This document shows positions 1 to 64,000 of a stretch of 64,000 nucleotides of DNA, piece by piece. Every line of letters begins with the position of its first letter. The stretch's first letter is position 1. The notes below the pieces were generated by a model that saw nothing but the letters and a program-made list of their open reading frames with translations, did not search any database and was not told where the DNA came from. The translations under genes and the position numbers were made by a program. Origin of the DNA: Trinickia symbiotica (GTDB lineage Bacteria; Pseudomonadota; Gammaproteobacteria; Burkholderiales; Burkholderiaceae); contig NZ_PTIR01000005.1 of assembly GCF_002934455.1 (NCBI RefSeq), forward strand, positions 62,001 to 126,000. The letters run 5' to 3'.

Positions 1-582
1 CACCATGGTGAAAACCCAGCGATACTCGCGCTCGGATTGAGCGGCCAAATCGTCGGCGAGCGCATGGGAAAGCTTCTGAAACTTTTCGACGGCTTGGGAA
101 TAAGCGATCCCATCGTTGCGGATGTCGCGGTCGTTGATCACGACGTAGGCGGCGGTGTCGTCGTTTTGCAACGCTTGGAAGGCGGCTTTCAGATGGACGG
201 CGAGCCGATCCGATGCATCGAGCAACTGTTGTTTCAGCGCATCATCGAGCCCCTCGAAGCCCGCCGCCCGGCGAAAGGCCTCGGTCTCCTCGGCGGCACG
301 ATCGATGGTGACCTGCGCGCTCTTGAGCGCCTCATCGCGCGTGCTCTTGTCGCCGTTCTCCTTGAGCGCCGCATAAGCCCTCGTCAGCGCCGAGCGGGTC
401 CGCGTCGTGTCTTTGTAGCCGTCATTGACGAGGATGACCTGCCGCGCCATGTCACGCTCGTGCGTGGCGCTGGCGTTGGCGCGTTCGAGCGCGCCCACAC
501 TGACGAAGCCGCCGATCACCATCATTGCCGCAAACAACACCAGGGCCACCAGCAGGCTGCCTCGCACGGTCCAATTGCGCAT
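1..582 (-). CDS. Methyl-accepting chemotaxis protein, N-terminal part (truncated by window edge)
   Basis: Reading the minus strand from an ATG at 582, the frame stays open to base 1, giving 194 residues of an incomplete protein. The start MRNWTVRGSLLVALVLF is a short basic stretch followed by a transmembrane helix (about residues 8-31). A helical periplasmic region follows (ERANASATHERDMARQ and onward), as in the four-helix-bundle TarH-type ligand domain of Tar/Tsr-like chemoreceptors. A good ribosome binding site (AGGAGAAGAA) directly precedes the ATG. The HAMP and signalling domains would lie beyond the window. Function as an inner-membrane chemoreceptor is inferred from family architecture; the ligand cannot be read from the sequence. 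Confidence 0.8.
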   Translation of the reverse strand, partial: MRNWTVRGSLLVALVLFAAMMVIGGFVSVGALERANASATHERDMARQVILVNDGYKDTTRTRSALTRAYAALKENGDKSTRDEALKSAQVTIDRAAEETEAFRRAAGFEGLDDALKQQLLDASDRLAVHLKAAFQALQNDDTAAYVVINDRDIRNDGIAYSQAVEKFQKLSHALADDLAAQSEREYRWVFTMV

Positions 583-896
583 TTCTTCTCCTGTCTTTCT
601 GTTCTAGGTCCAGAGCCGCTCACGCGCTGACATCCGCCTGACGCCGGCTTGCATCGGCCGCTGAACGCAGTGGCACGCCCCCCGGTGGCGTGCGATCAGC
701 GGCCGGGCGCCCATCATATGTTGTCCGACTACTATCAGCCAACAAATGATTACATAGAGATTTTCCCTAATGCCTCCAAACGATCCGACCCGCCGAAAAT
801 GCTGTCGGTTCGCTGTTGTACGATGACTTATAAGCGTCACAAAAGTCGCTGTAGGTCGCAAATCAAAACGTAAAGTCTCGAAAGCTTGGAGATCTG
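583..896. other. Divergent intergenic region between chemoreceptor and porin
   Basis: This 314-base stretch separates two divergently read genes and must hold both promoters. It contains an AT-rich patch around 745-780, unlike the GC-rich surroundings. I could not pick out a convincing sigma-70 or sigma-28 promoter. Short open frames here have no family resemblance. Confidence 0.5.
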
Positions 897-2144
897 ATGA
901 AGAAGCGTGTACTTACCACGATGGTCGCGATGGCCGTTACCGGGCTCGCCGCTGGCGCCGCTCATGCGCAGAGCAGCGTGACGCTGTACGGTATCGTCGA
1001 TGCAGGCCTCGGCTACATCAACAATTCGTCGTCGACCGGCGCGAAGACCGGCGGCGCCCACGCGTTCAAGATGCTCAACGGCGTCTGGGCGGGCAGCCGT
1101 TTCGGCCTGAAGGGTGCGGAAGACCTCGGCGGCGGTACCAAGGCGATCTTCCAATTGGAAGAAGGCTTCAACAGCGCGACGGGCGCCCAGGCTGTGACGA
1201 ACCTCGCGTTCAACCGCCAGGCTTATGTCGGTCTGACGAACGACACCTACGGTACGTTGACGCTCGGCCGTCAGTACACGCCTTACTACACGCTGCTCTC
1301 GCCGTGGAGCCCGACGACGTGGCTGACGGGCGCGTTCGGCGCACACCCGGGTGATATCGACTCGCTCGACACGAGCTACCGCACGAACAACGCCGTCGTC
1401 TATACCTCGCCGACGCTCTACGGCTTGACGGTGAGCGGTATGTACGCGCTCGGCGGCGTCGCCGGCAGCGAAGCGACCGATTCCGTATGGAGCTTGGCCG
1501 CGCAATACAAGGCGGGTCCGTTCGGCCTCGGCGTCGGTTACCAGCATATCAACAACACGCGCACGAGCAGCGCCGCCTGGAATTCGGCCACCGCCAACGG
1601 CAGCGGCACCGGCATCGCGGACACGAGCAACGAACCGGCCGTGTCGGGCATCAACAACGGCTACAAGTTCGCACGCGCGCAACAACGTATCGGTGTGACG
1701 GGCGGCTGGCAGTTCACCCCGAACTTCGACATTTCGTTCTCGTACACGAACGTCCAGTACCTCCCGGGTGCCGGTTCGGGCTTTACGAACGAAGCCGTCT
1801 TCAACACGGCTGGCGCCGTGGTGCACTGGAAGGCCATGCCGACGCTCGACCTGGCCGCTGGTTACAGCTACACGCGTAAGGCCGCGGCTGACGGCGCGGG
1901 TAGCGCGACGTACAACCAGTTCAACCTGTCGCAGTTCTACTCGCTGTCGAAGCGCACCGGCATCTACGTGCTCGAAGCGTATCAGCACGCGTCGGGTCAA
2001 ACGCTTAGCGCGACGAGCAGCACGACGACCGGTGCGACCACCATCTCTGTCGTGAATGCAACGGCGAACATCGGCGACGGCATCGGCGCATCGACGACGA
2101 AGAATCAAATCGCCGTCGGCGCCGGCATCATCCACAAGTTCTAA
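897..2144 (+). CDS. Gram-negative general porin (OmpC-like, Porin_4 family)
   Basis: This 415-residue outer-membrane protein should form a trimeric beta-barrel channel for small hydrophilic solutes. The first 24 residues are a classic signal peptide ending in AAHA before QSSVTLYGIVDAG, the hallmark N-terminus of Burkholderiaceae porins. The body alternates short beta-strands with Gly/Asn/Thr-rich loops, includes the RFGLKGAEDLGGGTKAIFQL segment, and ends in a C-terminal phenylalanine (IIHKF), the signal recognised by the BAM complex. The ATG at 897 has a GGAG motif about 8 bases upstream. A strong hairpin terminator lies about 150 bases downstream, so it is probably monocistronic. Substrate specificity is unknown. 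Confidence 0.95.
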   Translation: MKKRVLTTMVAMAVTGLAAGAAHAQSSVTLYGIVDAGLGYINNSSSTGAKTGGAHAFKMLNGVWAGSRFGLKGAEDLGGGTKAIFQLEEGFNSATGAQAVTNLAFNRQAYVGLTNDTYGTLTLGRQYTPYYTLLSPWSPTTWLTGAFGAHPGDIDSLDTSYRTNNAVVYTSPTLYGLTVSGMYALGGVAGSEATDSVWSLAAQYKAGPFGLGVGYQHINNTRTSSAAWNSATANGSGTGIADTSNEPAVSGINNGYKFARAQQRIGVTGGWQFTPNFDISFSYTNVQYLPGAGSGFTNEAVFNTAGAVVHWKAMPTLDLAAGYSYTRKAAADGAGSATYNQFNLSQFYSLSKRTGIYVLEAYQHASGQTLSATSSTTTGATTISVVNATANIGDGIGASTTKNQIAVGAGIIHKF

Positions 2145-2290
2145 GCAACACCAACGCGCGCGATCGCCTTCGGGCGTCGCGTTGCACTTGCGCGCCTCAG
2201 GGAGCACCGTTTCGGCGCTCCCCGAGGAAGTCCCCTCGGGGACCTGTGGGTCCGCGGAGCGTCAACCGCTCCGCTCTGTACGTGCAATTC

Positions 2291-2325
2291 ACGCCGGGTT
2301 CCGAGACACCCGGCGTTTTCTTTTT
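2291..2325 (+). terminator. Rho-independent terminator after the porin gene
   Basis: A perfect 9-bp stem (ACGCCGGGT at 2291-2299 pairing with ACCCGGCGT at 2308-2316) with an 8-base loop is followed by a T-rich run to 2325. It lies between the porin and the convergent aldehyde dehydrogenase gene. Confidence 0.85.
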
Positions 2326-2418
2326 GGTCGGCGCCGTTCGGCGATCGGCAGCCCCCATCGGCTGCCATCCGCATGACGACCGCCGCCCCTCCCGCTGGCC
2401 GCGATCCCCCGCTTCCGA

Positions 2419-3945
2419 TCAGAAGAAGCCGAGCGGCTTCGCGTCGTAGCTGACAAGCAGACACTTCGTCTGCTGGTAGTTCGAGAGCGCCATCTTGTGC
2501 GTCTCGCGTCCGATGCCCGACTGCTTGTACCCGCCGAACGCCGCATGCGCTGGATAAAGGTGGTAGCAGTTGGTCCACACGCGACCGGCTTCGATTTCCC
2601 GGCCCATGCGATACGCGCGCGTGCCGTCACGCGTCCATACGCCGGCCCCGAGTCCGTAATAGGTGTCGTTCGCGAGCTCGATCGCTTCGGCTTCGTCCTT
2701 GAATGTCATCACCGATGCGACGGGGCCGAAGATCTCCTCCTGAAACACGCGCATTTTGTTGTTTCCAAGCAGCATCGTCGGCATGACGTAATAGCCGCTT
2801 GCGAGACCCTCGGCCGGGCTCCTGCGCTCGCCGCCCGTCAGGCACGTCGCGCCCTCGCCCCGGCCGATATCGATGTATGAGAGGATCTTGTCGAGCTGCT
2901 GCTGCGACGCCTGTGCGCCGATCATCGTGCCGGGATCGAGCGGATGGCCGGCTTTGATCGCCTGCACGCGCGCGATGGCCTTCTCGATGAAACGCTCGTA
3001 GATCGACTCCTGAATCATCACGCGCGACGGACAGGTGCAGACCTCGCCCTGGTTCAGCGCGAACATCGCGAGCCCTTCGAGCGCCTTGTCGAGGAACGCA
3101 TCGTCGTGATCGAGCACGTCGGCGAAAAAGATGTTCGGGCTCTTGCCGCCGAGCTCGACCGTCGACGGAATCAGATTCTCGGCCGCGGCACGCAGGATAT
3201 GCTTGCCGACCGGGGTCGACCCGGTAAACGCGATCTTCGCGACACGCTTGCTCGTCGCGAGCGCTTCGCCGGCCTCTTTGCCGAAGCCGTTGACGATGTT
3301 GATCACGCCCGGCGGGAACAGATCGCCGATGAGCTGCATCAGCACGAGTACCGAGGCCGGCGTCTGCTCGGCGGGCTTCATGACGATGCAGCAGCCGGCC
3401 GCGAGCGCCGGCGCAAGCTTCCAGGCCGCCATCAGCAGCGGGAAGTTCCACGGAATGATCTGGCCGACCACGCCGATCGGCTCATGGAAATGGTAGGCGA
3501 CCGTGTTGTCGTCGAGCTCGGAGATCCCGCCCTCCTGCGCCCGAACGCAACCCGCGAAGTAACGGAAGTGGTCGACGGCGAGCGGCAGGTCAGCGGCCAT
3601 CGTCTCGCGCAGCGGCTTGCCGTTGTCGATCGTCTCCGCCACGGCGAGCAGCTTCAGGTTCTTCTCCATGCGTTCGGCTGCGGCGAGCAGAAGATTGGAC
3701 CGCTCGGTCGCCGATGTCTTGCCCCATTTGCGGCGGGCCTTATGCGCGGCATCGAGCGCGAGATCGATATCGGCCGCACCGGAGCGCGGCACGCGGCAAA
3801 ACGGCTTGCCGTTGATCGGCGAGAGGTTTTCGAAGTATTCGCCGCCAACGGGCGGCACCCACTTGCCATCGATGTAGTTCTCGTATTGCTTCGCGTACGG
3901 GTACTCGATATCGAGGCCAAGCTTCTTCAGGTCGAACATGTCCAT
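2419..3945 (-). CDS. NAD-dependent aldehyde dehydrogenase (ExaC/AcoD-type acetaldehyde dehydrogenase)
   Basis: Cytoplasmic enzyme of 508 residues oxidising aldehydes, probably acetaldehyde, to the acid. Family motifs are clear: the [20 protein letters not shown] cofactor-pocket region, FTGSTPVGK, the catalytic-Glu motif [11 protein letters not shown], and the catalytic-Cys segment [11 protein letters not shown] typical of ExaC/AcoD enzymes. I start at the ATG at 3945 ([12 protein letters not shown]) because an AAAGGAGA ribosome binding site lies just before it; the GTG seven codons upstream would put that site inside the gene. It is the last gene of the minus-strand series alcohol dehydrogenase, cytochrome c, aldehyde dehydrogenase, so it likely completes the route alcohol to aldehyde to acid. 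The gap to the cytochrome gene is 81 bases. Confidence 0.93.
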
Positions 3946-4026
3946 CGCGTGTCTCCTTTGAGTCACAGATTGTTGGCGCTTACGCGCTTGCAGCGTTCAT
4001 TCGCTTGACGGCAACGGCCAGCCGCT

Positions 4027-4476
4027 TCATTGCCCCGGGCCGGCGACGAGCGGCGTCGACGACGTGCGCGCCATATCGGCGGTGAGCTTCGTCGCTTTCG
4101 GGCGATATCCGTTCGAATAGAGCAGGAAGGCCATGATGTCGGCGTACTCCTGATCCTTCATCTGGCCCGGGCGATCGGCCGGCATGTTCGACGACATGTA
4201 CTTGTAGATGCCGCCGATCGTGAGATGCGAGTGGCCCGTGGGCGCGAACGCCGGGCCGCTCAGGGCCGGCCCCGCCATACCCTGCAGGCTCGCGCCGTGG
4301 CACTTCGCGCAGGCGCTCGAATAGAGGCTCTTGCCATGGGCGACCTGAGCGTTATCGAACGACGGCACGTTCGCGGATGCCGTCGTCGTCGCATCGGCCG
4401 GTGCGCCGGACGCCGCCCCCATGGTGCCTGCGAGCAGTACCCCTGCAAGGGCGAACGAGTTCAATCGAATCTTCAT
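4027..4476 (-). CDS. Periplasmic c-type cytochrome (electron acceptor partner of the PQQ dehydrogenase)
   Basis: A 149-residue protein with a signal peptide (MKIRLNSFALAGVLLAGTMG to about residue 25). It has a single haem-binding CAKCH motif at residues 56-60 and a likely axial Met within SSNMPAD (about 98). The ATG at 4476 is preceded by a TGGAG ribosome binding site; longer upstream frames are not supported. It starts 28 bases after the stop of the PQQ dehydrogenase gene, so the two are probably cotranscribed. The cytochrome likely takes electrons from the reduced quinoprotein in the periplasm, as cytochrome c550-type partners do in other PQQ ethanol dehydrogenase systems. Confidence 0.9.
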   Translation of the reverse strand: MKIRLNSFALAGVLLAGTMGAASGAPADATTTASANVPSFDNAQVAHGKSLYSSACAKCHGASLQGMAGPALSGPAFAPTGHSHLTIGGIYKYMSSNMPADRPGQMKDQEYADIMAFLLYSNGYRPKATKLTADMARTSSTPLVAGPGQ

Positions 4477-4504
4477 GGTGTTGCGCTCCAGCTTGAAAAA
4501 ATAA

Positions 4505-6232
4505 TCAGCGTTTGCCGAGCGCGAACACGTAGAGCGTGCCGCCGCGCGGAACCTTGTCGGCGACTTTCGCCATCGGGCCGCCCCAAATCGGGTTAGCGCC
4601 GCCGTAGCCGGCGAGAACCGCGACGTATTCCTTGCCGCCGGCTTCGAACACGGACGGCTGAGCGACGATGCCGCTCGCGAGTTGGGGGCTCTTCCAGAGC
4701 ACCTTGCCGGTCTTCTCGTCGAAGGCGTAGAGGTGGCCATCGAGCGCGCCGGAGAAGAGCAGTCCGCCCGCCGTCGTCACGATGCCGCCGTTCCAGGGCA
4801 TCTTGCTCCAGTGACTCCACACCTTCTTGCCGGTGTTGGCATCGAACGCCACGAGCTCGCCATAGCCTTTGCTCCCCGGTTCGGGATGGATCGTGAAACC
4901 CTCGCCGAGGTAAGGCAGCCCTTCCATGTAGTCGATGTCCTTGCCCGATAGCTGCATGCACCCATGCAGCGCGGGAACGAACGCGAGATGCGTGGCGGGA
5001 TCGTAGGACTTCGACCACCAGTTCGTGCCGCCGAGGAAGCTCGGGCAGGTGTCGATCGTCGTGCCGACTTTCGGGTACATCGCCGAATCCTGGATCGGCG
5101 TGCCGTCGGCCTTGTAGCCCGTGACGGACGTGACTTTCACGAACGCCTTGGCATAGATGAGCTTGCCCGTCTGGCGATCGATCGCATCGAAGAACCCATT
5201 GCGATCGAAGTGCAGCAACGCGTCGTAGTCCTTGCCCTCATATTGGATCTTGGCGAACATGCCCGGATTGACGCCGTCGTAATCCCACGTGTCGTTGCGC
5301 GTGTACTGGAAGTGCCATTTGATGTCCCCCGTCTTCGCATCCATCGCGAGCATCGAATCCGAATAGAGGTTGTCGCCGGGGCGCATCGAGGCCAGCCATG
5401 GCCCCGGATTGCCGACGCCCCAGTAGAGCGTCTTCGTTTCAGGATCGAACGTGCCCGTCATCCAGGCCGCGCCTCCGCCGTGCTCGTACATGCCCTTCGG
5501 CCAGGTATCGCCGCCCTTTTCCTGCGGCGCGGGGATCGTGTTGCGCTTCCAGAGAACGGAGCCGTCATCGGCGCTGACGGCAACGATGAAGCCGCGCGCA
5601 CCGTATTCCCCGCCCGAGTTGCCCACGACGATGGCGCCGTCGAGGGCGAGCGGCGCAAGCGAAAACGCGTAGCCCGTGCCAGGGTCGAACATCTGCTTCT
5701 TCCATTTCACTTCTCCGGTCTGCGCGTCGAGCGCGACGATGTCGCCGCTCAGCATCGCGACATAGACGTTCTTGCCGTAAAGCGCGACGCCACGATTGAC
5801 GACGTCGCAGCATGCGTTCTTGAAGGCCTCGGGACCGAGCTTTGGATCGTAGTGCCACAGCGACTTGCCGGTGATCGCATCGAACGCGTAGACGTTGTCC
5901 TTCGGCCCCGTCACGAACAGGTAGCGGCCGTTCACGATCGGCGTGGCCTCGAAGCCCTGCTGAAGTTCCGCCGGGAACTTGTAGCTCCAGACTTGCTTGA
6001 GCCCGGCGACGTTGGAGGTATCGATCTGCTTGGCCGGCGAATGCGAGTGGCCGTCGTAGGCGCGGTAATAAGTGAGCCAGCCCGGATCGTCCTGAGCGTG
6101 TGCGAGACGCTCGTACGTCACCGGCGGATATTCGTCGGCTGCTGCTGCGCGCTGCGCGCCGAGACTCAGAACGCCGGCGAGTGCGCTCGCAAGTGCCATC
6201 GCCGTAATGGCTGAGGCCGGACCTCTACTCAT
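4505..6232 (-). CDS. PQQ-dependent alcohol dehydrogenase (quinoprotein, ExaA/PedH family, lanthanide-type active site)
   Basis: A 575-residue periplasmic quinoprotein with a signal peptide of about 32 residues (ending AAAADEYPP) and an eight-bladed propeller of W-docking repeats (for example DAITGKSLWHYD, DAQTGEVKWKKQ, DEKTGKVLWKS). The vicinal disulfide Cys141-Cys142 (NACCDVVNRG), which sits over PQQ, is present. The catalytic Asp317 lies in WDYDG; the second Asp (319) two residues later is the position that distinguishes lanthanide-dependent XoxF/PedH-type enzymes from calcium enzymes, which carry Ala or Ser there. Predicted reaction: primary alcohol to aldehyde, with electrons passed to the adjacent cytochrome. 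It is the first gene of the three-gene minus-strand unit and has a sigma-54 promoter at 6359-6373. Confidence 0.93.
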   Translation of the reverse strand: MSRGPASAITAMALASALAGVLSLGAQRAAAADEYPPVTYERLAHAQDDPGWLTYYRAYDGHSHSPAKQIDTSNVAGLKQVWSYKFPAELQQGFEATPIVNGRYLFVTGPKDNVYAFDAITGKSLWHYDPKLGPEAFKNACCDVVNRGVALYGKNVYVAMLSGDIVALDAQTGEVKWKKQMFDPGTGYAFSLAPLALDGAIVVGNSGGEYGARGFIVAVSADDGSVLWKRNTIPAPQEKGGDTWPKGMYEHGGGAAWMTGTFDPETKTLYWGVGNPGPWLASMRPGDNLYSDSMLAMDAKTGDIKWHFQYTRNDTWDYDGVNPGMFAKIQYEGKDYDALLHFDRNGFFDAIDRQTGKLIYAKAFVKVTSVTGYKADGTPIQDSAMYPKVGTTIDTCPSFLGGTNWWSKSYDPATHLAFVPALHGCMQLSGKDIDYMEGLPYLGEGFTIHPEPGSKGYGELVAFDANTGKKVWSHWSKMPWNGGIVTTAGGLLFSGALDGHLYAFDEKTGKVLWKSPQLASGIVAQPSVFEAGGKEYVAVLAGYGGANPIWGGPMAKVADKVPRGGTLYVFALGKR

Positions 6233-6358
6233 GTCTGTCTCCTGATGGATTTATCGATTCGTGTTGCCGTAGCTGCGTCGTCCATAACGACGTCATCGGC
6301 AATGCACTGTCGCTCCGCGGTTGCTGTGCGTTGGTTGGATCGCGGTGCGGCGCTCTAC

Positions 6359-6373
6359 GCAACTCATATGCCA
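6359..6373 (-). promoter_or_regulatory. Sigma-54 (-24/-12) promoter of the PQQ alcohol dehydrogenase operon
   Basis: The minus strand reads TGGCATATGAGTTGC from 6373 to 6359. It matches the TGGCACG-N4-TTGC consensus, with the essential GG and GC doublets separated by exactly 10 bases. It lies about 126 bases before the dehydrogenase start and about 110 bases downstream of the palindromic operator, the usual geometry for an enhancer-dependent promoter. Confidence 0.75.
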
Positions 6374-6455
6374 TTGGCCCGCAACGCTTGATGCGCGTTG
6401 GCCTCGCGGCACATGGGCTCACTTTTTCATGCGTCGATCGACCGCGTCGTTGCGA

Positions 6456-6518
6456 CGCATCGCTGTCTCAACATGGGACAGTTGGAACGGACCTGTTCAG
6501 CGGCGAGACAGCGATGCG
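6456..6518. repeat. 14-bp perfect inverted repeat enclosing the activator sites
   Basis: CGCATCGCTGTCTC at 6456-6469 is the exact reverse complement of GAGACAGCGATGCG at 6505-6518, with 35 bases between. It overlaps both activator sites, so the outer halves of sites 1 and 2 are mirror images of one another. Confidence 0.85.
6463..6511. promoter_or_regulatory. Paired palindromic upstream activator sites for the dehydrogenase promoter
   Basis: Two 19-base palindromes lie head to tail. Site 1 at 6463-6481 is CTGTCTCAACATGGGACAG, and site 2 at 6493-6511 has arms CTGTT/GACAG with the same 9-base spacer. Their centres are 30 bases apart, about three helical turns. The same motif occurs before pqqA. 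I infer these bind the AcoR-type activator encoded at 7901-9940. Confidence 0.65.
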
Positions 6519-6646
6519 GCGTGATAGCCCCGATCGAATGACGAGTCGCGCGGGGACTCGAACGAGGCAGGGCTCAGCGACTGAGGAGCTGAGGGGAAGG
6601 CGCGCCGCGAGCAGGCGCGCGATGAGGCAGGAGGGGAAGCGCGGGC

Positions 6647-7648
6647 TTACGCTGCGCGATGCGGCGATCGCGAGCCCGACGATGAGCCGAACATCGTTTC
6701 GATCGCCTGCGCGACACCGCGAGCAAGCGCGGGCTCGCTGCCGAGATGGCCCGCGCGCACACGCGTCGTTTGGAGTTGCGGAATCGCGCCCGCCAGGCGG
6801 CGCAGATTGTCGATCGGGCAAACGGGATCGCGCGAGCCGTGTATCGCCGCTATGGGTACGCCTGCCTGCGCGGCCCGACGAGCGAGCGACAGCAGGCGAT
6901 GTTCGCCGAGCCAGCAATCATGCATCAGGTAGTGGGCTTGAATTCGATACTTGCCCACCGAGCGACGGTCGCCCACTCGCGTGCGTGGTGTCCGACGGAG
7001 CGCGCGGCGCGAATTCGCCGATGCGAGGACGGCTTCTTCATAGGCTTGCCATGCCAGCGCAACGGCTCGCTGTCGCGATGGGTCGCCACGCGTTCGCAGT
7101 GCTTCTTCGCAGCGGCGCAGCAACGACGCTGGACGATTCGTCGAAGCGGCCTTGGACAAGCGCGCCCACTCACGCGGCGCGCGCTTGCGCGACATGACGA
7201 AAAGCTTGCGGACCTCGGCGCGCGAGGCGAGGAAGAGACCGCGCACGACGACGCCCGTCACATGGCGCCAATGCATTCCGGCATAGGCGAGCGCGAGCGA
7301 CGCACCCCACGAGCCGCCGAGCACGCCCCATCGCTCGATGCCCAATTCGCGGCGGATCGCCTCCATGTCGCCGATCAGCCTGTCCGTGCGATTGTGGCGC
7401 ACACTCCCGTGTGGCCGTGACGCGCCCGCTCCGCGCTGGTCGATCTGAACGACTCTGAAGCGAGCGAGGTCGAAAAGCCGCCGCACGCTCGGCTGGCTTC
7501 CGCTACCGGGCCCGCCATGAAGGACCGCGACCGGGACGCCATCGGCCGCGCCCGCAACGGTAAACGCGATGCGGTGCCGGTCGCGGATCAAATGACGCTT
7601 GACGAGGGCGGCCTTCGAGGATTCGTCGTTGGAATGAGGAGTGCGCAT
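6647..7648 (-). CDS. Alpha/beta hydrolase, proline iminopeptidase-like (peptidase family S33)
   Basis: A 333-residue protein if started at the ATG at 7648 (MRTPHSNDESSK); an in-frame ATG at 7744 would add 32 residues, and neither has a strong ribosome binding site. The oxyanion motif HGGPGSGSQPS, then DQRGAGASRPHG, and the nucleophile elbow GGSWGASLALAYA are diagnostic of prolyl aminopeptidases and close relatives, which release N-terminal proline or act on small amides and esters. A late Asp (GSRDPVCP) and His (RAGHLGSEP) complete the catalytic triad. It sits between the dehydrogenase control region and the divergent regulator gene. It is rich in Arg, and a link to alcohol metabolism is not evident. 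Confidence 0.85.
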   Translation of the reverse strand: MRTPHSNDESSKAALVKRHLIRDRHRIAFTVAGAADGVPVAVLHGGPGSGSQPSVRRLFDLARFRVVQIDQRGAGASRPHGSVRHNRTDRLIGDMEAIRRELGIERWGVLGGSWGASLALAYAGMHWRHVTGVVVRGLFLASRAEVRKLFVMSRKRAPREWARLSKAASTNRPASLLRRCEEALRTRGDPSRQRAVALAWQAYEEAVLASANSRRALRRTPRTRVGDRRSVGKYRIQAHYLMHDCWLGEHRLLSLARRAAQAGVPIAAIHGSRDPVCPIDNLRRLAGAIPQLQTTRVRAGHLGSEPALARGVAQAIETMFGSSSGSRSPHRAA

Positions 7649-7900
7649 AAAGGGGCTTGGGCTTTGACCGTCATCAACGTGCGGCTCGGGTGAAACCGCA
7701 AACTGCGGATAATCCGGATATCGCCGTCCGGGGATCGGCCCCATCGTAAACCGATGCCGGCGATGCCGCCGCTATCCACTCGCTCGGCAGTGCCGACGCG
7801 GACATCACCTCGGTCGGGAAGCTCATTCTGGCGCGCGACTTGCTTTCAACGGCGTCACGAAGCGCGTCGGCCACGTGCCGCCGCCCGAAAGGAGGAGACA

Positions 7901-9940
7901 ATGCGCAACGACCCGGGCCCGGCCGCGAATCCGCTCTCGGCCACCGAGGGCTGGCTGACCCCGTGCATTCAGAAAGCGCACGAGCGCTCGGAAAGCTTCG
8001 GCCTCAAATCGTCGACACAGCCCGACTATGACGTGCTGCCGGCCCCCGATCTCACGGTCAAGCGCGAGCAGAATCGCGTGCTGACGGCGCATGCGCTGCC
8101 TGTCATGGAGACGCTGCGCGAGCAGATCGTCAATACGCAAAGCATGATCGTGCTGACGGATGCTCAGGGCCTCATCCTCCATTCGATTGGCGACGACGAT
8201 TTTCTGCGGCGCGCCGAGAAGGTCGCGCTGCGGCCCGGCGCGAATTGGGCCGAGGACCGTCAAGGCACGAATGCGATCGGCACCGCGCTCGCCGAGCGCA
8301 GCGCGACCGTCGTGCATGGCGACCAGCATTACCTCGCGGCCAATCGGTTTCTCACCTGCTCGAGCGTGCCGATCCTCGATCCGTACGGCGATCTCACGGG
8401 CGTGCTCGATGTGACGGGAGACTACCGCAGCTATCACCAGCACACGATGGCGCTCGCGAAGATGTCGGTGCAAATGATCGAGAATCATCTCTTCGCAAGC
8501 AAGTTCCGCGATGCCCTGCAGATCTCGTTTCATAGCCGCCCCGAATTTCTCGGTACGCTGATGGAAGGGATCGCGGCTTTCACGTTCGACGGGCGCTTCC
8601 TGTCCGCCAATCGCAGCGCACAGTTCCAGCTCGGGCTGTCGCTCACGGCGCTACGCGCACATACGCTGGCGTCGCTCTTCGGCCTGACGAGCGGCGAGCT
8701 CATCGACAAGTCGCGCACGAGTCGCGATTCGATCGTCGCGCTGAACCTGCACAACGGCGCCGTCGTATGCGCGCATGTCGATTACCGGCGGGCCACGATG
8801 ACGAACAGCGGTTGGCCGCGCGAGGCCGATCGGACGCAGCGCGGTGCCGAGTCGCGTCCTGCACAAGCGGGTGCCGCGACGAACGCGGTGCGGCTCGGCC
8901 ACCTCGATACAGGCGATCCTCAAGTCGCGTCCGTCATCGCCAAGGTGCGCAAGGTCATCGGCAAGGACATCCCCGTTCTGATCACTGGCGAGACGGGCAC
9001 CGGCAAGGAGCTGTTGGCGCAGGCCATCCATAACGATTCGCCGCGCCGCGACGGACCATTCGTGGCCGTCAACTGCGCGTCGATTCCCGAGACGCTGATC
9101 GAATCGGAGCTTTTCGGGTACGAGGAAGGCGCCTTCACCGGCGCGCGGCGCAAAGGCGCGCTCGGCAAGGTGCTGCAGGCGAACGGGGGAACGCTCTTTC
9201 TCGATGAGATCGGCGACATGCCGTACCCGCTGCAGGTGCGGCTGTTGCGGGTGCTGCAGGAGCGTGTCGTCAACCCGCTGGGATCGACGAAGTCGATCCC
9301 CGTGGACATCGCCGTCGTCTGTGCGACGCATCGCAGCTTGCGAGAGATGATCGCGCAGAACCGCTTTCGGGAAGACCTCTACTATCGGCTCAACGGGCTC
9401 GTCGTCAAACTGCCGCCACTGCGCGAGCGGACGGACCTCGCCGTCGTCATCGAAAAAATGCTCGACGACGAGACGGCTTGCGCGACGGACGGCCGGCGAC
9501 CCGCCATCGCGCCGGAGGTCATGGCGCTCTTCGAGCAATGTGCATGGCCGGGGAACTTCCGACAGCTCGGCAATCTGCTGCGCACGGCCGCCGCGATGGT
9601 CGACGACGACGGCGAGATACGGCGCGAACACCTTCCCGACGATTTCTTCGAGGATCTCGCGATGCGCGCGGCCAGTGGCTGTGGCTCGCAGAACATGAAC
9701 GCGAACACTGACATGAGCGCAGGCGCTGCGCCCGACGCTGCCGCGCCGGCTCGCGAGCCGCTCGAGGGCGCCGGAGGCACGCGACTTCACGATCTCACGC
9801 TGTCCGCGATCGCAGCGGCCATCGCGCGCCACGGCGGCAATGTGTCCGCGGCCGCCCGCGCGCTCGGCGTCTCGCGCGCCACGATCTATCGCAAAATGCC
9901 GGTGGCATCCGGTGCGAAAAACGCGAACGGCGACGACTAA
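7901..9940 (+). CDS. Sigma-54-dependent transcriptional activator, AcoR family (GAF, AAA+, Fis-type HTH)
   Basis: A 679-residue enhancer-binding protein. The ATG at 7901 follows a near-perfect GGAGGAG site; the open frame upstream to 7754 has no such support. The N-terminal half holds a GAF-type sensor (TVVHGDQHYLAANRFLTCSS, LDVTGDYRSYHQH). The central AAA+ domain has Walker A GETGTGKE at 363-370, the sigma-54-contacting GAFTGA loop at about 410-415, and Walker B FLDEIGD at about 435. The C-terminus has a Fis-like helix-turn-helix (GGNVSAAARALGVSRATIYR, about 645-665). AcoR-family members sense small metabolites such as acetoin, alcohols or aldehydes. Its position between two sigma-54 promoters with matching palindromes suggests it activates both the dehydrogenase operon and pqqA. 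Confidence 0.93.
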   Translation: MRNDPGPAANPLSATEGWLTPCIQKAHERSESFGLKSSTQPDYDVLPAPDLTVKREQNRVLTAHALPVMETLREQIVNTQSMIVLTDAQGLILHSIGDDDFLRRAEKVALRPGANWAEDRQGTNAIGTALAERSATVVHGDQHYLAANRFLTCSSVPILDPYGDLTGVLDVTGDYRSYHQHTMALAKMSVQMIENHLFASKFRDALQISFHSRPEFLGTLMEGIAAFTFDGRFLSANRSAQFQLGLSLTALRAHTLASLFGLTSGELIDKSRTSRDSIVALNLHNGAVVCAHVDYRRATMTNSGWPREADRTQRGAESRPAQAGAATNAVRLGHLDTGDPQVASVIAKVRKVIGKDIPVLITGETGTGKELLAQAIHNDSPRRDGPFVAVNCASIPETLIESELFGYEEGAFTGARRKGALGKVLQANGGTLFLDEIGDMPYPLQVRLLRVLQERVVNPLGSTKSIPVDIAVVCATHRSLREMIAQNRFREDLYYRLNGLVVKLPPLRERTDLAVVIEKMLDDETACATDGRRPAIAPEVMALFEQCAWPGNFRQLGNLLRTAAAMVDDDGEIRREHLPDDFFEDLAMRAASGCGSQNMNANTDMSAGAAPDAAAPAREPLEGAGGTRLHDLTLSAIAAAIARHGGNVSAAARALGVSRATIYRKMPVASGAKNANGDD

Positions 9941-9942
9941 GC

Positions 9943-9995
9943 ACTGTCGCGCATCGACAGTACACTGTGTCCACCGCTGTCTCAGAATGCGACAG
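9943..9995. promoter_or_regulatory. Paired palindromic activator sites upstream of pqqA
   Basis: Site P2 at 9977-9995 is CTGTCTCAGAATGCGACAG, matching the dehydrogenase-proximal site at 16 of 19 positions. Site P1 at 9943-9961 has perfect 7-base arms (ACTGTCG/CGACAGT) with a shorter spacer, and lies just after the regulator stop codon. Centres are 34 bases apart. P1 might instead act as a short hairpin at the end of the regulator transcript. Confidence 0.6.
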
Positions 9996-10156
9996 TCCTG
10001 TGCCGAGACGCAACACATGGGTGGCAACGAATCGTCGCCATCGCCGGCCTTGTCAGCGGTTCCATCCAATTCCCTCGCCCGCCGACACCTCGCAATCGAT
10101 CAGGACTCCGAACGATTGCGAGGTCGCGCGGCTCGCCATCGCTTCCGATGGATATT

Positions 10157-10172
10157 CGGCATGGCGCTTGCT
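10157..10172 (+). promoter_or_regulatory. Sigma-54 (-24/-12) promoter of pqqA
   Basis: CGGCATGGCGCTTGCT has GG and GC doublets separated by 10 bases and a good match to TGGCACG-N4-TTGCT. Expected transcription start is near 10183, about 50 bases before the pqqA ATG. It is about 180 bases downstream of activator site P2. Confidence 0.75.
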
Positions 10173-10235
10173 TCGACTGTCACGCCGCGCAGTTCGCCCG
10201 GCGCATCCGTATCGAATTTCTTCGAGGAGACAATC

Positions 10236-10310
10236 ATGCAGTGGACCCCACCCGCCTACACCGATTTGCGCTTCGGCTTCGAAGTGACGATGTACATCGC
10301 CACTCGCTGA
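10236..10310 (+). CDS. pqqA: PqqA, precursor peptide of the cofactor PQQ
   Basis: A 24-residue peptide, MQWTPPAYTDLRFGFEVTMY followed by IATR. It contains Glu16 and Tyr20 in the EVTMY motif, the two residues cross-linked by PqqE and excised to form pyrroloquinoline quinone. The ATG at 10236 has a GAGGAGA ribosome binding site 5 bases upstream. No pqqB, C, D or E gene follows: the next gene is a metallophosphoesterase 270 bases downstream. This pqqA therefore stands alone beside its own sigma-54 promoter. It supplies precursor for the dehydrogenase at 4505-6232. Confidence 0.95.
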   Translation: MQWTPPAYTDLRFGFEVTMYIATR

Positions 10311-10353
10311 AGCGAAATGCGAAAAGCCATCAGCGATAAGCGATCGCAGGGAG

Positions 10354-10383
10354 CCGCGCGCCTCTTCGAGATGCGGCGCGCGG
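10354..10383 (+). terminator. Hairpin downstream of pqqA, possible terminator
   Basis: CCGCGCGCC (10354-10362) pairs perfectly with GGCGCGCGG (10375-10383) around a 12-base loop. There is no U-tract, so it is a weak or rho-assisted terminator, or an mRNA-stabilising stem. It supports pqqA being monocistronic. The rest of 10311-10580 shows nothing recognisable. Confidence 0.4.
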
Positions 10384-10580
10384 CGCCGACAGTATCCATA
10401 ACGATGACCTCCCTCTAGTCCCCCTTACGCCGTTCGATCTCAAAGCGGGAATATTCCCGCCCCATCCCCGGTAATACGTGGCAAGGACGCCTCGATTTGC
10501 ATCGACGTCCGAAACGTCATGCGATCGGGCCTGCCAGGCCCGCCACGTATCTCGACATTCGATTACCGGGAGAGAAGGAC

Positions 10581-11531
10581 ATGGATGACAACGATAAAGG
10601 CCGTATCGAAAGCGGCCGGCGCGACTTCCTCAAATGCATGGCATGGGCGGGCGCGGGGACGCTATGGCTCATGCAAGGCGGCGTGCTGCAGGCGCGCACG
10701 CTCGGCGACGCGGACACGGCCGATGCAAGCCGCAACGCGACGTTCAGCTTCATGCAGATCAGCGATTCCCATATCGGCTTCACGAAGGCGCCGAATCCGG
10801 ACGTCACCTCGACACTGAAAGCCGCGCTCGGGCGCATCGACGCGCAACCCGTACGCCCCGATTTCATCGTGCACACCGGGGACCTCACGCATCTGTCGAA
10901 GCCCGACGAGTTCGATACGGTCGCGCAGCTCATGCGCGCCTCGCGCACGCAACAGCAGTTCTATGTGCCCGGCGAGCATGACGTCATCGGCGACAACGGT
11001 GCCGAGTTCTTTCGCCGCTTCGGCCACGAGGAGGCCAGTCCAGGGGGATGGTACAGCTTCGATCATCGCGGCGTGCACTTCATCGCGCTCATCAACGTGC
11101 TGAACCTCAAGGCAGGCGGCCTCGGCTGGCTCGGCCCCGATCAGCTCGCGTGGCTCAAGAACGATCTTGCGGGCCGCTCGGCCGAGACGCCGATCGTCGT
11201 CTTCGCGCACATGCCGCTTTGGGCGCTTTACCCGTCGTGGGGATGGGGCACCGACGACTCGGGCGAAGCCCTTGCGCTGCTGAACCGCTTTGGCTCGGTC
11301 ACGGTCTTGAACGGGCACATTCACCAGATCCAGCAAAAGGTGGAAGGCCATGTCACGTTTTATACGGCGCGCTCGACGGCCTACCCCCAGCCGGCGCCCG
11401 GCGTCGGCCCGGGGCCGGGCCCGCTCAAGGACCTGCCGGCCGGCAAGCTGGCCGACTATATCGGCGTGCGCTCGGTGCGCCGCATACAAACCGGCGGGAC
11501 GCTCGCATTGACCGAGGAGACCTTGGCATGA
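10581..11531 (+). CDS. Tat-exported metallophosphoesterase
   Basis: A 316-residue calcineurin-like phosphoesterase. I start at the ATG at 10581 (MDDNDKGRIESGRRDFLK), which has a GAGAAGG site; the frame is open to 10497 but without support. A twin-arginine signal (SGRRDFLK followed by a hydrophobic stretch to about residue 40) implies folded export. The five metal-binding motifs are present: DSHIG, GDLTH, GEHD (a variant of GNHD), AHMPLW and NGHIHQ. The substrate is unknown. Its stop overlaps the start of the cupredoxin gene by four bases (ATGA), so the two are translationally coupled. Together with the ECF sigma/anti-sigma pair downstream they form a four-gene cassette. Confidence 0.9.
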   Translation: MDDNDKGRIESGRRDFLKCMAWAGAGTLWLMQGGVLQARTLGDADTADASRNATFSFMQISDSHIGFTKAPNPDVTSTLKAALGRIDAQPVRPDFIVHTGDLTHLSKPDEFDTVAQLMRASRTQQQFYVPGEHDVIGDNGAEFFRRFGHEEASPGGWYSFDHRGVHFIALINVLNLKAGGLGWLGPDQLAWLKNDLAGRSAETPIVVFAHMPLWALYPSWGWGTDDSGEALALLNRFGSVTVLNGHIHQIQQKVEGHVTFYTARSTAYPQPAPGVGPGPGPLKDLPAGKLADYIGVRSVRRIQTGGTLALTEETLA

Positions 11532-11923
11532 CTCGCACGAACCTCCAACTTGCGCGGCGTCGCGTCGTAAGCGTCTGCCTGGCGGCCGGGGCACTGGTCC
11601 CGTTCGTCTTTCTCGCGCCCGCCGCGCGCGCCGGCGACACCGCTGCGCCATCGCCCTCGGGCGGTAAGGCGACCACCTACAACGTCGAAATCCGCAACTT
11701 CGCGTTCGAGCCGAAGGAGATCACCGTGCCGGCCGGCGCGCGCATCGTCTGGGTCAATCGCGACGAGGAACCGCATCTCGTCGTCAGCGTCGGCGGGGCG
11801 TTCAAGCCCTCGCAGGCGCTCGACACGAACGATTCGTTCGCGACCGTGCTCGCGAAGCCCGGCACCTATCAGTACTACTGCGGGATTCATCCGATGATGG
11901 TCGGACGGATCGTCGTCCGTTGA
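11528..11923 (+). CDS. Exported cupredoxin-like copper protein
   Basis: A 131-residue protein with a signal peptide (RRRVVSVCLAAGALVPFVF, cleavage near ARAG at about residue 35). Its plastocyanin/amicyanin-like fold carries type-1 copper ligands: His83 (EEPHLVV), Cys118 and His121 (YYCGIHPMM), and Met123 or Met124. It is probably a periplasmic electron carrier. It overlaps the upstream metallophosphoesterase gene by four bases and ends about 90 bases before the sigma factor start. Confidence 0.9.
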   Translation: MTRTNLQLARRRVVSVCLAAGALVPFVFLAPAARAGDTAAPSPSGGKATTYNVEIRNFAFEPKEITVPAGARIVWVNRDEEPHLVVSVGGAFKPSQALDTNDSFATVLAKPGTYQYYCGIHPMMVGRIVVR

Positions 11924-11958
11924 GCGCTCATGCGATCGACTACCGCGAGCGGTGACAC

Positions 11959-11987
11959 GGGAATAAACTGGGCGCGCGGCCGGTATA
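11959..11987 (+). promoter_or_regulatory. Candidate ECF-type promoter upstream of the sigma factor gene
   Basis: GGGAATAA at 11959-11966 and CGGTATA at 11981-11987, about 14 bases apart, resemble the GGAAT/CGGT elements of autoregulated ECF promoters. It lies just ahead of the GTG start at 12014. Tentative: I have only one instance. Confidence 0.3.
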
Positions 11988-12013
11988 GAGCCGTAAAACC
12001 CGGAGGGGCCACG

Positions 12014-12673
12014 GTGGCCGAGATCGACAGCAAGGGTGGACGCTCGCGCGACGACGCCGAGCGCAGCCGACGCTTTCAGCAGATGGCGCTGCCGCATCTC
12101 GATGCGGCCTACAACCTTGCGCGCTGGCTGGCCGGCAACGCGAGCGACGCGGAAGACATCGTCCAGGAGGCGGTCATGCGCGCGTTCCGCTTCTTCGATT
12201 CGTTCCACGGCGAGAGCGCGCGGCCGTGGCTGCTCGCAATCGTGCGCCGCACCTGGTACACCGAGTGGCAACGGCGCAGCTCCTCCCACGAGGTGGCCGC
12301 GTTCGACGACGAGATCGAGCAGGCCGACGATACGGCAATCGACGGCTGGAGCACCGCGCCGAGCGATCCGCAGGCATTGCTGATTCGCGAGGAGAATACG
12401 CGCCTCGTGCACGAGGCGCTCGCCCAACTGCCGGTCGAGTTCCGCGAAGTCCTCATCTTGCGGGAGCTGGAGGACATGAGCTATCGCGACATCGCGGCCA
12501 TCGCGGATCTTCCGATCGGAACGGTCATGTCGCGCCTGACGCGCGCGCGGCGCAAGCTCGCGACATTATTGAAAGCGCGGCTCGCGGCGGGCAGCGCCGG
12601 CGGCTCGCAAGCGGCAGCGCCGATGAGTCGGCAACCGCCCGAGCCCGGCCCAATTTGCGAGGGAGACGCCTGA
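12014..12673 (+). CDS. ECF-family RNA polymerase sigma factor
   Basis: A 219-residue protein with region 2 (LDAAYNLARWLAGNASDAEDIVQEAVMRAF, then PWLLAIVRRTWY) and region 4 (LPVEFREVLILRELEDMSYRDIA, PIGTVMSRLTRARRKL). The start is taken as the GTG at 12014 because a CGGAGG ribosome binding site precedes it; an ATG at 11930 would add 28 residues but lies upstream of the candidate promoter. Its stop overlaps the first base of the anti-sigma gene. The regulon is unknown, but the upstream metallophosphoesterase and cupredoxin genes are obvious candidates. Confidence 0.92.
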   Translation: MAEIDSKGGRSRDDAERSRRFQQMALPHLDAAYNLARWLAGNASDAEDIVQEAVMRAFRFFDSFHGESARPWLLAIVRRTWYTEWQRRSSSHEVAAFDDEIEQADDTAIDGWSTAPSDPQALLIREENTRLVHEALAQLPVEFREVLILRELEDMSYRDIAAIADLPIGTVMSRLTRARRKLATLLKARLAAGSAGGSQAAAPMSRQPPEPGPICEGDA

Positions 12674-13593
12674 TGGAGTGCAAAGAAGTGCGGCCGCTCA
12701 TCGACGCGTACGTCGATCGCGAGCTTTCCTCGTCCGAAGCCCGACACGTCGAAGCGCATCTCGAACAATGCCCGGAGTGCCGCCGCGAGAGCGAAGCCGT
12801 ACTCGGCGTCAGCCGCATCGTACGCCAGGCCGCCTATCACCGAGCGCCGGAGCCACTGCGTTCGCGCATCGTGGCAGCGCTGCCGCAGGCGGCGCCCGAA
12901 GCTGAGCCCGAAGCAAGAACCGAACCCGGGCCGGCTCCGGAACCGCGCCGCCCCGCACGCAACAGGTCATGGCTCGATGGATGGCGCCTGCCACGCTTCG
13001 CGGGCGGCGGCGCGGCGGGCGCGCGTGCGGGAGCCGGCACCGCGCCCCGCTTCGGCACGCTGGGCACCGTAGGCGCCATGGGCTTCGCGCTCTTCGCGGC
13101 GGCGGCCGTCGTCGCCGTCACGATCGCGCTCCATCCGCGGCAGACGGCCTCGGGCGCCTTCGTCGACGAACTCGTTTCGAGCCACGTTCGCGCGCAGTTG
13201 TCGGGACGCGACATCGATGTCGTCTCGACCGATCAGCACACGGTGAAGCCGTGGTTCAACGGCCGGATCGACTATGCCCCGCCCGTCGAAGACCTCGCAT
13301 CGAGCGGATTCGCGCTGGTCGGTGGGCGCCTCGACTACATCGGGCATCGCCGCGTCGCCGTCCTCGTCTATCGCTATCGCAAGCATGTCGTCGACGCCTA
13401 TGTGTTCCCCGATGCGGAATCGGGGGCGGCCGCCGAGGCGGAAGCCGGCGCGCCGGCGCTCGTAAGCGACGGGTATGCGCTCGTCCGCTGGCGCGAGCAT
13501 GGCATGGTCTGGTGGGCCGTCACCGATGCCGCCCCCGACGTGCTGCGCCGGTTCGAAGACGCGATGCACGCGAGGCTCGCCGCGGGAGGCTGA
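12673..13593 (+). CDS. Anti-sigma factor with N-terminal zinc finger (zf-HC2) and transmembrane helix
   Basis: A 306-residue membrane protein. The N-terminus has the HxxxCxxC zinc anti-sigma motif (HLEQCPECRRE). A Pro/Ala/Arg-rich linker and one transmembrane helix (GTVGAMGFALFAAAAVVAVTI) follow, then a periplasmic domain of about 150 residues (VSTDQHTVKPWFNGRIDYAP, GGRLDYIGHRRVAVLVYRYR), as in the ChrR/RsgI-unrelated group of anti-sigma proteins found beside ECF factors. The start overlaps the sigma gene stop by one base (TGATG). It should sequester the sigma factor at the inner membrane until an envelope signal arrives. Confidence 0.88.
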   Translation: MECKEVRPLIDAYVDRELSSSEARHVEAHLEQCPECRRESEAVLGVSRIVRQAAYHRAPEPLRSRIVAALPQAAPEAEPEARTEPGPAPEPRRPARNRSWLDGWRLPRFAGGGAAGARAGAGTAPRFGTLGTVGAMGFALFAAAAVVAVTIALHPRQTASGAFVDELVSSHVRAQLSGRDIDVVSTDQHTVKPWFNGRIDYAPPVEDLASSGFALVGGRLDYIGHRRVAVLVYRYRKHVVDAYVFPDAESGAAAEAEAGAPALVSDGYALVRWREHGMVWWAVTDAAPDVLRRFEDAMHARLAAGG

Positions 13594-13614
13594 TGCGAAA
13601 GAGCCCCGACCGAA

Positions 13615-15423
13615 CTAGGCCTCCGGCACGGGCGATTCGTCGATGAACCGCAACAGGCTCGTCGGATCGACCGGCTTCACGAAATGATCGTCGAATCCCA
13701 CTTCGCGGCTGCGGTTGCGGTCCGCTTCCTGACCGTAACCCGTGAGCGCGGCGAAACGGCACCGGTCAGGACCGAGCGCGGCGCGCAATCGGCCGATCAA
13801 TTGATAGCCATCCATGACGGGGAGCCCGATGTCCACGATGGCGATATCGGGCACGAACTGATGGATGACCTGCAGCGCGGACGCCGGGTCGTAGACGGCC
13901 CGCACTTCGTGGCCGCACTCCGAAATCAGCAGCGCGAGCGCTTCGACGCCATCGACGTTGTCGTCGACGAGCAGCACGCGTCGCGGCCGCGGCGCGCGTC
14001 TTTTCACGACCACCGCCTCGTGCGCACGAGGCTCGCCCGCCTCGCGCGACGCATCGCGCCGCGACGGCTGGCCCGGCAGGCGAATCGTGAACTCGCTGCC
14101 CGAACCGGGGCCGTCGCTCCTCGCGCTCACGGTTCCGCCATGCAATTCCACCAGGCTTTTGACGAGCGCGAGGCCGAGACCGAGGCCACCCTCGGCGCGA
14201 TCGACACTGCGCTTGCCCTGGAAAAACAGCTCGAAGACGTGCGGCAGCATCTCCTTAGGGATGCCTGAGCCGTTGTCGCGCACGCTAACGGCGATCATAT
14301 CGTCGCTTTCGCGCGACGCCGACAGCGTGATCTTTCCTCGCTCGGCTGTGTAGCGCGCGGCATTCGTCAGCAGGTTGGAGACGACTTGCGCGATCCGCGC
14401 CGCGTCGACGATCCACTTCAAATCGGCCTCGACGTCGACGACCAACTCGTGTCCGCGCTGCTCGAGCAGCAGACTCGCGACCTCCACCGCATTCGCCAGC
14501 ACGTCGGCAACGCGCACCGTCCGCTTCTTGAGTTTGATCTTGCCGCGTATCACGCGCGACACGTCCAGCAGATCGTCGACGAGGCCCACCAGATAGTCGA
14601 CCTGGCGCTGAATGATCGCGAGCTCATGCGAAATACGAGGGTCCGGATGCATCCGTATGAGCTGCAGCGCCGTCACGATCGGCGAAAGCGGGTTGCGCAG
14701 TTCGTGGCCCAGCATCGCGAGGAACTCGTCCTTCACCGCCTCGGCTCGGCGGCGGCGCTCAATCTCCGCCTCGAGCGCGGCAGCTTTCTGCTGCCACTGC
14801 GCGATGAGCCGAAAGGCATCGGATTCCGTGGCTTGCTCGAGCACCTCGCTCGGCAGCACATGCGTGTGAGCCCGGCAAATACGATCGAAGATGCCGCTTC
14901 GCTCCGCGTCCCGGAACAAGTCATCCGGGTACGCGCAAAAAAGCGTGAACGAATAGCGCCTGGCGAGCTCGTTCCAGAGTTGCTCGAGGCGCACGGCGGC
15001 TTCGTATTGCCCCGACGCGCAAAGCACGGCGACCATCTCGCCGTATGCGTGGACGGGCGCGTTCGCGGCCGTCATGCTCACCACTTTTGCCAGCAGACCA
15101 CCGATCGTCGCAAAGAAGCGCCCCTCGTCCGGCCAGCCGTCCACCATGAATTCGGCGAGTGCCGCCTCCGCATCGACGGCCTCGAAGCGCCCCTCGATCG
15201 CGGGCGATGTGTCTTCGTCCGTGGCGCGAAATGCAGCGATGCGAGGGACGACAAGGGAAAGATGCGGGCGCGTGGCGATCACGATCACGCCGCCTCGGCG
15301 ACGCAGCGCATCGCTTGCAAATTCGACAACCTCGTCGATCAGTTGCCCGTCCGAGTGATAAAAGCGGACGAAGTGTCCGGTGGCATGGTCTGGCCGAATC
15401 AGCGCGCGGCCGGCGGGCTCCAT
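13615..15423 (-). CDS. Hybrid sensor histidine kinase with MEDS domain and receiver domain
   Basis: A 602-residue soluble kinase. I start at the ATG at 15423 (MEPAGRALIRPDHATGHFV), which has a GGAG site 5 bases before; a longer frame adds 16 residues. The N-terminal 190 residues resemble the MEDS domain (DcmR-type sensory module: HFVRFYHSDGQLIDEVVEFA, GGVIVIATRPH, GRFEAVDAEAALAEFMVDG). HisKA follows with phospho-acceptor His240 (LAMLGHELRNPLSP), then HATPase_c (VSNLLTNAARYT, DNGSGIP, GGLGLGLALVKSLVELHGG), and a C-terminal receiver with Asp in IVDIGLPVMDGY and Lys in HFVKPVD. No transmembrane helices, so it senses a cytoplasmic cue. No separate response regulator is adjacent. Confidence 0.9.
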   Translation of the reverse strand: MEPAGRALIRPDHATGHFVRFYHSDGQLIDEVVEFASDALRRRGGVIVIATRPHLSLVVPRIAAFRATDEDTSPAIEGRFEAVDAEAALAEFMVDGWPDEGRFFATIGGLLAKVVSMTAANAPVHAYGEMVAVLCASGQYEAAVRLEQLWNELARRYSFTLFCAYPDDLFRDAERSGIFDRICRAHTHVLPSEVLEQATESDAFRLIAQWQQKAAALEAEIERRRRAEAVKDEFLAMLGHELRNPLSPIVTALQLIRMHPDPRISHELAIIQRQVDYLVGLVDDLLDVSRVIRGKIKLKKRTVRVADVLANAVEVASLLLEQRGHELVVDVEADLKWIVDAARIAQVVSNLLTNAARYTAERGKITLSASRESDDMIAVSVRDNGSGIPKEMLPHVFELFFQGKRSVDRAEGGLGLGLALVKSLVELHGGTVSARSDGPGSGSEFTIRLPGQPSRRDASREAGEPRAHEAVVVKRRAPRPRRVLLVDDNVDGVEALALLISECGHEVRAVYDPASALQVIHQFVPDIAIVDIGLPVMDGYQLIGRLRAALGPDRCRFAALTGYGQEADRNRSREVGFDDHFVKPVDPTSLLRFIDESPVPEA

Positions 15424-15492
15424 AGGGTCTCCATGCTTTATCTTTGGAAAAACAGGGCAAGCACTTGGCATGCCTGCCAGTGTGCTGTCCCA

Positions 15493-16113
15493 TCAATGGC
15501 CGCCGATCGACTCCGAGATCCGATCCGCGAGTTCGCCCATCGCACGGCTCAGCGCGGCCGCCTGCGCCGCGGCCCCGCTGCCCGAACCGTGTGTCGCGAG
15601 GGTCGTCTCGCGCGTCAGCACGGGCTGGGCCCCGCGCCCCGCCATCAAGGTCCACGCCGCCTGCAACGTCAGCGCGCCATTCGCGTCGGCATCGAGATCG
15701 AGGACGGTCACCACGAGCTTGCGAGTATCGGCCGGAGCCGGCGCGTCCGGAAACACGAACGCTCCGGCCGGCAGGCGGCTATAGAGATCCTGCGCCAGCA
15801 CGCCGCGCATCATCTGGCCCAGCGGCGCGCCCCAACGGTCGCTGTCGCCGACGGTAAGACGGTTCGGGGCCACGCGCGTCACGACTTCGGGGCGATCGAC
15901 CATCGCCGGAATGTGTACGGCGGTGAGCTGGACGGGCGGCAGTGGTCCGGACGCGATCGGCGCCGACGCGGGGACGGCATCGAGCGCGAAATAGTGAGTC
16001 GGTGGGCTATGGCCGCAGCCGGCCGCGAGCATCGTCGCGCACAGCATCGTCACTGCCGGTAATCTCAGCGTCGCCTTCCGCCATGCCCGGGTTCGCTTAG
16101 TTCTTCGCTTCAT
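15493..16113 (-). CDS. pqiC: PqiC, outer-membrane lipoprotein of the Pqi lipid transport system
   Basis: A 206-residue protein with a lipoprotein signal (LPAVTMLCATMLAAGC, lipobox LAAGC). The ABC-type transport auxiliary (YmbA/PqiC) fold is indicated by HYFALD near the mature N-terminus, PQLTAVHIPAMVDRP-like strands and VLAQDLYSRLP. Its ATG overlaps the stop of pqiB by four bases, so it is the third gene of a tightly coupled pqiABC operon. PqiC is thought to dock the PqiB tunnel at the outer membrane. Confidence 0.88.
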   Translation of the reverse strand: MKRRTKRTRAWRKATLRLPAVTMLCATMLAAGCGHSPPTHYFALDAVPASAPIASGPLPPVQLTAVHIPAMVDRPEVVTRVAPNRLTVGDSDRWGAPLGQMMRGVLAQDLYSRLPAGAFVFPDAPAPADTRKLVVTVLDLDADANGALTLQAAWTLMAGRGAQPVLTRETTLATHGSGSGAAAQAAALSRAMGELADRISESIGGH

Positions 16114-17435
16114 TGTCCGCCCCCTTGTCTGCCGCGCACGAGCGCCTCCGGATGGCGGTCGAGGTAGTCGGCCAGCGCGCGGACCGAGCGCGCCATATCG
16201 GTCATCTCGCGCAACGCGGCCGGCAGATCGTTCTGGCTCGTCGCATCGCCGCCGATCGTGCGGTTCGCGGCGGACACGGCATTGTCGGCGGCGCTCGCCG
16301 TTTCGCGCAGTTGCGCGACGAGCGGGCCGACCTGCGGCGACACCTCCCGCATCGTGCGATCGATCTCGGTCACGGCACGGTCGATATGCGCAATGCTGTC
16401 GGCCACTTGCGGCGACGAAGCGAGCGCGCCGACGCGAGCCGCCACGCGGCGAACGTCGTTGCCTGTTTCCGTGATCGGGAGCGCGTCGATCTTCGTCATC
16501 ACATGATTGGCCTTGTTCATCACCTGGTCCGCCTTCGATGTGATCGAATCGATATCGGGCTGGGCGATGCTCGGGATCACGGGCGCATCCGCACCGACCA
16601 TCAGAGACGCCGGCGGCGCGCCGGACACGAATTCGAGCTTCACCTTGCGTGGACCGACGAGCGGCGGATCCTGCGCGAGGCTCGCGCGCAGCCCCTCGCC
16701 GACGAGCCGCTTCATCATGTCGTCGACGACGGGGCGCCAGTCCCCGTTCGCGGGCCGCGCCACTGCACCGATGCCGAGCCGCGAGGGTTCGATCGCGATC
16801 CGCACGGGCGTGCTCAGCGTGCCGGTAGCTGGGTCATAAGCGAGGTGGACGCTCGTGACGGCGCCGACCTCGAAGCCGCGCAGCTCGACCGGCGCACCGT
16901 CCTCGAGCTTGCCGACGGCGCCGTCGAACCGCACGTCATAGGCGATGGCCGGTCCCGAGGAAGCCGTCAGCACGGGACGCTTCGTGCTGCCCGTGAAGTG
17001 CCGGGCCGGCTTGCCCGGTCCGGGCTCCATGGCGATTTCGGGCCCCGACAGCAAATCTTTGAGCGAAGACGGGTCGCTGATATCGAGCTCCGCGCCTTTC
17101 AAGAAGAATCGCGTCCCGCTGCGCAGGTAGCGATCCTGCTTGCGATCGATTTCGAGCTTGACGTCGACATGCTGTCCGTCGGGCGCGAGCTCGACGTCGG
17201 AGACGTCGCCGACCTTCACGCCGCGCAGGGTCACCATCGTATCGCCGGCCTTCATGCCGTAGGCGTTGTCGAAAGTGACGGTGACAGTTTCCCCGCTATG
17301 CGTCAGCGCGCGGATGCCGAGCCACCCCGCGACGCCGAACGCCGCGATCGGGACGGCCCAGATCCAGCCGGGCCAGGCGCTGCGACGCACCTCGGCCTGC
17401 GTGCGCCGCAATCGGGCTTCGCGCGTTTCGGTCAT
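16110..17435 (-). CDS. pqiB: PqiB, MCE-domain intermembrane transport protein (short form)
   Basis: A 441-residue protein starting at the ATG at 17435 (MTETREARLRRTQAEVRRS), which overlaps the pqiA stop by four bases. One N-terminal transmembrane helix (WPGWIWAVPIAAFGVAGWLG) is followed by MCE domains: MCE1 VTFDNAYGMKAGDTMVTLRG and MCE2 VRFDGAVGKLEDGAPVELRG. A long helical C-terminus follows (ITSKADQVMNKANHVMTKID onward). I see only two MCE repeats, whereas E. coli PqiB (546 residues) has three. It should span the periplasm as a tunnel for lipids between the membranes. Confidence 0.88.
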   Translation of the reverse strand: MTETREARLRRTQAEVRRSAWPGWIWAVPIAAFGVAGWLGIRALTHSGETVTVTFDNAYGMKAGDTMVTLRGVKVGDVSDVELAPDGQHVDVKLEIDRKQDRYLRSGTRFFLKGAELDISDPSSLKDLLSGPEIAMEPGPGKPARHFTGSTKRPVLTASSGPAIAYDVRFDGAVGKLEDGAPVELRGFEVGAVTSVHLAYDPATGTLSTPVRIAIEPSRLGIGAVARPANGDWRPVVDDMMKRLVGEGLRASLAQDPPLVGPRKVKLEFVSGAPPASLMVGADAPVIPSIAQPDIDSITSKADQVMNKANHVMTKIDALPITETGNDVRRVAARVGALASSPQVADSIAHIDRAVTEIDRTMREVSPQVGPLVAQLRETASAADNAVSAANRTIGGDATSQNDLPAALREMTDMARSVRALADYLDRHPEALVRGRQGGGQ

Positions 17436-18697
17436 GGCAGCGTTCCGGGGGGCGTGGGCAAGCTCGCGGGCGGCGAGCGGCGCGGCTCGTTCGCTCGCCT
17501 TTTCCTCGTATGCACGTCCCACATGAGGCGCGGATCGAAGGCGCGCGAAGCCAACATCGTGAAGAAGACGACGAGCGCGAAGGCCGTCGCGCCCGGCGCC
17601 GGCCGCGCGGATGCCATGTTGCCGAAACTGATCAGCGGCACGAACGCGGCGATCGTGAAGACGTCGACGTTCGACCAGCGTCCGAGCTCGTCGATCCATC
17701 GATAAAGATGCGCTTTGACACGCAAATGCCGGCGCGAGCGGCGCAGGACCGAAGTGATGAACCATGCCATGCCGACGATCTTCGCGACCGGGATCACGAT
17801 GCTCGTGCAGAAGATGAGAACGCCGAGCGGCCACAGGCCGACCTTGAACAAGTCGCCGACGCCGTCGATGATGCGTGCCGAGATGTCCTGTCCCATCTCT
17901 GTCGAGATCGTCATCGGGTAAAGGTTCGCGGGCACGGTGAGAGGAAGCGCGGCAAGCGAGAGCGCGGCGGCGCGGATGACCGCATCTTTCTTGCGCGTGC
18001 GCAGCGTCAGTCCGCAGCGCGGGCACGGATACCCTTCGAGCTCCATCGGTGAGATGAGGTCGCAGGCGGTGCACGAGAGCGCCGGCTCACCCTTATGAGG
18101 CCAGTGCTCAGGCTCGAGGGCGCGCCAGACCGTGCGGCTGTCGAGCGTCGCCCGAGTCAGCATCGACATCAGCGCGGCAACCACGAAGCAGTATCCGCCG
18201 GGGCCGACCGTGCCCGTCAGGTTCTGCGTCACGCGTGAGTAGCCGATGAAGCAGCCGACGAGGAAGACATCGGGCATGGCCCATAAGTCGAGCGAAAGCG
18301 TCCAGCGGTAGAGCGGGCCGAGCCCCTTGAAGCGCCAGCCGAGCAACACCGCGCCGAGCGCGAGCGTGAGGCCGCCGAAGCGAAAGAACGGCAGCACGAT
18401 GCCGAACGTGCCGAGCAGCGCCGCGAGTATCGGGTAGCCGCTTCCCCACATCTGAACAATGCCCGAACCCAGCACCGACGTGCGCTCGCCGTTCAGCAAG
18501 TGAACACTCATGAGCGGCGCCAGGTTCGCGGGGAACAGCAGCACGAACGTTGTCAACGAACACGCCAGCGCCGCGCCGATACTGCGACCGCTCCTGCGCT
18601 CGAGCGGAAAGTGGCAGACACGGCAGCGCGCCATCATGCGCCGCGTGAGCGGCGGAATGTCCTCGAGCGCACCGCATTCGGGGCAGCCGATCGTCAT
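17432..18697 (-). CDS. pqiA: PqiA, paraquat-inducible inner-membrane protein
   Basis: A 421-residue polytopic protein made of two homologous PqiA modules, each starting with a rubredoxin-like double CxxC (IGCPECGALEDIPP with ARCRVCHFPLE; LSCTACDLISPME with YPCPRCGLTL) and followed by four hydrophobic helices. First gene of the pqiABC unit. In E. coli the Pqi system contributes to outer-membrane lipid homeostasis and is induced by paraquat through SoxRS; no such site was identified here. Confidence 0.92.
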   Translation of the reverse strand: MTIGCPECGALEDIPPLTRRMMARCRVCHFPLERRSGRSIGAALACSLTTFVLLFPANLAPLMSVHLLNGERTSVLGSGIVQMWGSGYPILAALLGTFGIVLPFFRFGGLTLALGAVLLGWRFKGLGPLYRWTLSLDLWAMPDVFLVGCFIGYSRVTQNLTGTVGPGGYCFVVAALMSMLTRATLDSRTVWRALEPEHWPHKGEPALSCTACDLISPMELEGYPCPRCGLTLRTRKKDAVIRAAALSLAALPLTVPANLYPMTISTEMGQDISARIIDGVGDLFKVGLWPLGVLIFCTSIVIPVAKIVGMAWFITSVLRRSRRHLRVKAHLYRWIDELGRWSNVDVFTIAAFVPLISFGNMASARPAPGATAFALVVFFTMLASRAFDPRLMWDVHTRKRRANEPRRSPPASLPTPPGTLP

Positions 18698-18794
18698 GTC
18701 ACCTCGCTTTCGACGAGCCTGCGATTCCAGCCGTCGTGCAAGCTTCGTTCCAGACGCGCGATGAGAGACCTAGGTCAGCTGCCCCTGCCCCTGC

Positions 18795-19943
18795 TCAAGC
18801 CTTGACGAGCCCCTCGAACGGCTTACTTTCGCTTTTCCGCAAGAACAGTGCCGCCGCTGTGCGATGCCCGTCGAGCCCGAACGTTTCTGCCGCCGCGCCG
18901 GCAATCACGGCATCGAGCGAAGCCGTCGGCTTCAAATCGCGTCCCTCGTAGAGGTCCGCGTTGCGCAAGCCAGGCCAGTCCGCCACGACGCGCCCGCCGG
19001 CCACGGCGCCGCCGAGCAGCATCGCCACGGAGCCGGTGCCGTGATCGGTTCCACCCGTCCCATTAGCCGCGGCCGTTCGGCCGAACTCCGTCGCGACGAG
19101 AACGGTCGTGTCGGCCCAGACAGGGCCGAGGCCATCCCGCAGCGAGGCGAGCATCGTGTCGAGCGCCTTCAGTTGCGCCGCCAGCCGCCCGTTCTGCGCG
19201 CTGTGCGTATCCCATCCGCCCGTCTCGATCATCGCGATGCGCGGACCGTCGTCACGCGCGAGAAAGCCGGCGGCCAGCTTGCCGATGCCAGCCGGATCCT
19301 GCTTCGCCCCGGTCGGCCCGCCCATCTCGCGCGTCGCCATCGCGGCGTTCCAGAGCGGCCCCAGCTGAGCGTCGCGCTCGTAGAGCTGGCCGACGCGCAG
19401 CAAGAGATCGTCGGACGGGCCGGGCAAGCCCGAAGGGGCATACGAAGTCACTTCGGACTTGCCGCGCAGCGCCGTCGGCACCGTCGGCGCAATGGCGATC
19501 GCCTGCGCGCGACTCGTCGGCAGCATGCCGACGAGTCGGTTCAGCCAGCCGTCGCGAAACTGATACGGCGCGGTGCCGCCCGTCTCGAGCACGTTCTGGC
19601 CGTCGAAATGTGAGCGGTCGCGATAAGGTGTGGCAACGGCGTGGACGAAGAGCGCCTGGCCGGCCGCATAGAGCTCCGCCGTCCGTTGCAGCGACGGATG
19701 CAGCGCGAATGTGCCGTCGAGCTTCCTGGCCGCCGAGACGTCGACCGTGAGTTCGCGCCGCAAGGCGGCATAGGCGGGCTCGGCGTAGGGCGCGACGATA
19801 TGGAGGCCATCGGCGGCGCCGCGCTGAATGATGAAAACGAAGCGACGCGTCGTCGCGGCGCGCGCGAACGCGATATACGGAGCCACGAGCATCGCGCCCG
19901 CCCCCGCCGCCGAGACCGTCAAAAATCTGCGACGCGAAACCAT
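18795..19943 (-). CDS. DUF1501 family protein with Tat signal
   Basis: A 382-residue protein beginning MVSRRRFLTVSAAGAGAMLV, a twin-arginine export signal. The body belongs to the DUF1501 (sulfatase/phosphatase-like) family: FIIQRGAADGLHIVAPYAEP, HFDGQNVLETGG, MIETGGWDTHSAQ, VATEFGRTAAANGTGGTDHG. The Asp, Thr and His residues of the last two motifs correspond to alkaline-phosphatase-superfamily metal sites. It lies three bases after the DUF1800 gene and is surely cotranscribed; the two families occur together in many proteobacteria, but the role is not established. Confidence 0.88.
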   Translation of the reverse strand: MVSRRRFLTVSAAGAGAMLVAPYIAFARAATTRRFVFIIQRGAADGLHIVAPYAEPAYAALRRELTVDVSAARKLDGTFALHPSLQRTAELYAAGQALFVHAVATPYRDRSHFDGQNVLETGGTAPYQFRDGWLNRLVGMLPTSRAQAIAIAPTVPTALRGKSEVTSYAPSGLPGPSDDLLLRVGQLYERDAQLGPLWNAAMATREMGGPTGAKQDPAGIGKLAAGFLARDDGPRIAMIETGGWDTHSAQNGRLAAQLKALDTMLASLRDGLGPVWADTTVLVATEFGRTAAANGTGGTDHGTGSVAMLLGGAVAGGRVVADWPGLRNADLYEGRDLKPTASLDAVIAGAAAETFGLDGHRTAAALFLRKSESKPFEGLVKA

Positions 19944-19946
19944 GGT

Positions 19947-21593
19947 CTACCTCCGTTGAAAATCGGGCGAGACGAGCAGCAGCGCAAGCGCCGTCGGGGC
20001 GCTTTCCGCGCGCGAGATTTCAAGCGCGGTGGCCGGCTCGAGCGGCCCGCCCATGAGCCGCGGACCGAGCTCGCGCGCATCGACGCCGTCGCCCACGCGC
20101 GCCGCGAGACGCTGCGCGAGCTCGACGCGCCGCATCAGCGCATCGGGTGCCGCCCAGCTCGCCGCCACGTCGTCATAGCCGGCCGGCGAGCCGGGACGCC
20201 AAACGGGCTGGCCGAGCTGGGTCAGCATGGGCGCCGCGTGTTGCCGATCGTCGAGCCGCGGCACGCCGATGCCACGCAGCGCGGAGATCGTCCAGTCCCA
20301 TGGCGTCTTGAACTTCACCGGAAGCGGCGCCCAGGCTTCGGGCGATGCGATTAAGGCGCGGTAGACGGTCGGAAGATCGCCGCCGCTTGTCTCGAATGCG
20401 CTCGCGAGCCGCTCGATCGTCGACGGGCTCGGATTGTCCGAGACGAAATGGCGCGCGAGCTTGAAGGCGATATGGCGCGCCGTGGCTCGTGAGGCGGCAA
20501 GATCGTGGAGCACGGCAACCGCCTGCGCCTCACCTTCTTCGGCATAGCGGCGCCCCATGATCGTGCGCTGGCCGGGTTCGTGCAGCTCGGGGCGGAAGAT
20601 GAAATTGCCTGCTACCGGCTGAGGCGCTGCCGGCTGAGGCGCTGCCGGCTGAGGCGCTACCGGCTGAGGCGCTGCGGACCGAGACGCCGGAGACTTCCCC
20701 ATTCCCGCCATCGTCTTGGTCATGCCGCCCGCGCGGCCCCCTTGCGGACCGACGACGCTCCAACCCGTCAGTGCACGCGCGAACTCGGTGACGTCGTCCT
20801 GCGTGTAGCCCGTGCGCACGCCGAGCGTATGCAGCTCCATGATTTCGCGCGCGAGGTTCTCGTTCAACCCGCGCGGGTGTGCCGGATCGCGCACGCTCGC
20901 ACGCAACGCCGCGACGCTGTCGGGACCGACCGAGCGAACCTGATCGAGGAAAATCTGCATCGCGGGATGGCGCTCGACGGCGACCACCAGTTCCTCGAAG
21001 GTGCCGAGCACATAGGGACGGATCGCCTCCGCCTCGAATGCGCCGGCCAGTGCCGCTACTTCGGGCTTCTCGGTCGAGATCGCGAAGTGATTGGCCCAGA
21101 AGTGCACGAGGCGCTCGACGAAGGGCGTGTTGGTCGCCAGCGCGCTGTTGACACGCGCGTCCACCGCCGACAGATAGGCGTCGCGCACTTCCCTACGCAC
21201 GGCCTGCCTCGCCGCTTGCTTGGGAGTCTGACCGGCGGCCTGGCTGGCGATAGCCGCATTGGCCGGCTGGCCGCGCGCTCGCTCGGGATGGCGATTCGGC
21301 GCCGGATTCAAGGCGCGATTCGCCATCGCATCGCCTCCCTGGCTCGCCCCGCGGCTCGCGGCCGCTTCGCTCGCCGCTTTCGCCGCGGCCTCGCGGCGCG
21401 CCTCGGCATACCGCTCGAACGCGACGTTCGCGCCGGGCTCGCCCGCCCATGCTGCCGGCCACGGCTCATAGGCATCGAGCTGCTCGAGCAGCCACGCTCT
21501 CGGATCGGCGGGGGCCGCGTCGTCGGGGCGCGCGCCGAGGCCGAACCGGTTGAGCGCAATGCCGGCGGCGGTCAAATGAAGTTTGTCGGCCAT
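19947..21593 (-). CDS. DUF1800 domain protein
   Basis: A 548-residue protein. Start chosen at the ATG at 21593 (MADKLHLTAAGIALNRFGLG), with GAGGGGAGA immediately upstream, rather than the longer frame from 21719. Typical DUF1800 landmarks: RFGLGARPDD, VHFWANHFAIS, NLAREIMELHTLGVRTGYTQ, DVTEFARALTGW, AFKLARHFVSD. A low-complexity Gln/Pro/Ala linker is encoded by a 15-bp repeat. Downstream of it lies the DUF1501 gene with a 3-base gap. Confidence 0.88.
   Translation of the reverse strand: MADKLHLTAAGIALNRFGLGARPDDAAPADPRAWLLEQLDAYEPWPAAWAGEPGANVAFERYAEARREAAAKAASEAAASRGASQGGDAMANRALNPAPNRHPERARGQPANAAIASQAAGQTPKQAARQAVRREVRDAYLSAVDARVNSALATNTPFVERLVHFWANHFAISTEKPEVAALAGAFEAEAIRPYVLGTFEELVVAVERHPAMQIFLDQVRSVGPDSVAALRASVRDPAHPRGLNENLAREIMELHTLGVRTGYTQDDVTEFARALTGWSVVGPQGGRAGGMTKTMAGMGKSPASRSAAPQPVAPQPAAPQPAAPQPVAGNFIFRPELHEPGQRTIMGRRYAEEGEAQAVAVLHDLAASRATARHIAFKLARHFVSDNPSPSTIERLASAFETSGGDLPTVYRALIASPEAWAPLPVKFKTPWDWTISALRGIGVPRLDDRQHAAPMLTQLGQPVWRPGSPAGYDDVAASWAAPDALMRRVELAQRLAARVGDGVDARELGPRLMGGPLEPATALEISRAESAPTALALLLVSPDFQRR
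20611..20670. repeat. Four tandem copies of a 15-bp unit inside the DUF1800 gene
   Basis: Units GCTACCGGCTGAGGC / GCTGCCGGCTGAGGC alternate at 20611, 20626, 20641 and 20656, with a degenerate fifth copy at 20671. On the coding strand they encode (A-P-Q-P-A/V) repeats. Copy number may vary between strains. Confidence 0.9.
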
Positions 21594-21823
21594 TCTCCCC
21601 TCGTCCGTGCGATGGATACCTGCATTAAACGGGGATCGTCCGATTTTTCCGTCGCACTTTTTTGAAAAAACCCGGAAAGTCCGTTCCGGAATCGGGGGCC
21701 TTGCCGCGCCCGTCCCCAAAGCCGCCTATGCTATGAGAACCTTCCGCGAATCCGGCGCGCTCCCTCATCGGGCCGCTTCCGTGTTGCGGAAGGGTTCACT
21801 CGTCCTATCGAAGGAGGTGCGCC

Positions 21824-22309
21824 ATGTCCATGTCTACCACCCTCGAGGAGTGCCTGCGCACCACGGGCGCCCGCTACGACATCGTCCGTCACCCGTACAG
21901 CCATTCGAGCGTCGAGACAGCCGTGGCCGCGCACGTGCCCGGCGACCGCCTCGCGAAGACCGTCGTTCTCGAAGACGAGCACGGCTACGTTGCGGCGGTG
22001 CTGCCGTCGACGCATTCGGTGCGGCTGTCGGAGCTTTGGGCCAAGACGGGGCGCCATTTGACCCTCGCCAAGGAAACCGATATGCGCGAGTTGTTCAAGG
22101 ATTGCGATCTGGGCGCGTTACCGCCGGTCGGCACGGCCTATGGCATGCAGACGTATCTCGACGAAGCGCTCACGCGGCAACCCGACGTCTACTTCGAAGC
22201 CGGCGACCACGAAGCCCTCGTCCATATGGACGTCGACCAATTTCTCGCGCTCATGGGGAACGCGGAACGCGTACGGTTTGCCCATCGCAATCAGAGCACG
22301 TCGGTCTGA
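21824..22309 (+). CDS. YbaK/EbsC-type aminoacyl-tRNA deacylase
   Basis: A 161-residue protein with a strong ribosome binding site (AAGGAGGTGCGCC before the ATG). The YbaK-fold landmarks are HSSVETAVAAHVPGDRLAKTVVL with the conserved Lys, and GTAYGMQTYLDEAL with YFEAGDHEALVHMD. Such proteins hydrolyse mischarged tRNAs (for example Cys-tRNAPro or Ala-tRNAPro) in trans. It is the only plus-strand gene between two minus-strand operons and appears monocistronic. Confidence 0.85.
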   Translation: MSMSTTLEECLRTTGARYDIVRHPYSHSSVETAVAAHVPGDRLAKTVVLEDEHGYVAAVLPSTHSVRLSELWAKTGRHLTLAKETDMRELFKDCDLGALPPVGTAYGMQTYLDEALTRQPDVYFEAGDHEALVHMDVDQFLALMGNAERVRFAHRNQSTSV

Positions 22310-22356
22310 CCGAAACGCGGCTTCGAACCGCGGGTTCGCGCCGCGGCTCGGGCGGT

Positions 22357-22881
22357 CTAGCGGTTCGCCGAGGCCGCTGCACCTGGCGATGCAGCCGTGC
22401 CCGAAGCGGCTCGCTCGGGCTCGCGCCATTGCCCCCGCGACCTGAGGCTCTGCGCGAACGTCGCACGCTCGTCGAGCGTCAGCGTCGCGACGAAGTCCGC
22501 GATGCCTGTCTCGACGCGCGTACGCACGGCAAGATCGGCATCGCGCGTCCTCGCGAGCGCCGCATCGAGCGCGGCGCGGTCGAACGGCTGCGCGCCGATC
22601 GCGTGCAGTACCTCTCGTCGACCTGCGCGCGCCGCCTCTGCGAATGGCCGGCCTGCGCGGCGCGCCTCGCGCAACGCGTCGGCGAACTGTCTGCGCCGCT
22701 CGGGCGACAGATCGGCCGCCGCGAAACGCAGTGCATGCGGGTCGGCTCGCGCGGCCACGGCTGCCGCGGAGGCATGGCGCGTCGTGAACCATTGATAAGC
22801 TGCGCCGGCAATCCCGCCCAGCAGGAAGACATTCAGCGCAAGCGAGCCGATGATGGCCAGCTTCCAACCGCGGGCCGTCAT
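22357..22881 (-). CDS. Periplasmic metal sensor-like protein (heavy-metal resistance family)
   Basis: A 174-residue protein with an N-terminal membrane anchor (LAIIGSLALNVFLLGGIAGAAYQWF) and an all-helical periplasmic domain (LSPERRRQFADALREARRAG, FDRAALDAALARTRDADLAV, ADFVATLTLDERATFAQSL). This is the layout of the CnrX/ZraP-like Metal_resist family. Its ATG at 22881 overlaps the stop of the anti-sigma gene by four bases. By analogy with CnrYXH, it may modulate the ECF sigma/anti-sigma pair upstream. There are few His or Cys residues, so metal binding is not certain. Confidence 0.72.
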   Translation of the reverse strand: MTARGWKLAIIGSLALNVFLLGGIAGAAYQWFTTRHASAAAVAARADPHALRFAAADLSPERRRQFADALREARRAGRPFAEAARAGRREVLHAIGAQPFDRAALDAALARTRDADLAVRTRVETGIADFVATLTLDERATFAQSLRSRGQWREPERAASGTAASPGAAASANR

Positions 22882-23330
22882 TCCGCACTCCCGTCCGCAG
22901 CGGTGGGACCGAACGCCGTCGTCAGATAGCTGGGCTCTTGCGGGCCGGCGGGCGGCGGGTTGCCCGTCAGCATCAGCAGCGACACCGCGAGCGCGCCCAC
23001 CACGCCGCCGGCCAGCCCTACGCCCGCGAGCGCGGCCCCGGGCCACCAATGCCCGAGCCAACGGCCCAAGCGGCGGCCGACTTTCCGGTCCGGCCGCCGC
23101 GCGCCGGCATCCGCGAGAATGCGGCGCTCCAGCGCGCAACTTGGGTCCGCGATCAGGTCGCGCGCCAGGTACGCGTCGAGCCGCTCGGCCTCGTCGAGCA
23201 AAGCGCGCGCGGCATGGCGATGCTGAGCGGCCCAGCTTTCGGCCGATGCACGTTCTTGCGCGGGCCATCGACGCGCATCGCCGCCGTAAGCCTGCACGAT
23301 CTCGCCAAAACGTTCGGGTGTCATCGTCAT
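22878..23330 (-). CDS. Putative membrane anti-sigma factor
   Basis: A 150-residue protein (MTMTPERFGEIVQAYGGDARRWP) with one transmembrane segment near the C-terminal third (ALAGVGLAGGVVGALAVSLLML). It has no zinc-finger motif. Position between, and ATGA-type overlap with, an ECF sigma gene (stop at 23327) and the metal-sensor-like gene indicates an anti-sigma role, as for CnrY in the CnrYXH system. The assignment rests mainly on context. Confidence 0.65.
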   Translation of the reverse strand: MTMTPERFGEIVQAYGGDARRWPAQERASAESWAAQHRHAARALLDEAERLDAYLARDLIADPSCALERRILADAGARRPDRKVGRRLGRWLGHWWPGAALAGVGLAGGVVGALAVSLLMLTGNPPPAGPQEPSYLTTAFGPTAADGSAE

Positions 23331-23929
23331 CGTCGATTTGCCTTTTCCTTCGGGTTGCCGTGGGCGCCCTCGAAAAGCAGCGCCCGCATGTTGCGGCGCG
23401 CCCGCGACAACAGGCTTTCGAGCGCCTCGACGGTGATGCCCATGAGCCCCGCCGCCTCGATGTTCGAAAGCTCCTGGTAATAGCCGAGAACGAGTGCCTC
23501 GCGCTGCCGCACGGGCAACGCCGCCAGCGCCGCACGCACGCGCGCCCCCTCCTCGCGCGCCTCGAGCTTCGCCTCGAGCCCCGGCTCGTTGGCCTCTTCG
23601 ATCCCACCGGCGAGTCCGGTCGCGCATTCGGCATCGTCCGTGGACGGCAGTTCGCGACGCGCGCGCAATCGGTCGTAACAGAGGTTGAGCGCGACGCGAT
23701 GCAGCCACGTATCGAAGCGCGCTTCGCCCTCGCGCCAATGCGGCGCTTGCTTCCAGGCTCGCACGAATGTCTCCTGCGCCACGTCCTCGGCTTCCATGCG
23801 ATCGCCGAGCATGCGCTGAGCGAGCGCGATGACTCGCGGCAGCTTGCGCGCGACGAGCTCCCGCGCGGCCGCGGGATCGGAGCGGCCCACGCGCGCGACG
23901 AGCTCGGCGTCCGGGTCCTGCTCGCTCAA
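23327..23929 (-). CDS. ECF-family RNA polymerase sigma factor
   Basis: Sigma region 2 (LPRVIALAQRMLGDRMEAEDVAQETFVRAWKQ, FDTWLHRVALNLCYDRLR) and region 4 (LPVRQREALVLGYYQELSNIEAAGLMGITVEALESLLSRARRNMR) are clear. I prefer a TTG start at 23929 (SEQDPDAELVARVGRSD, 200 residues) because a GTGGAGCGG site lies just before. The frame is open to a GTG at 24118, but those extra residues are Arg-rich and unlike the family. It overlaps the anti-sigma gene by four bases. Confidence 0.85.
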   Translation of the reverse strand: MSEQDPDAELVARVGRSDPAAARELVARKLPRVIALAQRMLGDRMEAEDVAQETFVRAWKQAPHWREGEARFDTWLHRVALNLCYDRLRARRELPSTDDAECATGLAGGIEEANEPGLEAKLEAREEGARVRAALAALPVRQREALVLGYYQELSNIEAAGLMGITVEALESLLSRARRNMRALLFEGAHGNPKEKANRR

Positions 23930-24346
23930 CGGGCACCGCTCCACGGCCAGGCGCCGGGCGCCGTGCCGCCGGCCACCACGCCATGCAGGGACTCGGTCTT
24001 GCCTGTCACTGTTTCCGCTCCTTCCCTTCGATCTTTCAGCGTTTTTTCGGCCGGTGACAGCACCGGCGCGGTGGCCGCCGGCGATGCCGGACGGAGGTGT
24101 CTTCTCGTTTAAACGCACGACGCGGAAAAATCCGTCGCTGCGTCAATGGTAAGGAGATTCCCTAACTTTGCCGCTGGGCTGGTGAAAGACAATCGGCCGC
24201 TGCGCCTTGGCTCTCGGCGAATCCACCGCCTGCGCACACCCTGGCCCGCTTTTTGAAATCCTTTACGCGGCGAAGGTATCGGGCATAGAGTCGTGACGCA
24301 AGTGCGCTCTTCGTCGTCCAACTGGCCTTCCAGGAGTGAAACCACC
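23930..24346. other. Divergent intergenic region between ECF sigma operon and DUF3311/symporter operon
   Basis: About 417 bases without a supported gene. A long GC-rich stem-prone stretch lies around 24050-24095. On the minus strand the segment near 24164 reads GGGAATCTCC, loosely resembling an ECF -35 element. No other element was identified. Confidence 0.4.
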
Positions 24347-24562
24347 ATGTTGCTTCGGTTGCTCGCCGCGCTGCCGTTCATCGGCGTGCTCGTCGGCGTC
24401 CCCTTCGTCAATCGCGTCGAACCGCTCGTGCTCGGCATGCCGCTCGTGCTGGCCTGGATCGTCGCCTGGGTCGTGCTGACGGCCATCATCATGGCCGTCG
24501 TCTACTGGCTCGACCCGGCCAACCGCGTATCGGGCAAAGCTGCCGAGGAGGTCCACTCATGA
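24347..24562 (+). CDS. DUF3311 small membrane protein (symporter accessory subunit)
   Basis: A 71-residue protein with two transmembrane helices (LLRLLAALPFIGVLVGVPFV and LVLAWIVAWVVLTAIIMAVVYWL). An AGGAG site precedes the ATG at 24347. It overlaps the following sodium:solute symporter gene by four bases (ATGA). DUF3311 proteins are found almost always directly before SSS-family transporters and are thought to assist them, much like YhdT-type subunits. Confidence 0.88.
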   Translation: MLLRLLAALPFIGVLVGVPFVNRVEPLVLGMPLVLAWIVAWVVLTAIIMAVVYWLDPANRVSGKAAEEVHS

Positions 24563-26031
24563 GCAGCGCGCTTCTCATCATCGCCGCCTTTACCGTGCTC
24601 GCCCTCGTGCTCGGGGTGCGCGCCCGTCACGGGCACGATATGAACCTCGAGCAGTGGTCCGTCGGCGGCCGCAGCTTCGGCACCGCCTTCGTCTTTCTGC
24701 TGATGGCGGGCGAAATCTACACGACGTTCACCTTCCTCGGCGGCAGTGGCTTCGCCTACGGCAAGGGCGCAGCCGTTTTCTATATCCTCCCTTACGCCAC
24801 GCTCGCCTACATCATCTCGTACTGGCTGCTGCCGCCGATCTGGCGCTACGCCAAGGCGAACCGGCTCGTGTCGCAGCCGCACTTTCTGTCGAGCAAGTAT
24901 TCGAGCCACGCGCTCGGCGTGCTCGTCGCGGTCGTCGACGTGGTCGCGCTCGTCCCTTATCTCGTCCTGCAGTTCAAGGGGCTCGGGATCATCGTCGAAA
25001 CGACCTCCTACGGCGCGATTCCCCCGGCCGCCGCGATCTGGATCGGGGCGATCGTCGTGACCGCCTACGTCACGATATCGGGCGTGCGCGGCTCGGCCTG
25101 GAATTCGGTCATCAAGGATCTGATGATCCTCGGCGTCGTTCTCTTCCTCGGCATCTATCTGCCGATCCACTACTACGGCGGCATCGGATCGATGTTCCAT
25201 GCAATCGACGCGGCCAAGCCCGGCTTCCTCTCGTTCCCCGAGAAAGGCTCGAGCGTGTCGTGGTTCCAGTCCACGGTGCTGCTGACGGCGCTCGGCTTCT
25301 TCATGTGGCCGCATACGTTCGCCTCGTGCTTCACGGCGCGCGACGAGCGCGTCTTCCGGCGCAACGCCGCCATTCTGCCGATCTACCAATTGATCCTGCT
25401 GTTCGTCTTCATCGTCGGCTTTTCGGCGGTGCTGAAAGTCCCGGGACTCAAAGGCAGCGATATCGACCTGTCGCTCTTCAAGATCTCGCTGCAGACGTTC
25501 GATCCCTGGTTCGTCGGCGTGATCGGCGCCGCGGGCGTGCTGACCGCTCTCGTGCCGGGCTCGATGATCCTCAATGCCGCCGCCACGCTGATTGCCAACG
25601 ACATCTATCGCGGCGCGATCGACCGCGCCGCGCCTGATGCGCGCGTCGGTCAGGTCGCGCGCATTCTCGTGCCGATCATCGCGCTCGTGGCCGTCGGCTT
25701 CACGCTGCATGGCGGCGAAACGATCGTCGCGCTGCTGCTCATGGGCTACAGCTTCGTGACGCAACTGTTCCCGGCCGTCATCGCAAGCCTCGCGGCGCGG
25801 CGCTGGGTCACGAAACAAGGCGCATTCGCCGGCATCGTCGCGGGGGTCGCCATCGTCGCCATCACGACACTGACGCATGCGAGCATCGGCTCGTGGTTCC
25901 CGTTCCTGCCCGACAAGCTCAAGGATCTCAACATCGGGCTCGTCGCGTTGTCGCTGAACATCATCGTGCTGCTCATCGTCAGCGCGCTCACGCAGCCGCG
26001 CGCGGCGGAGCAATCGCATGCGCATACGTAG
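24559..26031 (+). CDS. Sodium:solute symporter (SSS family)
   Basis: A 490-residue transporter with about 13 transmembrane helices. Family features: SVGGRSFGTAFVFLLMAGEI, TFTFLGGSGFAYGKG, LVLQFKGLGIIVETTSYG, ISGVRGSAWNSVIKD, LTALGFFMWPHTFASCFTAR and ALVPGSMILNAAATLIAND. The architecture with an upstream DUF3311 resembles monocarboxylate or amino-acid/organic-acid importers. The substrate cannot be read from sequence. It ends with a short His-containing tail. Confidence 0.92.
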   Translation: MSSALLIIAAFTVLALVLGVRARHGHDMNLEQWSVGGRSFGTAFVFLLMAGEIYTTFTFLGGSGFAYGKGAAVFYILPYATLAYIISYWLLPPIWRYAKANRLVSQPHFLSSKYSSHALGVLVAVVDVVALVPYLVLQFKGLGIIVETTSYGAIPPAAAIWIGAIVVTAYVTISGVRGSAWNSVIKDLMILGVVLFLGIYLPIHYYGGIGSMFHAIDAAKPGFLSFPEKGSSVSWFQSTVLLTALGFFMWPHTFASCFTARDERVFRRNAAILPIYQLILLFVFIVGFSAVLKVPGLKGSDIDLSLFKISLQTFDPWFVGVIGAAGVLTALVPGSMILNAAATLIANDIYRGAIDRAAPDARVGQVARILVPIIALVAVGFTLHGGETIVALLLMGYSFVTQLFPAVIASLAARRWVTKQGAFAGIVAGVAIVAITTLTHASIGSWFPFLPDKLKDLNIGLVALSLNIIVLLIVSALTQPRAAEQSHAHT

Positions 26032-26141
26032 TCAGCATATGAGGGCTAGCGCACAGGCGGACACACGCGGCGCCGGCACGACACGGTAAGCTCCTTGCCT
26101 TGGCGGCGGCGGGAGCGCGCCGCCTTCCGGGGGGAATTTTC

Positions 26142-28811
26142 ATGCCATCGAAGAAGCCGCTGCCAGCTTCGCTCTGGTTCGCCGTGCTCGCGCTGCTCAT
26201 CGGCACACTAGGGTTTTCCGATCTCATCGCGTTGCGGTACTTCCAGTCGCCGCCGGCCGCGCAGGCCGCCACGCCGTTCCGGCTGCCGGCGGATTGCGGC
26301 GCCGGCACGCTCGTCACCGTCGTCGCCCACCTCGACGACGACCTCCTCTTCGTCAATCCCGGCATCACCGATCGACTGCGCGCGGGCTGGTGCATCGTCA
26401 CCGTTCATCTCATCGGCGGCGCGAACAATGCGAGTTTCGGCTACGTGCTGACGCGCGAGCGCGGCGTCCGCCAGGCCTATGCGCGAATGGCCGGCGTGCC
26501 CGACCAATGGACGGAATCGACCGTTTGGATCGCGGGCGAGCCCGTGCACAGGATGGTCTTGAACGCGGCACCGCATGTCGTGCTGCTCGAGGTGCGCTTG
26601 CCCGGCGGTCAGGTGCGCGGCGGGCGCGTGCCGCTCGGGTTGCTGTGGGACGAAGGCGAAACGATCGCCACTTACCCAATGACCGAAGGGAATCCCCGTG
26701 GGATGACTGAAAGGAATCCCCGTGGGATGACTGAAAGGAATCCCCGTGGGATGACCGAAGGGAATCCCGGTGGGATGACCGAAGGGAATCCCCGTGAGAT
26801 GACCGGAGGGAATCCCGGTGGGATGACCGAAGGGAATGCCCGTGGTACGAGCAACACAGCCGACAACCACGCGAGCGGCAGCCGCATCGCCGCGCATTAC
26901 GATCGCGCCCACATCATCGCCACGCTAGGCGACATCCTCTCGAGCGCCAGCGAGATCTATACGCTCAATCCCGATACCCTGCCGTTCCTCGAACACCCGG
27001 ACCACATCTACGCAGCGCGAATCACGCGTGAAGCCGCGCGAGAGATCGGCACCAAAGCCCCGATCGTCTATCACCTCACCTATGTGACGAGCGCGCTGCC
27101 GGCGAACGTGCCGGCCGAGAAGACGCAGAGAAAGCGCGACGAAGTGGCGAGCTACTTCGCGATCGACAGCGATGGCGGCAGCACGGAGCAGGTGTTCGGC
27201 GAATACGAATGGAACGGCGACTGGGTCGCACGCCGCTATTTCTTAGACGGCAAGGCCGGCGACGGCATGCCCCCCGTCAGCCTCGTCAACGATCGAACGA
27301 GCGAGTGCCTCGCCGAGCCGGGTCCGAACGCGACGGGCGGCCCGGCATCGCCGCGGCTGGCGGCCTGCGACGGCAGCCTCGCGCAGCAATGGCGCTGGCG
27401 ACCGTTGGCGAGTTATCCCGGCAGTGCGCACGATGCGGCGCTCGTGAGCGTCGCCTCGTCGCGCTGCGTGGCCGAACGCCGCGCCACGCTCGTCGAGGAA
27501 CCGTGCGACGCGAGCGATATCGCCCAGCGTTTCACGCCTTGGGACTTCGGCATCGTGCGCACGCCGCTCAACCACTGTCTCGGCGAGAAGGACGGCGCGC
27601 CCGCCCTGGCCGCCTGCAGCGCGCGAACGGCCGACTATCGCTGGACCATGACGCCGCACTCGCGCTGGACGGACTTGCGCTTGTCGGCCGCGATGTATGG
27701 CGACGTGACGGGCGACGGTGAGCCGAGCGCCGTCTATGTCGAGCGCCGCGGCGACGGCCCCGGCTTCGACGTCATGGTCGCGCCGCTTGCACCGGAGGCG
27801 CACGCGACCCGCTGGTACGGCAACGTTGTGCCATTCGACAGCAAGGCCATCGTGCCGACCTGTCGCGGCGATGCGCTTTGCTTCGACTCCACGCGGTTTC
27901 TGCTCGCCGACTTCGAAGGAAAGGGCCGAGCCGATCTGATGGCCATCGCGCCGGCGGAGGACGGCGGCACCGCGTTCTGGCTATTGCCGAACGAAGGTGG
28001 CGCGTTCGGCGCACCGCGCCTCTGGTACAAGACCACGCCCACACTCGCGCCCGAACGCGCGCAGCAATACGTGGCGGGCGACTTCGACGGAGACGGACGT
28101 GCCGACGTGATGGCGGCCCAAATCAGGCCGGACGGCCGTGGCGACGACTTATGGGTGCTGACGAGCCGAGGCGGCACGGGCAATGCCCCATCGTTATGGC
28201 GCGCGGCAGCGCCGCTCGCACCCGCGACACAATTCTTCGCGGCACGCGTCCATGGATCGTCGCGCACCGGGCTCATCGCGGTTGACGACGGCGACGGCGC
28301 ACTAGCCGTTTCGTCGATTGCAAGTTCGGGCCGGGCATTCGCCGCGCCATCGAATAGGCAGCGTTTCGCCGGTTTGCCGTTCGAGCGCGCGAAGATCGCG
28401 GTGGGCCCGCTCGATGAGGCAAACCAGAGCGATGGCGGACTTGATGGCCTCGTTGTATTCAGCGCGCGCCAACCGGACACCGTGGACCACGCGAACATCG
28501 ACGTCTGGACGATTGTGCCGGGTCGGCGATTCGCGGCTCCCACTCATGCGGGAACGATCGCCCAGGTCTCGTGGGCCGATATGCTGCCCGCCCTCGTGAC
28601 GCCCCGCGACGCGACAGGTGGCCGGACGCCGGTCGTCGCGCTCTTCGAGCGCACGAATGCACCGCTCGATGAATTCCACTTCACGGGTGGCGCGCCCGCG
28701 TTAGCCGCCTATCCGCTCGACTCGCAAGGCAAACGGATTGGCTCGCTCGAGCGCTACTCGCAGTTGCCGGGCCGCTATACGGAAACGCTGCGCCTCGATC
28801 GGCTGCAATAG
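26142..28811 (+). CDS. PIG-L family deacetylase fused to lectin-like and FG-GAP/VCBS repeats
   Basis: An 889-residue membrane-anchored or secreted protein starting at the ATG at 26142 (GGGGG site upstream). An N-terminal hydrophobic helix (about 10-30) is followed by a PIG-L/LmbE N-acetylglucosaminyl deacetylase domain with AHLDDD at 62-67 and HPDH near 285-288 as zinc ligands. Between them, residues 180-235 are seven 8-residue repeats (MTEGNPRG type). Residues about 380-505 contain ricin-B-like blocks (CLAEPG...QQWRW, HCLGEKDG...YRW). The C-terminal part has FG-GAP/VCBS calcium-loop repeats (GDVTGDGEP, ADFEGKGRADL, GDFDGDGRADV). It probably deacetylates a surface or extracellular glycan. It opens the polysaccharide region. 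Confidence 0.85.
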   Translation: MPSKKPLPASLWFAVLALLIGTLGFSDLIALRYFQSPPAAQAATPFRLPADCGAGTLVTVVAHLDDDLLFVNPGITDRLRAGWCIVTVHLIGGANNASFGYVLTRERGVRQAYARMAGVPDQWTESTVWIAGEPVHRMVLNAAPHVVLLEVRLPGGQVRGGRVPLGLLWDEGETIATYPMTEGNPRGMTERNPRGMTERNPRGMTEGNPGGMTEGNPREMTGGNPGGMTEGNARGTSNTADNHASGSRIAAHYDRAHIIATLGDILSSASEIYTLNPDTLPFLEHPDHIYAARITREAAREIGTKAPIVYHLTYVTSALPANVPAEKTQRKRDEVASYFAIDSDGGSTEQVFGEYEWNGDWVARRYFLDGKAGDGMPPVSLVNDRTSECLAEPGPNATGGPASPRLAACDGSLAQQWRWRPLASYPGSAHDAALVSVASSRCVAERRATLVEEPCDASDIAQRFTPWDFGIVRTPLNHCLGEKDGAPALAACSARTADYRWTMTPHSRWTDLRLSAAMYGDVTGDGEPSAVYVERRGDGPGFDVMVAPLAPEAHATRWYGNVVPFDSKAIVPTCRGDALCFDSTRFLLADFEGKGRADLMAIAPAEDGGTAFWLLPNEGGAFGAPRLWYKTTPTLAPERAQQYVAGDFDGDGRADVMAAQIRPDGRGDDLWVLTSRGGTGNAPSLWRAAAPLAPATQFFAARVHGSSRTGLIAVDDGDGALAVSSIASSGRAFAAPSNRQRFAGLPFERAKIAVGPLDEANQSDGGLDGLVVFSARQPDTVDHANIDVWTIVPGRRFAAPTHAGTIAQVSWADMLPALVTPRDATGGRTPVVALFERTNAPLDEFHFTGGAPALAAYPLDSQGKRIGSLERYSQLPGRYTETLRLDRLQ
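26679..26846 (+). repeat. In-frame 24-bp minisatellite (7 copies) in the PIG-L gene
   Basis: Seven consecutive 24-base units beginning ATGACCGAAGGGAATCCC start at 26679, 26703, 26727, 26751, 26775, 26799 and 26823. They encode MTEGNPRG and variants (MTERNPRG, MTEGNPGG, MTGGNPGG, MTEGNARG). The insert splits the two halves of the metal-binding deacetylase domain without breaking the frame. Confidence 0.95.
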
Positions 28812-28858
28812 ACGCGCAGTTGGGCCGCCCTGCTCAGCGAGCCCGACCGGACCGGTTT

Positions 28859-29956
28859 TTATCCGATCACTTGGCGTGCGATCGCGAGATAACGCTCGGC
28901 GGTGTCCTCGAGCGTCATTCCTTCGAGCGGCCGCTCCGTTCGCGGCTCGCCGAGCGCCGCGGCAAGCGCGCGCCCGTAACGCTCGGTATCCGATGTATCG
29001 ATGAGCTGCACGCCGGGCCAGCCGCGCGCGAAGTTGAACGAGGGAATCGCGTTCGCGACGATCGGTATCCCCGATGCCAGCGCTTCGAGAAAGCCAATGC
29101 TGTGCGCCTCGAAACGAGATGGCATGGCGAACACGCTCGAGGTGCCAAGGATCTCGTCCACGTTTCCCTGCGGCCCTCTGATCTCGACGCGCGAAGCGAT
29201 GCCGAGTTCATCGGCGAGCGCGGAGACAGCATCGTGATAGGCGCGATCCTCGATCACGCCGCACAGCAGGAGGCACGCGTCGGGCTCGAAGTCGAGCATG
29301 CGCTTGAACGCGCGCACCGTCTGGAGCTGCCCCTTCTCCGCAATATAACGCCCCACCTGCACGACCCGCTTCGAAGGGGCCGGCGCGCTCGTGCCCTCCT
29401 GCTCGTCGCCGGCCGCGATACGTTCGTCGTTGAGCGCCTTGCGAAAGCGCGCGGCATCGACGCCGTTCGGCACGACGACGAGCGCCGGATGGCGGCCGAT
29501 CGCCTTCAGATATTCATCGACGTTTTTCTGCGACACGCCGATGACGGCCTTCGCACGCAGCGACAAAAGACGTTCCGCACGCTGGAGCAGATTGTTTTCG
29601 AGGAAGTCGTTGACGCCCGAGTGCATGACCCAGACGATCGGCACTCGAACGGGCAAAGCCCGCACGTAGAGCGCGGGTATCGTCGCATGCGCGAAGATGA
29701 CGTCGGGCTTGAAACGCCGGATGGCGCGATAGAGAAAAAGCAGGCGGCCAAGCTTCTCGTAGCGCCGCGACGGAAAAACGCATGTGACGCGATGGGCTGC
29801 GAGCTCGCGGGCGGCGAGCGCGAAGTCGCCGTGCGCAGGCAACAGCGAAGCGATACAGACTGTGTGTCCGCTTTGTTGATGATCGATCGCGATGCCTTTG
29901 ACCAGCATCTCAGCGCCCGAAAGGCGAGGCGCAAGGATCAGCTGAAGTATGCGCAT
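28859..29956 (-). CDS. Glycosyltransferase family 4 protein
   Basis: A 365-residue GT-B enzyme starting at the ATG at 29956 (MRILQLILAPRLSGAEMLVKG); the 19 extra codons upstream are not family-like. GT4 features: PRLSGAE near the N-terminus, VMHSGVNDF, VPNGVDAARF, VGRYIAEKGQ, the donor-binding ExxxxE-type segment SRFEAHSIGFLEALASGIPIVAN. It closely resembles the glycosyltransferase at 31169-32254 along its whole length, with the same PRLSGAE, FAHATIPA-YVRALP and HSIxFLEALASGIPIV blocks. Sugar specificity is unknown. Confidence 0.9.
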   Translation of the reverse strand: MRILQLILAPRLSGAEMLVKGIAIDHQQSGHTVCIASLLPAHGDFALAARELAAHRVTCVFPSRRYEKLGRLLFLYRAIRRFKPDVIFAHATIPALYVRALPVRVPIVWVMHSGVNDFLENNLLQRAERLLSLRAKAVIGVSQKNVDEYLKAIGRHPALVVVPNGVDAARFRKALNDERIAAGDEQEGTSAPAPSKRVVQVGRYIAEKGQLQTVRAFKRMLDFEPDACLLLCGVIEDRAYHDAVSALADELGIASRVEIRGPQGNVDEILGTSSVFAMPSRFEAHSIGFLEALASGIPIVANAIPSFNFARGWPGVQLIDTSDTERYGRALAAALGEPRTERPLEGMTLEDTAERYLAIARQVIG

Positions 29957-30291
29957 AGTGTCTTTCTCGTCCCCTATTCCCCACCGCTTCGCCCCCCCGC
30001 GAGGCTTCGGCAATCATCATTCATATGCGCCGAACAGTCGCCTTTGCGCCTGCACGAAATTATCGCGCGCCTCTCTGGCCCATCCGCCAACTTGTAGTAC
30101 CTTTCAGTCGGTCCGCTCGCCACAGGGGCGGCTGGACAAAACCTTTTTTCCCAGCAGCAAAACAAGCGCCCGCTCGCAGGTTTTGCGACAATGGCGGTCT
30201 TTGACGCCCGAATTTGCGTCGCGATGCCCGCGGCGGCCGATCGTTTCAATCACCACCTGCGCCGCAACGCGCGGCTCTCCTTATCGAAAAC
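29957..30291. other. Divergent intergenic region, no gene
   Basis: 335 bases between the divergent glycosyltransferase and TSUP transporter genes. Lower GC in parts (for example around 30130-30160). No hairpin, repeat or family-like small frame was recognised. Confidence 0.4.
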
Positions 30292-31089
30292 ATGGTTTTG
30301 CCCCATATCGATCCGCTCTATTCGCTGTCCGGCCTTGCGGTGGGCTTCCTCGTCGGGCTGACGGGCGTCGGCGGAGGCTCGCTGATGACGCCGCTGCTCG
30401 TGCTGCTCTTCGGCGTGCATCCGGCCACCGCCGTCGGCACCGATCTGCTCTACGCCGCGGTGACCAAAGCCACCGGTACGCTCGTGCACGGCTTCAAGGG
30501 GTCGGTGGACTGGCGCGTGACGGGCCGCCTCGCGGCGGGCAGCGTGCCGGCGGCGGCCGTGACGTTATGGCTGCTTCATCGCTACACCACGCATTCGCCT
30601 GCGTCGACCGCCTTTCTCCAAGTCGTGCTCGGGGTGGCCTTGCTGATCACGTCACTCGCGCTCGTGCTGCGTCCGCAACTGACCGCCCTCGCCAGCCGCC
30701 TGAACGCCGGACAGCGTCAGGAATCGCCCGCTCGCACGGCCTTCTGGACGATCGTGACGGGCGCCGTGCTCGGCGTGCTCGTCTCCCTGACATCGGTCGG
30801 TGCCGGCGCGATCGGCGTGACCGTACTGCTGCTGCTTTACCCGAGGCTGCCGACGTCACGCATCGTCGGCTCAGACATTGCGCACGCGGTGCCGCTCACG
30901 CTCGTCGCGGGCATCGGTCATTGGCTGCTGGGATCGGTCGATGGTGCAATGTTGCTCTCGCTACTGATCGGCTCTCTGCCCGGCATCGCCGTCGGCAGTC
31001 ACCTGTCCTCGCGCTCGCCCGAAGCGCTGCTGCGCAATCTGCTCGCCGCGGTGCTCGTGCTCGTCGGATTGCGACTCGCCATGATCTGA
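30292..31089 (+). CDS. TSUP (TauE/SafE) family membrane transporter
   Basis: A 265-residue protein with about eight hydrophobic helices starting at the ATG at 30292 (MVLPHIDPLYSLSGLAVGFL). TauE/SafE signature segments: VGLTGVGGGSLMTPLLVLLFGVHPATAVGTDLLYA and the second-half counterpart LVSLTSVGAGAIGVTVLLLLYP with SRIVGSDIAHAVPL. Such proteins export or import sulfonates, sulfite or related organic anions. It stands alone on the plus strand between two paralogous glycosyltransferase genes and looks inserted among the polysaccharide genes. Confidence 0.9.
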   Translation: MVLPHIDPLYSLSGLAVGFLVGLTGVGGGSLMTPLLVLLFGVHPATAVGTDLLYAAVTKATGTLVHGFKGSVDWRVTGRLAAGSVPAAAVTLWLLHRYTTHSPASTAFLQVVLGVALLITSLALVLRPQLTALASRLNAGQRQESPARTAFWTIVTGAVLGVLVSLTSVGAGAIGVTVLLLLYPRLPTSRIVGSDIAHAVPLTLVAGIGHWLLGSVDGAMLLSLLIGSLPGIAVGSHLSSRSPEALLRNLLAAVLVLVGLRLAMI

Positions 31090-31168
31090 TGCTTCGATGC
31101 CGCGATCGAATCGAGTCACGCGAAACCATCGGACGAGCTGCGAGCTGCGAGCCGCAAAAGCGTCCGAT

Positions 31169-32254
31169 TCAGACCCGAAGTTCCGCATCCCGATGCCGCG
31201 CCACGCGCCGCGCCACGGCCAGATATTGCTCAGCCGAGTCCTGCAGCGTGAGGCCTTTGAGCTCGCGCGCCGCGCGCTGTTGCCGAAGCGCTCTAAGCAG
31301 CGCGCGCGCATAAGCGGCCGTATCGTCCGTATCGAGAAGCTGCACGCCCGGAAAATCCTGAGCGAACGTGAACGGCCCAATGGCGCTCGCGACGATGGGA
31401 ATGCCCGACGCGAGGGCTTCGAGAAACGCGATGCTGTGACCTTCCGAATAGGACGGCATCGCGAAGACGCTCGCTTCGGCGAGCATTTTCTCGACGTCGG
31501 TGCGCGGACCTTCGACGACGACCGACTCGCCGAGCCCGAGCTTGTGGACGAGTTCGACCACGGCGGCGTAGTAGTCGGGGTCTTCTATGACGCCGCATAG
31601 CACCAGGTGAGCGTCGGGCGCCTCACGCAAGACCTCTGCGAAGGCGTGCACGGTCTGTATCTGGTTCTTGACTTCCGTGTAGCGCCCGATCTGCACGATC
31701 TGCGGCTGACGCACCACGTCGTCGGGCGGTACGTGGTTCAGAAAGCGAGCCGTGTCGACGCCGTTCGGAATCACGATCATCAGCGGGTGCGGCCCGACAT
31801 TGGCGAGGTAGTCCTCGACGTTCGTCCTCGAGACGCCGACGACGGCCCGCGCGCGCGCCGAGAGAATGCGCTCGACGCGCCGAAAGAGCTGGCGCTCGAA
31901 ATCGTTCGTCGCCGAGTGCATGACATAGACGATCGGCGCGGCGATCGGCAACGCACGTACATAAAAGGCCGGAATCGTCGCGTGCGCGAAGATGACGTCG
32001 GGCCGCATCGAGCGGACGACCTGAAAGAGATGCCAGAGCTTGCCCGCGATCGAATGGCGCTTGCGCGGAAAGCGACAGGCCACGTCGTTATGGGCGAGTT
32101 CCCCCCGCAGCGACGCGAAGTCGCCGTGCTCGGGAAGGAGCGAAGTCACGCACACGACGTTGCCTTCGCGCCGCTGGTGCACCGCGAGTTCCTTGGCGAG
32201 CACCTCGGCGCCCGACAGCCGCGGCGCCAGGACAAGATGCAAAATGCGCAACAT
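31169..32254 (-). CDS. Glycosyltransferase family 4 protein (paralogue)
   Basis: A 361-residue GT-B enzyme from the ATG at 32254 (MLRILHLVLAPRLSGAEVLAKE); that ATG shares one base with the stop of the upstream flippase gene (TGATG), so the longer frame of 580 residues is an artefact. Key blocks: FAHATIPAFYVRALPIAAPIV, VIPNGVDTARF, IGRYTEVKNQIQTVHAF, LCGVIEDPDYY, EGHSIAFLEALASGIPIVAS. Paralogue of the gene at 28859-29956. Probably transfers a sugar during assembly of the repeat unit exported by the coupled flippase. Confidence 0.9.
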   Translation of the reverse strand: MLRILHLVLAPRLSGAEVLAKELAVHQRREGNVVCVTSLLPEHGDFASLRGELAHNDVACRFPRKRHSIAGKLWHLFQVVRSMRPDVIFAHATIPAFYVRALPIAAPIVYVMHSATNDFERQLFRRVERILSARARAVVGVSRTNVEDYLANVGPHPLMIVIPNGVDTARFLNHVPPDDVVRQPQIVQIGRYTEVKNQIQTVHAFAEVLREAPDAHLVLCGVIEDPDYYAAVVELVHKLGLGESVVVEGPRTDVEKMLAEASVFAMPSYSEGHSIAFLEALASGIPIVASAIGPFTFAQDFPGVQLLDTDDTAAYARALLRALRQQRAARELKGLTLQDSAEQYLAVARRVARHRDAELRV

Positions 32255-33525
32255 CAGCGAGCCTTTACCGTTCGATAAAGCATCCACGCAACAGCGGTTC
32301 CGAGTCCTGCCGTCATGCCCCAGGCGATACCAGTTACGCCCCAATAATGCGTCGCGGGCGGCACGACGGAGAACAACACGATCACCTGCATCACAGACGC
32401 GTGCGTCGCCGCCTTCGCATCGCCGACGGCGCGCAGATAGGCGACGAGCACGGCGATGAGCGCACCGAGCGACATGTTGATGACGAATATGCGAAAGAGC
32501 GGCACGGCCGACATCCACTGCGCGCCGAGCACGAGCGAGAAGAGCGGCGCGGCGAGCCAGCGAAGCAGGAGCACGACGACGGCAAGACCGACGACGGCGG
32601 CCGCGAGATAGAGCTTGAAAATACGCGCCGCCTTTTTGGCATCGCTGCGGTGATGCGCCGAGAAAGTCGGGAAGAGGTACTGCGACATCGCGATTGCCGC
32701 ATCGGCGAGCAGCATCTGCGCAAGTCGCGAAGACATTTGATAGGCGCCGAGTTGCGCCGGCCCGAGCATCTTGCCGACGACGATCTTGTCGAACTGGTTG
32801 AGCACGAGATTGACGACGCTGCTCGCCCAGATCCAGCGCGAGAACGCGACGTAATGGCCGATGCCGTGCCAGCGCACGCGCAGCGGCGGCCGCGGCGTCA
32901 TCGTTGCCCACGTGAGCGTGCTCTTCAACGCCTCGCCGAGCGCCATGCCGATCAGCACCGAGTAGGCGCCGGCGCCCCCGAGCGCGAGCAGAAGGCCGAC
33001 CGAGCAGTCGGCCATCGCCGCCGCAATCTCGACGAACGCGATGTGCTGAAAGCGGCGTTCCCGCTGAATGACGAAGTAAGTCGGCGACGCGATGCCGCGA
33101 ATGAGCGGCAGCAAAGCGGCGAGTTGCAGCAGCAACAGCTCGCCCGTCATATGAAACTGACTCTCCATCAGCGGCGCGAGCGCGACGAGCAACAGCCCCA
33201 CGAAGATGCCGCGCGCGACGAGCGTCGTCCAGACGGCCGAAAGCTCGTCACGCGTGGGGGCTTCGCGGCCCTGGATCACCGCCTGCGCCAAACCTGTGTC
33301 GGAGAGCGACTCGGCAATCGCCACGGCCAGCAGCGCCACGCTGACGCTGCCGATCGCGGCCGGCCCGAGGATGCGCCCGATCGCAAGAAACTTGATTGCG
33401 ACGAGCCCGCGCACCGCCACCTGTTGGAGCAGCACCCACGTTGCGGCGCTCGCACCGAGGCTCGCGCGCACCGACAAAGCCGCGACCCTGCCTGCTCTCA
33501 CTTCCCTGCCCCACAAATCACTCAC
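32254..33525 (-). CDS. Wzx-like polysaccharide flippase (MOP superfamily)
   Basis: A 423-residue inner-membrane protein with about 12 hydrophobic helices (AATWVLLQQVAVRGLVAIKFL; GAIGSVSVALLAVAIAES-like; GIGHYVAFSRWIWASSVVNLVLNQFDKIVVGKMLGPAQLGAYQMSS, typical of the Polysacc_synt family). It should translocate lipid-linked oligosaccharide units across the inner membrane. Upstream of, and one-base overlapped with, the glycosyltransferase gene. A 231-base divergent gap separates it from the plus-strand gene at 33757. Confidence 0.9.
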   Translation of the reverse strand: MSDLWGREVRAGRVAALSVRASLGASAATWVLLQQVAVRGLVAIKFLAIGRILGPAAIGSVSVALLAVAIAESLSDTGLAQAVIQGREAPTRDELSAVWTTLVARGIFVGLLLVALAPLMESQFHMTGELLLLQLAALLPLIRGIASPTYFVIQRERRFQHIAFVEIAAAMADCSVGLLLALGGAGAYSVLIGMALGEALKSTLTWATMTPRPPLRVRWHGIGHYVAFSRWIWASSVVNLVLNQFDKIVVGKMLGPAQLGAYQMSSRLAQMLLADAAIAMSQYLFPTFSAHHRSDAKKAARIFKLYLAAAVVGLAVVVLLLRWLAAPLFSLVLGAQWMSAVPLFRIFVINMSLGALIAVLVAYLRAVGDAKAATHASVMQVIVLFSVVPPATHYWGVTGIAWGMTAGLGTAVAWMLYRTVKAR

Positions 33526-33756
33526 GTGGCCTCACGATGGCAAATCCTACTTAATTGAAAGATTGGTGGAGGACAAAGTAGCGTGTAGACGGCAGCAATA
33601 AGCGCCATCAAATAGGCATTCCACGCCAGCCTTCGTGCATCCCCTGTCTTTTTCCGCCAACGCACCAGTAAATTGGCGTCCCTCAGCTTTGCGCCGGTGC
33701 TAGTGTTTCGCCATCGGTACTACGAGACGCGCCAGCGCGCGACAATCGAATACGCG

Positions 33757-35103
33757 ATGACCAATGCAATCTCCCCCCCAGCAGCACATGCCATTCCCGA
33801 GGCAGTCCCCAAGACGTTGCAGCCACCGGCGCAGGCCAAACTCATGCGGGAAAGCGTGCTCATCATCGAGCCCAACTTCACCGGACACCGGTGGCGCTAT
33901 GCGCAATGGGCCGCCGAAGCCTATACGGAAGCCGGCTATCGCTGCCTCATCGTGACGGAATCGCGCAACGAGGATCATCGGCTCGCGCGCAAGATCGTGG
34001 CGGCTGGCCGCAACGATCTCGAGATCGCCTTCGTCGATCCTCCCGAGCCGTGGCGCAACGCGCTGTCGCGGCTCGAGCGCATTCAGTATGTTCGCTATCA
34101 CCGTTATTTCCGGTATGCATACGGGCTTCTGAGCGACTTTCAACCGGTGGCGCTCGTCGTCGTGCCGTACGTCGACTACTTTCTTTATGCGCTGCCGTTC
34201 CTCGGCTCTCCGTTCGGCGAAACACCGTGGATCGGCATTACGATGCGCGCCACGTTCCACCATAGGAAAGTCGGCGTGAAGGCGCCCGACCAAAAGGTGG
34301 CCAATACCGTCAAGTCGCTTCTCTTTCGCCGGGCCATGCGCGCGCCGGGCATTCGCGCGCTGCTGTCGATCGACCCGACGCTGCCGGAATGGAGTGCGCG
34401 CGCGCTCGGCTCGCGCGGCGCGGCGATCCGGTACCTCGCCGATCCGTTTCCCGACGCACGCGCGGACGATCCCGCGCGCGCCCGCGAGCGGCTCAGATTG
34501 TCGAGCGGCCCACATCTGCTCGTCTACGGATCGATCACCGAGCGCAAGGGCATCCGCGAGCTCGTCACGGCGCTCGAGCAGATGAGTCGCGACGAACAGC
34601 GCGCCGCGCAAGCCCCCACGCTCGTCGTTGCGGGCGAGCAGGACGCCGCGACGCGCGAATTCCTCGCGTTTCATGCGCAGCGCCTCAAGCCGGCACCGGT
34701 ACTGCTCGATCTCTTCGTGACGAACGAGATGGAGCTCGATCTCTTTTCCGCGTGCGATGCGGTCTGGCTCGGGTACAAAGGTCACTACGGAATGAGCGGC
34801 GTGCTCGTGCAGGCGTATCGATTCAAAAAACCCGTCATTGCAACGGCAGACGGGCTCATCGGCTGGTTTTGCCGCAGCGGCGAGATGGGCCCCGTGATCG
34901 ACGATCTCTCACCCCAGGCGATCGTCAGCGCCGTCGAGAACGTATTCGACGACAAGCGCTCCGACGATCCGTCGAGCGCCGCTACTGCCGCTACTGCCGC
35001 TACTGCCGCAAGTACCGCACTCGGTGGCCCGTCGCACGAGCAATTGCTCGAACGCAATACGCTCGAGCAGTTCAAGCAAACGCTGCGGGAAGCAATGGAA
35101 TAA
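33757..35103 (+). CDS. Glycosyltransferase (GT-B, family 4-like)
   Basis: A 448-residue protein if started at the ATG at 33757 (MTNAISPPAAHAIPEAV); a later ATG (MRESVLIIEPNFTGHRWRYA) is also possible, as the intervening residues are low-complexity. Features: IIEPNFTGHRWRYAQWAAEA N-terminal Rossmann half; LVYGSITERKGIRELVTALEQ, VVAGEQDA and the sugar-nucleotide region GHYGMSGVLVQAYRFKKPVIATADG. The C-terminus has a 9-bp repeat-encoded AATAATAAT stretch. Acts in surface polysaccharide synthesis by context. Confidence 0.82.
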   Translation: MTNAISPPAAHAIPEAVPKTLQPPAQAKLMRESVLIIEPNFTGHRWRYAQWAAEAYTEAGYRCLIVTESRNEDHRLARKIVAAGRNDLEIAFVDPPEPWRNALSRLERIQYVRYHRYFRYAYGLLSDFQPVALVVVPYVDYFLYALPFLGSPFGETPWIGITMRATFHHRKVGVKAPDQKVANTVKSLLFRRAMRAPGIRALLSIDPTLPEWSARALGSRGAAIRYLADPFPDARADDPARARERLRLSSGPHLLVYGSITERKGIRELVTALEQMSRDEQRAAQAPTLVVAGEQDAATREFLAFHAQRLKPAPVLLDLFVTNEMELDLFSACDAVWLGYKGHYGMSGVLVQAYRFKKPVIATADGLIGWFCRSGEMGPVIDDLSPQAIVSAVENVFDDKRSDDPSSAATAATAATAASTALGGPSHEQLLERNTLEQFKQTLREAME

Positions 35104-35156
35104 AAAGGTCGAGACGGCGGCGGCCACAAGTCAGGTTAGGGCCGCGCCGCTCGCTT

Positions 35157-35178
35157 GCCCCTGGCGGAGCGCAGGGGC
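35157..35178 (+). terminator. Hairpin between convergent genes, possible terminator
   Basis: GCCCCTG (35157-35163) pairs with CAGGGGC (35172-35178) around an 8-base loop, followed by a pyrimidine-rich tail (TATCTCTTCCTT). It lies between the ends of the glycosyltransferase and acyltransferase genes. Confidence 0.45.
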
Positions 35179-35218
35179 TATCTCTTCCTTCTCGACCTCT
35201 TATTCGTCTAGGACGCTG

Positions 35219-36454
35219 TCACAACGTCTGGCCACCGACGATAGGAGGACGCGCGTTCTCGCCGGCAGCCCCCGAAGCAGTCGCTTCGTCCTCGGCGGGT
35301 TTCGGCACGATCGGCACAGGCGCCGTCGTGACGCCATCGTTGCCCACGAGTGCGCGAGGAGCAGGGAACAGTGCGTTGCGGATCTTCAGGAACGGGAATT
35401 CGATGAGACGTGTCGTCGCCCAACCCGTCCCGATCGCAATCGTCGTCTGCAGGGTCAGCGCGGCGGCCCAGATGACGAGCTTCGGCAAACCCAGCGCAGT
35501 CGCCTTCGCGATCAGGATGTCGGCTGGCGTGAAGGCGATGGAGTGCCACAGATAGATGCCGTACGAGTAGACGCCGACCCACGCCACCGCGCGGAAAAGC
35601 CAGTTGCGCGCGAGCGTGCCCGAATGCTCGAGCATCAGGACGATGAGCGCCACATAGCCGAACGCCTGAATCGTATAGCCGATACTCTCGTCGAGCGGAA
35701 TGTGCTTCGTCGCGAAGGCCAGCCATCCCATCAGGAAAGTGACGATCGCGAGCAGCCAGCCCTTGCGGCTCGCGAGCTTCCGATAGAGATCGGGCTTCAT
35801 CCAATAGACGGCCGCGAGCATCACGCCGGCGAGCAGGCTGTCGATGCGGTACTGCGTATAGAAGAATGCCTGGTCGATCCCGCCGCCGGCCACCTCGATC
35901 GAGCGCGCGACGAGCACCAGGACGCAGATGAAGCCGAGCACCCCCAGGATCGCGTTGGCGCGCAGACGCCAGCGTGCGAACAAGAACAGCAGGGCCGGCA
36001 GCAACAGATAGAAATGCTCTTCGACCGAAAGGCTCCAGGTCTGCTTGATCGACGTGCCGAGATAGTTCTGCAAATGCAGGGAGTTCTGCCAGAGAAACGT
36101 GCTCGTCGGATGGTGGTGCGCGATGACGTGAAACGCGATCAGAACGTAGTAGGCGGGCCAGATCTTGAAGATCCGGCGCACGATGAAGGTCCACGCGTCG
36201 ACCTTGCCCGTATCGGCATATTGCCGCAGCAGCAGCCCGCCGACGAGAAAGCCGCTCAACGTGAAGAACAGGTTGACGCCCTCACGACCGAAATGCGTAA
36301 ACGGATATTCGATGATCGGGACTAGCCGAATGCCGGTATCCACGTAATGGAAGTGATACCCCATTACCGCGATGATTGCGATGCCACGTAGGAAGTCCAG
36401 TTCGATCGTCCGATTTCGCACGATCGCCTTGGCTCCCCCGAACAGATTATTCAT
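35219..36454 (-). CDS. OafA/YrhL-type acyltransferase (acyltransferase 3 family)
   Basis: A 411-residue integral membrane acyltransferase starting at the ATG at 36454 (MNNLFGGAKAIVRNRTIELD). Family motifs: ELDFLRGIAIIAVMGYHFHY (catalytic His region), FGREGVNLFFTLSGFLVGGLL, RRIFKIWPAYY, WSLSVEEHFYLLLP. About ten transmembrane helices and a short polar C-terminal tail. It probably O-acetylates the surface polysaccharide. The reading frame stays open far upstream (to 38746), but that part is antisense to the Wzy-like gene and is not real. Confidence 0.92.
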   Translation of the reverse strand: MNNLFGGAKAIVRNRTIELDFLRGIAIIAVMGYHFHYVDTGIRLVPIIEYPFTHFGREGVNLFFTLSGFLVGGLLLRQYADTGKVDAWTFIVRRIFKIWPAYYVLIAFHVIAHHHPTSTFLWQNSLHLQNYLGTSIKQTWSLSVEEHFYLLLPALLFLFARWRLRANAILGVLGFICVLVLVARSIEVAGGGIDQAFFYTQYRIDSLLAGVMLAAVYWMKPDLYRKLASRKGWLLAIVTFLMGWLAFATKHIPLDESIGYTIQAFGYVALIVLMLEHSGTLARNWLFRAVAWVGVYSYGIYLWHSIAFTPADILIAKATALGLPKLVIWAAALTLQTTIAIGTGWATTRLIEFPFLKIRNALFPAPRALVGNDGVTTAPVPIVPKPAEDEATASGAAGENARPPIVGGQTL

Positions 36455-36868
36455 GGTATCTGGCCCCTTCTTGTTACGAGCAAATGCCCAGGGTCTGTGA
36501 GCAAGCGAGTAGAGACGGAGTCTCCAGTGCTCCTTGCGATGCCGCTCACCGCCCGTGGGCGGCACGCGTGAAGCACGCCTCGTCGTTGCTGCGATCTTCC
36601 GATGAGCCGCCCGCATGCGTCCGCCAATTTCGCTGCGAACGCGGACAACGCAACAACCTTGCTCGGTATTTGCGTGACCGTCAGAGGGCGAGCGTGCCGC
36701 GGCGCAGCATTCTGTCTGTCCGAGTCCGCCGAACGATAGTGCCGAGCCGCCATCAGGCATTTCGGGGTGGTGTGCGGCGCTATAGTCGGCTGGAAAAACC
36801 GGTCCTTGCAGCTCCGAGGAAACCCACCACGGACCGTCTCGCCCATGCAACGAAAGGGAACCGATCCG
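36455..36868. other. Divergent intergenic region between acyltransferase and Wzy-like genes
   Basis: About 414 bases that must contain two divergent promoters. I see no clear consensus promoter, repeat or small gene. The AAGGGAA ribosome binding site for the plus-strand gene is at about 36854-36860. Confidence 0.4.
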
Positions 36869-38410
36869 ATGGCAGCCGTGCCTTATCACCCGACGCTTGC
36901 CGGCAATCGTGCAACGCGCAACAACTTGTACGCCAGTCTGTGGATTTGGCTCTTCATCTGCCCGCTCGCGATGGACTACAAAGCGGTCAGCGACACGTCG
37001 AGCCACCTCGCGCAGATCCTGCTCGCCGTGCCGACACTCTTTGCGGGCGCGATGCTCATGCTCATCGCGCCCCGTTTCGCCGAGCACTCGCGCCTGCGGG
37101 CGTTCGTCTCGTTCGCGCTCGTGCTTGCCGTGCCGGCGAGCATCATCACGCAACTGGTGAAAGGGAACGACTTCGGCCAATACCTGCGCGTGTTGCTGCC
37201 GTTCGTGCTTTTCCAGCTCGGCTTCATCGTCGCCTGCCGGCCGTGGCAGGAAGCGCGCATCGAGCAGTTCGAAAAGGCGATCTTCTGGGCCAACGTCATC
37301 AGCCTCGCCTTCACGTTCGTCTATGGCATGGCGACGGGCGGCCCGCTCGCCGATGTGCGTTATCGGATCGTGTCCGCCACGTTCCTCGGGTTGCAAGCCG
37401 TGCTGCTGCACGAGTTCGTCATCGCCAAGCGGTTCACTGTGTTGACGCTCGGCATCTTCATGGCGACCGTCATCATCGAACTCTTGAGCGTGACGCGCAG
37501 CCTGCTCGTCGGCACGGCGCTGCTCTTCGTGCTCGCCATCTGGATGAGCGCGCCCTCGATCCAATATGTCGTGCGCGCGATGTTGCGCGCCACCTTTGCA
37601 TCGATCCTGCTCGGGGCCATGGCAATCGGCGCGATGTCGTTCTTCCCGAACGTCGCCCAGCACTGGACCGAGCGCCTTTTCTATGCCGAGAAGGACACGA
37701 CGACGGGCAAGGACCCGACGACGATCACCCGTCTCGCCGAGATGAAGTACCAGTACGACGAGGTGACGTCGACCACGCTGTCGAAGCTGATCGGCGAGGG
37801 CTATGGTCACGAATATCGCTATTCGCCCGCCTACCTGCCGGACCTCAAAGGCCAGATGAGCAAGACGGACTTCTACGCGCAGCATGACTGGGCCGCGGGG
37901 CACAACTTCTGGGTGTATCAATTCTTCGCGGGCGGGCTGTTGTTCGGCATCGCGATGCCGTTCGCCATTCTTTATGCCCTGATGCGCGCATTGATCACGT
38001 ACCGGCGATGGCGCGCGGCCGTCCCCAATGCGCCCTATCTGCCCGTGCTCGGCCGCGCGATTCTGCTCACGGCCGCGTTGCCGGCCACATCGATCGGCGG
38101 CAATCCGCTCGGTCCGCGCTTTTCCGGTCTTATCTTCGGCTTGTCGCTTGGGCTGATGGTCGCCATGCACGTTCAGCTTCGGCGACTCGGCGCGCGAATG
38201 CGCCCTGCGCCGGTACCGCCGCAGCCCATCGGCGGCGACAGCGACGACGGCCCGGGTGGAGTCGGTCCCTCCGTGCCCGGCGACTATGCGCCGCGGCTCG
38301 AGCCGCGCCTCGTGGCGCCGCCGCGCATGCGTCCGGCGCCGGCGCCTGGCGCAGCACGCCCGCCCGCGGACGCGGTCGCCGGTGACGACGAGCGTATCGA
38401 GCCGAGTTGA
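36869..38410 (+). CDS. O-antigen ligase/polymerase-like (Wzy) membrane protein
   Basis: A 513-residue protein from the ATG at 36869 (MAAVPYHPTLAGNRATRNN), preferred for its AAGGGAA site; an ATG at 36845 is an alternative. About ten transmembrane helices, with a large periplasmic loop (HWTERLFYAEKDTTTGKDPT; LIGEGYGHEYRYSPAYLPDL; HDWAAGHNFWVYQFFAGGLL), the layout of Wzy polymerases and WaaL ligases, where GHNxxxxxxxxxGG is characteristic. The last 80 residues are Pro/Arg-rich and cytoplasmic. It likely polymerises or ligates the repeat units. Confidence 0.8.
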   Translation: MAAVPYHPTLAGNRATRNNLYASLWIWLFICPLAMDYKAVSDTSSHLAQILLAVPTLFAGAMLMLIAPRFAEHSRLRAFVSFALVLAVPASIITQLVKGNDFGQYLRVLLPFVLFQLGFIVACRPWQEARIEQFEKAIFWANVISLAFTFVYGMATGGPLADVRYRIVSATFLGLQAVLLHEFVIAKRFTVLTLGIFMATVIIELLSVTRSLLVGTALLFVLAIWMSAPSIQYVVRAMLRATFASILLGAMAIGAMSFFPNVAQHWTERLFYAEKDTTTGKDPTTITRLAEMKYQYDEVTSTTLSKLIGEGYGHEYRYSPAYLPDLKGQMSKTDFYAQHDWAAGHNFWVYQFFAGGLLFGIAMPFAILYALMRALITYRRWRAAVPNAPYLPVLGRAILLTAALPATSIGGNPLGPRFSGLIFGLSLGLMVAMHVQLRRLGARMRPAPVPPQPIGGDSDDGPGGVGPSVPGDYAPRLEPRLVAPPRMRPAPAPGAARPPADAVAGDDERIEPS

Positions 38411-38514
38411 GCCGAGTTGAGCCGATTGATTGAAAACTACCCCTACGCTCCCTGCGTTTACTGCCCCCGACGACGGGGCGCTCGGCACGCTCGGGGCTAC
38501 CCACGCGTACTGAA

Positions 38515-39717
38515 ATGAGAATTCTGCACCTGACAGCCACGCTGGACCCTCGAGCGGGCGGCCCCGCCGAGGGCGTACGGCAAAGCGCGCTAGCGCTCGC
38601 GGCGCTTGGACACCGCGTCGAGACGGCTTCGCTCGACGCGCCCGATGCGCCATTCCTCGCCGCGTTTCGCGCGGATTTTCCGCTGCCCGTTGCGGCGCTG
38701 GGGCCTGGGCAAGGAAAGTATGGGCGCACGCCGCATGTGGTGCCATGGTTGCGCGAGCACGGACCGCGCTTCGATGCCGTCATCGTCAACGGCCTTTGGC
38801 AATATCACAGCTTTTCCGCGTGGCAGGCGTTGCGCGGGCTCGGTGTGCGTTATTACGTGTTTCCGCACGGCATGCTCGATCCGTGGTTCAAGCGCACGTA
38901 TCCGCTCAAGCATCTGAAGAAATGGCTCTATTGGCCGTGGGCCGAATACCGCGTGCTGCGCGATGCGCAGGCCGTTCTATTCACGACCGAGGAGGAGCGC
39001 GTTCTCGCGCGGCGGTCGTTCTGGCTCTATCGCGCACGCGAGCAGGTGGTCTCGTATGGCACAGGGAAGCCGCCTGCGGATATGGCGCGGCATCTTGAGG
39101 CGTTTCGCGCGGCGTACCCGGAGCTGGTGGGCAAGCGCATTCTGCTGTTCCTCGGGCGCATTCATCCGAAGAAGGGCTGCGATCTGCTGGTTCAGGCGTT
39201 TGCGGCGATCGCGCGCGATGTGCCTGAGGCGCATCTGGTTTTTGCCGGTCCGGGCGAGGATCAGGTCATGGCTGAGTTGCGCGCTGTAGCGGCGCGCGAA
39301 GGTGTCGATGCACGGGTCACGTGGACGGGGATGCTTGAAGGCGATCTCAAGTGGGGAGCCTTCCGGGCAAGCGATGCGTTTGCGCTGCCGTCGCATCAGG
39401 AGAACTTCGGGATTGCCGTCGTGGAGGCGCTGGCTTGCGGTCTGCCTGTGTTGATCTCGGATAAGGTCAATATCTGGCGTGAGGTGGCCGCCGATGGGGC
39501 TGGGTTGGTTGCGCCTGATACCGTGGAGGGTGCTACGCGCAATTTGCGGCGATGGTTCGCGCTCGATGAAGCCGAGCGCGCGAAGATGCGTGCAAGAGCC
39601 GAGGGGACGTTTCGGACGCGGTTCACTGTCGATGCGCACACGCAGCAGCTGCTCGCCGTGCTCGAACGCGATGCGGTGCATAACCCCTATTCCGTTGGGC
39701 ATCCGTCGATGATTTAG
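38515..39717 (+). CDS. Glycosyltransferase family 4 protein
   Basis: A 400-residue GT-B enzyme. Blocks: LTATLDPRAGGPAEGVRQSA, VIVNGLWQYHSF, YYVFPHGMLDPWFKRTYPLKHLKKWLYW, LFLGRIHPKKGCDLLVQAFA, LVFAGPGEDQ and the donor-site motif PSHQENFGIAVVEALACGLPVLIS. Family members of this kind work in exopolysaccharide and O-antigen clusters. Codon use drifts to lower GC towards its 3' end. Its stop codon overlaps the stop of the convergent immunity gene by three bases. Confidence 0.9.
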   Translation: MRILHLTATLDPRAGGPAEGVRQSALALAALGHRVETASLDAPDAPFLAAFRADFPLPVAALGPGQGKYGRTPHVVPWLREHGPRFDAVIVNGLWQYHSFSAWQALRGLGVRYYVFPHGMLDPWFKRTYPLKHLKKWLYWPWAEYRVLRDAQAVLFTTEEERVLARRSFWLYRAREQVVSYGTGKPPADMARHLEAFRAAYPELVGKRILLFLGRIHPKKGCDLLVQAFAAIARDVPEAHLVFAGPGEDQVMAELRAVAAREGVDARVTWTGMLEGDLKWGAFRASDAFALPSHQENFGIAVVEALACGLPVLISDKVNIWREVAADGAGLVAPDTVEGATRNLRRWFALDEAERAKMRARAEGTFRTRFTVDAHTQQLLAVLERDAVHNPYSVGHPSMI

Positions 39718-40757
39718 TGATTGACGGGCGAGTCCTGAATTTCGGGGGCCTTCGCGGTAGTCACAGGCCTCAACCTAACGGAGTTGGCTACGGCGTCGAA
39801 GAGCGCAATCGCTTGCTCATCCGTAAGCAGCGGGCGAGTCGGAACGCCGTTCTCTTGCGTCATTCCGCTTTCCAGCTCGACCGTAATGGTGGGCTTGAGC
39901 GCGTTGCTGACTTCGGTACCGTCTGCCTCCCATTGAAATTGATGCAAGCGATAGCCGCCGTCCGTAGGAAGGGTCGACAGGATTTCTTCGCCCGCGCGGC
40001 CGTTGATTGTGCGTTGTCCGCGCCGCAATATCCGAATTTGACTCACTTGGTTCATGAAAGCGCCTGGCAGGCCGACGCCATCGACCCGCTGGAGCAAGGA
40101 AGGTTGCCCGAGTTTGGTGACAGTCATCGTCTCGACGGAAACGAGCACGCCAGGCCATTGTGCAAACTTGAAACTGATTGCGGCGTTCTCGAATTGGGAG
40201 GTCGTGCCATCGTTTGCAATGAAACCGTCTTTCAGGCAGAAGCCGGGCTGGGTCGGCGTTTCTTCCTGCGAGCGCGCTTGTAGATGTGGCAAGAGCTGGT
40301 TTTGGAGATTCGGCAATACCTTTGTTTCGAACACGACCTCGTCCATGTCCATGGCTTTCAGCGTAAAGAGTGTGTGTTGGGCGAGCCAGTACGCCTCGAA
40401 GCCATAGTTTTTTGAACCGAACACGTTTTCCGACGTAATCAATGCCCTTGCTGTCGGCGTCGCGGAGATGGCTCCCTTCAGCGTCCTCCCCTTGTCCTCA
40501 TTGCTCGCGCGTAGCTCATCCGCACGCCGGTCCACCGTTTTGTTAAACGACTCTGTATCGAATGGGGTGGCTTCCGATTCGATGCGGCCGAACATGTACC
40601 GGTAGTCTTCACCGTTGATCTGAGCATCGGCAGGAACGTCAACCAAATACCGCCCGATGCAGTAGGTCTTTATGTCGCTCATGTGAGGCTCTTTCGCGTG
40701 GCAAGTCAGGGTAATGAAACTGGCGCAAAGCACCGTCAATGTCTTGATAACGTGCAT
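39714..40757 (-). CDS. Tli4-family T6SS lipase immunity protein, copy 1
   Basis: A 347-residue exported protein: signal peptide MHVIKTLTVLCASFITLTCHA, then KTYCIGRYLVDVPADAQING, a conserved opening of Tli4-family proteins. The second half (PGFCLKDGFIANDGTTSQFE to FDAVANSVRLRP) is nearly identical to copy 2 (42271-43566), while the region about 60-190 is quite different. It lacks the C-terminal extension found in copies 2 and 3. It has no adjacent intact lipase gene; instead a decayed lipase 3' end precedes it (40759-40842). It is probably an orphan immunity protein that protects the periplasm against a lipase no longer encoded beside it. Confidence 0.8.
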   Translation of the reverse strand: MHVIKTLTVLCASFITLTCHAKEPHMSDIKTYCIGRYLVDVPADAQINGEDYRYMFGRIESEATPFDTESFNKTVDRRADELRASNEDKGRTLKGAISATPTARALITSENVFGSKNYGFEAYWLAQHTLFTLKAMDMDEVVFETKVLPNLQNQLLPHLQARSQEETPTQPGFCLKDGFIANDGTTSQFENAAISFKFAQWPGVLVSVETMTVTKLGQPSLLQRVDGVGLPGAFMNQVSQIRILRRGQRTINGRAGEEILSTLPTDGGYRLHQFQWEADGTEVSNALKPTITVELESGMTQENGVPTRPLLTDEQAIALFDAVANSVRLRPVTTAKAPEIQDSPVNH

Positions 40758-40758
40758 T

Positions 40759-40842
40759 TCATACCTTGCACTGAGGAAGCTCGGCGACAGGGATCGCCAG
40801 TTGTGCGATTTTCGCGATGCTCTACAACACCTTCTCCTGAAC
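40759..40842 (-). pseudogene. Remnant of a Tle4-like lipase 3' end upstream of immunity copy 1
   Basis: Translated on the minus strand, this reads VQEKVL, a TAG stop at 40824-40822, then SIAKIAQLAIPVAELPQCKV and a stop. It aligns with the last residues of the intact lipase (VQENVLYCIARIVQDAPRVE, then ELPACK) at 16 of 26 positions. The stop replaces a Tyr codon. It begins abruptly after the DUF6708-like gene, so only the lipase tail was kept. Confidence 0.75.
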
Positions 40843-40868
40843 GGGAAGGCAATCAGTTACCGCGTCGC

Positions 40869-41924
40869 TCACGCTTCAGCGAAACTTCGCGGCGGTCGAG
40901 CTTGCAGCCATAAGTCGGCATTGGCAGCGCCGTTTGGCTCCCCTTGCCAGTTATCGACCTTGCCCTTCGGATCATCCGGATATTCGCCGCGACGCTGAGC
41001 GAGAACTGTTTGCTCCCAACCCACCGGTGTGCCCTCGCGCGGTTCCGCGTAAGGATCGCCGGGCGCGACGGTACTAATACCTTCGATTGCGTCCGGCCAG
41101 ATCGGATCGCGGCAGGTTGCGTTGGCGATGATGCGCATCACCGTGAAGACGAGGATGAACGGCATCATGATGATGCGGTACAGGACCGGCGCCCGTAGGC
41201 CGACGCCGTATAACGAGAAGAGAAATGATTCGCGCGGGGTCTCTTTTTCCGTATGGAACAACATCGGTTTGGGCAAGTCCGCCGGGCCGCTATTCATGTA
41301 GTGGCACCAGTAATTCCACTGCGCGAGCAGCAGCTTCACCTCGGCCTCGCTCATCCATTCGCGACCGATCGAGAATACGCGCGCGACGTTGTCACGCTCG
41401 TCGAGCGTGTAGTGCCGGATGTGAAACACGTTGCCGAACGTCGTAATTTCCCGGTGCAGGCAGAAGATGGAGTCTTTCGTCCAGGGCACCTCCCACACGA
41501 CATCGCCTTCGCCGGGCTTGGCAAAGAAGCGACGCTTGCGGATTAGGTACAGCTTGCGCTCGCCGCGATGAAAGCGGATCGGGCGACGGCACAAACCCAA
41601 AAAAAGGCCGCGACCGAGTTTCCATGTTAACCCCGCAAACCCAGCAGCAATAATGAACGCCATGCAGTTCGTTATGACGTCGCCCGGGTCGTACATGTAT
41701 GGCCCTATGCCTATGGCCGCAAACGCCATCGCTGCCGCCGCAATAAACCATTGCTTCTCTAGAAAAGAAGGCTCAATCACATCCATGTAGACGGAATTCA
41801 TCCGGAAGGTCGCTCCTGTCTCCTGGATGTCGGGTCCTACCGGTCGATCAATGGGCAGGCGATGCGCAATGTCCCACTCAGGCACTGGCTTGCCGACACA
41901 GTTCTTCATTAAGCGCTCGTCCAC
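40869..41924 (-). CDS. DUF6708-like membrane protein of the T6SS island
   Basis: A 351-residue protein with a GTG start at 41924 supported by an AGGAG site. Two transmembrane helices (about 57-75 and 83-105: FIAAAAMAFAAIGIGPYMY; CMAFIIAAGFAGLTWKLG) are followed by a cytoplasmic-looking domain (FHRGERKLYLIRKRRFFAKP, EVPWTKDSIFCLHREITTFG, WMSEAEVKLLLAQWNYWCHY), then a further hydrophobic segment (VLYRIIMMPFILVFTVMRII). This matches what I recall of DUF6708 proteins that accompany PAAR and effector genes in Burkholderia; family membership is from memory. Whether it is an immunity protein, an adaptor or an effector is unknown. It follows the PAAR gene by 64 bases. Confidence 0.65.
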   Translation of the reverse strand: MDERLMKNCVGKPVPEWDIAHRLPIDRPVGPDIQETGATFRMNSVYMDVIEPSFLEKQWFIAAAAMAFAAIGIGPYMYDPGDVITNCMAFIIAAGFAGLTWKLGRGLFLGLCRRPIRFHRGERKLYLIRKRRFFAKPGEGDVVWEVPWTKDSIFCLHREITTFGNVFHIRHYTLDERDNVARVFSIGREWMSEAEVKLLLAQWNYWCHYMNSGPADLPKPMLFHTEKETPRESFLFSLYGVGLRAPVLYRIIMMPFILVFTVMRIIANATCRDPIWPDAIEGISTVAPGDPYAEPREGTPVGWEQTVLAQRRGEYPDDPKGKVDNWQGEPNGAANADLWLQARPPRSFAEA

Positions 41925-41988
41925 GCTCTAATCTCCTGTGGCTGAGTCGAATGCTTTCCGTTCGGCGTCAAACTGAGGGGTAAACTGC

Positions 41989-42252
41989 TCAACTACCGCC
42001 GAAATTCGTCGCGCTCAATCGCAGCGTCGCGCCACAGGTCGTCTTGTGGCCGTCGAAGGCAACCGCTCGGCCTTCGATCACGAACTTCGGATCGCCTTCT
42101 GCGATCGTGCAGTCCTGATGCCCGTTGATCGGACACGAACATCGATCGCCCACGCGTGCAATCGGCCGACCGTCAACGGAAAAATTGCTCGCACCCGTTT
42201 CGACGACACCGCCGTGACTCGTCGAATCGCCAACTCGGATGACATTCTTCAC
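41989..42252 (-). CDS. PAAR-repeat protein (T6SS spike tip)
   Basis: An 87-residue protein that is just a PAAR domain: MKNVIRVGDSTSHGGVVETG, GRPIARVGDRCSCP, and the tail KTTCGATLRLSAT, with Cys and His residues suited to the zinc site at the cone tip. It should sharpen the VgrG spike. There is no fused toxin domain, so it would carry effectors by contact. It lies 18 bases after immunity copy 2 and before the DUF6708-like gene. Confidence 0.92.
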   Translation of the reverse strand: MKNVIRVGDSTSHGGVVETGASNFSVDGRPIARVGDRCSCPINGHQDCTIAEGDPKFVIEGRAVAFDGHKTTCGATLRLSATNFGGS

Positions 42253-42270
42253 GATTGTTCTCCGTTGGAC

Positions 42271-43566
42271 TCAGCGACTGTTCCCGTGATCGCTGTTTGC
42301 GCTTGCGTCATAGGCCACGAGCTTCCAAACCGTGTCGACGCTGTGCTTCTGCTGGCGGCCCGTGATCCGCTCGATGAAGGACTGCTTGGGAAGCACTTGT
42401 ACGGCCGGCATCGCGGTACCCGCCTCGAAGCGTTGGCGACGGCCCCCTTCAATCTCGTTAGCGGCAGCCTCGGGGCAGGTCCACCAACCGGTCTGTGGGC
42501 AAGGGGTGCCGGTTTGCGCCAGCGTGCCAAGTGGCGCGTTGGGCGAGCCTTGATTCTCCGAAACATTCGCGGTACTCACCGGCCTCAACCGAACCGAATT
42601 GGCTACAGCGTCAAAGAGCGCAATAGCTTGGTCATCCGTAAGCAATGGACGCGTCGGAACGCCGTTGTCTTGCGTAATTCCGCTTTCCAGCTCGACTGTA
42701 ATGGTCGGCTTGAGCCCGTTGCTAACTTCCGTACCATCGGCCTCCCATCGGAACTGATGCAGGCGATAGCCAGCGTCCGTAGGAAGGGTCGACAAAATCT
42801 CTTCGCCCGCGCGCCCGTTGATCGTGCGCGGTCCGCGCCGCAATATCCGAATCTGACTCACCAGATTCTTGAAAACGTCCGGCATCCCACCGCTATCGAT
42901 ACGCTGGAGCAGGGAAGGCTGGCCAAGTTTGGTGACCGTCATCGTTTCGATGGACACGAGGACTCCAGGCCATTGAGCAAACTTGAAACTGATCGCCGCA
43001 TCCTCGAACTGCGATGTCCTGCCATCGTTGGCGATAAAACCGGCTTTCAGACAGTAGCCGGGTTCGGTGGGAATCTCCTGTGCGTGACGTGCGCGAAGGC
43101 TTGGAAACACGTCTGTTTTTACGATAGAAATTATCTGCTCATACTTCTCGTCAAGCGTGTCCTCTTGGGAAAGCTTAAACGCCTGACCGTCAATCCATTT
43201 GTGAGCCTCGAAGCCCACCGAAGGCCCCATCAGAAGCTGTTGCTGAAGCTCGAAGATCCACGTGGTGGGTGCAGGACGTAACACGCCTTTCAGCTTATAG
43301 CCATCCTTCTGTTTACCCGCCCGTAGTTCTTCTTCTCGATGTGCCATCTGTCGTTGAAAGCCGACTGCATTCACTACTGCAGACGATTCTATCCGCCCGT
43401 ACTTGTAGTCGTACGACTGCCCGTTGATCTCTGCGTCAGCCGGAACGTCAACCAGATATCGGCCGATGCAATAGGTTTTCGTGTCGCTCATATAAGGCTC
43501 TGTCGCGTGGCAAGTCAGGGTAACGAAGCTGGCGCACAGCACCATCAATGTCTTGGCAACGGGCAT
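42271..43566 (-). CDS. Tli4-family T6SS lipase immunity protein, copy 2
   Basis: A 431-residue exported protein from the ATG at 43566 (AAGGAGTGAA site). Signal peptide MPVAKTLMVLCASFVTLTCHA, then KTYCIGRYLVDVPADAEING. The Tli4 body is nearly identical to copy 1 from about residue 190 on (PGVLVSIETMTVTKLGQPSL etc.) but its N-terminal half diverges. A C-terminal extension of about 85 residues (PLGTLAQTGTPCPQTGWWTC, GGRRQRFEAGTAMP, TVWKLVAYD) is almost the same as that of copy 3. Its 5' end is fused to a lipase remnant (43568-43632). Confidence 0.8.
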   Translation of the reverse strand: MPVAKTLMVLCASFVTLTCHATEPYMSDTKTYCIGRYLVDVPADAEINGQSYDYKYGRIESSAVVNAVGFQRQMAHREEELRAGKQKDGYKLKGVLRPAPTTWIFELQQQLLMGPSVGFEAHKWIDGQAFKLSQEDTLDEKYEQIISIVKTDVFPSLRARHAQEIPTEPGYCLKAGFIANDGRTSQFEDAAISFKFAQWPGVLVSIETMTVTKLGQPSLLQRIDSGGMPDVFKNLVSQIRILRRGPRTINGRAGEEILSTLPTDAGYRLHQFRWEADGTEVSNGLKPTITVELESGITQDNGVPTRPLLTDDQAIALFDAVANSVRLRPVSTANVSENQGSPNAPLGTLAQTGTPCPQTGWWTCPEAAANEIEGGRRQRFEAGTAMPAVQVLPKQSFIERITGRQQKHSVDTVWKLVAYDASANSDHGNSR

Positions 43567-43567
43567 T

Positions 43568-43632
43568 TCACTCCTTGCACTGTGGAAGCTCGGCGACAGT
43601 TGTCGGAGTTGTGCGATTTTTCGCGATGCGAT
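43568..43632 (-). pseudogene. Remnant of a Tle4-like lipase 3' end upstream of immunity copy 2
   Basis: Minus-strand residues IASRKIAQLRQ in one frame and VAELPQCKE plus stop in the next frame match the end of the intact lipase (IARIVQDAPRVEELPACKE) with one frameshift. The remnant stop is followed directly by the copy 2 ATG, the same arrangement as between the intact lipase and copy 3. Confidence 0.65.
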
Positions 43633-43688
43633 GTCCGACACGGCGCCCGTGCTGTCAAAGATATCCGCGAACTTGTCGCTGCTGTGTG

Positions 43689-44990
43689 TCAGTGCTCCGG
43701 AGGAATAGATTCACCGCTCACCGCACTCCCGTCATAAGCGACGAGCTTCCAAACCGTGTTGACGCTATGCTTCTGCTGCCGGCCTGTCATCCGCTCAATG
43801 AAGGACTGTTTGGCAAGCACGTGTACGACCGGCATCGCGTTACCCGCTTCGAAGCGTTGGCGACGGCCCCCTTCGATCTGGTTAGCGGCAGCCTCCGGAC
43901 AGGTCCACCAACCGGTCTGCGGGCAGCGGGTGCCTGTTTGCGCCAGCGTGCCAAGTGGCGACATTGTCGACGGCCCACTCTCGCTGACCTTGCCGCCATC
44001 TGCGGGGCGTAACCGGACAGAATTTACGATAGCGTCGAAGACGCGAATCGCCTCCTCATCGGACAGGCGCGGGCGTTGTGGCGCGCCATTGGCGCCCCGC
44101 GCTCCGCTTTCGAACTCGACGGTAAGATCCGGCCTCAGCGGCTGATCCAATGTGCCTTGCGCTTCCCACTGGAACTGATGCGTGCGGAATCCCTCCTCCG
44201 TCGGAAACGTCCACAACACTTCCTCGCCCTCGCGCCCATTCACCTCACGCTTCCCTTTTCGGAGCGTCTTCATTTGGACGATTACGCCCTGTAGCACAGC
44301 CGGCACCGGGGTGCTATCAATTCGCTGTAGCAAAGTCTTCTCGCCCGCCTTCGTTGTTGTGCTCACATTCACTGTGACCACCACGCCAGGCCAGCGAGAG
44401 AACCTGAAGCTCATTCCGGCTTCCTCGTACTGAGCAGTCTTACCGTCATTTGCGATGAATCCGTTCTTGAGGCAGAAGCCTGGCTGCGACGGGACCTCAT
44501 CGGTGGTGCGCGCCCGAAGATTCGGGAGCAGCTCGGTTTCAAGAGTAGACAGCACGCTTGAGTATCGGGATAGATCGAAGCCTGTTTCCTTCATCGAAAA
44601 CACGTACCCGTTATCCCATTTATACGCCTCGACACCTACTGATGGCCCGGTCAGTAGCGTCCGAGAAAGCTCGAAGATTCGAATACTCGTAGAAGGACTT
44701 TTTACGCCCGTTAACGCATATTGCTTTTTGTGCTGCCCCGCGCGAAGTTCCGCTCCGCGCTGGATCATCTCCTGCGCGAAGTGTTCTTCACTCTCAGTCG
44801 ATGCTGTAGAGTCGATTCGTCCAAACATGTACTCGTATGCCTGCCCGTTGATTTCTGCGTCTGCGGGTACGTCTACTAGGAAACGTCCGATACAGTAGGT
44901 TTTGGTATCGCTCATTGCAGGCTCTTTCGCATAACAGATCGGGGTAAGCAGACTGGCGCAAAGCGCCATGGCGAAGCGCATGGTTCTCAT
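43689..44990 (-). CDS. Tli4-family T6SS lipase immunity protein, copy 3 (cognate of the intact lipase)
   Basis: A 433-residue exported protein from the ATG at 44990 (AAGGA site); this start overlaps the lipase stop by four bases (ATGA), so translation is coupled. Signal peptide MRTMRFAMALCASLLTPICYA. Body KTYCIGRFLVDVPADAEING, PGFCLKNGFIANDGKTAQYE, FDAIVNSVRLRP. The C-terminal extension with CPQTGWWTCPEAAAN and TVWKLVAYD is shared with copy 2. Expected to neutralise the neighbouring lipase in the periplasm. Confidence 0.83.
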   Translation of the reverse strand: MRTMRFAMALCASLLTPICYAKEPAMSDTKTYCIGRFLVDVPADAEINGQAYEYMFGRIDSTASTESEEHFAQEMIQRGAELRAGQHKKQYALTGVKSPSTSIRIFELSRTLLTGPSVGVEAYKWDNGYVFSMKETGFDLSRYSSVLSTLETELLPNLRARTTDEVPSQPGFCLKNGFIANDGKTAQYEEAGMSFRFSRWPGVVVTVNVSTTTKAGEKTLLQRIDSTPVPAVLQGVIVQMKTLRKGKREVNGREGEEVLWTFPTEEGFRTHQFQWEAQGTLDQPLRPDLTVEFESGARGANGAPQRPRLSDEEAIRVFDAIVNSVRLRPADGGKVSESGPSTMSPLGTLAQTGTRCPQTGWWTCPEAAANQIEGGRRQRFEAGNAMPVVHVLAKQSFIERMTGRQQKHSVNTVWKLVAYDGSAVSGESIPPEH

Positions 44991-46726
44991 TGGTATTCCT
45001 TGCACGCCGGCAGTTCCTCCACACGCGGGGCATCTTGGACAATCCTCGCAATGCAGTACAGCACATTCTCCTGCACGATGTCACTGTCGTAGCTGTGCTG
45101 ATGATCAAATCCTTTCATTCGGAACACGTTCTGTGTGCCCGGCCCGTCCGCCACAAGCGCGCCTGATGGCCCAGGGACCGTGCCGTCTCCTGAAGATGGG
45201 TCGCTGTCCGACGTCGGAGCGTCACGGTTGGCGAGGGAAAAGGATACTTTGTGCGATAGCACTTTTAACGTCGCTTCGCCCAGCTTCGTGAACGAATCCG
45301 CCGTAAGCGCGGGCAAAGCACGCTCCGCCCCCGGTGGGACAGCGTTTCGCGTTACCCATCGAACATTGCTAAACGCAACCTGCCTACCGTCACTGCCGTA
45401 GTATGCGTAGGTGTTTGGGTGGCAATAGAGTTGCAGCTTGTCGTGAAAATCGCATGCTGCAGTAATTGCTTCACCATAGCTTTCCATGGCAGTCTTGTTC
45501 TTTTTCTTCACAAGCGCCGCTGGGTCGATCAGCGTTTCATCGATCATTCCCCACCAGACGTCCTGTACCCGCTTGTTATAGATTTCAGAGTACGGGTCCG
45601 CGACAGGCAGTGGTGGCATTAGCGGCATCGTCTGGCCGTTTTCTTCCTGCTCGAACTTGAGCCAACCCGCGGGATAGTGTTTAGTGGGCAACAGTTCCAG
45701 CGGCCCGGGAGAATTCGCCATCACGCACGTTATATCAGCAGCGTCCCAGCCAATGATTGCCGCGACGATCGAACCCATGATGTCGAACACGCCCCCCGTC
45801 TCGGTACCCGCCCTGAAACGCCGATACACGACCGGCGCTCCACCCACGGGCTGCACACCATGGACAACGCCGAGGATCCGATCACCTGCCTTTTGCGCCG
45901 CACGCCGGGCAACCAGCCCACCCATCGAATGAGTCACAACGATCGCTTTCTCTACCGGAATCCAGTACTTCCCGCGCTTATACCAGTCAATTGCTTTGTT
46001 GATCCGGTCAATTAGAAGATCTGACGAGTCCTCGTTGCTGCCCAGCCAGTTGTAACCGCAGGCCCATACCGGGAAGTAGTAATCGGCGAGCCTTCGAAAT
46101 TCAGCGTCGTTTAACGGAGGAACAGCACCTTTAATGGGCTTCCATTCCCTCAGTACGTCCTTGCCGTCCTTGTCTTTCAGCGTCTTGGCGACGGTCCAAA
46201 CTGGCATTTCCGAGCCGCCCATACCTGCGTCGACATACTGGTCGTTGAGCGCTAGTTCCAGCGCCGTTAGGATCCTTCCGTAGCTGTCGAAATGCACTTC
46301 GCCCCAGCCACGAACTTTCGCCTCTTCTTCAGTCAGCGTAAAGAGGCCACGTGGAAGCGAAACTTTGCCCCGATCGTCAACCTCGACCAAATCCGGGCTC
46401 ATCTGAGTTTGGCGTGCTCTGGGACTCTGACGCACCCGGCGCCCAAATTCCCCAAGTCCGGCTACCGCGCCATTGGGCGGCACCCAGGCGGGGGCTCCAG
46501 GGTGCTCAGCTTCCCTGTTTGCACGTAGATTGGTACCCATAATGCCCGGCACGAATATCACCGGAATCACATGCTTGGGCGGCATGACGCCAAGCGCATG
46601 CACCTTGAAACACTCGGGGCTGGTCACGCTATTGAAAATCGGATCACCGTTTTCATCGAATTGCAACGGCACGCGACGCACCGCTTGCTTTTGAACCGGA
46701 GCGGCTTCGGCAACTGGGCTGGACAT
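44987..46726 (-). CDS. Tle4-like T6SS phospholipase effector
   Basis: A 579-residue alpha/beta hydrolase without a signal peptide. VIPVIFVPGIMGTNLR (oxyanion region) is followed by the nucleophile elbow VTHSMGGLVARR, Ser267, where the usual first Gly of GxSxG is Thr. A likely acid is Asp514 in SGDGTVPGPSG and a likely base is His542/544 in GFDHQHSYDS. Being 23 bases after vgrG and translationally coupled to a Tli4-type immunity gene, it fits the Tle4 lipase class of antibacterial effectors, which attack membrane phospholipids of neighbours after delivery on VgrG/PAAR. The Tle4 label rests on the Tli4 partner and general similarity. Confidence 0.82.
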   Translation of the reverse strand: MSSPVAEAAPVQKQAVRRVPLQFDENGDPIFNSVTSPECFKVHALGVMPPKHVIPVIFVPGIMGTNLRANREAEHPGAPAWVPPNGAVAGLGEFGRRVRQSPRARQTQMSPDLVEVDDRGKVSLPRGLFTLTEEEAKVRGWGEVHFDSYGRILTALELALNDQYVDAGMGGSEMPVWTVAKTLKDKDGKDVLREWKPIKGAVPPLNDAEFRRLADYYFPVWACGYNWLGSNEDSSDLLIDRINKAIDWYKRGKYWIPVEKAIVVTHSMGGLVARRAAQKAGDRILGVVHGVQPVGGAPVVYRRFRAGTETGGVFDIMGSIVAAIIGWDAADITCVMANSPGPLELLPTKHYPAGWLKFEQEENGQTMPLMPPLPVADPYSEIYNKRVQDVWWGMIDETLIDPAALVKKKNKTAMESYGEAITAACDFHDKLQLYCHPNTYAYYGSDGRQVAFSNVRWVTRNAVPPGAERALPALTADSFTKLGEATLKVLSHKVSFSLANRDAPTSDSDPSSGDGTVPGPSGALVADGPGTQNVFRMKGFDHQHSYDSDIVQENVLYCIARIVQDAPRVEELPACKEYQ

Positions 46727-46749
46727 AGATCAATCGGATCAGAACAAAG

Positions 46750-49326
46750 TCAGGGAGTCGGGCGGATCGTGAGCGGGCGGATCTGCGTATCCTCGATAAG
46801 CGTCTGGTTCGCGCCGTCCGCGCCAAGCTTGCCTGCGTCGCGCACCGCGCCGGTCTCGTCGAACACCTTGTGTTCGGTGTTACGCAACGCCTGACCGGCT
46901 CGATTGGCGAGCGCGAACTGTTCATTCGTTTTCATCGTCGAGGCCGGCATATGCGGCAAGTCCGGACTGCCGCCTCCGCCGCCCGTGAAAGTGAATTTGG
47001 ATGTTTCGATCTTGTGTTCGCCGCTGGACGAGGCGAGCACCTTGCCGTCGCCGAGCGAGTATGTGACGCCGTTGGCCTTCAGTACGATGTTCGGTGCTTC
47101 GATAAGCACGTCTTTGAGCGAATACAGGTGCAGACGCTCGGATGCGCCTACTTCGGTCTTGCCTTGCTGTGCCTGCACCGCGACGTCGCCGGTGCCGGCG
47201 ATCAGTTTCATGCCTGCTTTCGCGAACGCCGAGAGCCCCTGCGCCGCCCGCATCATGACTTTGCGCCCCGTGCTCACGTTGACGTCCTGTACTGCCGTAA
47301 CGTCCACATGCCTGCCGGCCGAGGCAACGATGTTGAGCGGACTCGCCAGCGCGATGCCGTCGGGCGCGGATACACCGATGAGCGCGGCGCCGCCCGGCTT
47401 TTCGGTGTCCCACTGCTTCAACTTGTCGAGCAGTTTCTCCTGTGGGCCCGTGTCGGTGCCTTCGGCCTGATGACTCGACGAGAGGTCCGCGAGCTGCTTT
47501 GCTATTGCGAGCGCCGCTTCGAGTTGACCAACGAGCTCTTGGGTGTCGAGTATTCGCCCCTTCGCGCCCGGACGGTTGTCTGTCGAGATCAGCAGCCCCT
47601 GCGCCGCGCGAATCGCGCCGGCCATATCGGTACGCAATTCAAAACCCTCACCTCGCGCATCCTGGCGCCCCCACCAGTTCTCGATGCGTGTGATGCAGCC
47701 CAGCGAGAGCTGACTGGCCGCATGATCGCTGCGTAGCTGCGTCTGAATTGCATTCGCCGTGTCGTCGAACAGCAAATGATTGCTGCGGCCCGATGCGGCA
47801 TTGCCCGCATCGCCGTTCAGCTCGCGGCTGCGGATACCGGTGAGCGCGCGCTGCTGCGGCAGTTGCCAAGCAGCGAGGTTCTTCGCGTTCATCACGCGTC
47901 CCGTGATTACGGGACGGTCGGGATTGCCGTCGAGCCATTGCACGATGACTTCCGAGCCAATGCGAGGCAGCGCAACCATCCCTTGGCTACCGCCGGCCCA
48001 CGCACTCGACACGCGCACCCACGTGGTGTTCGTCCCTTCCCGATCCCACTGAAAGCGCACCAGGCAGCGCCCGTGTTCATCCGTATAGAGGCTCTCACCC
48101 GGTGGCCCCACGACAGTTGCCGTCTGCGGCGCGAGAATCCGCGTGTCGACGCTGCTATAGCCGCGCGGTGGCCGCCACGGGGTGCCCCGGCTGACGCAGA
48201 TGAATTCGTTGCGATACGTCGCCGCGGCGCTCGTCCCCTGCAAGTAGTTGTTCGTCGCAACTTGGCGAGCCGAGACGATCAGAAACTCGCTGTCTTGCCG
48301 CGCGCCGTTCAAGGACGAGCCATAGTGATCGGTCAGCCGAAACCAGCGGCCCGGCATGACGAAGCGGCTGTTGCCCGCGCCGGCGAACTGCCGGGCACCA
48401 GCGGCAATTGCGTCGATCCGGCGCGCAGCCTGCCGCGCGCCATCGCGCGAATCGCGATAGCCGTACGCCCCCGCGTACTCGTACCACTCTAGCTTCGGCC
48501 CCCGGCCGTTCCAGCCGTCGATCTGCGCATCGGCTACGCCCGAAACCATGCCCGGGTTGATCCCCGGGTTCTTGAAGTCGGCCCGCGTCAGCGCCGTATG
48601 CGTGGACGTCACCTGCTGAATCGGCGACCACGACGCAATGCCGTCCGCCTCGAGCGATCCCGCCTCGTCCTGAAACTCGATGGCGGGCGTCTCGCCATCG
48701 ATCGCGGGCACGACTCGCGTCGGGTCCGCCACGATGAGTTGATGAGAGTCGGCCGCATGCTCGTACCAGTACGTCAGGCCCGCGTGCTCCCACCGCCGAT
48801 GCAAGTAGTTGTGATCGTCCTCATCGAACTGGCACGCCATCGTCATGGGCGGATCCGCCTCGCGCACTCGCCAATCCCACATGGGCAGCGCGCCGTAATC
48901 CTGGAACAAGGTGGCCGCTTGACCGCGCAAACTCATGTCGCGCAACACGCGGTTGTTCTTGCGGTATTTCAGGTAGCGCAGCCATGGCCCGACTTGCGCC
49001 TCGTAGAACGCAATGCCGCCATCGGTTTTGAGATGCCGGAACGCGAATATGTACCCGCTGAAATACCGCACGCTGCCGTCATTGCGTAGCAATTGGACAG
49101 AAATCAATCTTCCCGTGAAATCGTTAACGTCGAGCTGCGCGTTATCGGACAGTATCTCGACGGAAAATTCGAAATCGCGGGATAAGAACTCATTTCCCTC
49201 CAAGCGATTGACGAGCAAAACGTCGTAGGGCGCGTCGCCTTTCGGAAATTTCAGCTTGAGCAACCGGTTGTGCTGAAGCCCGGAGGCAAGAGTCCGCAGG
49301 TCTTGCGCGGAAAGACGTGTATCCAT
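46750..49326 (-). CDS. vgrG: VgrG, T6SS spike protein with DUF2345 extension
   Basis: An 858-residue protein. The gp27-like base covers about the first 400 residues (FLSRDFEFSVEILSDNAQLD, VGPWLRYLKYRKNNRVLRD, EDDHNYLHRRWEHAGLTYWY), then the OB-fold/needle (DEHGRCLVRFQWDREGTNTTWVRV, ALPRIGSEVIVQWLDGNPDR), and DUF2345 (GIALASPLNIVASAGRHVDV, TGRKVMMRAAQGLSAFAKAG). A 70-residue tail ends in IRPLTIRPTP; it has no recognisable toxin domain, so the tail may serve for loading the lipase. Lies between tssF and the lipase gene on the same strand. Confidence 0.95.
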   Translation of the reverse strand: MDTRLSAQDLRTLASGLQHNRLLKLKFPKGDAPYDVLLVNRLEGNEFLSRDFEFSVEILSDNAQLDVNDFTGRLISVQLLRNDGSVRYFSGYIFAFRHLKTDGGIAFYEAQVGPWLRYLKYRKNNRVLRDMSLRGQAATLFQDYGALPMWDWRVREADPPMTMACQFDEDDHNYLHRRWEHAGLTYWYEHAADSHQLIVADPTRVVPAIDGETPAIEFQDEAGSLEADGIASWSPIQQVTSTHTALTRADFKNPGINPGMVSGVADAQIDGWNGRGPKLEWYEYAGAYGYRDSRDGARQAARRIDAIAAGARQFAGAGNSRFVMPGRWFRLTDHYGSSLNGARQDSEFLIVSARQVATNNYLQGTSAAATYRNEFICVSRGTPWRPPRGYSSVDTRILAPQTATVVGPPGESLYTDEHGRCLVRFQWDREGTNTTWVRVSSAWAGGSQGMVALPRIGSEVIVQWLDGNPDRPVITGRVMNAKNLAAWQLPQQRALTGIRSRELNGDAGNAASGRSNHLLFDDTANAIQTQLRSDHAASQLSLGCITRIENWWGRQDARGEGFELRTDMAGAIRAAQGLLISTDNRPGAKGRILDTQELVGQLEAALAIAKQLADLSSSHQAEGTDTGPQEKLLDKLKQWDTEKPGGAALIGVSAPDGIALASPLNIVASAGRHVDVTAVQDVNVSTGRKVMMRAAQGLSAFAKAGMKLIAGTGDVAVQAQQGKTEVGASERLHLYSLKDVLIEAPNIVLKANGVTYSLGDGKVLASSSGEHKIETSKFTFTGGGGGSPDLPHMPASTMKTNEQFALANRAGQALRNTEHKVFDETGAVRDAGKLGADGANQTLIEDTQIRPLTIRPTP

Positions 49327-49464
49327 CGTAGTGCTGACAGGTGCGATCGCGGGATTCTACTGAAGAAATTGCATAAGCAAAACCTATCAGATGTGTCAGT
49401 CCGCCCAATTCGGAAAATTCTTAAAACCGCAAAGGTAAACGTTTCGCTCCGTAGCGTTAAATAT

Positions 49465-51273
49465 TCAAAGAATCGGTGTAGCTCCCATCAGCGGCTTGCC
49501 GCGCCAAAGTTCGATCCCGTGTTTCCCGGAAATCATGACCAACTGTACAAAGCTGTATTCCGGCGCATAGGGCGTGAAGAACCGCTCCATTACACCGGCG
49601 AAAACGGCAATGCTATGCGCTGCGAACGCTTGGTCGCTGATCGTCAGCGTGATTTCGATCCCGCGAACGAACCCCGGCTGTGGCTGCATCACCAACCACT
49701 GCATCACGGATCGCCGGGCAAGATGCGTGACGCCATCGATCTGGTTGGCAGGCATTCGCGAAAGGCCCGCGAATTGACGGAACATCTCCTTCAGTTCGTC
49801 GAGTCCTTTCGGGTTGAGTCTCACCGGCTGCGGTACTTGCATTGAAATGAGGCGCCAAAGCGAGCCATCGGTCCGAGGCAGGCTGCCCACGGGCGTGGGC
49901 GTATGCAGCAGCGTGATCTTTTCCGCGACGGCATCGCGCTCCATCGCCAGGTCGCCCTCTGGCGCGCCCACCGGCAGCGAATGCGGCAGATCGCCGTTCG
50001 AACAGGTCACATCGACGGTCAATTGGCCGACGTCCGTTGCCATCGACTTGCCATCGGCTCCGACGAGGTTGAGCGCGGCCGGGCTCGCACCGCGAAACCA
50101 CCGATCGGCATTAGGCGGAATGAATATCCACCGTGGGTCGTTCAGCCCAGCCGAGCCGCCGATCAACGACGTCAACGGACGGATCCCCTTTCCATCGGCA
50201 ACGCGCACTGCGTCGACGGACCAAGCCTCAGTTGGCGCACTACCCTTGCGCTCGACATTGATCGGCCATACGCCTGTCTGCCGCTCCCGCGTAAGGGGCA
50301 CGTTCGCCTCGGCGAACAAATTCACGACGGGCGTGCAGAACAGCTTGAAATGGCTCGGGGACACCTGCATCAGGCGATGCGCATTCCAAGAGTCCGGGTG
50401 AACGTCCCCTACGGCAAGATGCAGCGTGACGTTGCGTCCGTCGCCGGCGGCGCGAAGCAGCGCCGCGAAGTCGATATCAATGAAGTCGAAGCGCTCCGGG
50501 AACGCGAAATACTCGGTCAGCAATTGAAACGAAGTACTTGCGCCATCAGCATGAACCAGCCCCTCCTCCGCAGCAAACCCCGCAGCCGCGACAGGCACGG
50601 TATCGAGACGTCTCCAGCGCCCGGCACTATCCTCCACATAGGCCGCAGCCGTGCGCAACAACATGGTGTCCATGAGGGCCGTCACAACTTCGCGCGAGCC
50701 CGCAAGATGCATGCGGACGGTGGACGGCAACGTCATATTGGGTTGCCCGGCGCGCTCGGCCGCGCTGAATGCGATTGAGAGCATGCCGCTCGTATCCGGA
50801 GGCAGCGTTACGCCGGACGGTGCGCTCGGCATCGGCAAGTACCGCGCATGCGGAATACTAAGCGGTGCGAGTACGACGTCATACACGGTGCTGAAATAGC
50901 ACTTGCCCGCCCTGGTCAATAGTTCGGTCCCGCGCGGGACGGTGACCGGCCGCGCCCGGTTCTCGAACATGCCGGCAATGTCGAACTGCGCAATCGAGCA
51001 CGAGGGAAACGGCCGCAGGTACTGCGGATAGATGATGCTCAACAGCAGCTCCGTGAGCTCGGGGTAGTCGTCGTCGATCCTTGCGCTGATACGCGCCGCC
51101 AGGAACGCGAACGACTGCATCATCCGCTCGACGTGGGGATCCTCCGACTGTCCGCCGCTGATCGACAGGCGGGCCGCGGCTCTCGGGTACTGTTCGGCGA
51201 AGCTCTCTAAGCTGCGGCGGAGTAGCGCGAGCTCGCGTTCGTAGTAGTGCAACAGCTGGTCGTCGTCGATCAT
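49465..51273 (-). CDS. tssF: TssF, T6SS baseplate subunit (isolated copy)
   Basis: A 602-residue protein with TssF landmarks: YYERELALLRRSLESFAEQYP near the N-terminus, DPHVERMMQSFAFLAARISA, DDYPELTELLLSIIYPQYLRP, SCSIAQFD. In full clusters TssF is encoded with TssE and TssG; here vgrG follows directly after 138 bases and no tssE, tssG or other core gene is in the window. The C-terminus (GKHGIELWRGKPLMGATPIL) is intact. The 298 bases upstream (51274-51571) show no further gene. It may be a solitary baseplate paralogue dedicated to this spike. Confidence 0.93.
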   Translation of the reverse strand: MIDDDQLLHYYERELALLRRSLESFAEQYPRAAARLSISGGQSEDPHVERMMQSFAFLAARISARIDDDYPELTELLLSIIYPQYLRPFPSCSIAQFDIAGMFENRARPVTVPRGTELLTRAGKCYFSTVYDVVLAPLSIPHARYLPMPSAPSGVTLPPDTSGMLSIAFSAAERAGQPNMTLPSTVRMHLAGSREVVTALMDTMLLRTAAAYVEDSAGRWRRLDTVPVAAAGFAAEEGLVHADGASTSFQLLTEYFAFPERFDFIDIDFAALLRAAGDGRNVTLHLAVGDVHPDSWNAHRLMQVSPSHFKLFCTPVVNLFAEANVPLTRERQTGVWPINVERKGSAPTEAWSVDAVRVADGKGIRPLTSLIGGSAGLNDPRWIFIPPNADRWFRGASPAALNLVGADGKSMATDVGQLTVDVTCSNGDLPHSLPVGAPEGDLAMERDAVAEKITLLHTPTPVGSLPRTDGSLWRLISMQVPQPVRLNPKGLDELKEMFRQFAGLSRMPANQIDGVTHLARRSVMQWLVMQPQPGFVRGIEITLTISDQAFAAHSIAVFAGVMERFFTPYAPEYSFVQLVMISGKHGIELWRGKPLMGATPIL

Positions 51274-51571
51274 CGAATAGGGATAGGTAGTGGTTGCGGC
51301 AAGCCTCGACAGGCCCGGCTCGCTGACTGATTGACGCCTGAAGGCGCCGTTTGAGCTGCATTGCCAGCGCGAGTCGCTACATTAGTTCGTCAGAAGTCTC
51401 GGTCGGGCATCGCGCGAAAAAATAGGACTGCCGCACGCTCTGGGGCGGTTCGCTTCGAGGTCGCTTGCGGTCGGCGAGAGGCATGTTGGTCCGTCGCCGG
51501 CCTCCTCGCACGACAAAAAGTATAAAGTTCCGGTAACCAAGCGAACGTTTTTGCAATCGAATAGAAAACCC

Positions 51572-52612
51572 ATGCGAATTCTCTTTTTTGCTAACGATCT
51601 TGGCGGCGGCAATGCACTATTGCCACTCATAGGCAAAGCCGGAACAAGTGTGAATCGATTCTTTCTGGTTGCGATGGGGCCGTCTTTTGACCTATGGAAG
51701 ACAAGCGGGCTCAAACCATTCAAAGCAAATCCAAAGACATTTCGCATAAAAATTCACGCGCTTATCGACAAGCATCGACCGGACGTGATCGTCACGGGAA
51801 CAAGCATCGGCTCGCGATTCGAGCACATCGTTTGGAGCGAGGCAAAGCGCGCCCGCATTCCGACGCTCGCGATCATAGACGGCTGGGTAAAGATTCGACA
51901 TCGCTTTCTTGGCGAGAATCGAAGCCGAGCGTTGCCCGAGCGTTTTGGCGTACTGGACCTTCACATCAGGCGGACCGTCGTTCGAACATGCAAGGTATCC
52001 CCGTCGAGAATCGATGTTCTCGGTCATCCGCACTTGCAGGCGATCACGGCCGATCTTCGCCGCGAAAGGCGTGCACGAGCGATCCAATCTTGCTCCACGA
52101 TTGAATTTTTCTCGACGCCGTTGGTAGATAGTGAATCGACTCACGGCATTGCCGCGGCCAATGATTTGGTTCGTCAGCTAGCCGCTCGCCCCCGAATCAA
52201 GCTGTTGATCAAGCCTCATCCGCGCGAGCGCATCGAGCCATGGAAGGAATGGATTGCAAGCGTACATTCGCACCCAATCCACCCGGCAATGGAGGTCTGC
52301 ATAGCGGATAGCCTGCCGACCAAACAAATTCTCAAAGACGTCGATATAGCAATCGGCTTGCCGACATCGGTAATGATTGAAGCGGCATTCGCCGCGATTC
52401 CCGTCATCATCCTCGAGCCGAACGAGTGGTCTCATCGGAATCCTGCCATCGATCGCTACCTAAGCGACCGCGTCGCGCGAACCTGCGACGAGCTGATCCG
52501 AAAAATGGACGCCTTGGCGTCAACTGAAGAGATGGGCATCTTCGACGATGCGATCACGCGTGAAGCCGATTCACGTGCAATGAGAGCGGTACGCATGCTG
52601 GCCAAGGCGTAG
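51572..52612 (+). CDS. GT-B-like glycosyltransferase or polysaccharide-related protein
   Basis: A 346-residue protein from the ATG at 51572 (MRILFFANDLGGGNALLPLI). Two Rossmann-like halves: N-terminal DVIVTGTSIGSRFEHIVW, IPTLAIIDGWVKIRHRF; C-terminal KLLIKPHPRERIEPWKEW, DVDIAIGLPTSVMIEAAFAAIPVIILEPNEW. The KPHPRE and PTSVMIEAAFAAIPVI blocks are typical of CDP-glycerol/capsule-type transferases. Its base composition is clearly more AT-rich than its neighbours, suggesting recent acquisition. It sits alone beside the T6SS island. Function uncertain. Confidence 0.7.
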   Translation: MRILFFANDLGGGNALLPLIGKAGTSVNRFFLVAMGPSFDLWKTSGLKPFKANPKTFRIKIHALIDKHRPDVIVTGTSIGSRFEHIVWSEAKRARIPTLAIIDGWVKIRHRFLGENRSRALPERFGVLDLHIRRTVVRTCKVSPSRIDVLGHPHLQAITADLRRERRARAIQSCSTIEFFSTPLVDSESTHGIAAANDLVRQLAARPRIKLLIKPHPRERIEPWKEWIASVHSHPIHPAMEVCIADSLPTKQILKDVDIAIGLPTSVMIEAAFAAIPVIILEPNEWSHRNPAIDRYLSDRVARTCDELIRKMDALASTEEMGIFDDAITREADSRAMRAVRMLAKA

Positions 52613-52694
52613 GGCGTCACTGCCCGCTACCCTTAGCTTTCGCGATCGGACACGTGCCGAGAGATCGATACCCTCACGGCACTACAAGCGTCTT

Positions 52695-52734
52695 GTCTCC
52701 ACGCCTTTGCTCAATCGTCAAAGACCGTGGAGAC
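52695..52734. repeat. Long hairpin between two convergent genes
   Basis: GTCTCCACG (52695-52703) and CGTGGAGAC (52726-52734) form a perfect 9-bp outer stem; CTTTG (52705-52709) and CAAAG (52719-52723) extend it inside. No U-tract on either strand. It lies exactly between the stops at 52612 and 52738 and may be a bidirectional barrier to transcription. Confidence 0.6.
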
Positions 52735-52737
52735 GCC

Positions 52738-54459
52738 TCACTCCTTCGCGACATGCGAAAGCGTCGCCGCGGCAAACGGCAGCGAATCGACAGACGAAGA
52801 CATCCCCGCTCCCATGCCGATCCGCGCATCGTTCGCCGCGACGGCATCGGGCTTGCCGAGCAGGCTCGCGAGGCGCTCGGCCAAACGAAGCGCGAGCGCG
52901 GTGATCGTGATCGTCGGAAAGTTCGCGCCGACGCTTGGAAACACCGAGCTTCCCGCGATATGGAGGTTGGCCACGCCGTGCACGGCGCAGTGCCTGTCGA
53001 CTACCCCTTCGCGCGGCGAATCGTGCATGCGCGTCGTGCCCATGTGATGCCAGGTGCCCTCGAGCCCCGACGGCCATTCGCGCCCCTGCAGCGGCTCGTC
53101 CAGCTTGACCTCGGCCACGCCCCCGGCACGCAGCTCTTCGGCAACGAGCTCGAACGTGCGGTCGAACGTGCGCTGCACGAGTTCGTCGAGCAGCCAGGCG
53201 ACTCTCACGCGCGGCATCCCGAGCGCATCGCGGTCGGTGCCGAGCGTCACGCGGCTGTCGGGGTTGGGTGCCGCCTCGACGATCGCTTGCAGTCTGACGT
53301 CGGTGATGAGCGAGCGCGGCTGCAATAGTCGCGTGAGCAGAAAGCCGGCCGTATCGATCGGATGCGCGGCCATCGTCTCGAGATCGTCGGCCAGCCTCCA
53401 GCCCGGTTGCTCCTTCTTCAGCAGCGCCTGCTTGCAGCGGATCAGCGCCTCGGCACCAGCGCTGCCCTCGCCGTAAAAGAGCGAGAAGAACCAGACGCGC
53501 GCGTTGAGCAGCCGCTCGCGCGTCAGTACTTCGGGCGTGAGCGCGAACTGCGAGGAAATCGGTGTGCCGTGCGCGGAAACAGCGGCGTTCTGATAGTGGA
53601 ACTTGATGTCGTAGAGCTTGTTGCGCGCCCACTCGTCGGAGAAGCGCACGCTCGCCGACATGATGCGCGGGTGATCCATGAAGAAGCGGCCGACGATATC
53701 GTGTCCGTTGCCGAGCCCGGCCGGCTGCGTGCGATTCGAGGCGAGTAGAAGCCGTGCGTTTTCGATGCCGCCCGCGGCCAACACATAGTGCTTGGCGACG
53801 AAAGTCAGGCGGCGACCGGTGAGGGTCGCCGCATCGATGCGCGCAACACGTGCGCCATCGAGATTCGTCTCGATGTTGACCGCATTCGCGTGGAGAAACA
53901 CACGCACGAATGGCGATCGCTCGAGATCCTTGCGATAGAGCTTGCCGAAACGCGCGGGCGGGCTGAACTGCGCGACTGTGTCGCGCACGTTGCCGGTCAC
54001 GAAGGGGATGCGGCGCACGTCGGGGCGGTTGATCGCCCCTTCCCAAAACGCCGGGTCGAAAGTATTCGGGCCGAGCTTGAGCAGCGCATGCGTGCGCGCA
54101 TAGTATGGCGCGAGCTCGTCGAGCCCGAAGGGCCAGCCGCTGTGAGGCACCCAGTCACGCTTCTCGAAGTCCCATGGGTCGAGCGGACGGCACCAGCCGC
54201 CCCAGCAGTTGCTGCTACCGCCCAGATAGCGGCTGCGGCTGCCGTCGGCGAACGTGTATGGCAGCCCGACATTCTCTCCGCGATAAAGGTCTCGGGTTTC
54301 GTCATCGGGTTTATACCCGCCGCTTTCGAGCAGGCAGGTGTCGATGCCCATGCGGTTCAATTCGAGCGCGAGCGTGATCCCCGCTACGCCAGCGCCGATG
54401 ATACAAACCGTCGTCTCTACCTGGTGCCCCTCATCGACGGTACGTGTGTCGATAAACAT
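52738..54459 (-). CDS. GMC-family FAD-dependent oxidoreductase
   Basis: A 573-residue flavoprotein starting at the ATG at 54459 (AAGGGGAATACC upstream). N-terminal FAD-binding motif CIIGAGVAGITLALEL, then YLGGSSNCWGGWCRPLDPWD, HYVLAAGGIENARLLLASN (ATP-binding-like second motif), and the C-terminal catalytic region GTWHHMGTTRMHDSPREGVVD with ANLHIAGSSVFPSVGANFPT. This is the subgroup used for alcohol or sugar oxidation, often found in exopolysaccharide-associated clusters. It precedes no obvious partner; the acetyltransferase gene lies upstream on the same strand. Confidence 0.9.
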   Translation of the reverse strand: MFIDTRTVDEGHQVETTVCIIGAGVAGITLALELNRMGIDTCLLESGGYKPDDETRDLYRGENVGLPYTFADGSRSRYLGGSSNCWGGWCRPLDPWDFEKRDWVPHSGWPFGLDELAPYYARTHALLKLGPNTFDPAFWEGAINRPDVRRIPFVTGNVRDTVAQFSPPARFGKLYRKDLERSPFVRVFLHANAVNIETNLDGARVARIDAATLTGRRLTFVAKHYVLAAGGIENARLLLASNRTQPAGLGNGHDIVGRFFMDHPRIMSASVRFSDEWARNKLYDIKFHYQNAAVSAHGTPISSQFALTPEVLTRERLLNARVWFFSLFYGEGSAGAEALIRCKQALLKKEQPGWRLADDLETMAAHPIDTAGFLLTRLLQPRSLITDVRLQAIVEAAPNPDSRVTLGTDRDALGMPRVRVAWLLDELVQRTFDRTFELVAEELRAGGVAEVKLDEPLQGREWPSGLEGTWHHMGTTRMHDSPREGVVDRHCAVHGVANLHIAGSSVFPSVGANFPTITITALALRLAERLASLLGKPDAVAANDARIGMGAGMSSSVDSLPFAAATLSHVAKE

Positions 54460-54607
54460 GGTATTCCCCTTGTTTCTTGTGATCTTCGTTCGCGTGAGCC
54501 GTGGGCATCGGCCAACATGGCGCAGCTTGCTGCCAACGCACACCGCGCGCAGCGAGCTGCGCATACGATCTGAGCAAAGAGCTTTCCGCTTCGCATGCTG
54601 CGAAACA

Positions 54608-55246
54608 TCAGGAGTTGAAGCGCTTGCGCAGGAATCGGCAGGGATTGCCGCCATAAACGCCTTCCGGCGCGAGCGATCGATGCACGACGGAGAGCGGCGT
54701 GACGACGGCCGAGCGGCCGATGGTGACGCCCATTTGTACGACGCATTTGGAGGTAATCCACACCCCGTCTTCAATGACGATCGGCGCTACGCGCAGATCC
54801 ATCGTCGTGCTCATGTCGTGCGAGCCGGCAGTAAGGAACGTGCCTTGCGAGATGCATACATGCGACCCGATGCGGATGGGCGCTTGGTTATATATCCATA
54901 CGTCGACTCCGAACCAGCAGTGATCCCCCACTTCCAGATTCCAAGGTGCTTTGACACGCAGCGGATGCACGAAGCGGCAACCCATGCCGATCCGCGCGCC
55001 GAACAGGCGCAACAGCGCCACACGCAGCGCCGAGCTGGGCATGAGCTTGTTGTTGATGATGCAGGCCTCGACGAGGAACCACATCGCCTCGATCAATATG
55101 CCGCGCCGCGCGACGTAATTGCCCTTGCCGGCCCGCGACAGATCGACGACGCGGCCCGTCTTTCGTCCGGACCACTGACTCCGCTCGAAATGATCTTCTC
55201 GCGCTTGCGCGCCAACGACTCTTTCCTGCTCGATATGGCTTTCCAT
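54608..55246 (-). CDS. WcaF-like acetyltransferase (left-handed beta-helix)
   Basis: A 212-residue hexapeptide-repeat acetyltransferase from the ATG at 55246 (a TTG two codons earlier is possible). The colanic-acid acetyltransferase pattern is clear: RVALLRLFGARIGMGCRFVH, VKAPWNLEVGDHCWFGVDVW, QAPIRIGSHVCISQGTFLTA, GSHDMSTTMDLRVAPIVIED, GVTIGRSAVVTPLSVV. Its catalytic His lies in GSHD. It would acetylate a sugar in a surface polysaccharide. The gene lies 148 bases before the GMC oxidoreductase gene. Confidence 0.9.
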   Translation of the reverse strand: MESHIEQERVVGAQAREDHFERSQWSGRKTGRVVDLSRAGKGNYVARRGILIEAMWFLVEACIINNKLMPSSALRVALLRLFGARIGMGCRFVHPLRVKAPWNLEVGDHCWFGVDVWIYNQAPIRIGSHVCISQGTFLTAGSHDMSTTMDLRVAPIVIEDGVWITSKCVVQMGVTIGRSAVVTPLSVVHRSLAPEGVYGGNPCRFLRKRFNS

Positions 55247-55445
55247 CGCCAATTGCCCTCGAATATCCTCGTATGTTTGCGATGTTTTTTCTTATCCCTG
55301 ACGAAACTCATTATTGGCTGGGCCGTCTATCGAGCTTTGTAGGCGTCCGCACCAATGGCGGCTTCGGCCGGTGTTTTGGCGGCGCCGGGCGTGGGACGCG
55401 CGCGACGATGAACGAACGACATTGAGCCGCTCAAGGAGTCCATCT

Positions 55446-56108
55446 GTGTCATTACGACTATGTGCACGATCGTCATTCGACATTGAGTCAGTGCCCATCC
55501 GGTCATTCCCGATCGGGTCATTCCCGACGAGGCGTGCCCGCGGGCACGAGCCTCGCGGAGCCGTTGCCCTGACGCGCGTCGCGCGCGCCGCCTGCATTGC
55601 GCTCGCACTTGCCGCGGCGGCGCCCGCCGCCGCTCAGCAGCAAGGCGCGGGCGCGAATGCCGCCGCCGGGAACGATCGCGCGGCGGCGCGCGCCGAAAAC
55701 GAGCCTTTACGTGGGATTAGCAAGGAAGATGCACTGCTCGGAGGCCCCGGCGCCTATCGCGACCCCTATCGCTCGCAATACGACGCCGGCGAAACCGGCG
55801 AATCAGATCTGATGAAAGCCGAGCGCGTGCCGAACGGCGCGACCGATCAGGGTGCGAAGGGTTACGACCCGCTCCCGCCGGGCGGACGGCGACAGCTTGG
55901 ACGCGCGGCAGGCGCGGCGGCCGACGCGGGTGGAGCGGGCGCCGGTGGCGGCGCCGGCGGGGGCAATGCGGCTGTCGCGCGTGGCAACGGCGCGCCCGGC
56001 GCCGCACCGCCCGATACGGCGCAACAGGCCGCGAAGTCGCTCTATAGCGATCCGTTCGGCGGCGGCGCGAAGGGCGCGGCACAGCAGGTCTATCACACGC
56101 CCTGGTAA
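55446..56108 (+). CDS. Uncharacterised exported Gly/Ala-rich protein
   Basis: I do not recognise a family. A GTG start at 55446 is proposed (220 residues) because an AAGGAG site lies 7 bases before; the frame is open from 55314. After a polar N-terminus comes a hydrophobic signal-like stretch (RVARAACIALALAAAAPAAA) that could be cleaved before QQQ. The remainder is low complexity: an Asp/Tyr-containing part (ALLGGPGAYRDPYRSQYD, MKAERVPNGATDQGAKGYDP), then a Gly/Ala-rich repeat and a conserved-looking end (SLYSDPFGGGAKGAAQQVYH). It is divergent from the acetyltransferase and convergent with the transglutaminase gene. Confidence 0.55.
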   Translation: MSLRLCARSSFDIESVPIRSFPIGSFPTRRARGHEPRGAVALTRVARAACIALALAAAAPAAAQQQGAGANAAAGNDRAAARAENEPLRGISKEDALLGGPGAYRDPYRSQYDAGETGESDLMKAERVPNGATDQGAKGYDPLPPGGRRQLGRAAGAAADAGGAGAGGGAGGGNAAVARGNGAPGAAPPDTAQQAAKSLYSDPFGGGAKGAAQQVYHTPW

Positions 56109-56136
56109 GGCGGCACGCTGTGGCGCTCGTTCGTTT

Positions 56137-57024
56137 TCAACCCGCGGCGACGCTCACGGCGACCTCGACGCTGTGCTCGCCTCCGCCCAGGATGATTCCG
56201 CGCAGCAACGACACGTCGCTATAGTCGCGGCCTCGCGCGAGCGTCACATGATTGAGATCGGCGAGCACGTCGTTGGTCGGATCGAGGTCGATCCAGCCCG
56301 TGCCCGGGCAAAATACCGACACCCACGCATGCGACGCATCCGCACCCACGAGTCGCGGCTCGTCTGACGGCGGCAACGTGCGCAGGTATCCACTCACATA
56401 ACGCGCGCTCAATCCGAGCGAACGCAAGCAACCGATCATCACTTGCGCGAAGTCTTGACAGACGCCATGCCGCAGATCGAATGCACGCATCGCGGGCGTA
56501 TCGAATGTGGTGGCCTGTGGCTTGTACTCGAAATCGGCATGAATCCTGTGCATCAGGTCGATTGCCGCCGCGGCGAGCGGCGTGCCGTGCGCGAAACTCG
56601 GAAGCGAGTAGGCGCGCAATTCAGGCTCGAGCGCAATGTTGGGCGAAGCGAAGCGAAATTCGGTCTCGGGTAGATAAGCGCCACCCGCGCGAAACCGCAA
56701 CGCGTCGACGACGTCTTCCCAGGCAGGCGTTGCATCGGGATCGAGATCACACCAGCGCGGCGTGAGCACGACGGTCGTCTCGCTCGTCAACCGCAGACTC
56801 TCATGCGGCGTATCGAATGTGAAGTAGAGCAGTTCATTGCCGAATGCATCGACGCGTGAGGTGCTATAGGCGGGAGCCGGCTCGATCGTCTCCTCGTGCG
56901 TCACGACGCGCTGCCAGGGGCAATCGAGCGGCCTGATCGTCGCAAGATGACGGGCCGTTTCGACGGGCGTCGAATAGCGATAGGTCGTCGCGTGCGAAAC
57001 AGAAAGTGTGACTCGATCGCTCAT
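56137..57024 (-). CDS. Transglutaminase-like protease with N-terminal BTAD-like domain
   Basis: A 295-residue protein from the ATG at 57024, overlapping the stop of the ATP-grasp gene by four bases. The N-terminal beta domain (VSHATTYRYSTPVETARHLA, RLTSETTVVLTPRW) precedes a transglutaminase core with Cys in LRHGVCQDFAQVMIGCLRSL, His in ADASHAWVSVFCPG and Asp in WIDLDPTND. Such proteins act as peptidases or amidases. Last gene of the four-gene ATP-grasp/alpha-E cluster. Confidence 0.9.
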   Translation of the reverse strand: MSDRVTLSVSHATTYRYSTPVETARHLATIRPLDCPWQRVVTHEETIEPAPAYSTSRVDAFGNELLYFTFDTPHESLRLTSETTVVLTPRWCDLDPDATPAWEDVVDALRFRAGGAYLPETEFRFASPNIALEPELRAYSLPSFAHGTPLAAAAIDLMHRIHADFEYKPQATTFDTPAMRAFDLRHGVCQDFAQVMIGCLRSLGLSARYVSGYLRTLPPSDEPRLVGADASHAWVSVFCPGTGWIDLDPTNDVLADLNHVTLARGRDYSDVSLLRGIILGGGEHSVEVAVSVAAG

Positions 57025-59693
57025 GACGACACCTGTGAAGCAAGCGCGCCTTCGGCATGGATGAAGTAGCGCGCGCTGACCTCGTTGGAAGCCGCGGCAA
57101 CATGCGCGGCCAATTGATCGCATAGCGCGAGCAGCGCAGCGTAGTGCCCCGCCTCATCGATCGTGCAGAGCGCTTCGAGCGACGGCAGGGATTCGACAGG
57201 CGGCATCGACTCTCCGAAGGGCCGCCGATTGGCAGCACCCGCGGCCGCGGCGATCTCGTCGAGCTTTTTGCGCAATCGCTCGTAGACACCGTATAGGCCG
57301 CGCGGATTGGTCGGATCGACGACGATGAGATCGACGAGCGCGGGCACCTCGAGCCGCCCCGGATAAAGCGAGCGATAGGTGAGCGTGCTGTCGAAGAGTT
57401 GCAGCAACAAATCGAAGCCGGCGGGCGTCGCAAGCGTGCCCGCGTCAGTCACGACGTGCAGAAACGCCGTCATCGCGATGACGCGCTCGATGTGACGCCC
57501 CGCAAATAGCAGCCGCCATGCCTCGTCGCGTACCATGCGATCGCCCTGCGCGCCGCTGATCGCCGAGAGCTGCATCGCAAGCACCTCGAGCGCGTTCATT
57601 AGTGCGACGCGATCGTAACGGTCGTAGCGATCATGCCGCGGCGAATCGCCTCGGGCCTGCGGCGATGGCGCGCCGTGCACGGCGGCGGGCACGAGCGATA
57701 GTGCGACGAGCGCATCGCGGAAATCGTTACGCGCGGCGAGGATCGCCCGCCAGTGATCGTTCGACAGACGCGCACGAATTTCACCGCTCGCGCGCGCCTG
57801 GCTCGCGAGCACGTTTCCAACGCTCGCGATGCCCGAATGCTCGTGCAAGCTCGCGACGAGCGCGCGCTCGAATGCATGGCGCGTCTTGCAAGCATCGCCG
57901 TCGGCGCTCGCGATGAGCTCGAAGCGGCGCGCGAGCTCGGCGAGCGTCGGCAACATCTCGTCGGAGTCGTGGCTTTCGAGTGAGCCCAGAATGATCCGCG
58001 CGAGGCGCACGCTGTTCTCGGCGCGCTCGCTATAGCGGCCGGCCCAGAAGAGGTTCTCCGCGGCGCGGCTCGAGACGGTGCGATGGCGGTGGCCGCGCGC
58101 GAGATCGCGCGGGCTCATCGGCGAAGGCAACAGCGAAAACGACGAACCGGGCTGGCTGGAAAGCACCCATGTGTCGACGCTGCTCCCACCCGACTGCATC
58201 GAGACGCTCAACTGCCGCTCGTCGGCAAGCCGCGTGAAGCCGCCGGGGAACACGTGCCAGCCGCCGTCCTCGCCGGCGATCGCATAGGCGCGCAGCGTGC
58301 AGGGACGACGCGTGAGCGTGCCGTCCTGATAGCGCGGCGCGCACGAATAAGGCAATGGCGCCTGGATCGCGAACGCGTCGGGCCGCTCTTCAATGCGCTC
58401 GCGCCATTCGGCGAGGCACTGCGGCCCCGCGGCGAGCCCGGGCGGCATGTCGGACGACGAGGGATGCGGCATGCCCGTCCATGCCGGTGCGAGCCACGCC
58501 TCGGAGAGTTGCGCGAAGGCTTGCTCGCGCACGGTTTCTTCGCCGCACCACCATGTCGCGATACCGGGCAGCACGAGGGTTTCGCCGAAGAGCGCGTCGG
58601 CGATGCCGGGCAGAAAGCCATGCAGCGCCGCCGATTCGAGAAAACCCGCGCCCGGCGAGTTCGACACGACCACATTGCCGGCACGCATGACCTGCAGCAG
58701 GCCCGGCACGCCGATCGTCGAATCGGCGCGCAGCTCGACCGGATCGCAAAAGCTGTCGTCGAGCCGGCGCAGCATCCCGTGCACGCGCTCGAGCCCGGCG
58801 AGCGTCTTCAGATAGAGCTTGTCGCCGCGCACGGTGAGATCCGTGCCTTCGACGAGCGTAAGCCCGAGGTATCGCGCGAGAAAGACATGCTCGAAATACG
58901 TCTCGCTGAAGGGGCCGGGGCTCAGCAGCGCGATATGAGGCGAATCGCCGCGCTCGCGGCGCTCGTCGAGCGTCATCGTGGCCCGGGCCGATTTCGCGAG
59001 CGTCGCGATCAGCTGCGAGTAGGACGGTGCCAGCCGCCTCACGCGCAAGGAGCGGAACGGCTCGGCGAAAAGCCCTGCGACGATGAGCCGGTTCTCGAGC
59101 GCATAGCCGAGGCCCGATGGCGCCTGCGTCCGATGTCCCGTGACCGTCCATTCGCCGTTCGGCGCGCGCGCGAGATCGACGGCGACGATCTGCAGATAGC
59201 GCCCGCCGGGCGGCACATAGCCTCTGAGTGGCCGCAGATAGCCGGGATGACCGAAGACGAGCGCGGGCGGGATCAGGCCGCGCGCGAGCAGCGTCTGGCC
59301 GCCGTAGGCGTCCGCCACGAGCGCTTCGAGAAGCCGCGCGCGCTGCGCCACGCCGCGCTCGATCGTCGCCCACTCGGCCTCGTCGACGATGAGCGGGAGC
59401 ATATCGAGCGCCCAGGGACGCGGCTCGCCGTTGTCGACATAGACGTTGTAAGTAATGTCGTTATCGCGGATTTGCCCGTCGATCGACGCGGCCGCCTGCT
59501 CGAGGCCCGCGGCACCTTCCTCGCCGAGCAGGCCGAAGAAGCGCCGCCAGGGCTCGCGAATCGAACCTGTCGCGTCGCGCAGCTCATCCCAGTGGCCCCC
59601 GCGCGCGGGCGCGTCGCGCAACGAGGCGAGCACTTCGGCTGAATCGCTCGTCTCGGCTGCGGCATCGAACGGCAAAGTCGATTGAAAAGGCAA
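57021..59693 (-). CDS. Circularly permuted ATP-grasp protein fused to an alpha-E domain
   Basis: An 890-residue two-domain protein. The first about 480 residues are a circularly permuted type-2 ATP-grasp (DGQIRDNDITYNVYVDNGEP, RPWALDMLPLIVDEAEWATI, LVFGHPGYLRPLRGYVPPGG, ALLSPGPFSETYFEHVFLAR, VRGDKLYLKTLAG, VVVSNSPGAGFLESAALHGF). The rest is the alpha-helical alpha-E domain (AENLFWAGRYSERAENSVRL, EAWRLLFAGRHIERVIAMT, STLTYRSLYPGRLEVPALVD). In many genomes these are separate adjacent proteins, so this is a fusion. Predicted to form peptide or amide bonds with ATP; the product is unknown. Confidence 0.92.
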   Translation of the reverse strand: MPFQSTLPFDAAAETSDSAEVLASLRDAPARGGHWDELRDATGSIREPWRRFFGLLGEEGAAGLEQAAASIDGQIRDNDITYNVYVDNGEPRPWALDMLPLIVDEAEWATIERGVAQRARLLEALVADAYGGQTLLARGLIPPALVFGHPGYLRPLRGYVPPGGRYLQIVAVDLARAPNGEWTVTGHRTQAPSGLGYALENRLIVAGLFAEPFRSLRVRRLAPSYSQLIATLAKSARATMTLDERRERGDSPHIALLSPGPFSETYFEHVFLARYLGLTLVEGTDLTVRGDKLYLKTLAGLERVHGMLRRLDDSFCDPVELRADSTIGVPGLLQVMRAGNVVVSNSPGAGFLESAALHGFLPGIADALFGETLVLPGIATWWCGEETVREQAFAQLSEAWLAPAWTGMPHPSSSDMPPGLAAGPQCLAEWRERIEERPDAFAIQAPLPYSCAPRYQDGTLTRRPCTLRAYAIAGEDGGWHVFPGGFTRLADERQLSVSMQSGGSSVDTWVLSSQPGSSFSLLPSPMSPRDLARGHRHRTVSSRAAENLFWAGRYSERAENSVRLARIILGSLESHDSDEMLPTLAELARRFELIASADGDACKTRHAFERALVASLHEHSGIASVGNVLASQARASGEIRARLSNDHWRAILAARNDFRDALVALSLVPAAVHGAPSPQARGDSPRHDRYDRYDRVALMNALEVLAMQLSAISGAQGDRMVRDEAWRLLFAGRHIERVIAMTAFLHVVTDAGTLATPAGFDLLLQLFDSTLTYRSLYPGRLEVPALVDLIVVDPTNPRGLYGVYERLRKKLDEIAAAAGAANRRPFGESMPPVESLPSLEALCTIDEAGHYAALLALCDQLAAHVAAASNEVSARYFIHAEGALASQVSS

Positions 59694-59708
59694 AGTCGTT
59701 CGTAGAGT

Positions 59709-62700
59709 CTAGGGAGACGCCACTCCGTCATCGGCACTCGCGCGTCGCAGATCGAGCGTGAACGGCAACTCGAGGCTGCGCTCGCGCGCCCTCACGACCA
59801 CCGGCCCGGGCGTGTGGCCGATCGTGAAAAAGCGTGCGCGCCGCCGGCTCTGCGCTTCGTAAGCGTTGACGGGAAACGTCTGGTAATTGCGACCGCCCGG
59901 ATGGGCGACATGATATTGGCATCCGGCCACGGCGCGGCAAGACCAGGTGTCGACGATGTCGAACGTCAGCGGCGCATGCGCACCGATCGTAGGATGCAAC
60001 GAAGATGCCTGCTCCCATGCGCGAAACCGCACGCCGGCGACATACTCGCTCGCTCGGCCGGTCGGCTGCATGGGCAGCGGCACGCCGTTGACCGTCACAA
60101 CGTGGCGATTGTCGTTCAAGCCGAGCGCGCGCACCTCGATGCGCTCCAGCGACGAATCGACGTACCGGACGGTACCGCCGATGGCCCCTTCCTCGCCCAT
60201 CACGTGCCACGGCTCGAGCCCATGTCGCAACGTCAGCGCGATGCCGTCCGCTTGAAGCTCGCCGACGAGCGGAAAGCGGAACTCGAAGTGCGGCTCGAAC
60301 CAGGCGGGATCGAATGCGTAGCCTGCCGCGTTCATATCGGCGAGCACATCGTCGAAGTCCATCCGCACGAATGTGCCGAGCATGAATCGATCGTGCAGCT
60401 CCGTGCCCCAGCGCGTGAGCCGCGTCGTGTAGGGCGCGCGCCAGAACCGCGCGACGAGCGCGCGCAACAGCAATTGCTGCACGAGACTCATGCGCGCGTG
60501 CGGCGGCATCTCGAAGCCGCGCAACTCGAGCAGACCGAGCCGGCCGGCCGGGCCGTCGGGCGAGTAGAGCTTGTCGATGCAGAACTCCGCGCGGTGCGTG
60601 TTGCCCGTCACGTCGATCAGAATGTTGCGCAGCGTCCGGTCGATGAGCCATGGCGGCACCCGTCCGGCCTCCTCGCGCGGAAAGCCCCCGTTCGATGCCA
60701 GCAGGTCGACCTGGCGCTGGATTTCTCGAAAGGCGATCTCGAGCTCGTATACCTGGTCGTTACGCGCCTCGTCGACGCGCGGCGCCTGGCTCGTCGGGCC
60801 GATGAAAAGCCCTGAAAACAGGTATGACAGCGACGGGTGGTTGTGCCAATAGGCAATGAGGCTCGCAAGCAGATCGGGGCGGCGCAGAAACGGGCTGTCG
60901 GCCGGCGTCGCCGCGCCGAGCACCATGTGGTTACCGCCGCCCGTGCCGGTGTGGCGGCCATCGAGCATGAATTTCTCGGGCCCGAGATAGGACTCGCGCG
61001 CGGCTTCGTACAGAAACTCCGTGTGATCGACGAGTTGGCCCCAGCTCGAAGCCGGATGAATGTTGACTTCGATGACGCCGGGATCGGGCGTGACCTGCAG
61101 CATCTGGAGTCGTGCGTCGCGCGGCGGCGGATAGCCTTCGACGACGATTTGCATCCGCAAGTCGGCGGCCGTCGCCTCCACGGCGGCGAGCAGATCGAGG
61201 TAATCGTCTAGCACGGCGAGCGGCGGCATGAAAACGTAGAGCGCGCGGCTGCCGCGACCGTCCTCGGCCGCCTCCACCTGCGGGCCGGCCGCGCGCGCCG
61301 TCGCGCGCGCTTCGACAACGAGCGCCGTGCGCCGGATCCATGAAGCCGATTCGCCGCGCAGCGGCATGCGGCCCTCGACGGCGCGGCTCTCGTTGCCCGC
61401 CGCGCCGGTGTTCATCGCGCGACGCGATTGCGCATCGCTTTCCGCGACGCCTGCTTTACCGTCTACCCCGCTTTCGCCACCCGCATCGTCGATCCCTGCC
61501 TGCCCCGCATATTGCGTGCGCAACTGCGCGGCGCGGCGCAACGGAGCCGCCGGTGCGAACGGATCGTGTTCGTGCAGCCACGGATAGTCGGCTTCGGAAA
61601 CCCACGGCAGCGAGTCGAGCGGCAGGCGGTAGCCCATCGGCGAATCGCCGGGCATCAGATACATCCGCTCGTCGCGAAAAAACCAGGGGCCGGTCACCCA
61701 TCGCGGGCCGCCGAAGGGCGGCGTCGTGCCGGGCGTGTCACGCTCGCGCGCCAGCGGCAGCGCATAGCCCGTGACGGCCGGCAATCCCGCATCGAAGACG
61801 CGGCGCAACCGCACTCTTTCGAGCTCGTCGTCGAGCCGCGAATCGAACGGATCGACGTTGATAGGCAGACGCCGTTCGCGCCAGAGGTAGTACCAGACGT
61901 CCTCGTAACCGGCCTGGATGTGTTTCTCGTCGAGCGCGAGCTTCCCCGCGAGGTGGCGAATGAAGCGCTCAGCATGCTCGGACGTGTATTGCATCGGCTC
62001 GCGTTCGTCCGCGAAGCGCGCCGGATCGTGCCAGCACGGCTCGCCGTCGGCGCGCCAGAAAAGCGAGAGCGCCCAGCGCGGCAACTGCTCGCCGGGATAC
62101 CACTTGCCCTGCCCCACATGCAAGAAGCCGTTCGCGCCGTAGCGCGCGCGCAGCTTGTCCATGAGCGCGACCGCGTAGCCGCGCTTCGTCGGACCGAGGG
62201 CGTCGGTGTTCCATTCGGGCGCGTCGCGATCGCGCACGCACACGAAGGTCGGCTCGCCGCCCATCGTGAGCCGGACATCCATCGACGAGAGATCGGCATC
62301 GACCTGCCAGCCCATGAGCTCCACAGCGGCCCACTGGGCGTCGCTATAAGGCTTGGTGACGCGCGGCGTTTCGAGCATGCGCTCGATCGACATCGAATGC
62401 GTGAAGTCGACCTCGCACTCGTCGAGCGCGCCCGAGATCGGCGCGGCGCTGCCGGGCTGCGGCGTGCAGGCGACGGGAATGTGCCCCTCGCCGGCCAGCA
62501 GCCCCGATGTCGGATCGAGCCCGATCCAGCCGGCGCCCGGCAAGTAGACCTCGCACCAGGCGTGCAGGTCCGTGAAGTCCGCTTCGGCGCCGCTCGGACC
62601 GTCGATCGCTTTCTCATCGGGCGCAAGCTGCAGCAGATAGCCCGACACGAAGCGGGCCGCAAAGCCGAGCTGCCGCAGCGTCTGAACGAGAAGCCAGCCC

Positions 62701-63251
62701 GTGTCGCGGCACGAGCCCGAGGCCTTCTCGAGCGTTTCCTCGGGCGTCTGCACGCCGGGCTCCATGCGGATCAGATAACCGATCTCGTGCGCGAGGCGTT
62801 GGTTGAGCTCGACGAGAAAATCGATCGTCTTGCGCGGGGTGCGTTCGATGCTATCGATGAACGCGGCGAAGCGCGGCGTCGCCTCCGCCGTGCGCGCGAG
62901 ATACGGCGCGAGCTCGCCCTCGAGCTCCGGCGGATAGGCAAACGGAAACCGCTCCGCGTAGGGCTCCAGAAAAAAGTCGAACGGGTTGTAGACCGACATC
63001 TCGGCGACGAGGTCGACGGTCACGCTGAATTCGCGCGTCGGTTCGGGAAAGACCAGCCGCGCCTGATAGTTCGCGAAGGCGTCTTGCTGCCAGTTGACGA
63101 AGTGATCGGCCGGCTCGACGCGCATCGAGTAGGAGAGGATCGGCGTGCGGCAGTGCGGCGCCGGACGCAGGCGGACGATTTGCGGCCCGAGGGCCACGAG
63201 CCGGTCATAGCGGTACTGCGTGACATGGTTTAACGCGACGCGGATCGACAC
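59709..63251 (-). CDS. Large transglutaminase-domain protein with DUF2126
   Basis: An 1180-residue protein. N-terminal beta domain and transglutaminase core: NHVTQYRYDRLVALGPQIVR, Cys in EKASGSCRDTGWLLVQTLRQ, His in DFTDLHAWCEVYLPGAGWIG, Asp in LDPTSG. The larger C-terminal part is DUF2126 (MGGEPTFVCVRDRDAPEWNT, GKWYPGEQLPRWALSLFWRA, DVWYYLWRERRLPINVDPFD, HTGTGGGNHMVLGAATPADS, FCIDKLYSPDGPAGRLGLLE), which resembles gamma-glutamyl/glutamine-synthetase-type ligases. Starts 57 bases after the alpha-E gene and ends 15 bases before the ATP-grasp fusion gene, so it lies in one operon. Confidence 0.93.
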   Translation of the reverse strand: MSIRVALNHVTQYRYDRLVALGPQIVRLRPAPHCRTPILSYSMRVEPADHFVNWQQDAFANYQARLVFPEPTREFSVTVDLVAEMSVYNPFDFFLEPYAERFPFAYPPELEGELAPYLARTAEATPRFAAFIDSIERTPRKTIDFLVELNQRLAHEIGYLIRMEPGVQTPEETLEKASGSCRDTGWLLVQTLRQLGFAARFVSGYLLQLAPDEKAIDGPSGAEADFTDLHAWCEVYLPGAGWIGLDPTSGLLAGEGHIPVACTPQPGSAAPISGALDECEVDFTHSMSIERMLETPRVTKPYSDAQWAAVELMGWQVDADLSSMDVRLTMGGEPTFVCVRDRDAPEWNTDALGPTKRGYAVALMDKLRARYGANGFLHVGQGKWYPGEQLPRWALSLFWRADGEPCWHDPARFADEREPMQYTSEHAERFIRHLAGKLALDEKHIQAGYEDVWYYLWRERRLPINVDPFDSRLDDELERVRLRRVFDAGLPAVTGYALPLARERDTPGTTPPFGGPRWVTGPWFFRDERMYLMPGDSPMGYRLPLDSLPWVSEADYPWLHEHDPFAPAAPLRRAAQLRTQYAGQAGIDDAGGESGVDGKAGVAESDAQSRRAMNTGAAGNESRAVEGRMPLRGESASWIRRTALVVEARATARAAGPQVEAAEDGRGSRALYVFMPPLAVLDDYLDLLAAVEATAADLRMQIVVEGYPPPRDARLQMLQVTPDPGVIEVNIHPASSWGQLVDHTEFLYEAARESYLGPEKFMLDGRHTGTGGGNHMVLGAATPADSPFLRRPDLLASLIAYWHNHPSLSYLFSGLFIGPTSQAPRVDEARNDQVYELEIAFREIQRQVDLLASNGGFPREEAGRVPPWLIDRTLRNILIDVTGNTHRAEFCIDKLYSPDGPAGRLGLLELRGFEMPPHARMSLVQQLLLRALVARFWRAPYTTRLTRWGTELHDRFMLGTFVRMDFDDVLADMNAAGYAFDPAWFEPHFEFRFPLVGELQADGIALTLRHGLEPWHVMGEEGAIGGTVRYVDSSLERIEVRALGLNDNRHVVTVNGVPLPMQPTGRASEYVAGVRFRAWEQASSLHPTIGAHAPLTFDIVDTWSCRAVAGCQYHVAHPGGRNYQTFPVNAYEAQSRRRARFFTIGHTPGPVVVRARERSLELPFTLDLRRASADDGVASP

Positions 63252-63308
63252 GAAGGAACCTCGGTGCGGTGAGGAAAGGGAAATGCGCTCAGGACACTAA
63301 CGGGGCGG

Positions 63309-64000
63309 TCACGCTTGATGCATCGATGCGGGTGCGGCATCGGGCTCGGGCGCGAGCGGCACGAGCAGGTCGCCGCTCACGCAGCTCGCGAGCTCGTTCA
63401 CGCGCGCGAGAAAGTTCGTCAGCCACCCATGAAGACCGCCGCGCAAAATGTCGCCGATGCGAGAGGCGCACACGTGCTCGTGCAGCTTGATCGCCATCGC
63501 TTCGGCCTGCGCGCTGCGCACATTTCGTACGCGCGCGAGAATCTGCCGCACTTCCTCGAGGCTGGCGGCGAGCGAGCGCGGCCAGTCGGCAAAGAGGATC
63601 AGGAGGTCCGCGATGCGCTCGGGCGTGATGACGTCGCGGTAGACCTTACGGTAGACCTCGAAGCCCGAGACTGAGCGCAGCAGCGCCGCCCAATGGTAAT
63701 AATCGAGCGACTGCGCGAGCGGCTGCGCGTTGCCGCCGCCGTGCTGCTCGATCATTTCGAACTTGACGTCGAGAATGCGCGCCGTATTGTCGGCGCGCTC
63801 GAGGAACGTGCCGAGGCGCATGAAGTAGAACGCTTCGTCCTTCACCATCGTGCCGAGCTGCACGCCGCGCGAGAGATGCGAGCGGAACTTCACCCATTCG
63901 AGGAACTCGCACGGATCGCGCGCGAGCACGCCGTCGGCGAGCATCCGCTGCGCATCGAGCCAGGTCGTGTTGAGCGTCTCCCAGAGCTCCGTCGTGATCG
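63309..64000 (-). CDS. Alpha-E domain protein (5' end beyond window)
   Basis: An open frame from 63309 to the window end encodes the C-terminal about 230 residues of a stand-alone alpha-E (DUF403) protein: ITTELWETLNTTWLDAQRML, LEWVKFRSHLSRGVQLGTMV, FYFMRLGTFLERADNTARIL, YHWAALLRSVSGFEVYRKVY. The coding frame continues upstream past 64000, so an apparent Met at 63944 is internal. A circularly permuted ATP-grasp gene probably precedes it outside the window. Confidence 0.9.
   Translation of the reverse strand, partial: ITTELWETLNTTWLDAQRMLADGVLARDPCEFLEWVKFRSHLSRGVQLGTMVKDEAFYFMRLGTFLERADNTARILDVKFEMIEQHGGGNAQPLAQSLDYYHWAALLRSVSGFEVYRKVYRDVITPERIADLLILFADWPRSLAASLEEVRQILARVRNVRSAQAEAMAIKLHEHVCASRIGDILRGGLHGWLTNFLARVNELASCVSGDLLVPLAPEPDAAPASMHQA

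Follow-up and report, generated by a model that had tools for sequence, protein, structure and literature searches.

The stretch of DNA that we analysed (the window) comprises 64,000 nt of Trinickia symbiotica, a relative of Burkholderia that lives in soil (GCF_002934455.1, contig NZ_PTIR01000005.1, positions 62,001-126,000 of the forward strand). Its minus strand carries an operon that begins with a PQQ-dependent alcohol dehydrogenase of the methanol/ethanol family (4505..6232; TIGR03075, 552 bits at a cutoff of 480) and continues with a cytochrome c (4027..4476; Pfam matches Cytochrome_CBB3 and Cytochrom_C, longer frame used) and the aldehyde dehydrogenase ExaC (2419..3945; NF050026 AcaldDHExaC, 900.2 bits at a cutoff of 900). 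The starts of the second and third genes were chosen by us, that of the cytochrome being the methionine of MKIRLNS. On the same strand lies a prolyl aminopeptidase-like hydrolase (6647..7744; Abhydrolase_1; TIGR01249, 206 bits, below the cutoff of 259.75), given here as the longest open reading frame with a true start perhaps at 7669; such a hydrolase recurs beside PQQ genes in other loci. The plus strand encodes an AcoR-type sigma-54 activator (7901..9940) and an intact pqqA (10236..10310; TIGR02107, 40.1 bits at a cutoff of 20; PF08042, 42.4 bits), whose 24-residue product carries the conserved Glu and Tyr of PqqA precursors of 22-24 residues. No pqqB follows this pqqA. The closest PDB match of the dehydrogenase is 6zcw/6zcv (E 3e-119), which we take to be PedH; its WDYDG aligns with WDFDG in 6zcw, 1flg having WDFSG. 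The second Asp of the D-x-D metal motif, the mark of lanthanide-type PQQ alcohol dehydrogenases, is present in the enzyme, and the Asp of the WDYDG type is kept in 67 of 68 dehydrogenase homologues, the remaining one being a partial match. Judged by its D-x-D motif, the enzyme is predicted to be of the lanthanide type.

Both the dehydrogenase operon and pqqA are preceded by -24/-12 elements of the type TGGCAY-N5-TTGC with GG-N10-GC, just as an earlier note on this DNA had claimed: TGGCATATGAGTTGC (TGGCAT-N5-TTGC) at 6359..6373 on the minus strand, and CGGCATGGCGCTTGC (CGGCAT-N5-TTGC) at 10157..10171 on the plus strand, the pqqA start codon lying 79 nt further on. The 19-base palindromes CTGTCTCAACATGGGACAG (6463-6481) and CTGTCTCAGAATGCGACAG (9977-9995) are the same at 16 of 19 positions and have the activator gene between them, again as claimed. 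Inside them lie the first putative activator site of the dehydrogenase operon, TGTCTCAACATGGGACA (6464..6480; 13.4 bits with the hold-out motif), and that of pqqA, TGTCTCAGAATGCGACA (9978..9994). Each had been thought to have a second palindrome about 30-34 bases away. At the dehydrogenase this holds, the second site, TGTTCAGCGGCGAGACA (6494..6510, inside the palindrome 6493-6511), lying 30 bp from the first; at pqqA the conserved partner had been missed, namely TGTGCCGAGACGCAACA at 9999..10015, 21 bp after the first site and, at 16.2 bits with the hold-out motif, the highest-scoring single site in the window. The inverted repeat ACTGTCGCGCATCGACAGT (9943..9961; CTGTC-N7-GACAG) was rejected as the pqqA partner: it is not conserved as a repeat, and no such inverted repeat is found in the 13 relatives inspected. 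It might conceivably be a degenerate third site, its position being close to that of an additional site found 35 bp upstream in seven Caballeronia-type loci. A CGACAG arm does occur in L021 and L023, but the distance differs from that in this repeat.

The window contains two exact copies of CTGTC-N9-GACAG, precisely at the palindromes at 6463 and 9977. Allowing up to two mismatches gives no excess over chance there (30 occurrences versus 25.5 expected, 30 being reached by 23 of 100 shuffles), so that by itself the palindrome is poor evidence. What carries the argument is the paired sites, the sigma-54 promoters and conservation. When both sites of a pair had to exceed 2 bits with the hold-out motif and to lie 18-39 bp apart, only two pairs passed in the whole 64 kb, 9978/9999 and 6464/6494. 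In dinucleotide shuffles, 0 of 2000 reached either of these pairs. The hold-out motif comprises 134 sites, with the window and its clade excluded; as these sites were first picked with the full motif, it is not perfectly blind.

The activator scores 231 bits with PF00158 (Sigma54_activat), 49 bits with an N-terminal GAF domain (PF01590) and 40 bits with a C-terminal Fis-type helix-turn-helix (PF02954, HTH_8), all above cutoff. A PAS match stays below its cutoff, and none of the 25 NCBIfam matches listed (the best 25 of 27) reaches its own. The GAFTGA loop of the AAA+ domain is found in 80 of 81 activators (the window plus the 80 loci compared below, L045 being without it), and the combination of AAA+/GAFTGA, GAF sensor and Fis-type helix-turn-helix marks the protein as a bEBP of AcoR-like architecture. 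As to whether it is AcoR proper, the acetoin regulator, both site pairs of the window precede the PQQ dehydrogenase operon and pqqA. With the AcoR/BmoR/NifA-FhlA class it shares the AAA+ domain with GAFTGA, the Fis-type helix-turn-helix and TGT-ACA sites; it differs from that class as described in apparently serving a PQQ dehydrogenase and the gene of a PQQ precursor. According to passages of PMC6615313, TGT/ACA inverted repeats with a 10-12 bp spacer occur for FhlA, NifA and fifteen Clostridiales groups, with Clostridiales AcoR itself having a distinct motif, and according to a passage of PMC8899819, BmoR responds to alcohols and requires an inverted repeat.

We compared the window with 80 orthologous activator loci (the best 80 of the 560 listed), which are related to one another, so that the following counts are not independent. 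pqqA comes after the activator in 76 of the 80 loci, within 425 bp in 72 and at 0.9-2.8 kb in four, and a sigma-54 promoter lies 76-108 nt upstream of it in all 76. When the regions before pqqA were searched for motifs without supervision, TGTTcCA-N3-TGgAACA emerged, with about two sites per region in 77 regions; 74 of these have a pair, spaced by 20-23 bp in 66 and by exactly 21 bp in 52. When this pqqA-derived motif was applied to the dehydrogenases, pairs 30-33 bp apart appeared in 53 of the 60 tested (window included; nine of 69 matches were dropped as partial or with <400 bp upstream), and in the remaining seven promoters a single site exceeds the cutoff. Shuffling predicts 0.0 such dehydrogenase pairs with a pair score of 18, a score that is reached at other spacings in 0-2 loci. 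An equivalent -24/-12 promoter is present at the dehydrogenase in 60 of 60 tested loci, again counting the window (1.15 expected by shuffling). The common architecture is thus a 17-bp palindrome, TGT-N11-ACA, in pairs, each target having a -24/-12 promoter. In three loci (L047, L055 and L056) the paired sites are still next to the activator, with pqqA 0.9-2.2 kb off. Conservation of the palindrome in relatives had been set beforehand as a test: the exact CTGTC-N9-GACAG precedes pqqA in only two of the 80 loci (L015 and L025, of the window's clade), but the paired architecture is conserved. The comparison also bears out the idea that one activator serves both targets (linkage in 76/80, promoters in 76/76, dehydrogenase pairs in 53/60, and the two pairs of the window). 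Co-regulation of the dehydrogenase operon and pqqA by one activator, as predicted from these comparisons, is therefore strongly supported, and chance appears a very unlikely reason for the presence of this arrangement in dozens of related genomes.

The window activator and six relatives have A in place of N in the recognition helix. In these helix-A loci, base 4 of the half-site is C in 20 of 28 cases at pqqA (11 of 268 in other loci) and in 15 of 28 at the dehydrogenase (47 of 184 in other loci). All activators with A fall in a single clade (SH-aLRT 97 on a quick tree), so that the change of helix and site is one event on the tree, and covariation of the two is weakened as independent proof.

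A search of the genome for CTGTC-N9-GACAG, which the earlier note had recommended, gave eight occurrences in 6.71 Mb versus two for the reversed control. As a regulon marker the exact pattern nevertheless fails by itself, because the other six loci are without a strict -24/-12 match within the 2.5-3 kb examined, and in 20 kb around pqqBCDE the sole site of at least 9 bits (L106:5081) lies 6 kb before pqqB. The long-spaced pair occurs once in this genome, at the dehydrogenase operon; short-spaced pairs occur three times, the pqqA pair among them.

The pqqA of the window had been called solitary. There is indeed no pqqB beside it, but in 44 of the 76 relatives pqqA is the first gene of a pqqABCDE-type operon; in the other 32, as in the window, no pqqB adjoins it. 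A solitary pqqA is also found, for instance, in Paraburkholderia xenovorans LB400 (locus L022). Since the same promoter heads the pqqA-pqqB operon in those 44, the window gene looks like an operon remnant, and is probably the retained head ('stump') of an operon that lost pqqBCDE. All six nearest relatives (the helix-A clade) have the operon, which makes the solitary state of the window a derived one. On the tree the operon/solitary state requires eight changes and so arose repeatedly, the direction of change not being part of this count; this suggests that pqqBCDE parted from pqqA more than once, pqqA staying under dehydrogenase control. A pqqB elsewhere in the genome was found in all 29 searched relatives without an adjoining one (29 of 32; L031, L058 and L065 were left out) and in the window's genome, whose only pqqB is on contig C1. 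In 30 of 30 of these genomes the distant pqqB follows a cytochrome b561 gene, and no pqqA turned up in its locus of about 3.9 kb. The survey excludes, for G491, a further pqqB copy and, for G490, two pieces below the cutoff, as well as the pqqB genes of G498 and G499.

Starting from the sites and promoters observed, their conservation and spacing, and the gene content, we regard it as highly probable that the activator drives both targets via its site pairs, and that pqqA was retained from a lost operon and feeds distant PqqBCDE. We infer that the neighbouring activator (7901-9940) is the protein that binds the pairs. It would hold TGT-N11-ACA sites about two helical turns apart at pqqA and three at the dehydrogenase-cytochrome c-exaC operon and, once bound, would switch on both targets via their -24/-12 promoters; the trigger, acting via the GAF domain, would probably be an alcohol or a related compound. 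On the cofactor side, the activator probably once controlled the entire pqqABCDE operon. In the window's lineage, pqqBCDE would then have been lost from the locus, with only pqqA left under the activator, and its product would feed the PqqBCDE enzymes encoded in a one-carbon gene island on another contig, so that the extra PqqA may raise PQQ supply.

It is possible, though we doubt it, that the solitary pqqA is instead a decaying remnant, whose promoter and peptide linger after the loss of pqqBCDE while the island pqqA supplies enough. The genome has two pqqA genes besides that of the window, and amino-acid change is relatively higher in solitary pqqA (n=33; 3562 synonymous and 1549 non-synonymous codon differences) than in operon pqqA (n=44; 5845 and 904), both sets being raw pairwise counts that are not tree-corrected. 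However, 33 of the 37 loci without pqqB (the 32, four without pqqA, and the window) keep the full 24-residue PqqA with Glu and Tyr, with the promoter in all 33, although the finder requires Glu-x-x-x-Tyr/Phe and a decayed pqqA thus counts as absent. A looser scan near the activator found no pqqA in the four remaining loci. Two of these four genomes retain pqqB; the other two (L048 and L049) are without any pqqB, and there the pqqA is gone while the dehydrogenase and its sites stay. These observations, together with the repeated origin of the solitary state, argue against mere decay.

The island set on the other contig comprises a sigma-54 Fis-type regulator, a PQQ dehydrogenase, pqqBCDE, one-carbon genes and a short pqqA, and resembles the insect-associated region of Burkholderiaceae described in passages of PMC9088363; the window locus is separate from it. 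The island regulator (C1:409681-411525) is a paralogue, 43% identical to the window activator, and we consider it improbable that it, or some other protein, binds the palindromes in place of the latter. It is of the same family and in the same genome, a pqqA with a sigma-54 promoter lies 14 kb from it, and in the same genus L185 shows an island-type pqqA with a pair of weak sites (10.7 and 9.0 bits) spaced by 32 bp. Yet in 11 of the 12 island-type pqqA regions, all but that of L185, nothing reaches 9 bits, a motif search on the 12 returned only low-information AT-rich patterns, among which the site of the island activator was not found, and the TGT-N11-ACA motif accompanies the window-type activator, changing along with the recognition helix of this protein. 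The island pqqA of this genome has a sigma-54 promoter without a site of the window activator, so PqqA supply is not under that activator alone. The passages of PMC9088363 call the PQQA of about 100 bp an incomplete, degraded fragment; in contrast, the 12 island-type copies code for a peptide of the usual full length and are preceded by sigma-54 promoters. We dismiss the reading that the palindromes are alike by chance or are general dyads with no role in regulation, since single two-mismatch palindromes are at chance level in the window but the pairs, their spacing, the promoters and their conservation lie far above shuffles.

AgmR/ErbR control of exaA/ped and pqq in Pseudomonas likewise joins a PQQ alcohol dehydrogenase and PQQ biosynthesis through one regulator; AgmR, however, is a LuxR-type response regulator, whereas the window has a sigma-54 activator with paired palindromes and only pqqA, not pqqBCDE, beside the sites. 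A passage of PMC12997753 describes the pqq operon as co-regulated, likely via AgmR. Among the open-licence PMC matches listed, no title or abstract deals with sigma-54 as governing pqqA or a PQQ dehydrogenase in Burkholderiaceae, and a term search of the main text of PMC12316311, on sigma-54 regulons, gave no mention of PQQ. Orphan pqqA genes of methylotrophs also lie away from pqqBCDE and are differently expressed, with no dedicated activator or sites named in the passages concerned; the window pqqA shares putative sites with one dehydrogenase operon. Passages of PMC11317620 cite PqqA availability as rate-determining in Methylovorus MP688, which has five pqqA copies, and report that orphan copies of M. 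extorquens respond to the lanthanide form; a passage of PMC9851590 likewise mentions five pqqA copies, three of them separate. Against a supply role count a lanthanide methylotroph in which pqqA copies go down while xoxF goes up (in a passage of PMC10848612) and an older report, cited in passages of PMC11317620 and PMC9088363, that pqqA is dispensable in M. extorquens.

We tentatively suggest, as a possibility rather less likely than not to hold, a form of precursor dosing, in which several pqqA genes, each controlled by the sigma-54 activator of its dehydrogenase, would all supply one shared PqqBCDE, with the prolyl aminopeptidase-like hydrolase as the missing PqqA-trimming peptidase; pqqF was not found in the window's genome. 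PQQ would then be made in proportion to the apoenzyme that needs the cofactor. With a candidate regulator and exact DNA sites for a solitary pqqA, the question of whether PqqA limits PQQ becomes testable. An order-wide pattern search for sigma-54 promoters before pqqA was too loose to serve as evidence (66 of 399 genomes match); among 30 loci taken from it, three have pqqA by regex, one being the island pqqA of the window's own genome. For Burkholderiaceae pqqA copies, a sigma-54 promoter is found in 46 of 54 with a relaxed match and in 35 of 54 with a strict one (0.37 and 0.19 expected), a pattern that suggests widespread control of pqqA by sigma-54 in this family.

The window is part of a 6.71-Mb Burkholderiaceae genome and carries, on the minus strand, genes for a PQQ alcohol dehydrogenase (4505–6232), a cytochrome c and then an ExaC-type aldehyde dehydrogenase. 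A prolyl aminopeptidase-like gene (6647–7744, minus strand) stands between this group and the gene of an AcoR-type sigma-54 activator (7901–9940, plus strand), and pqqA follows at 10236–10310 (plus strand). The PDB entries closest to the dehydrogenase are 6zcw and 6zcv, which we take to be PedH; its WDYDG shows the D-x-D pattern seen in lanthanide enzymes. This pattern recurs in 67 of 68 homologues, and the remaining one is a partial match. We found both -24/-12 promoters and both palindromes that the earlier note had placed before the dehydrogenase operon and pqqA, as it described them. The consensus it suggested, CTGTC-N9-GACAG, has in its exact form 8 matches in the genome against 2 for a control and, in the window, only those at the two claimed places; looser matches in the window stayed at chance level (30 versus 25.5 expected). 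A hold-out motif built from 134 sites, with the window and its clade left out, returned exactly two pairs in the 64-kb window, 9978/9999 before pqqA and 6464/6494 before the dehydrogenase operon. Across the genome there is one long-spaced TGT-N11-ACA pair, located at this operon, and there are three of the short-spaced form, one of them at pqqA; the control for the genome-wide pair search gave none. Another short-spaced pair, at 143529–143567 of contig C9 (locus L140), lies close to the gene of a different sigma-54 activator (C9:142590) and a -24/-12-like sequence (C9:143632), and is perhaps the target of that neighbour.

For comparison, contigs were scanned with the activator protein and the best 80 of 560 confirmed loci were kept. 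pqqA lies 3' of the activator in 76 of the 80 (72 within 425 bp, 4 at 0.9–2.8 kb), and all 76 have a [CA]GGCA[CT]-N5-TTGC promoter 76 to 108 nt upstream of the pqqA start codon. We searched 77 regions (these 76 and the window) for palindromic motifs, using 60 random starts plus a seeded one for each width; the eight best runs shown all arrived at TGTTcCA-N3-TGgAACA, with roughly two sites in each region. Site pairs are present in 74 of the 77 pqqA regions, 66 at 20–23 bp, 7 at 35 and 1 at 32; in L047, L055 and L056 the pair adjoins the activator while pqqA sits 0.9–2.2 kb off. With the motif trained on pqqA regions only, we then scored the dehydrogenase promoters: from 69 dehydrogenase matches (68 loci and the window), 9 were left out for partial genes or short upstream DNA. 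Each of the 60 that remained, the window among them, has a sigma-54 promoter no more than 600 bp away (1.15 expected). A site pair at 30–33 bp is present in 53, again with the window; at score 18, 0.0 loci come from shuffled sequence and 0–2 from other spacings. In the other seven (L034, L035, L038, L039, L042, L043 and L044), one good site stands alone. A promoter and two sites, 41 bp apart, belong to the aldehyde dehydrogenase gene itself in T. soli (L018).

Comparison between genomes strongly supports coupling of the dehydrogenase and pqqA promoters, and linkage and covariation suggest that the window's activator is the protein binding these sites. The recognition helix has Ala in the window and six relatives versus Asn in the others (SRAT versus SRNT), and half-site position 4 is C in 20/28 versus 11/268 cases at pqqA, with a weaker shift at the dehydrogenase (15/28 versus 47/184). 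As the seven Ala-helix loci form one clade, this counts as one event, and the joint change of activator and sites is suggestive only. On the preferred reading, a presumably alcohol-responsive activator would sit at paired sites on matching faces of the helix and, by DNA looping, turn on the dehydrogenase operon together with the cofactor precursor. According to the literature, single regulators joining PQQ dehydrogenases and pqq genes are already known in Pseudomonas (PMC12997753), activators of this class typically use TGT-ACA sites (PMC6615313), and methylotrophs are known to have orphan pqqA genes (PMC11317620, PMC10848612, PMC9851590); as far as the open-licence literature searched shows, what is new is the activator, its sites and the pattern across the family.

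pqqB follows directly in 44 of the 76 activator-linked pqqA loci, as a pqqABCDE-type operon, and is absent from the 3.8–5.8 kb to the right in 32. Since all six nearest relatives have the operon, the solitary state of pqqA in the window is derived; on the activator tree, the distribution of operon and solitary states takes 8 changes. At the place of pqqB in the 44 relatives, the window (10581–13593) has genes for a metallophosphoesterase, a cupredoxin and an ECF-type sigma factor. Next comes an ORF, at a guess for an anti-sigma factor, of which the part tested had no Pfam match. That solitary pqqA is a decaying remnant we regard as rather unlikely: among the 37 loci that lack pqqB, one of them the window, 33 retain a PqqA of 24 residues including Glu and Tyr, the two from which PQQ is made (PMC12997753), and 4 have no pqqA, where the finder demands Glu and Tyr and would count a decayed gene as absent; a looser scan of these four found none near the activator. 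Two of the four genomes (L048, L049) have no pqqB at all and keep the dehydrogenase and its sites; the other two have pqqB. In L048 (8038–8070) and L088 (near 8000–8030), where pqqA is gone, the post-activator site is now one long palindrome (ACAGGGGGTGTTGCATGCTGCAACACCCCCTGT in L048), possibly a terminator or a single strong site. In a search of 34 genomes, pqqB was found elsewhere in all 29 solitary-pqqA relatives searched and in the window's genome. A cytochrome b561 gene precedes the pqqB examined in 30/30, as in the one-carbon island of the window's genome, and from this neighbour alone the relatives' distant pqqB probably lies in such an island too; no pqqA was found in the ~3.9 kb pqqB locus in 30/30 genomes. 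The dose of pqqA may matter for PQQ supply. In favour, work cited in PMC11317620 has PqqA availability rate-determining in Methylovorus; against, both PMC11317620 and PMC9088363 refer to a report in which M. extorquens could do without pqqA, and PMC10848612 describes pqqA copies falling while xoxF rises.

In a census of 80 family genomes (at least 90% complete), 34 contain pqqA, and all 54 copies were examined: a sigma-54 match precedes 35 under strict (0.19 expected) and 46 under relaxed settings (0.37 expected). A second module on contig C1 of the window's genome (L094, L105, L106) has a paralogous activator (43% identity to the window's), a TIGR03075 PQQ dehydrogenase with WDLD, a pqqA at C1:425774 with a sigma-54 promoter, and formylmethanofuran dehydrogenase and formyltransferase genes behind another such promoter, the first of which matches TIGR03129 below its cutoff. 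pqqBCDE, with the genome's only pqqB, follows these gene sets. A single site, TGCTCCAAAACGACACA at L106:5081, lies 210 bp before the promoter of the formylmethanofuran dehydrogenase-type set; the activator in the window might have a third target there. PMC9088363 terms the island PQQA a degraded fragment (~100 bp). Because the 12 island-type copies encode normal-size peptides and have sigma-54 promoters (11/12 strict, 12/12 relaxed), this reading looks mistaken for these copies. In G452, of the same genus, the only pqqA found is island-type (L185); before it, the window's motif has two weak matches (10.7 and 9.0 bits) at a spacing of 32 bp, which may reflect a regulatory take-over. The third pqqA of the window's genome (C2:26767–26829, L010) is divergent from another PQQ-type dehydrogenase gene, and no sigma-54 promoter was found before it.

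The window's genome has one prolyl aminopeptidase-like gene and gave no match to pqqF; the product is a candidate PqqA-trimming peptidase. This recurrent neighbour of PQQ genes adjoins the activator in the window and 23/80 loci, is directly 5' of pqqB in 13/30 distant pqqB loci (among L193–L221), and lies close to pqqA, but on the other strand, in 9/54 census loci (among L142–L151); it also occurs in L118 (430–1545), of another family, at 35–37% identity.
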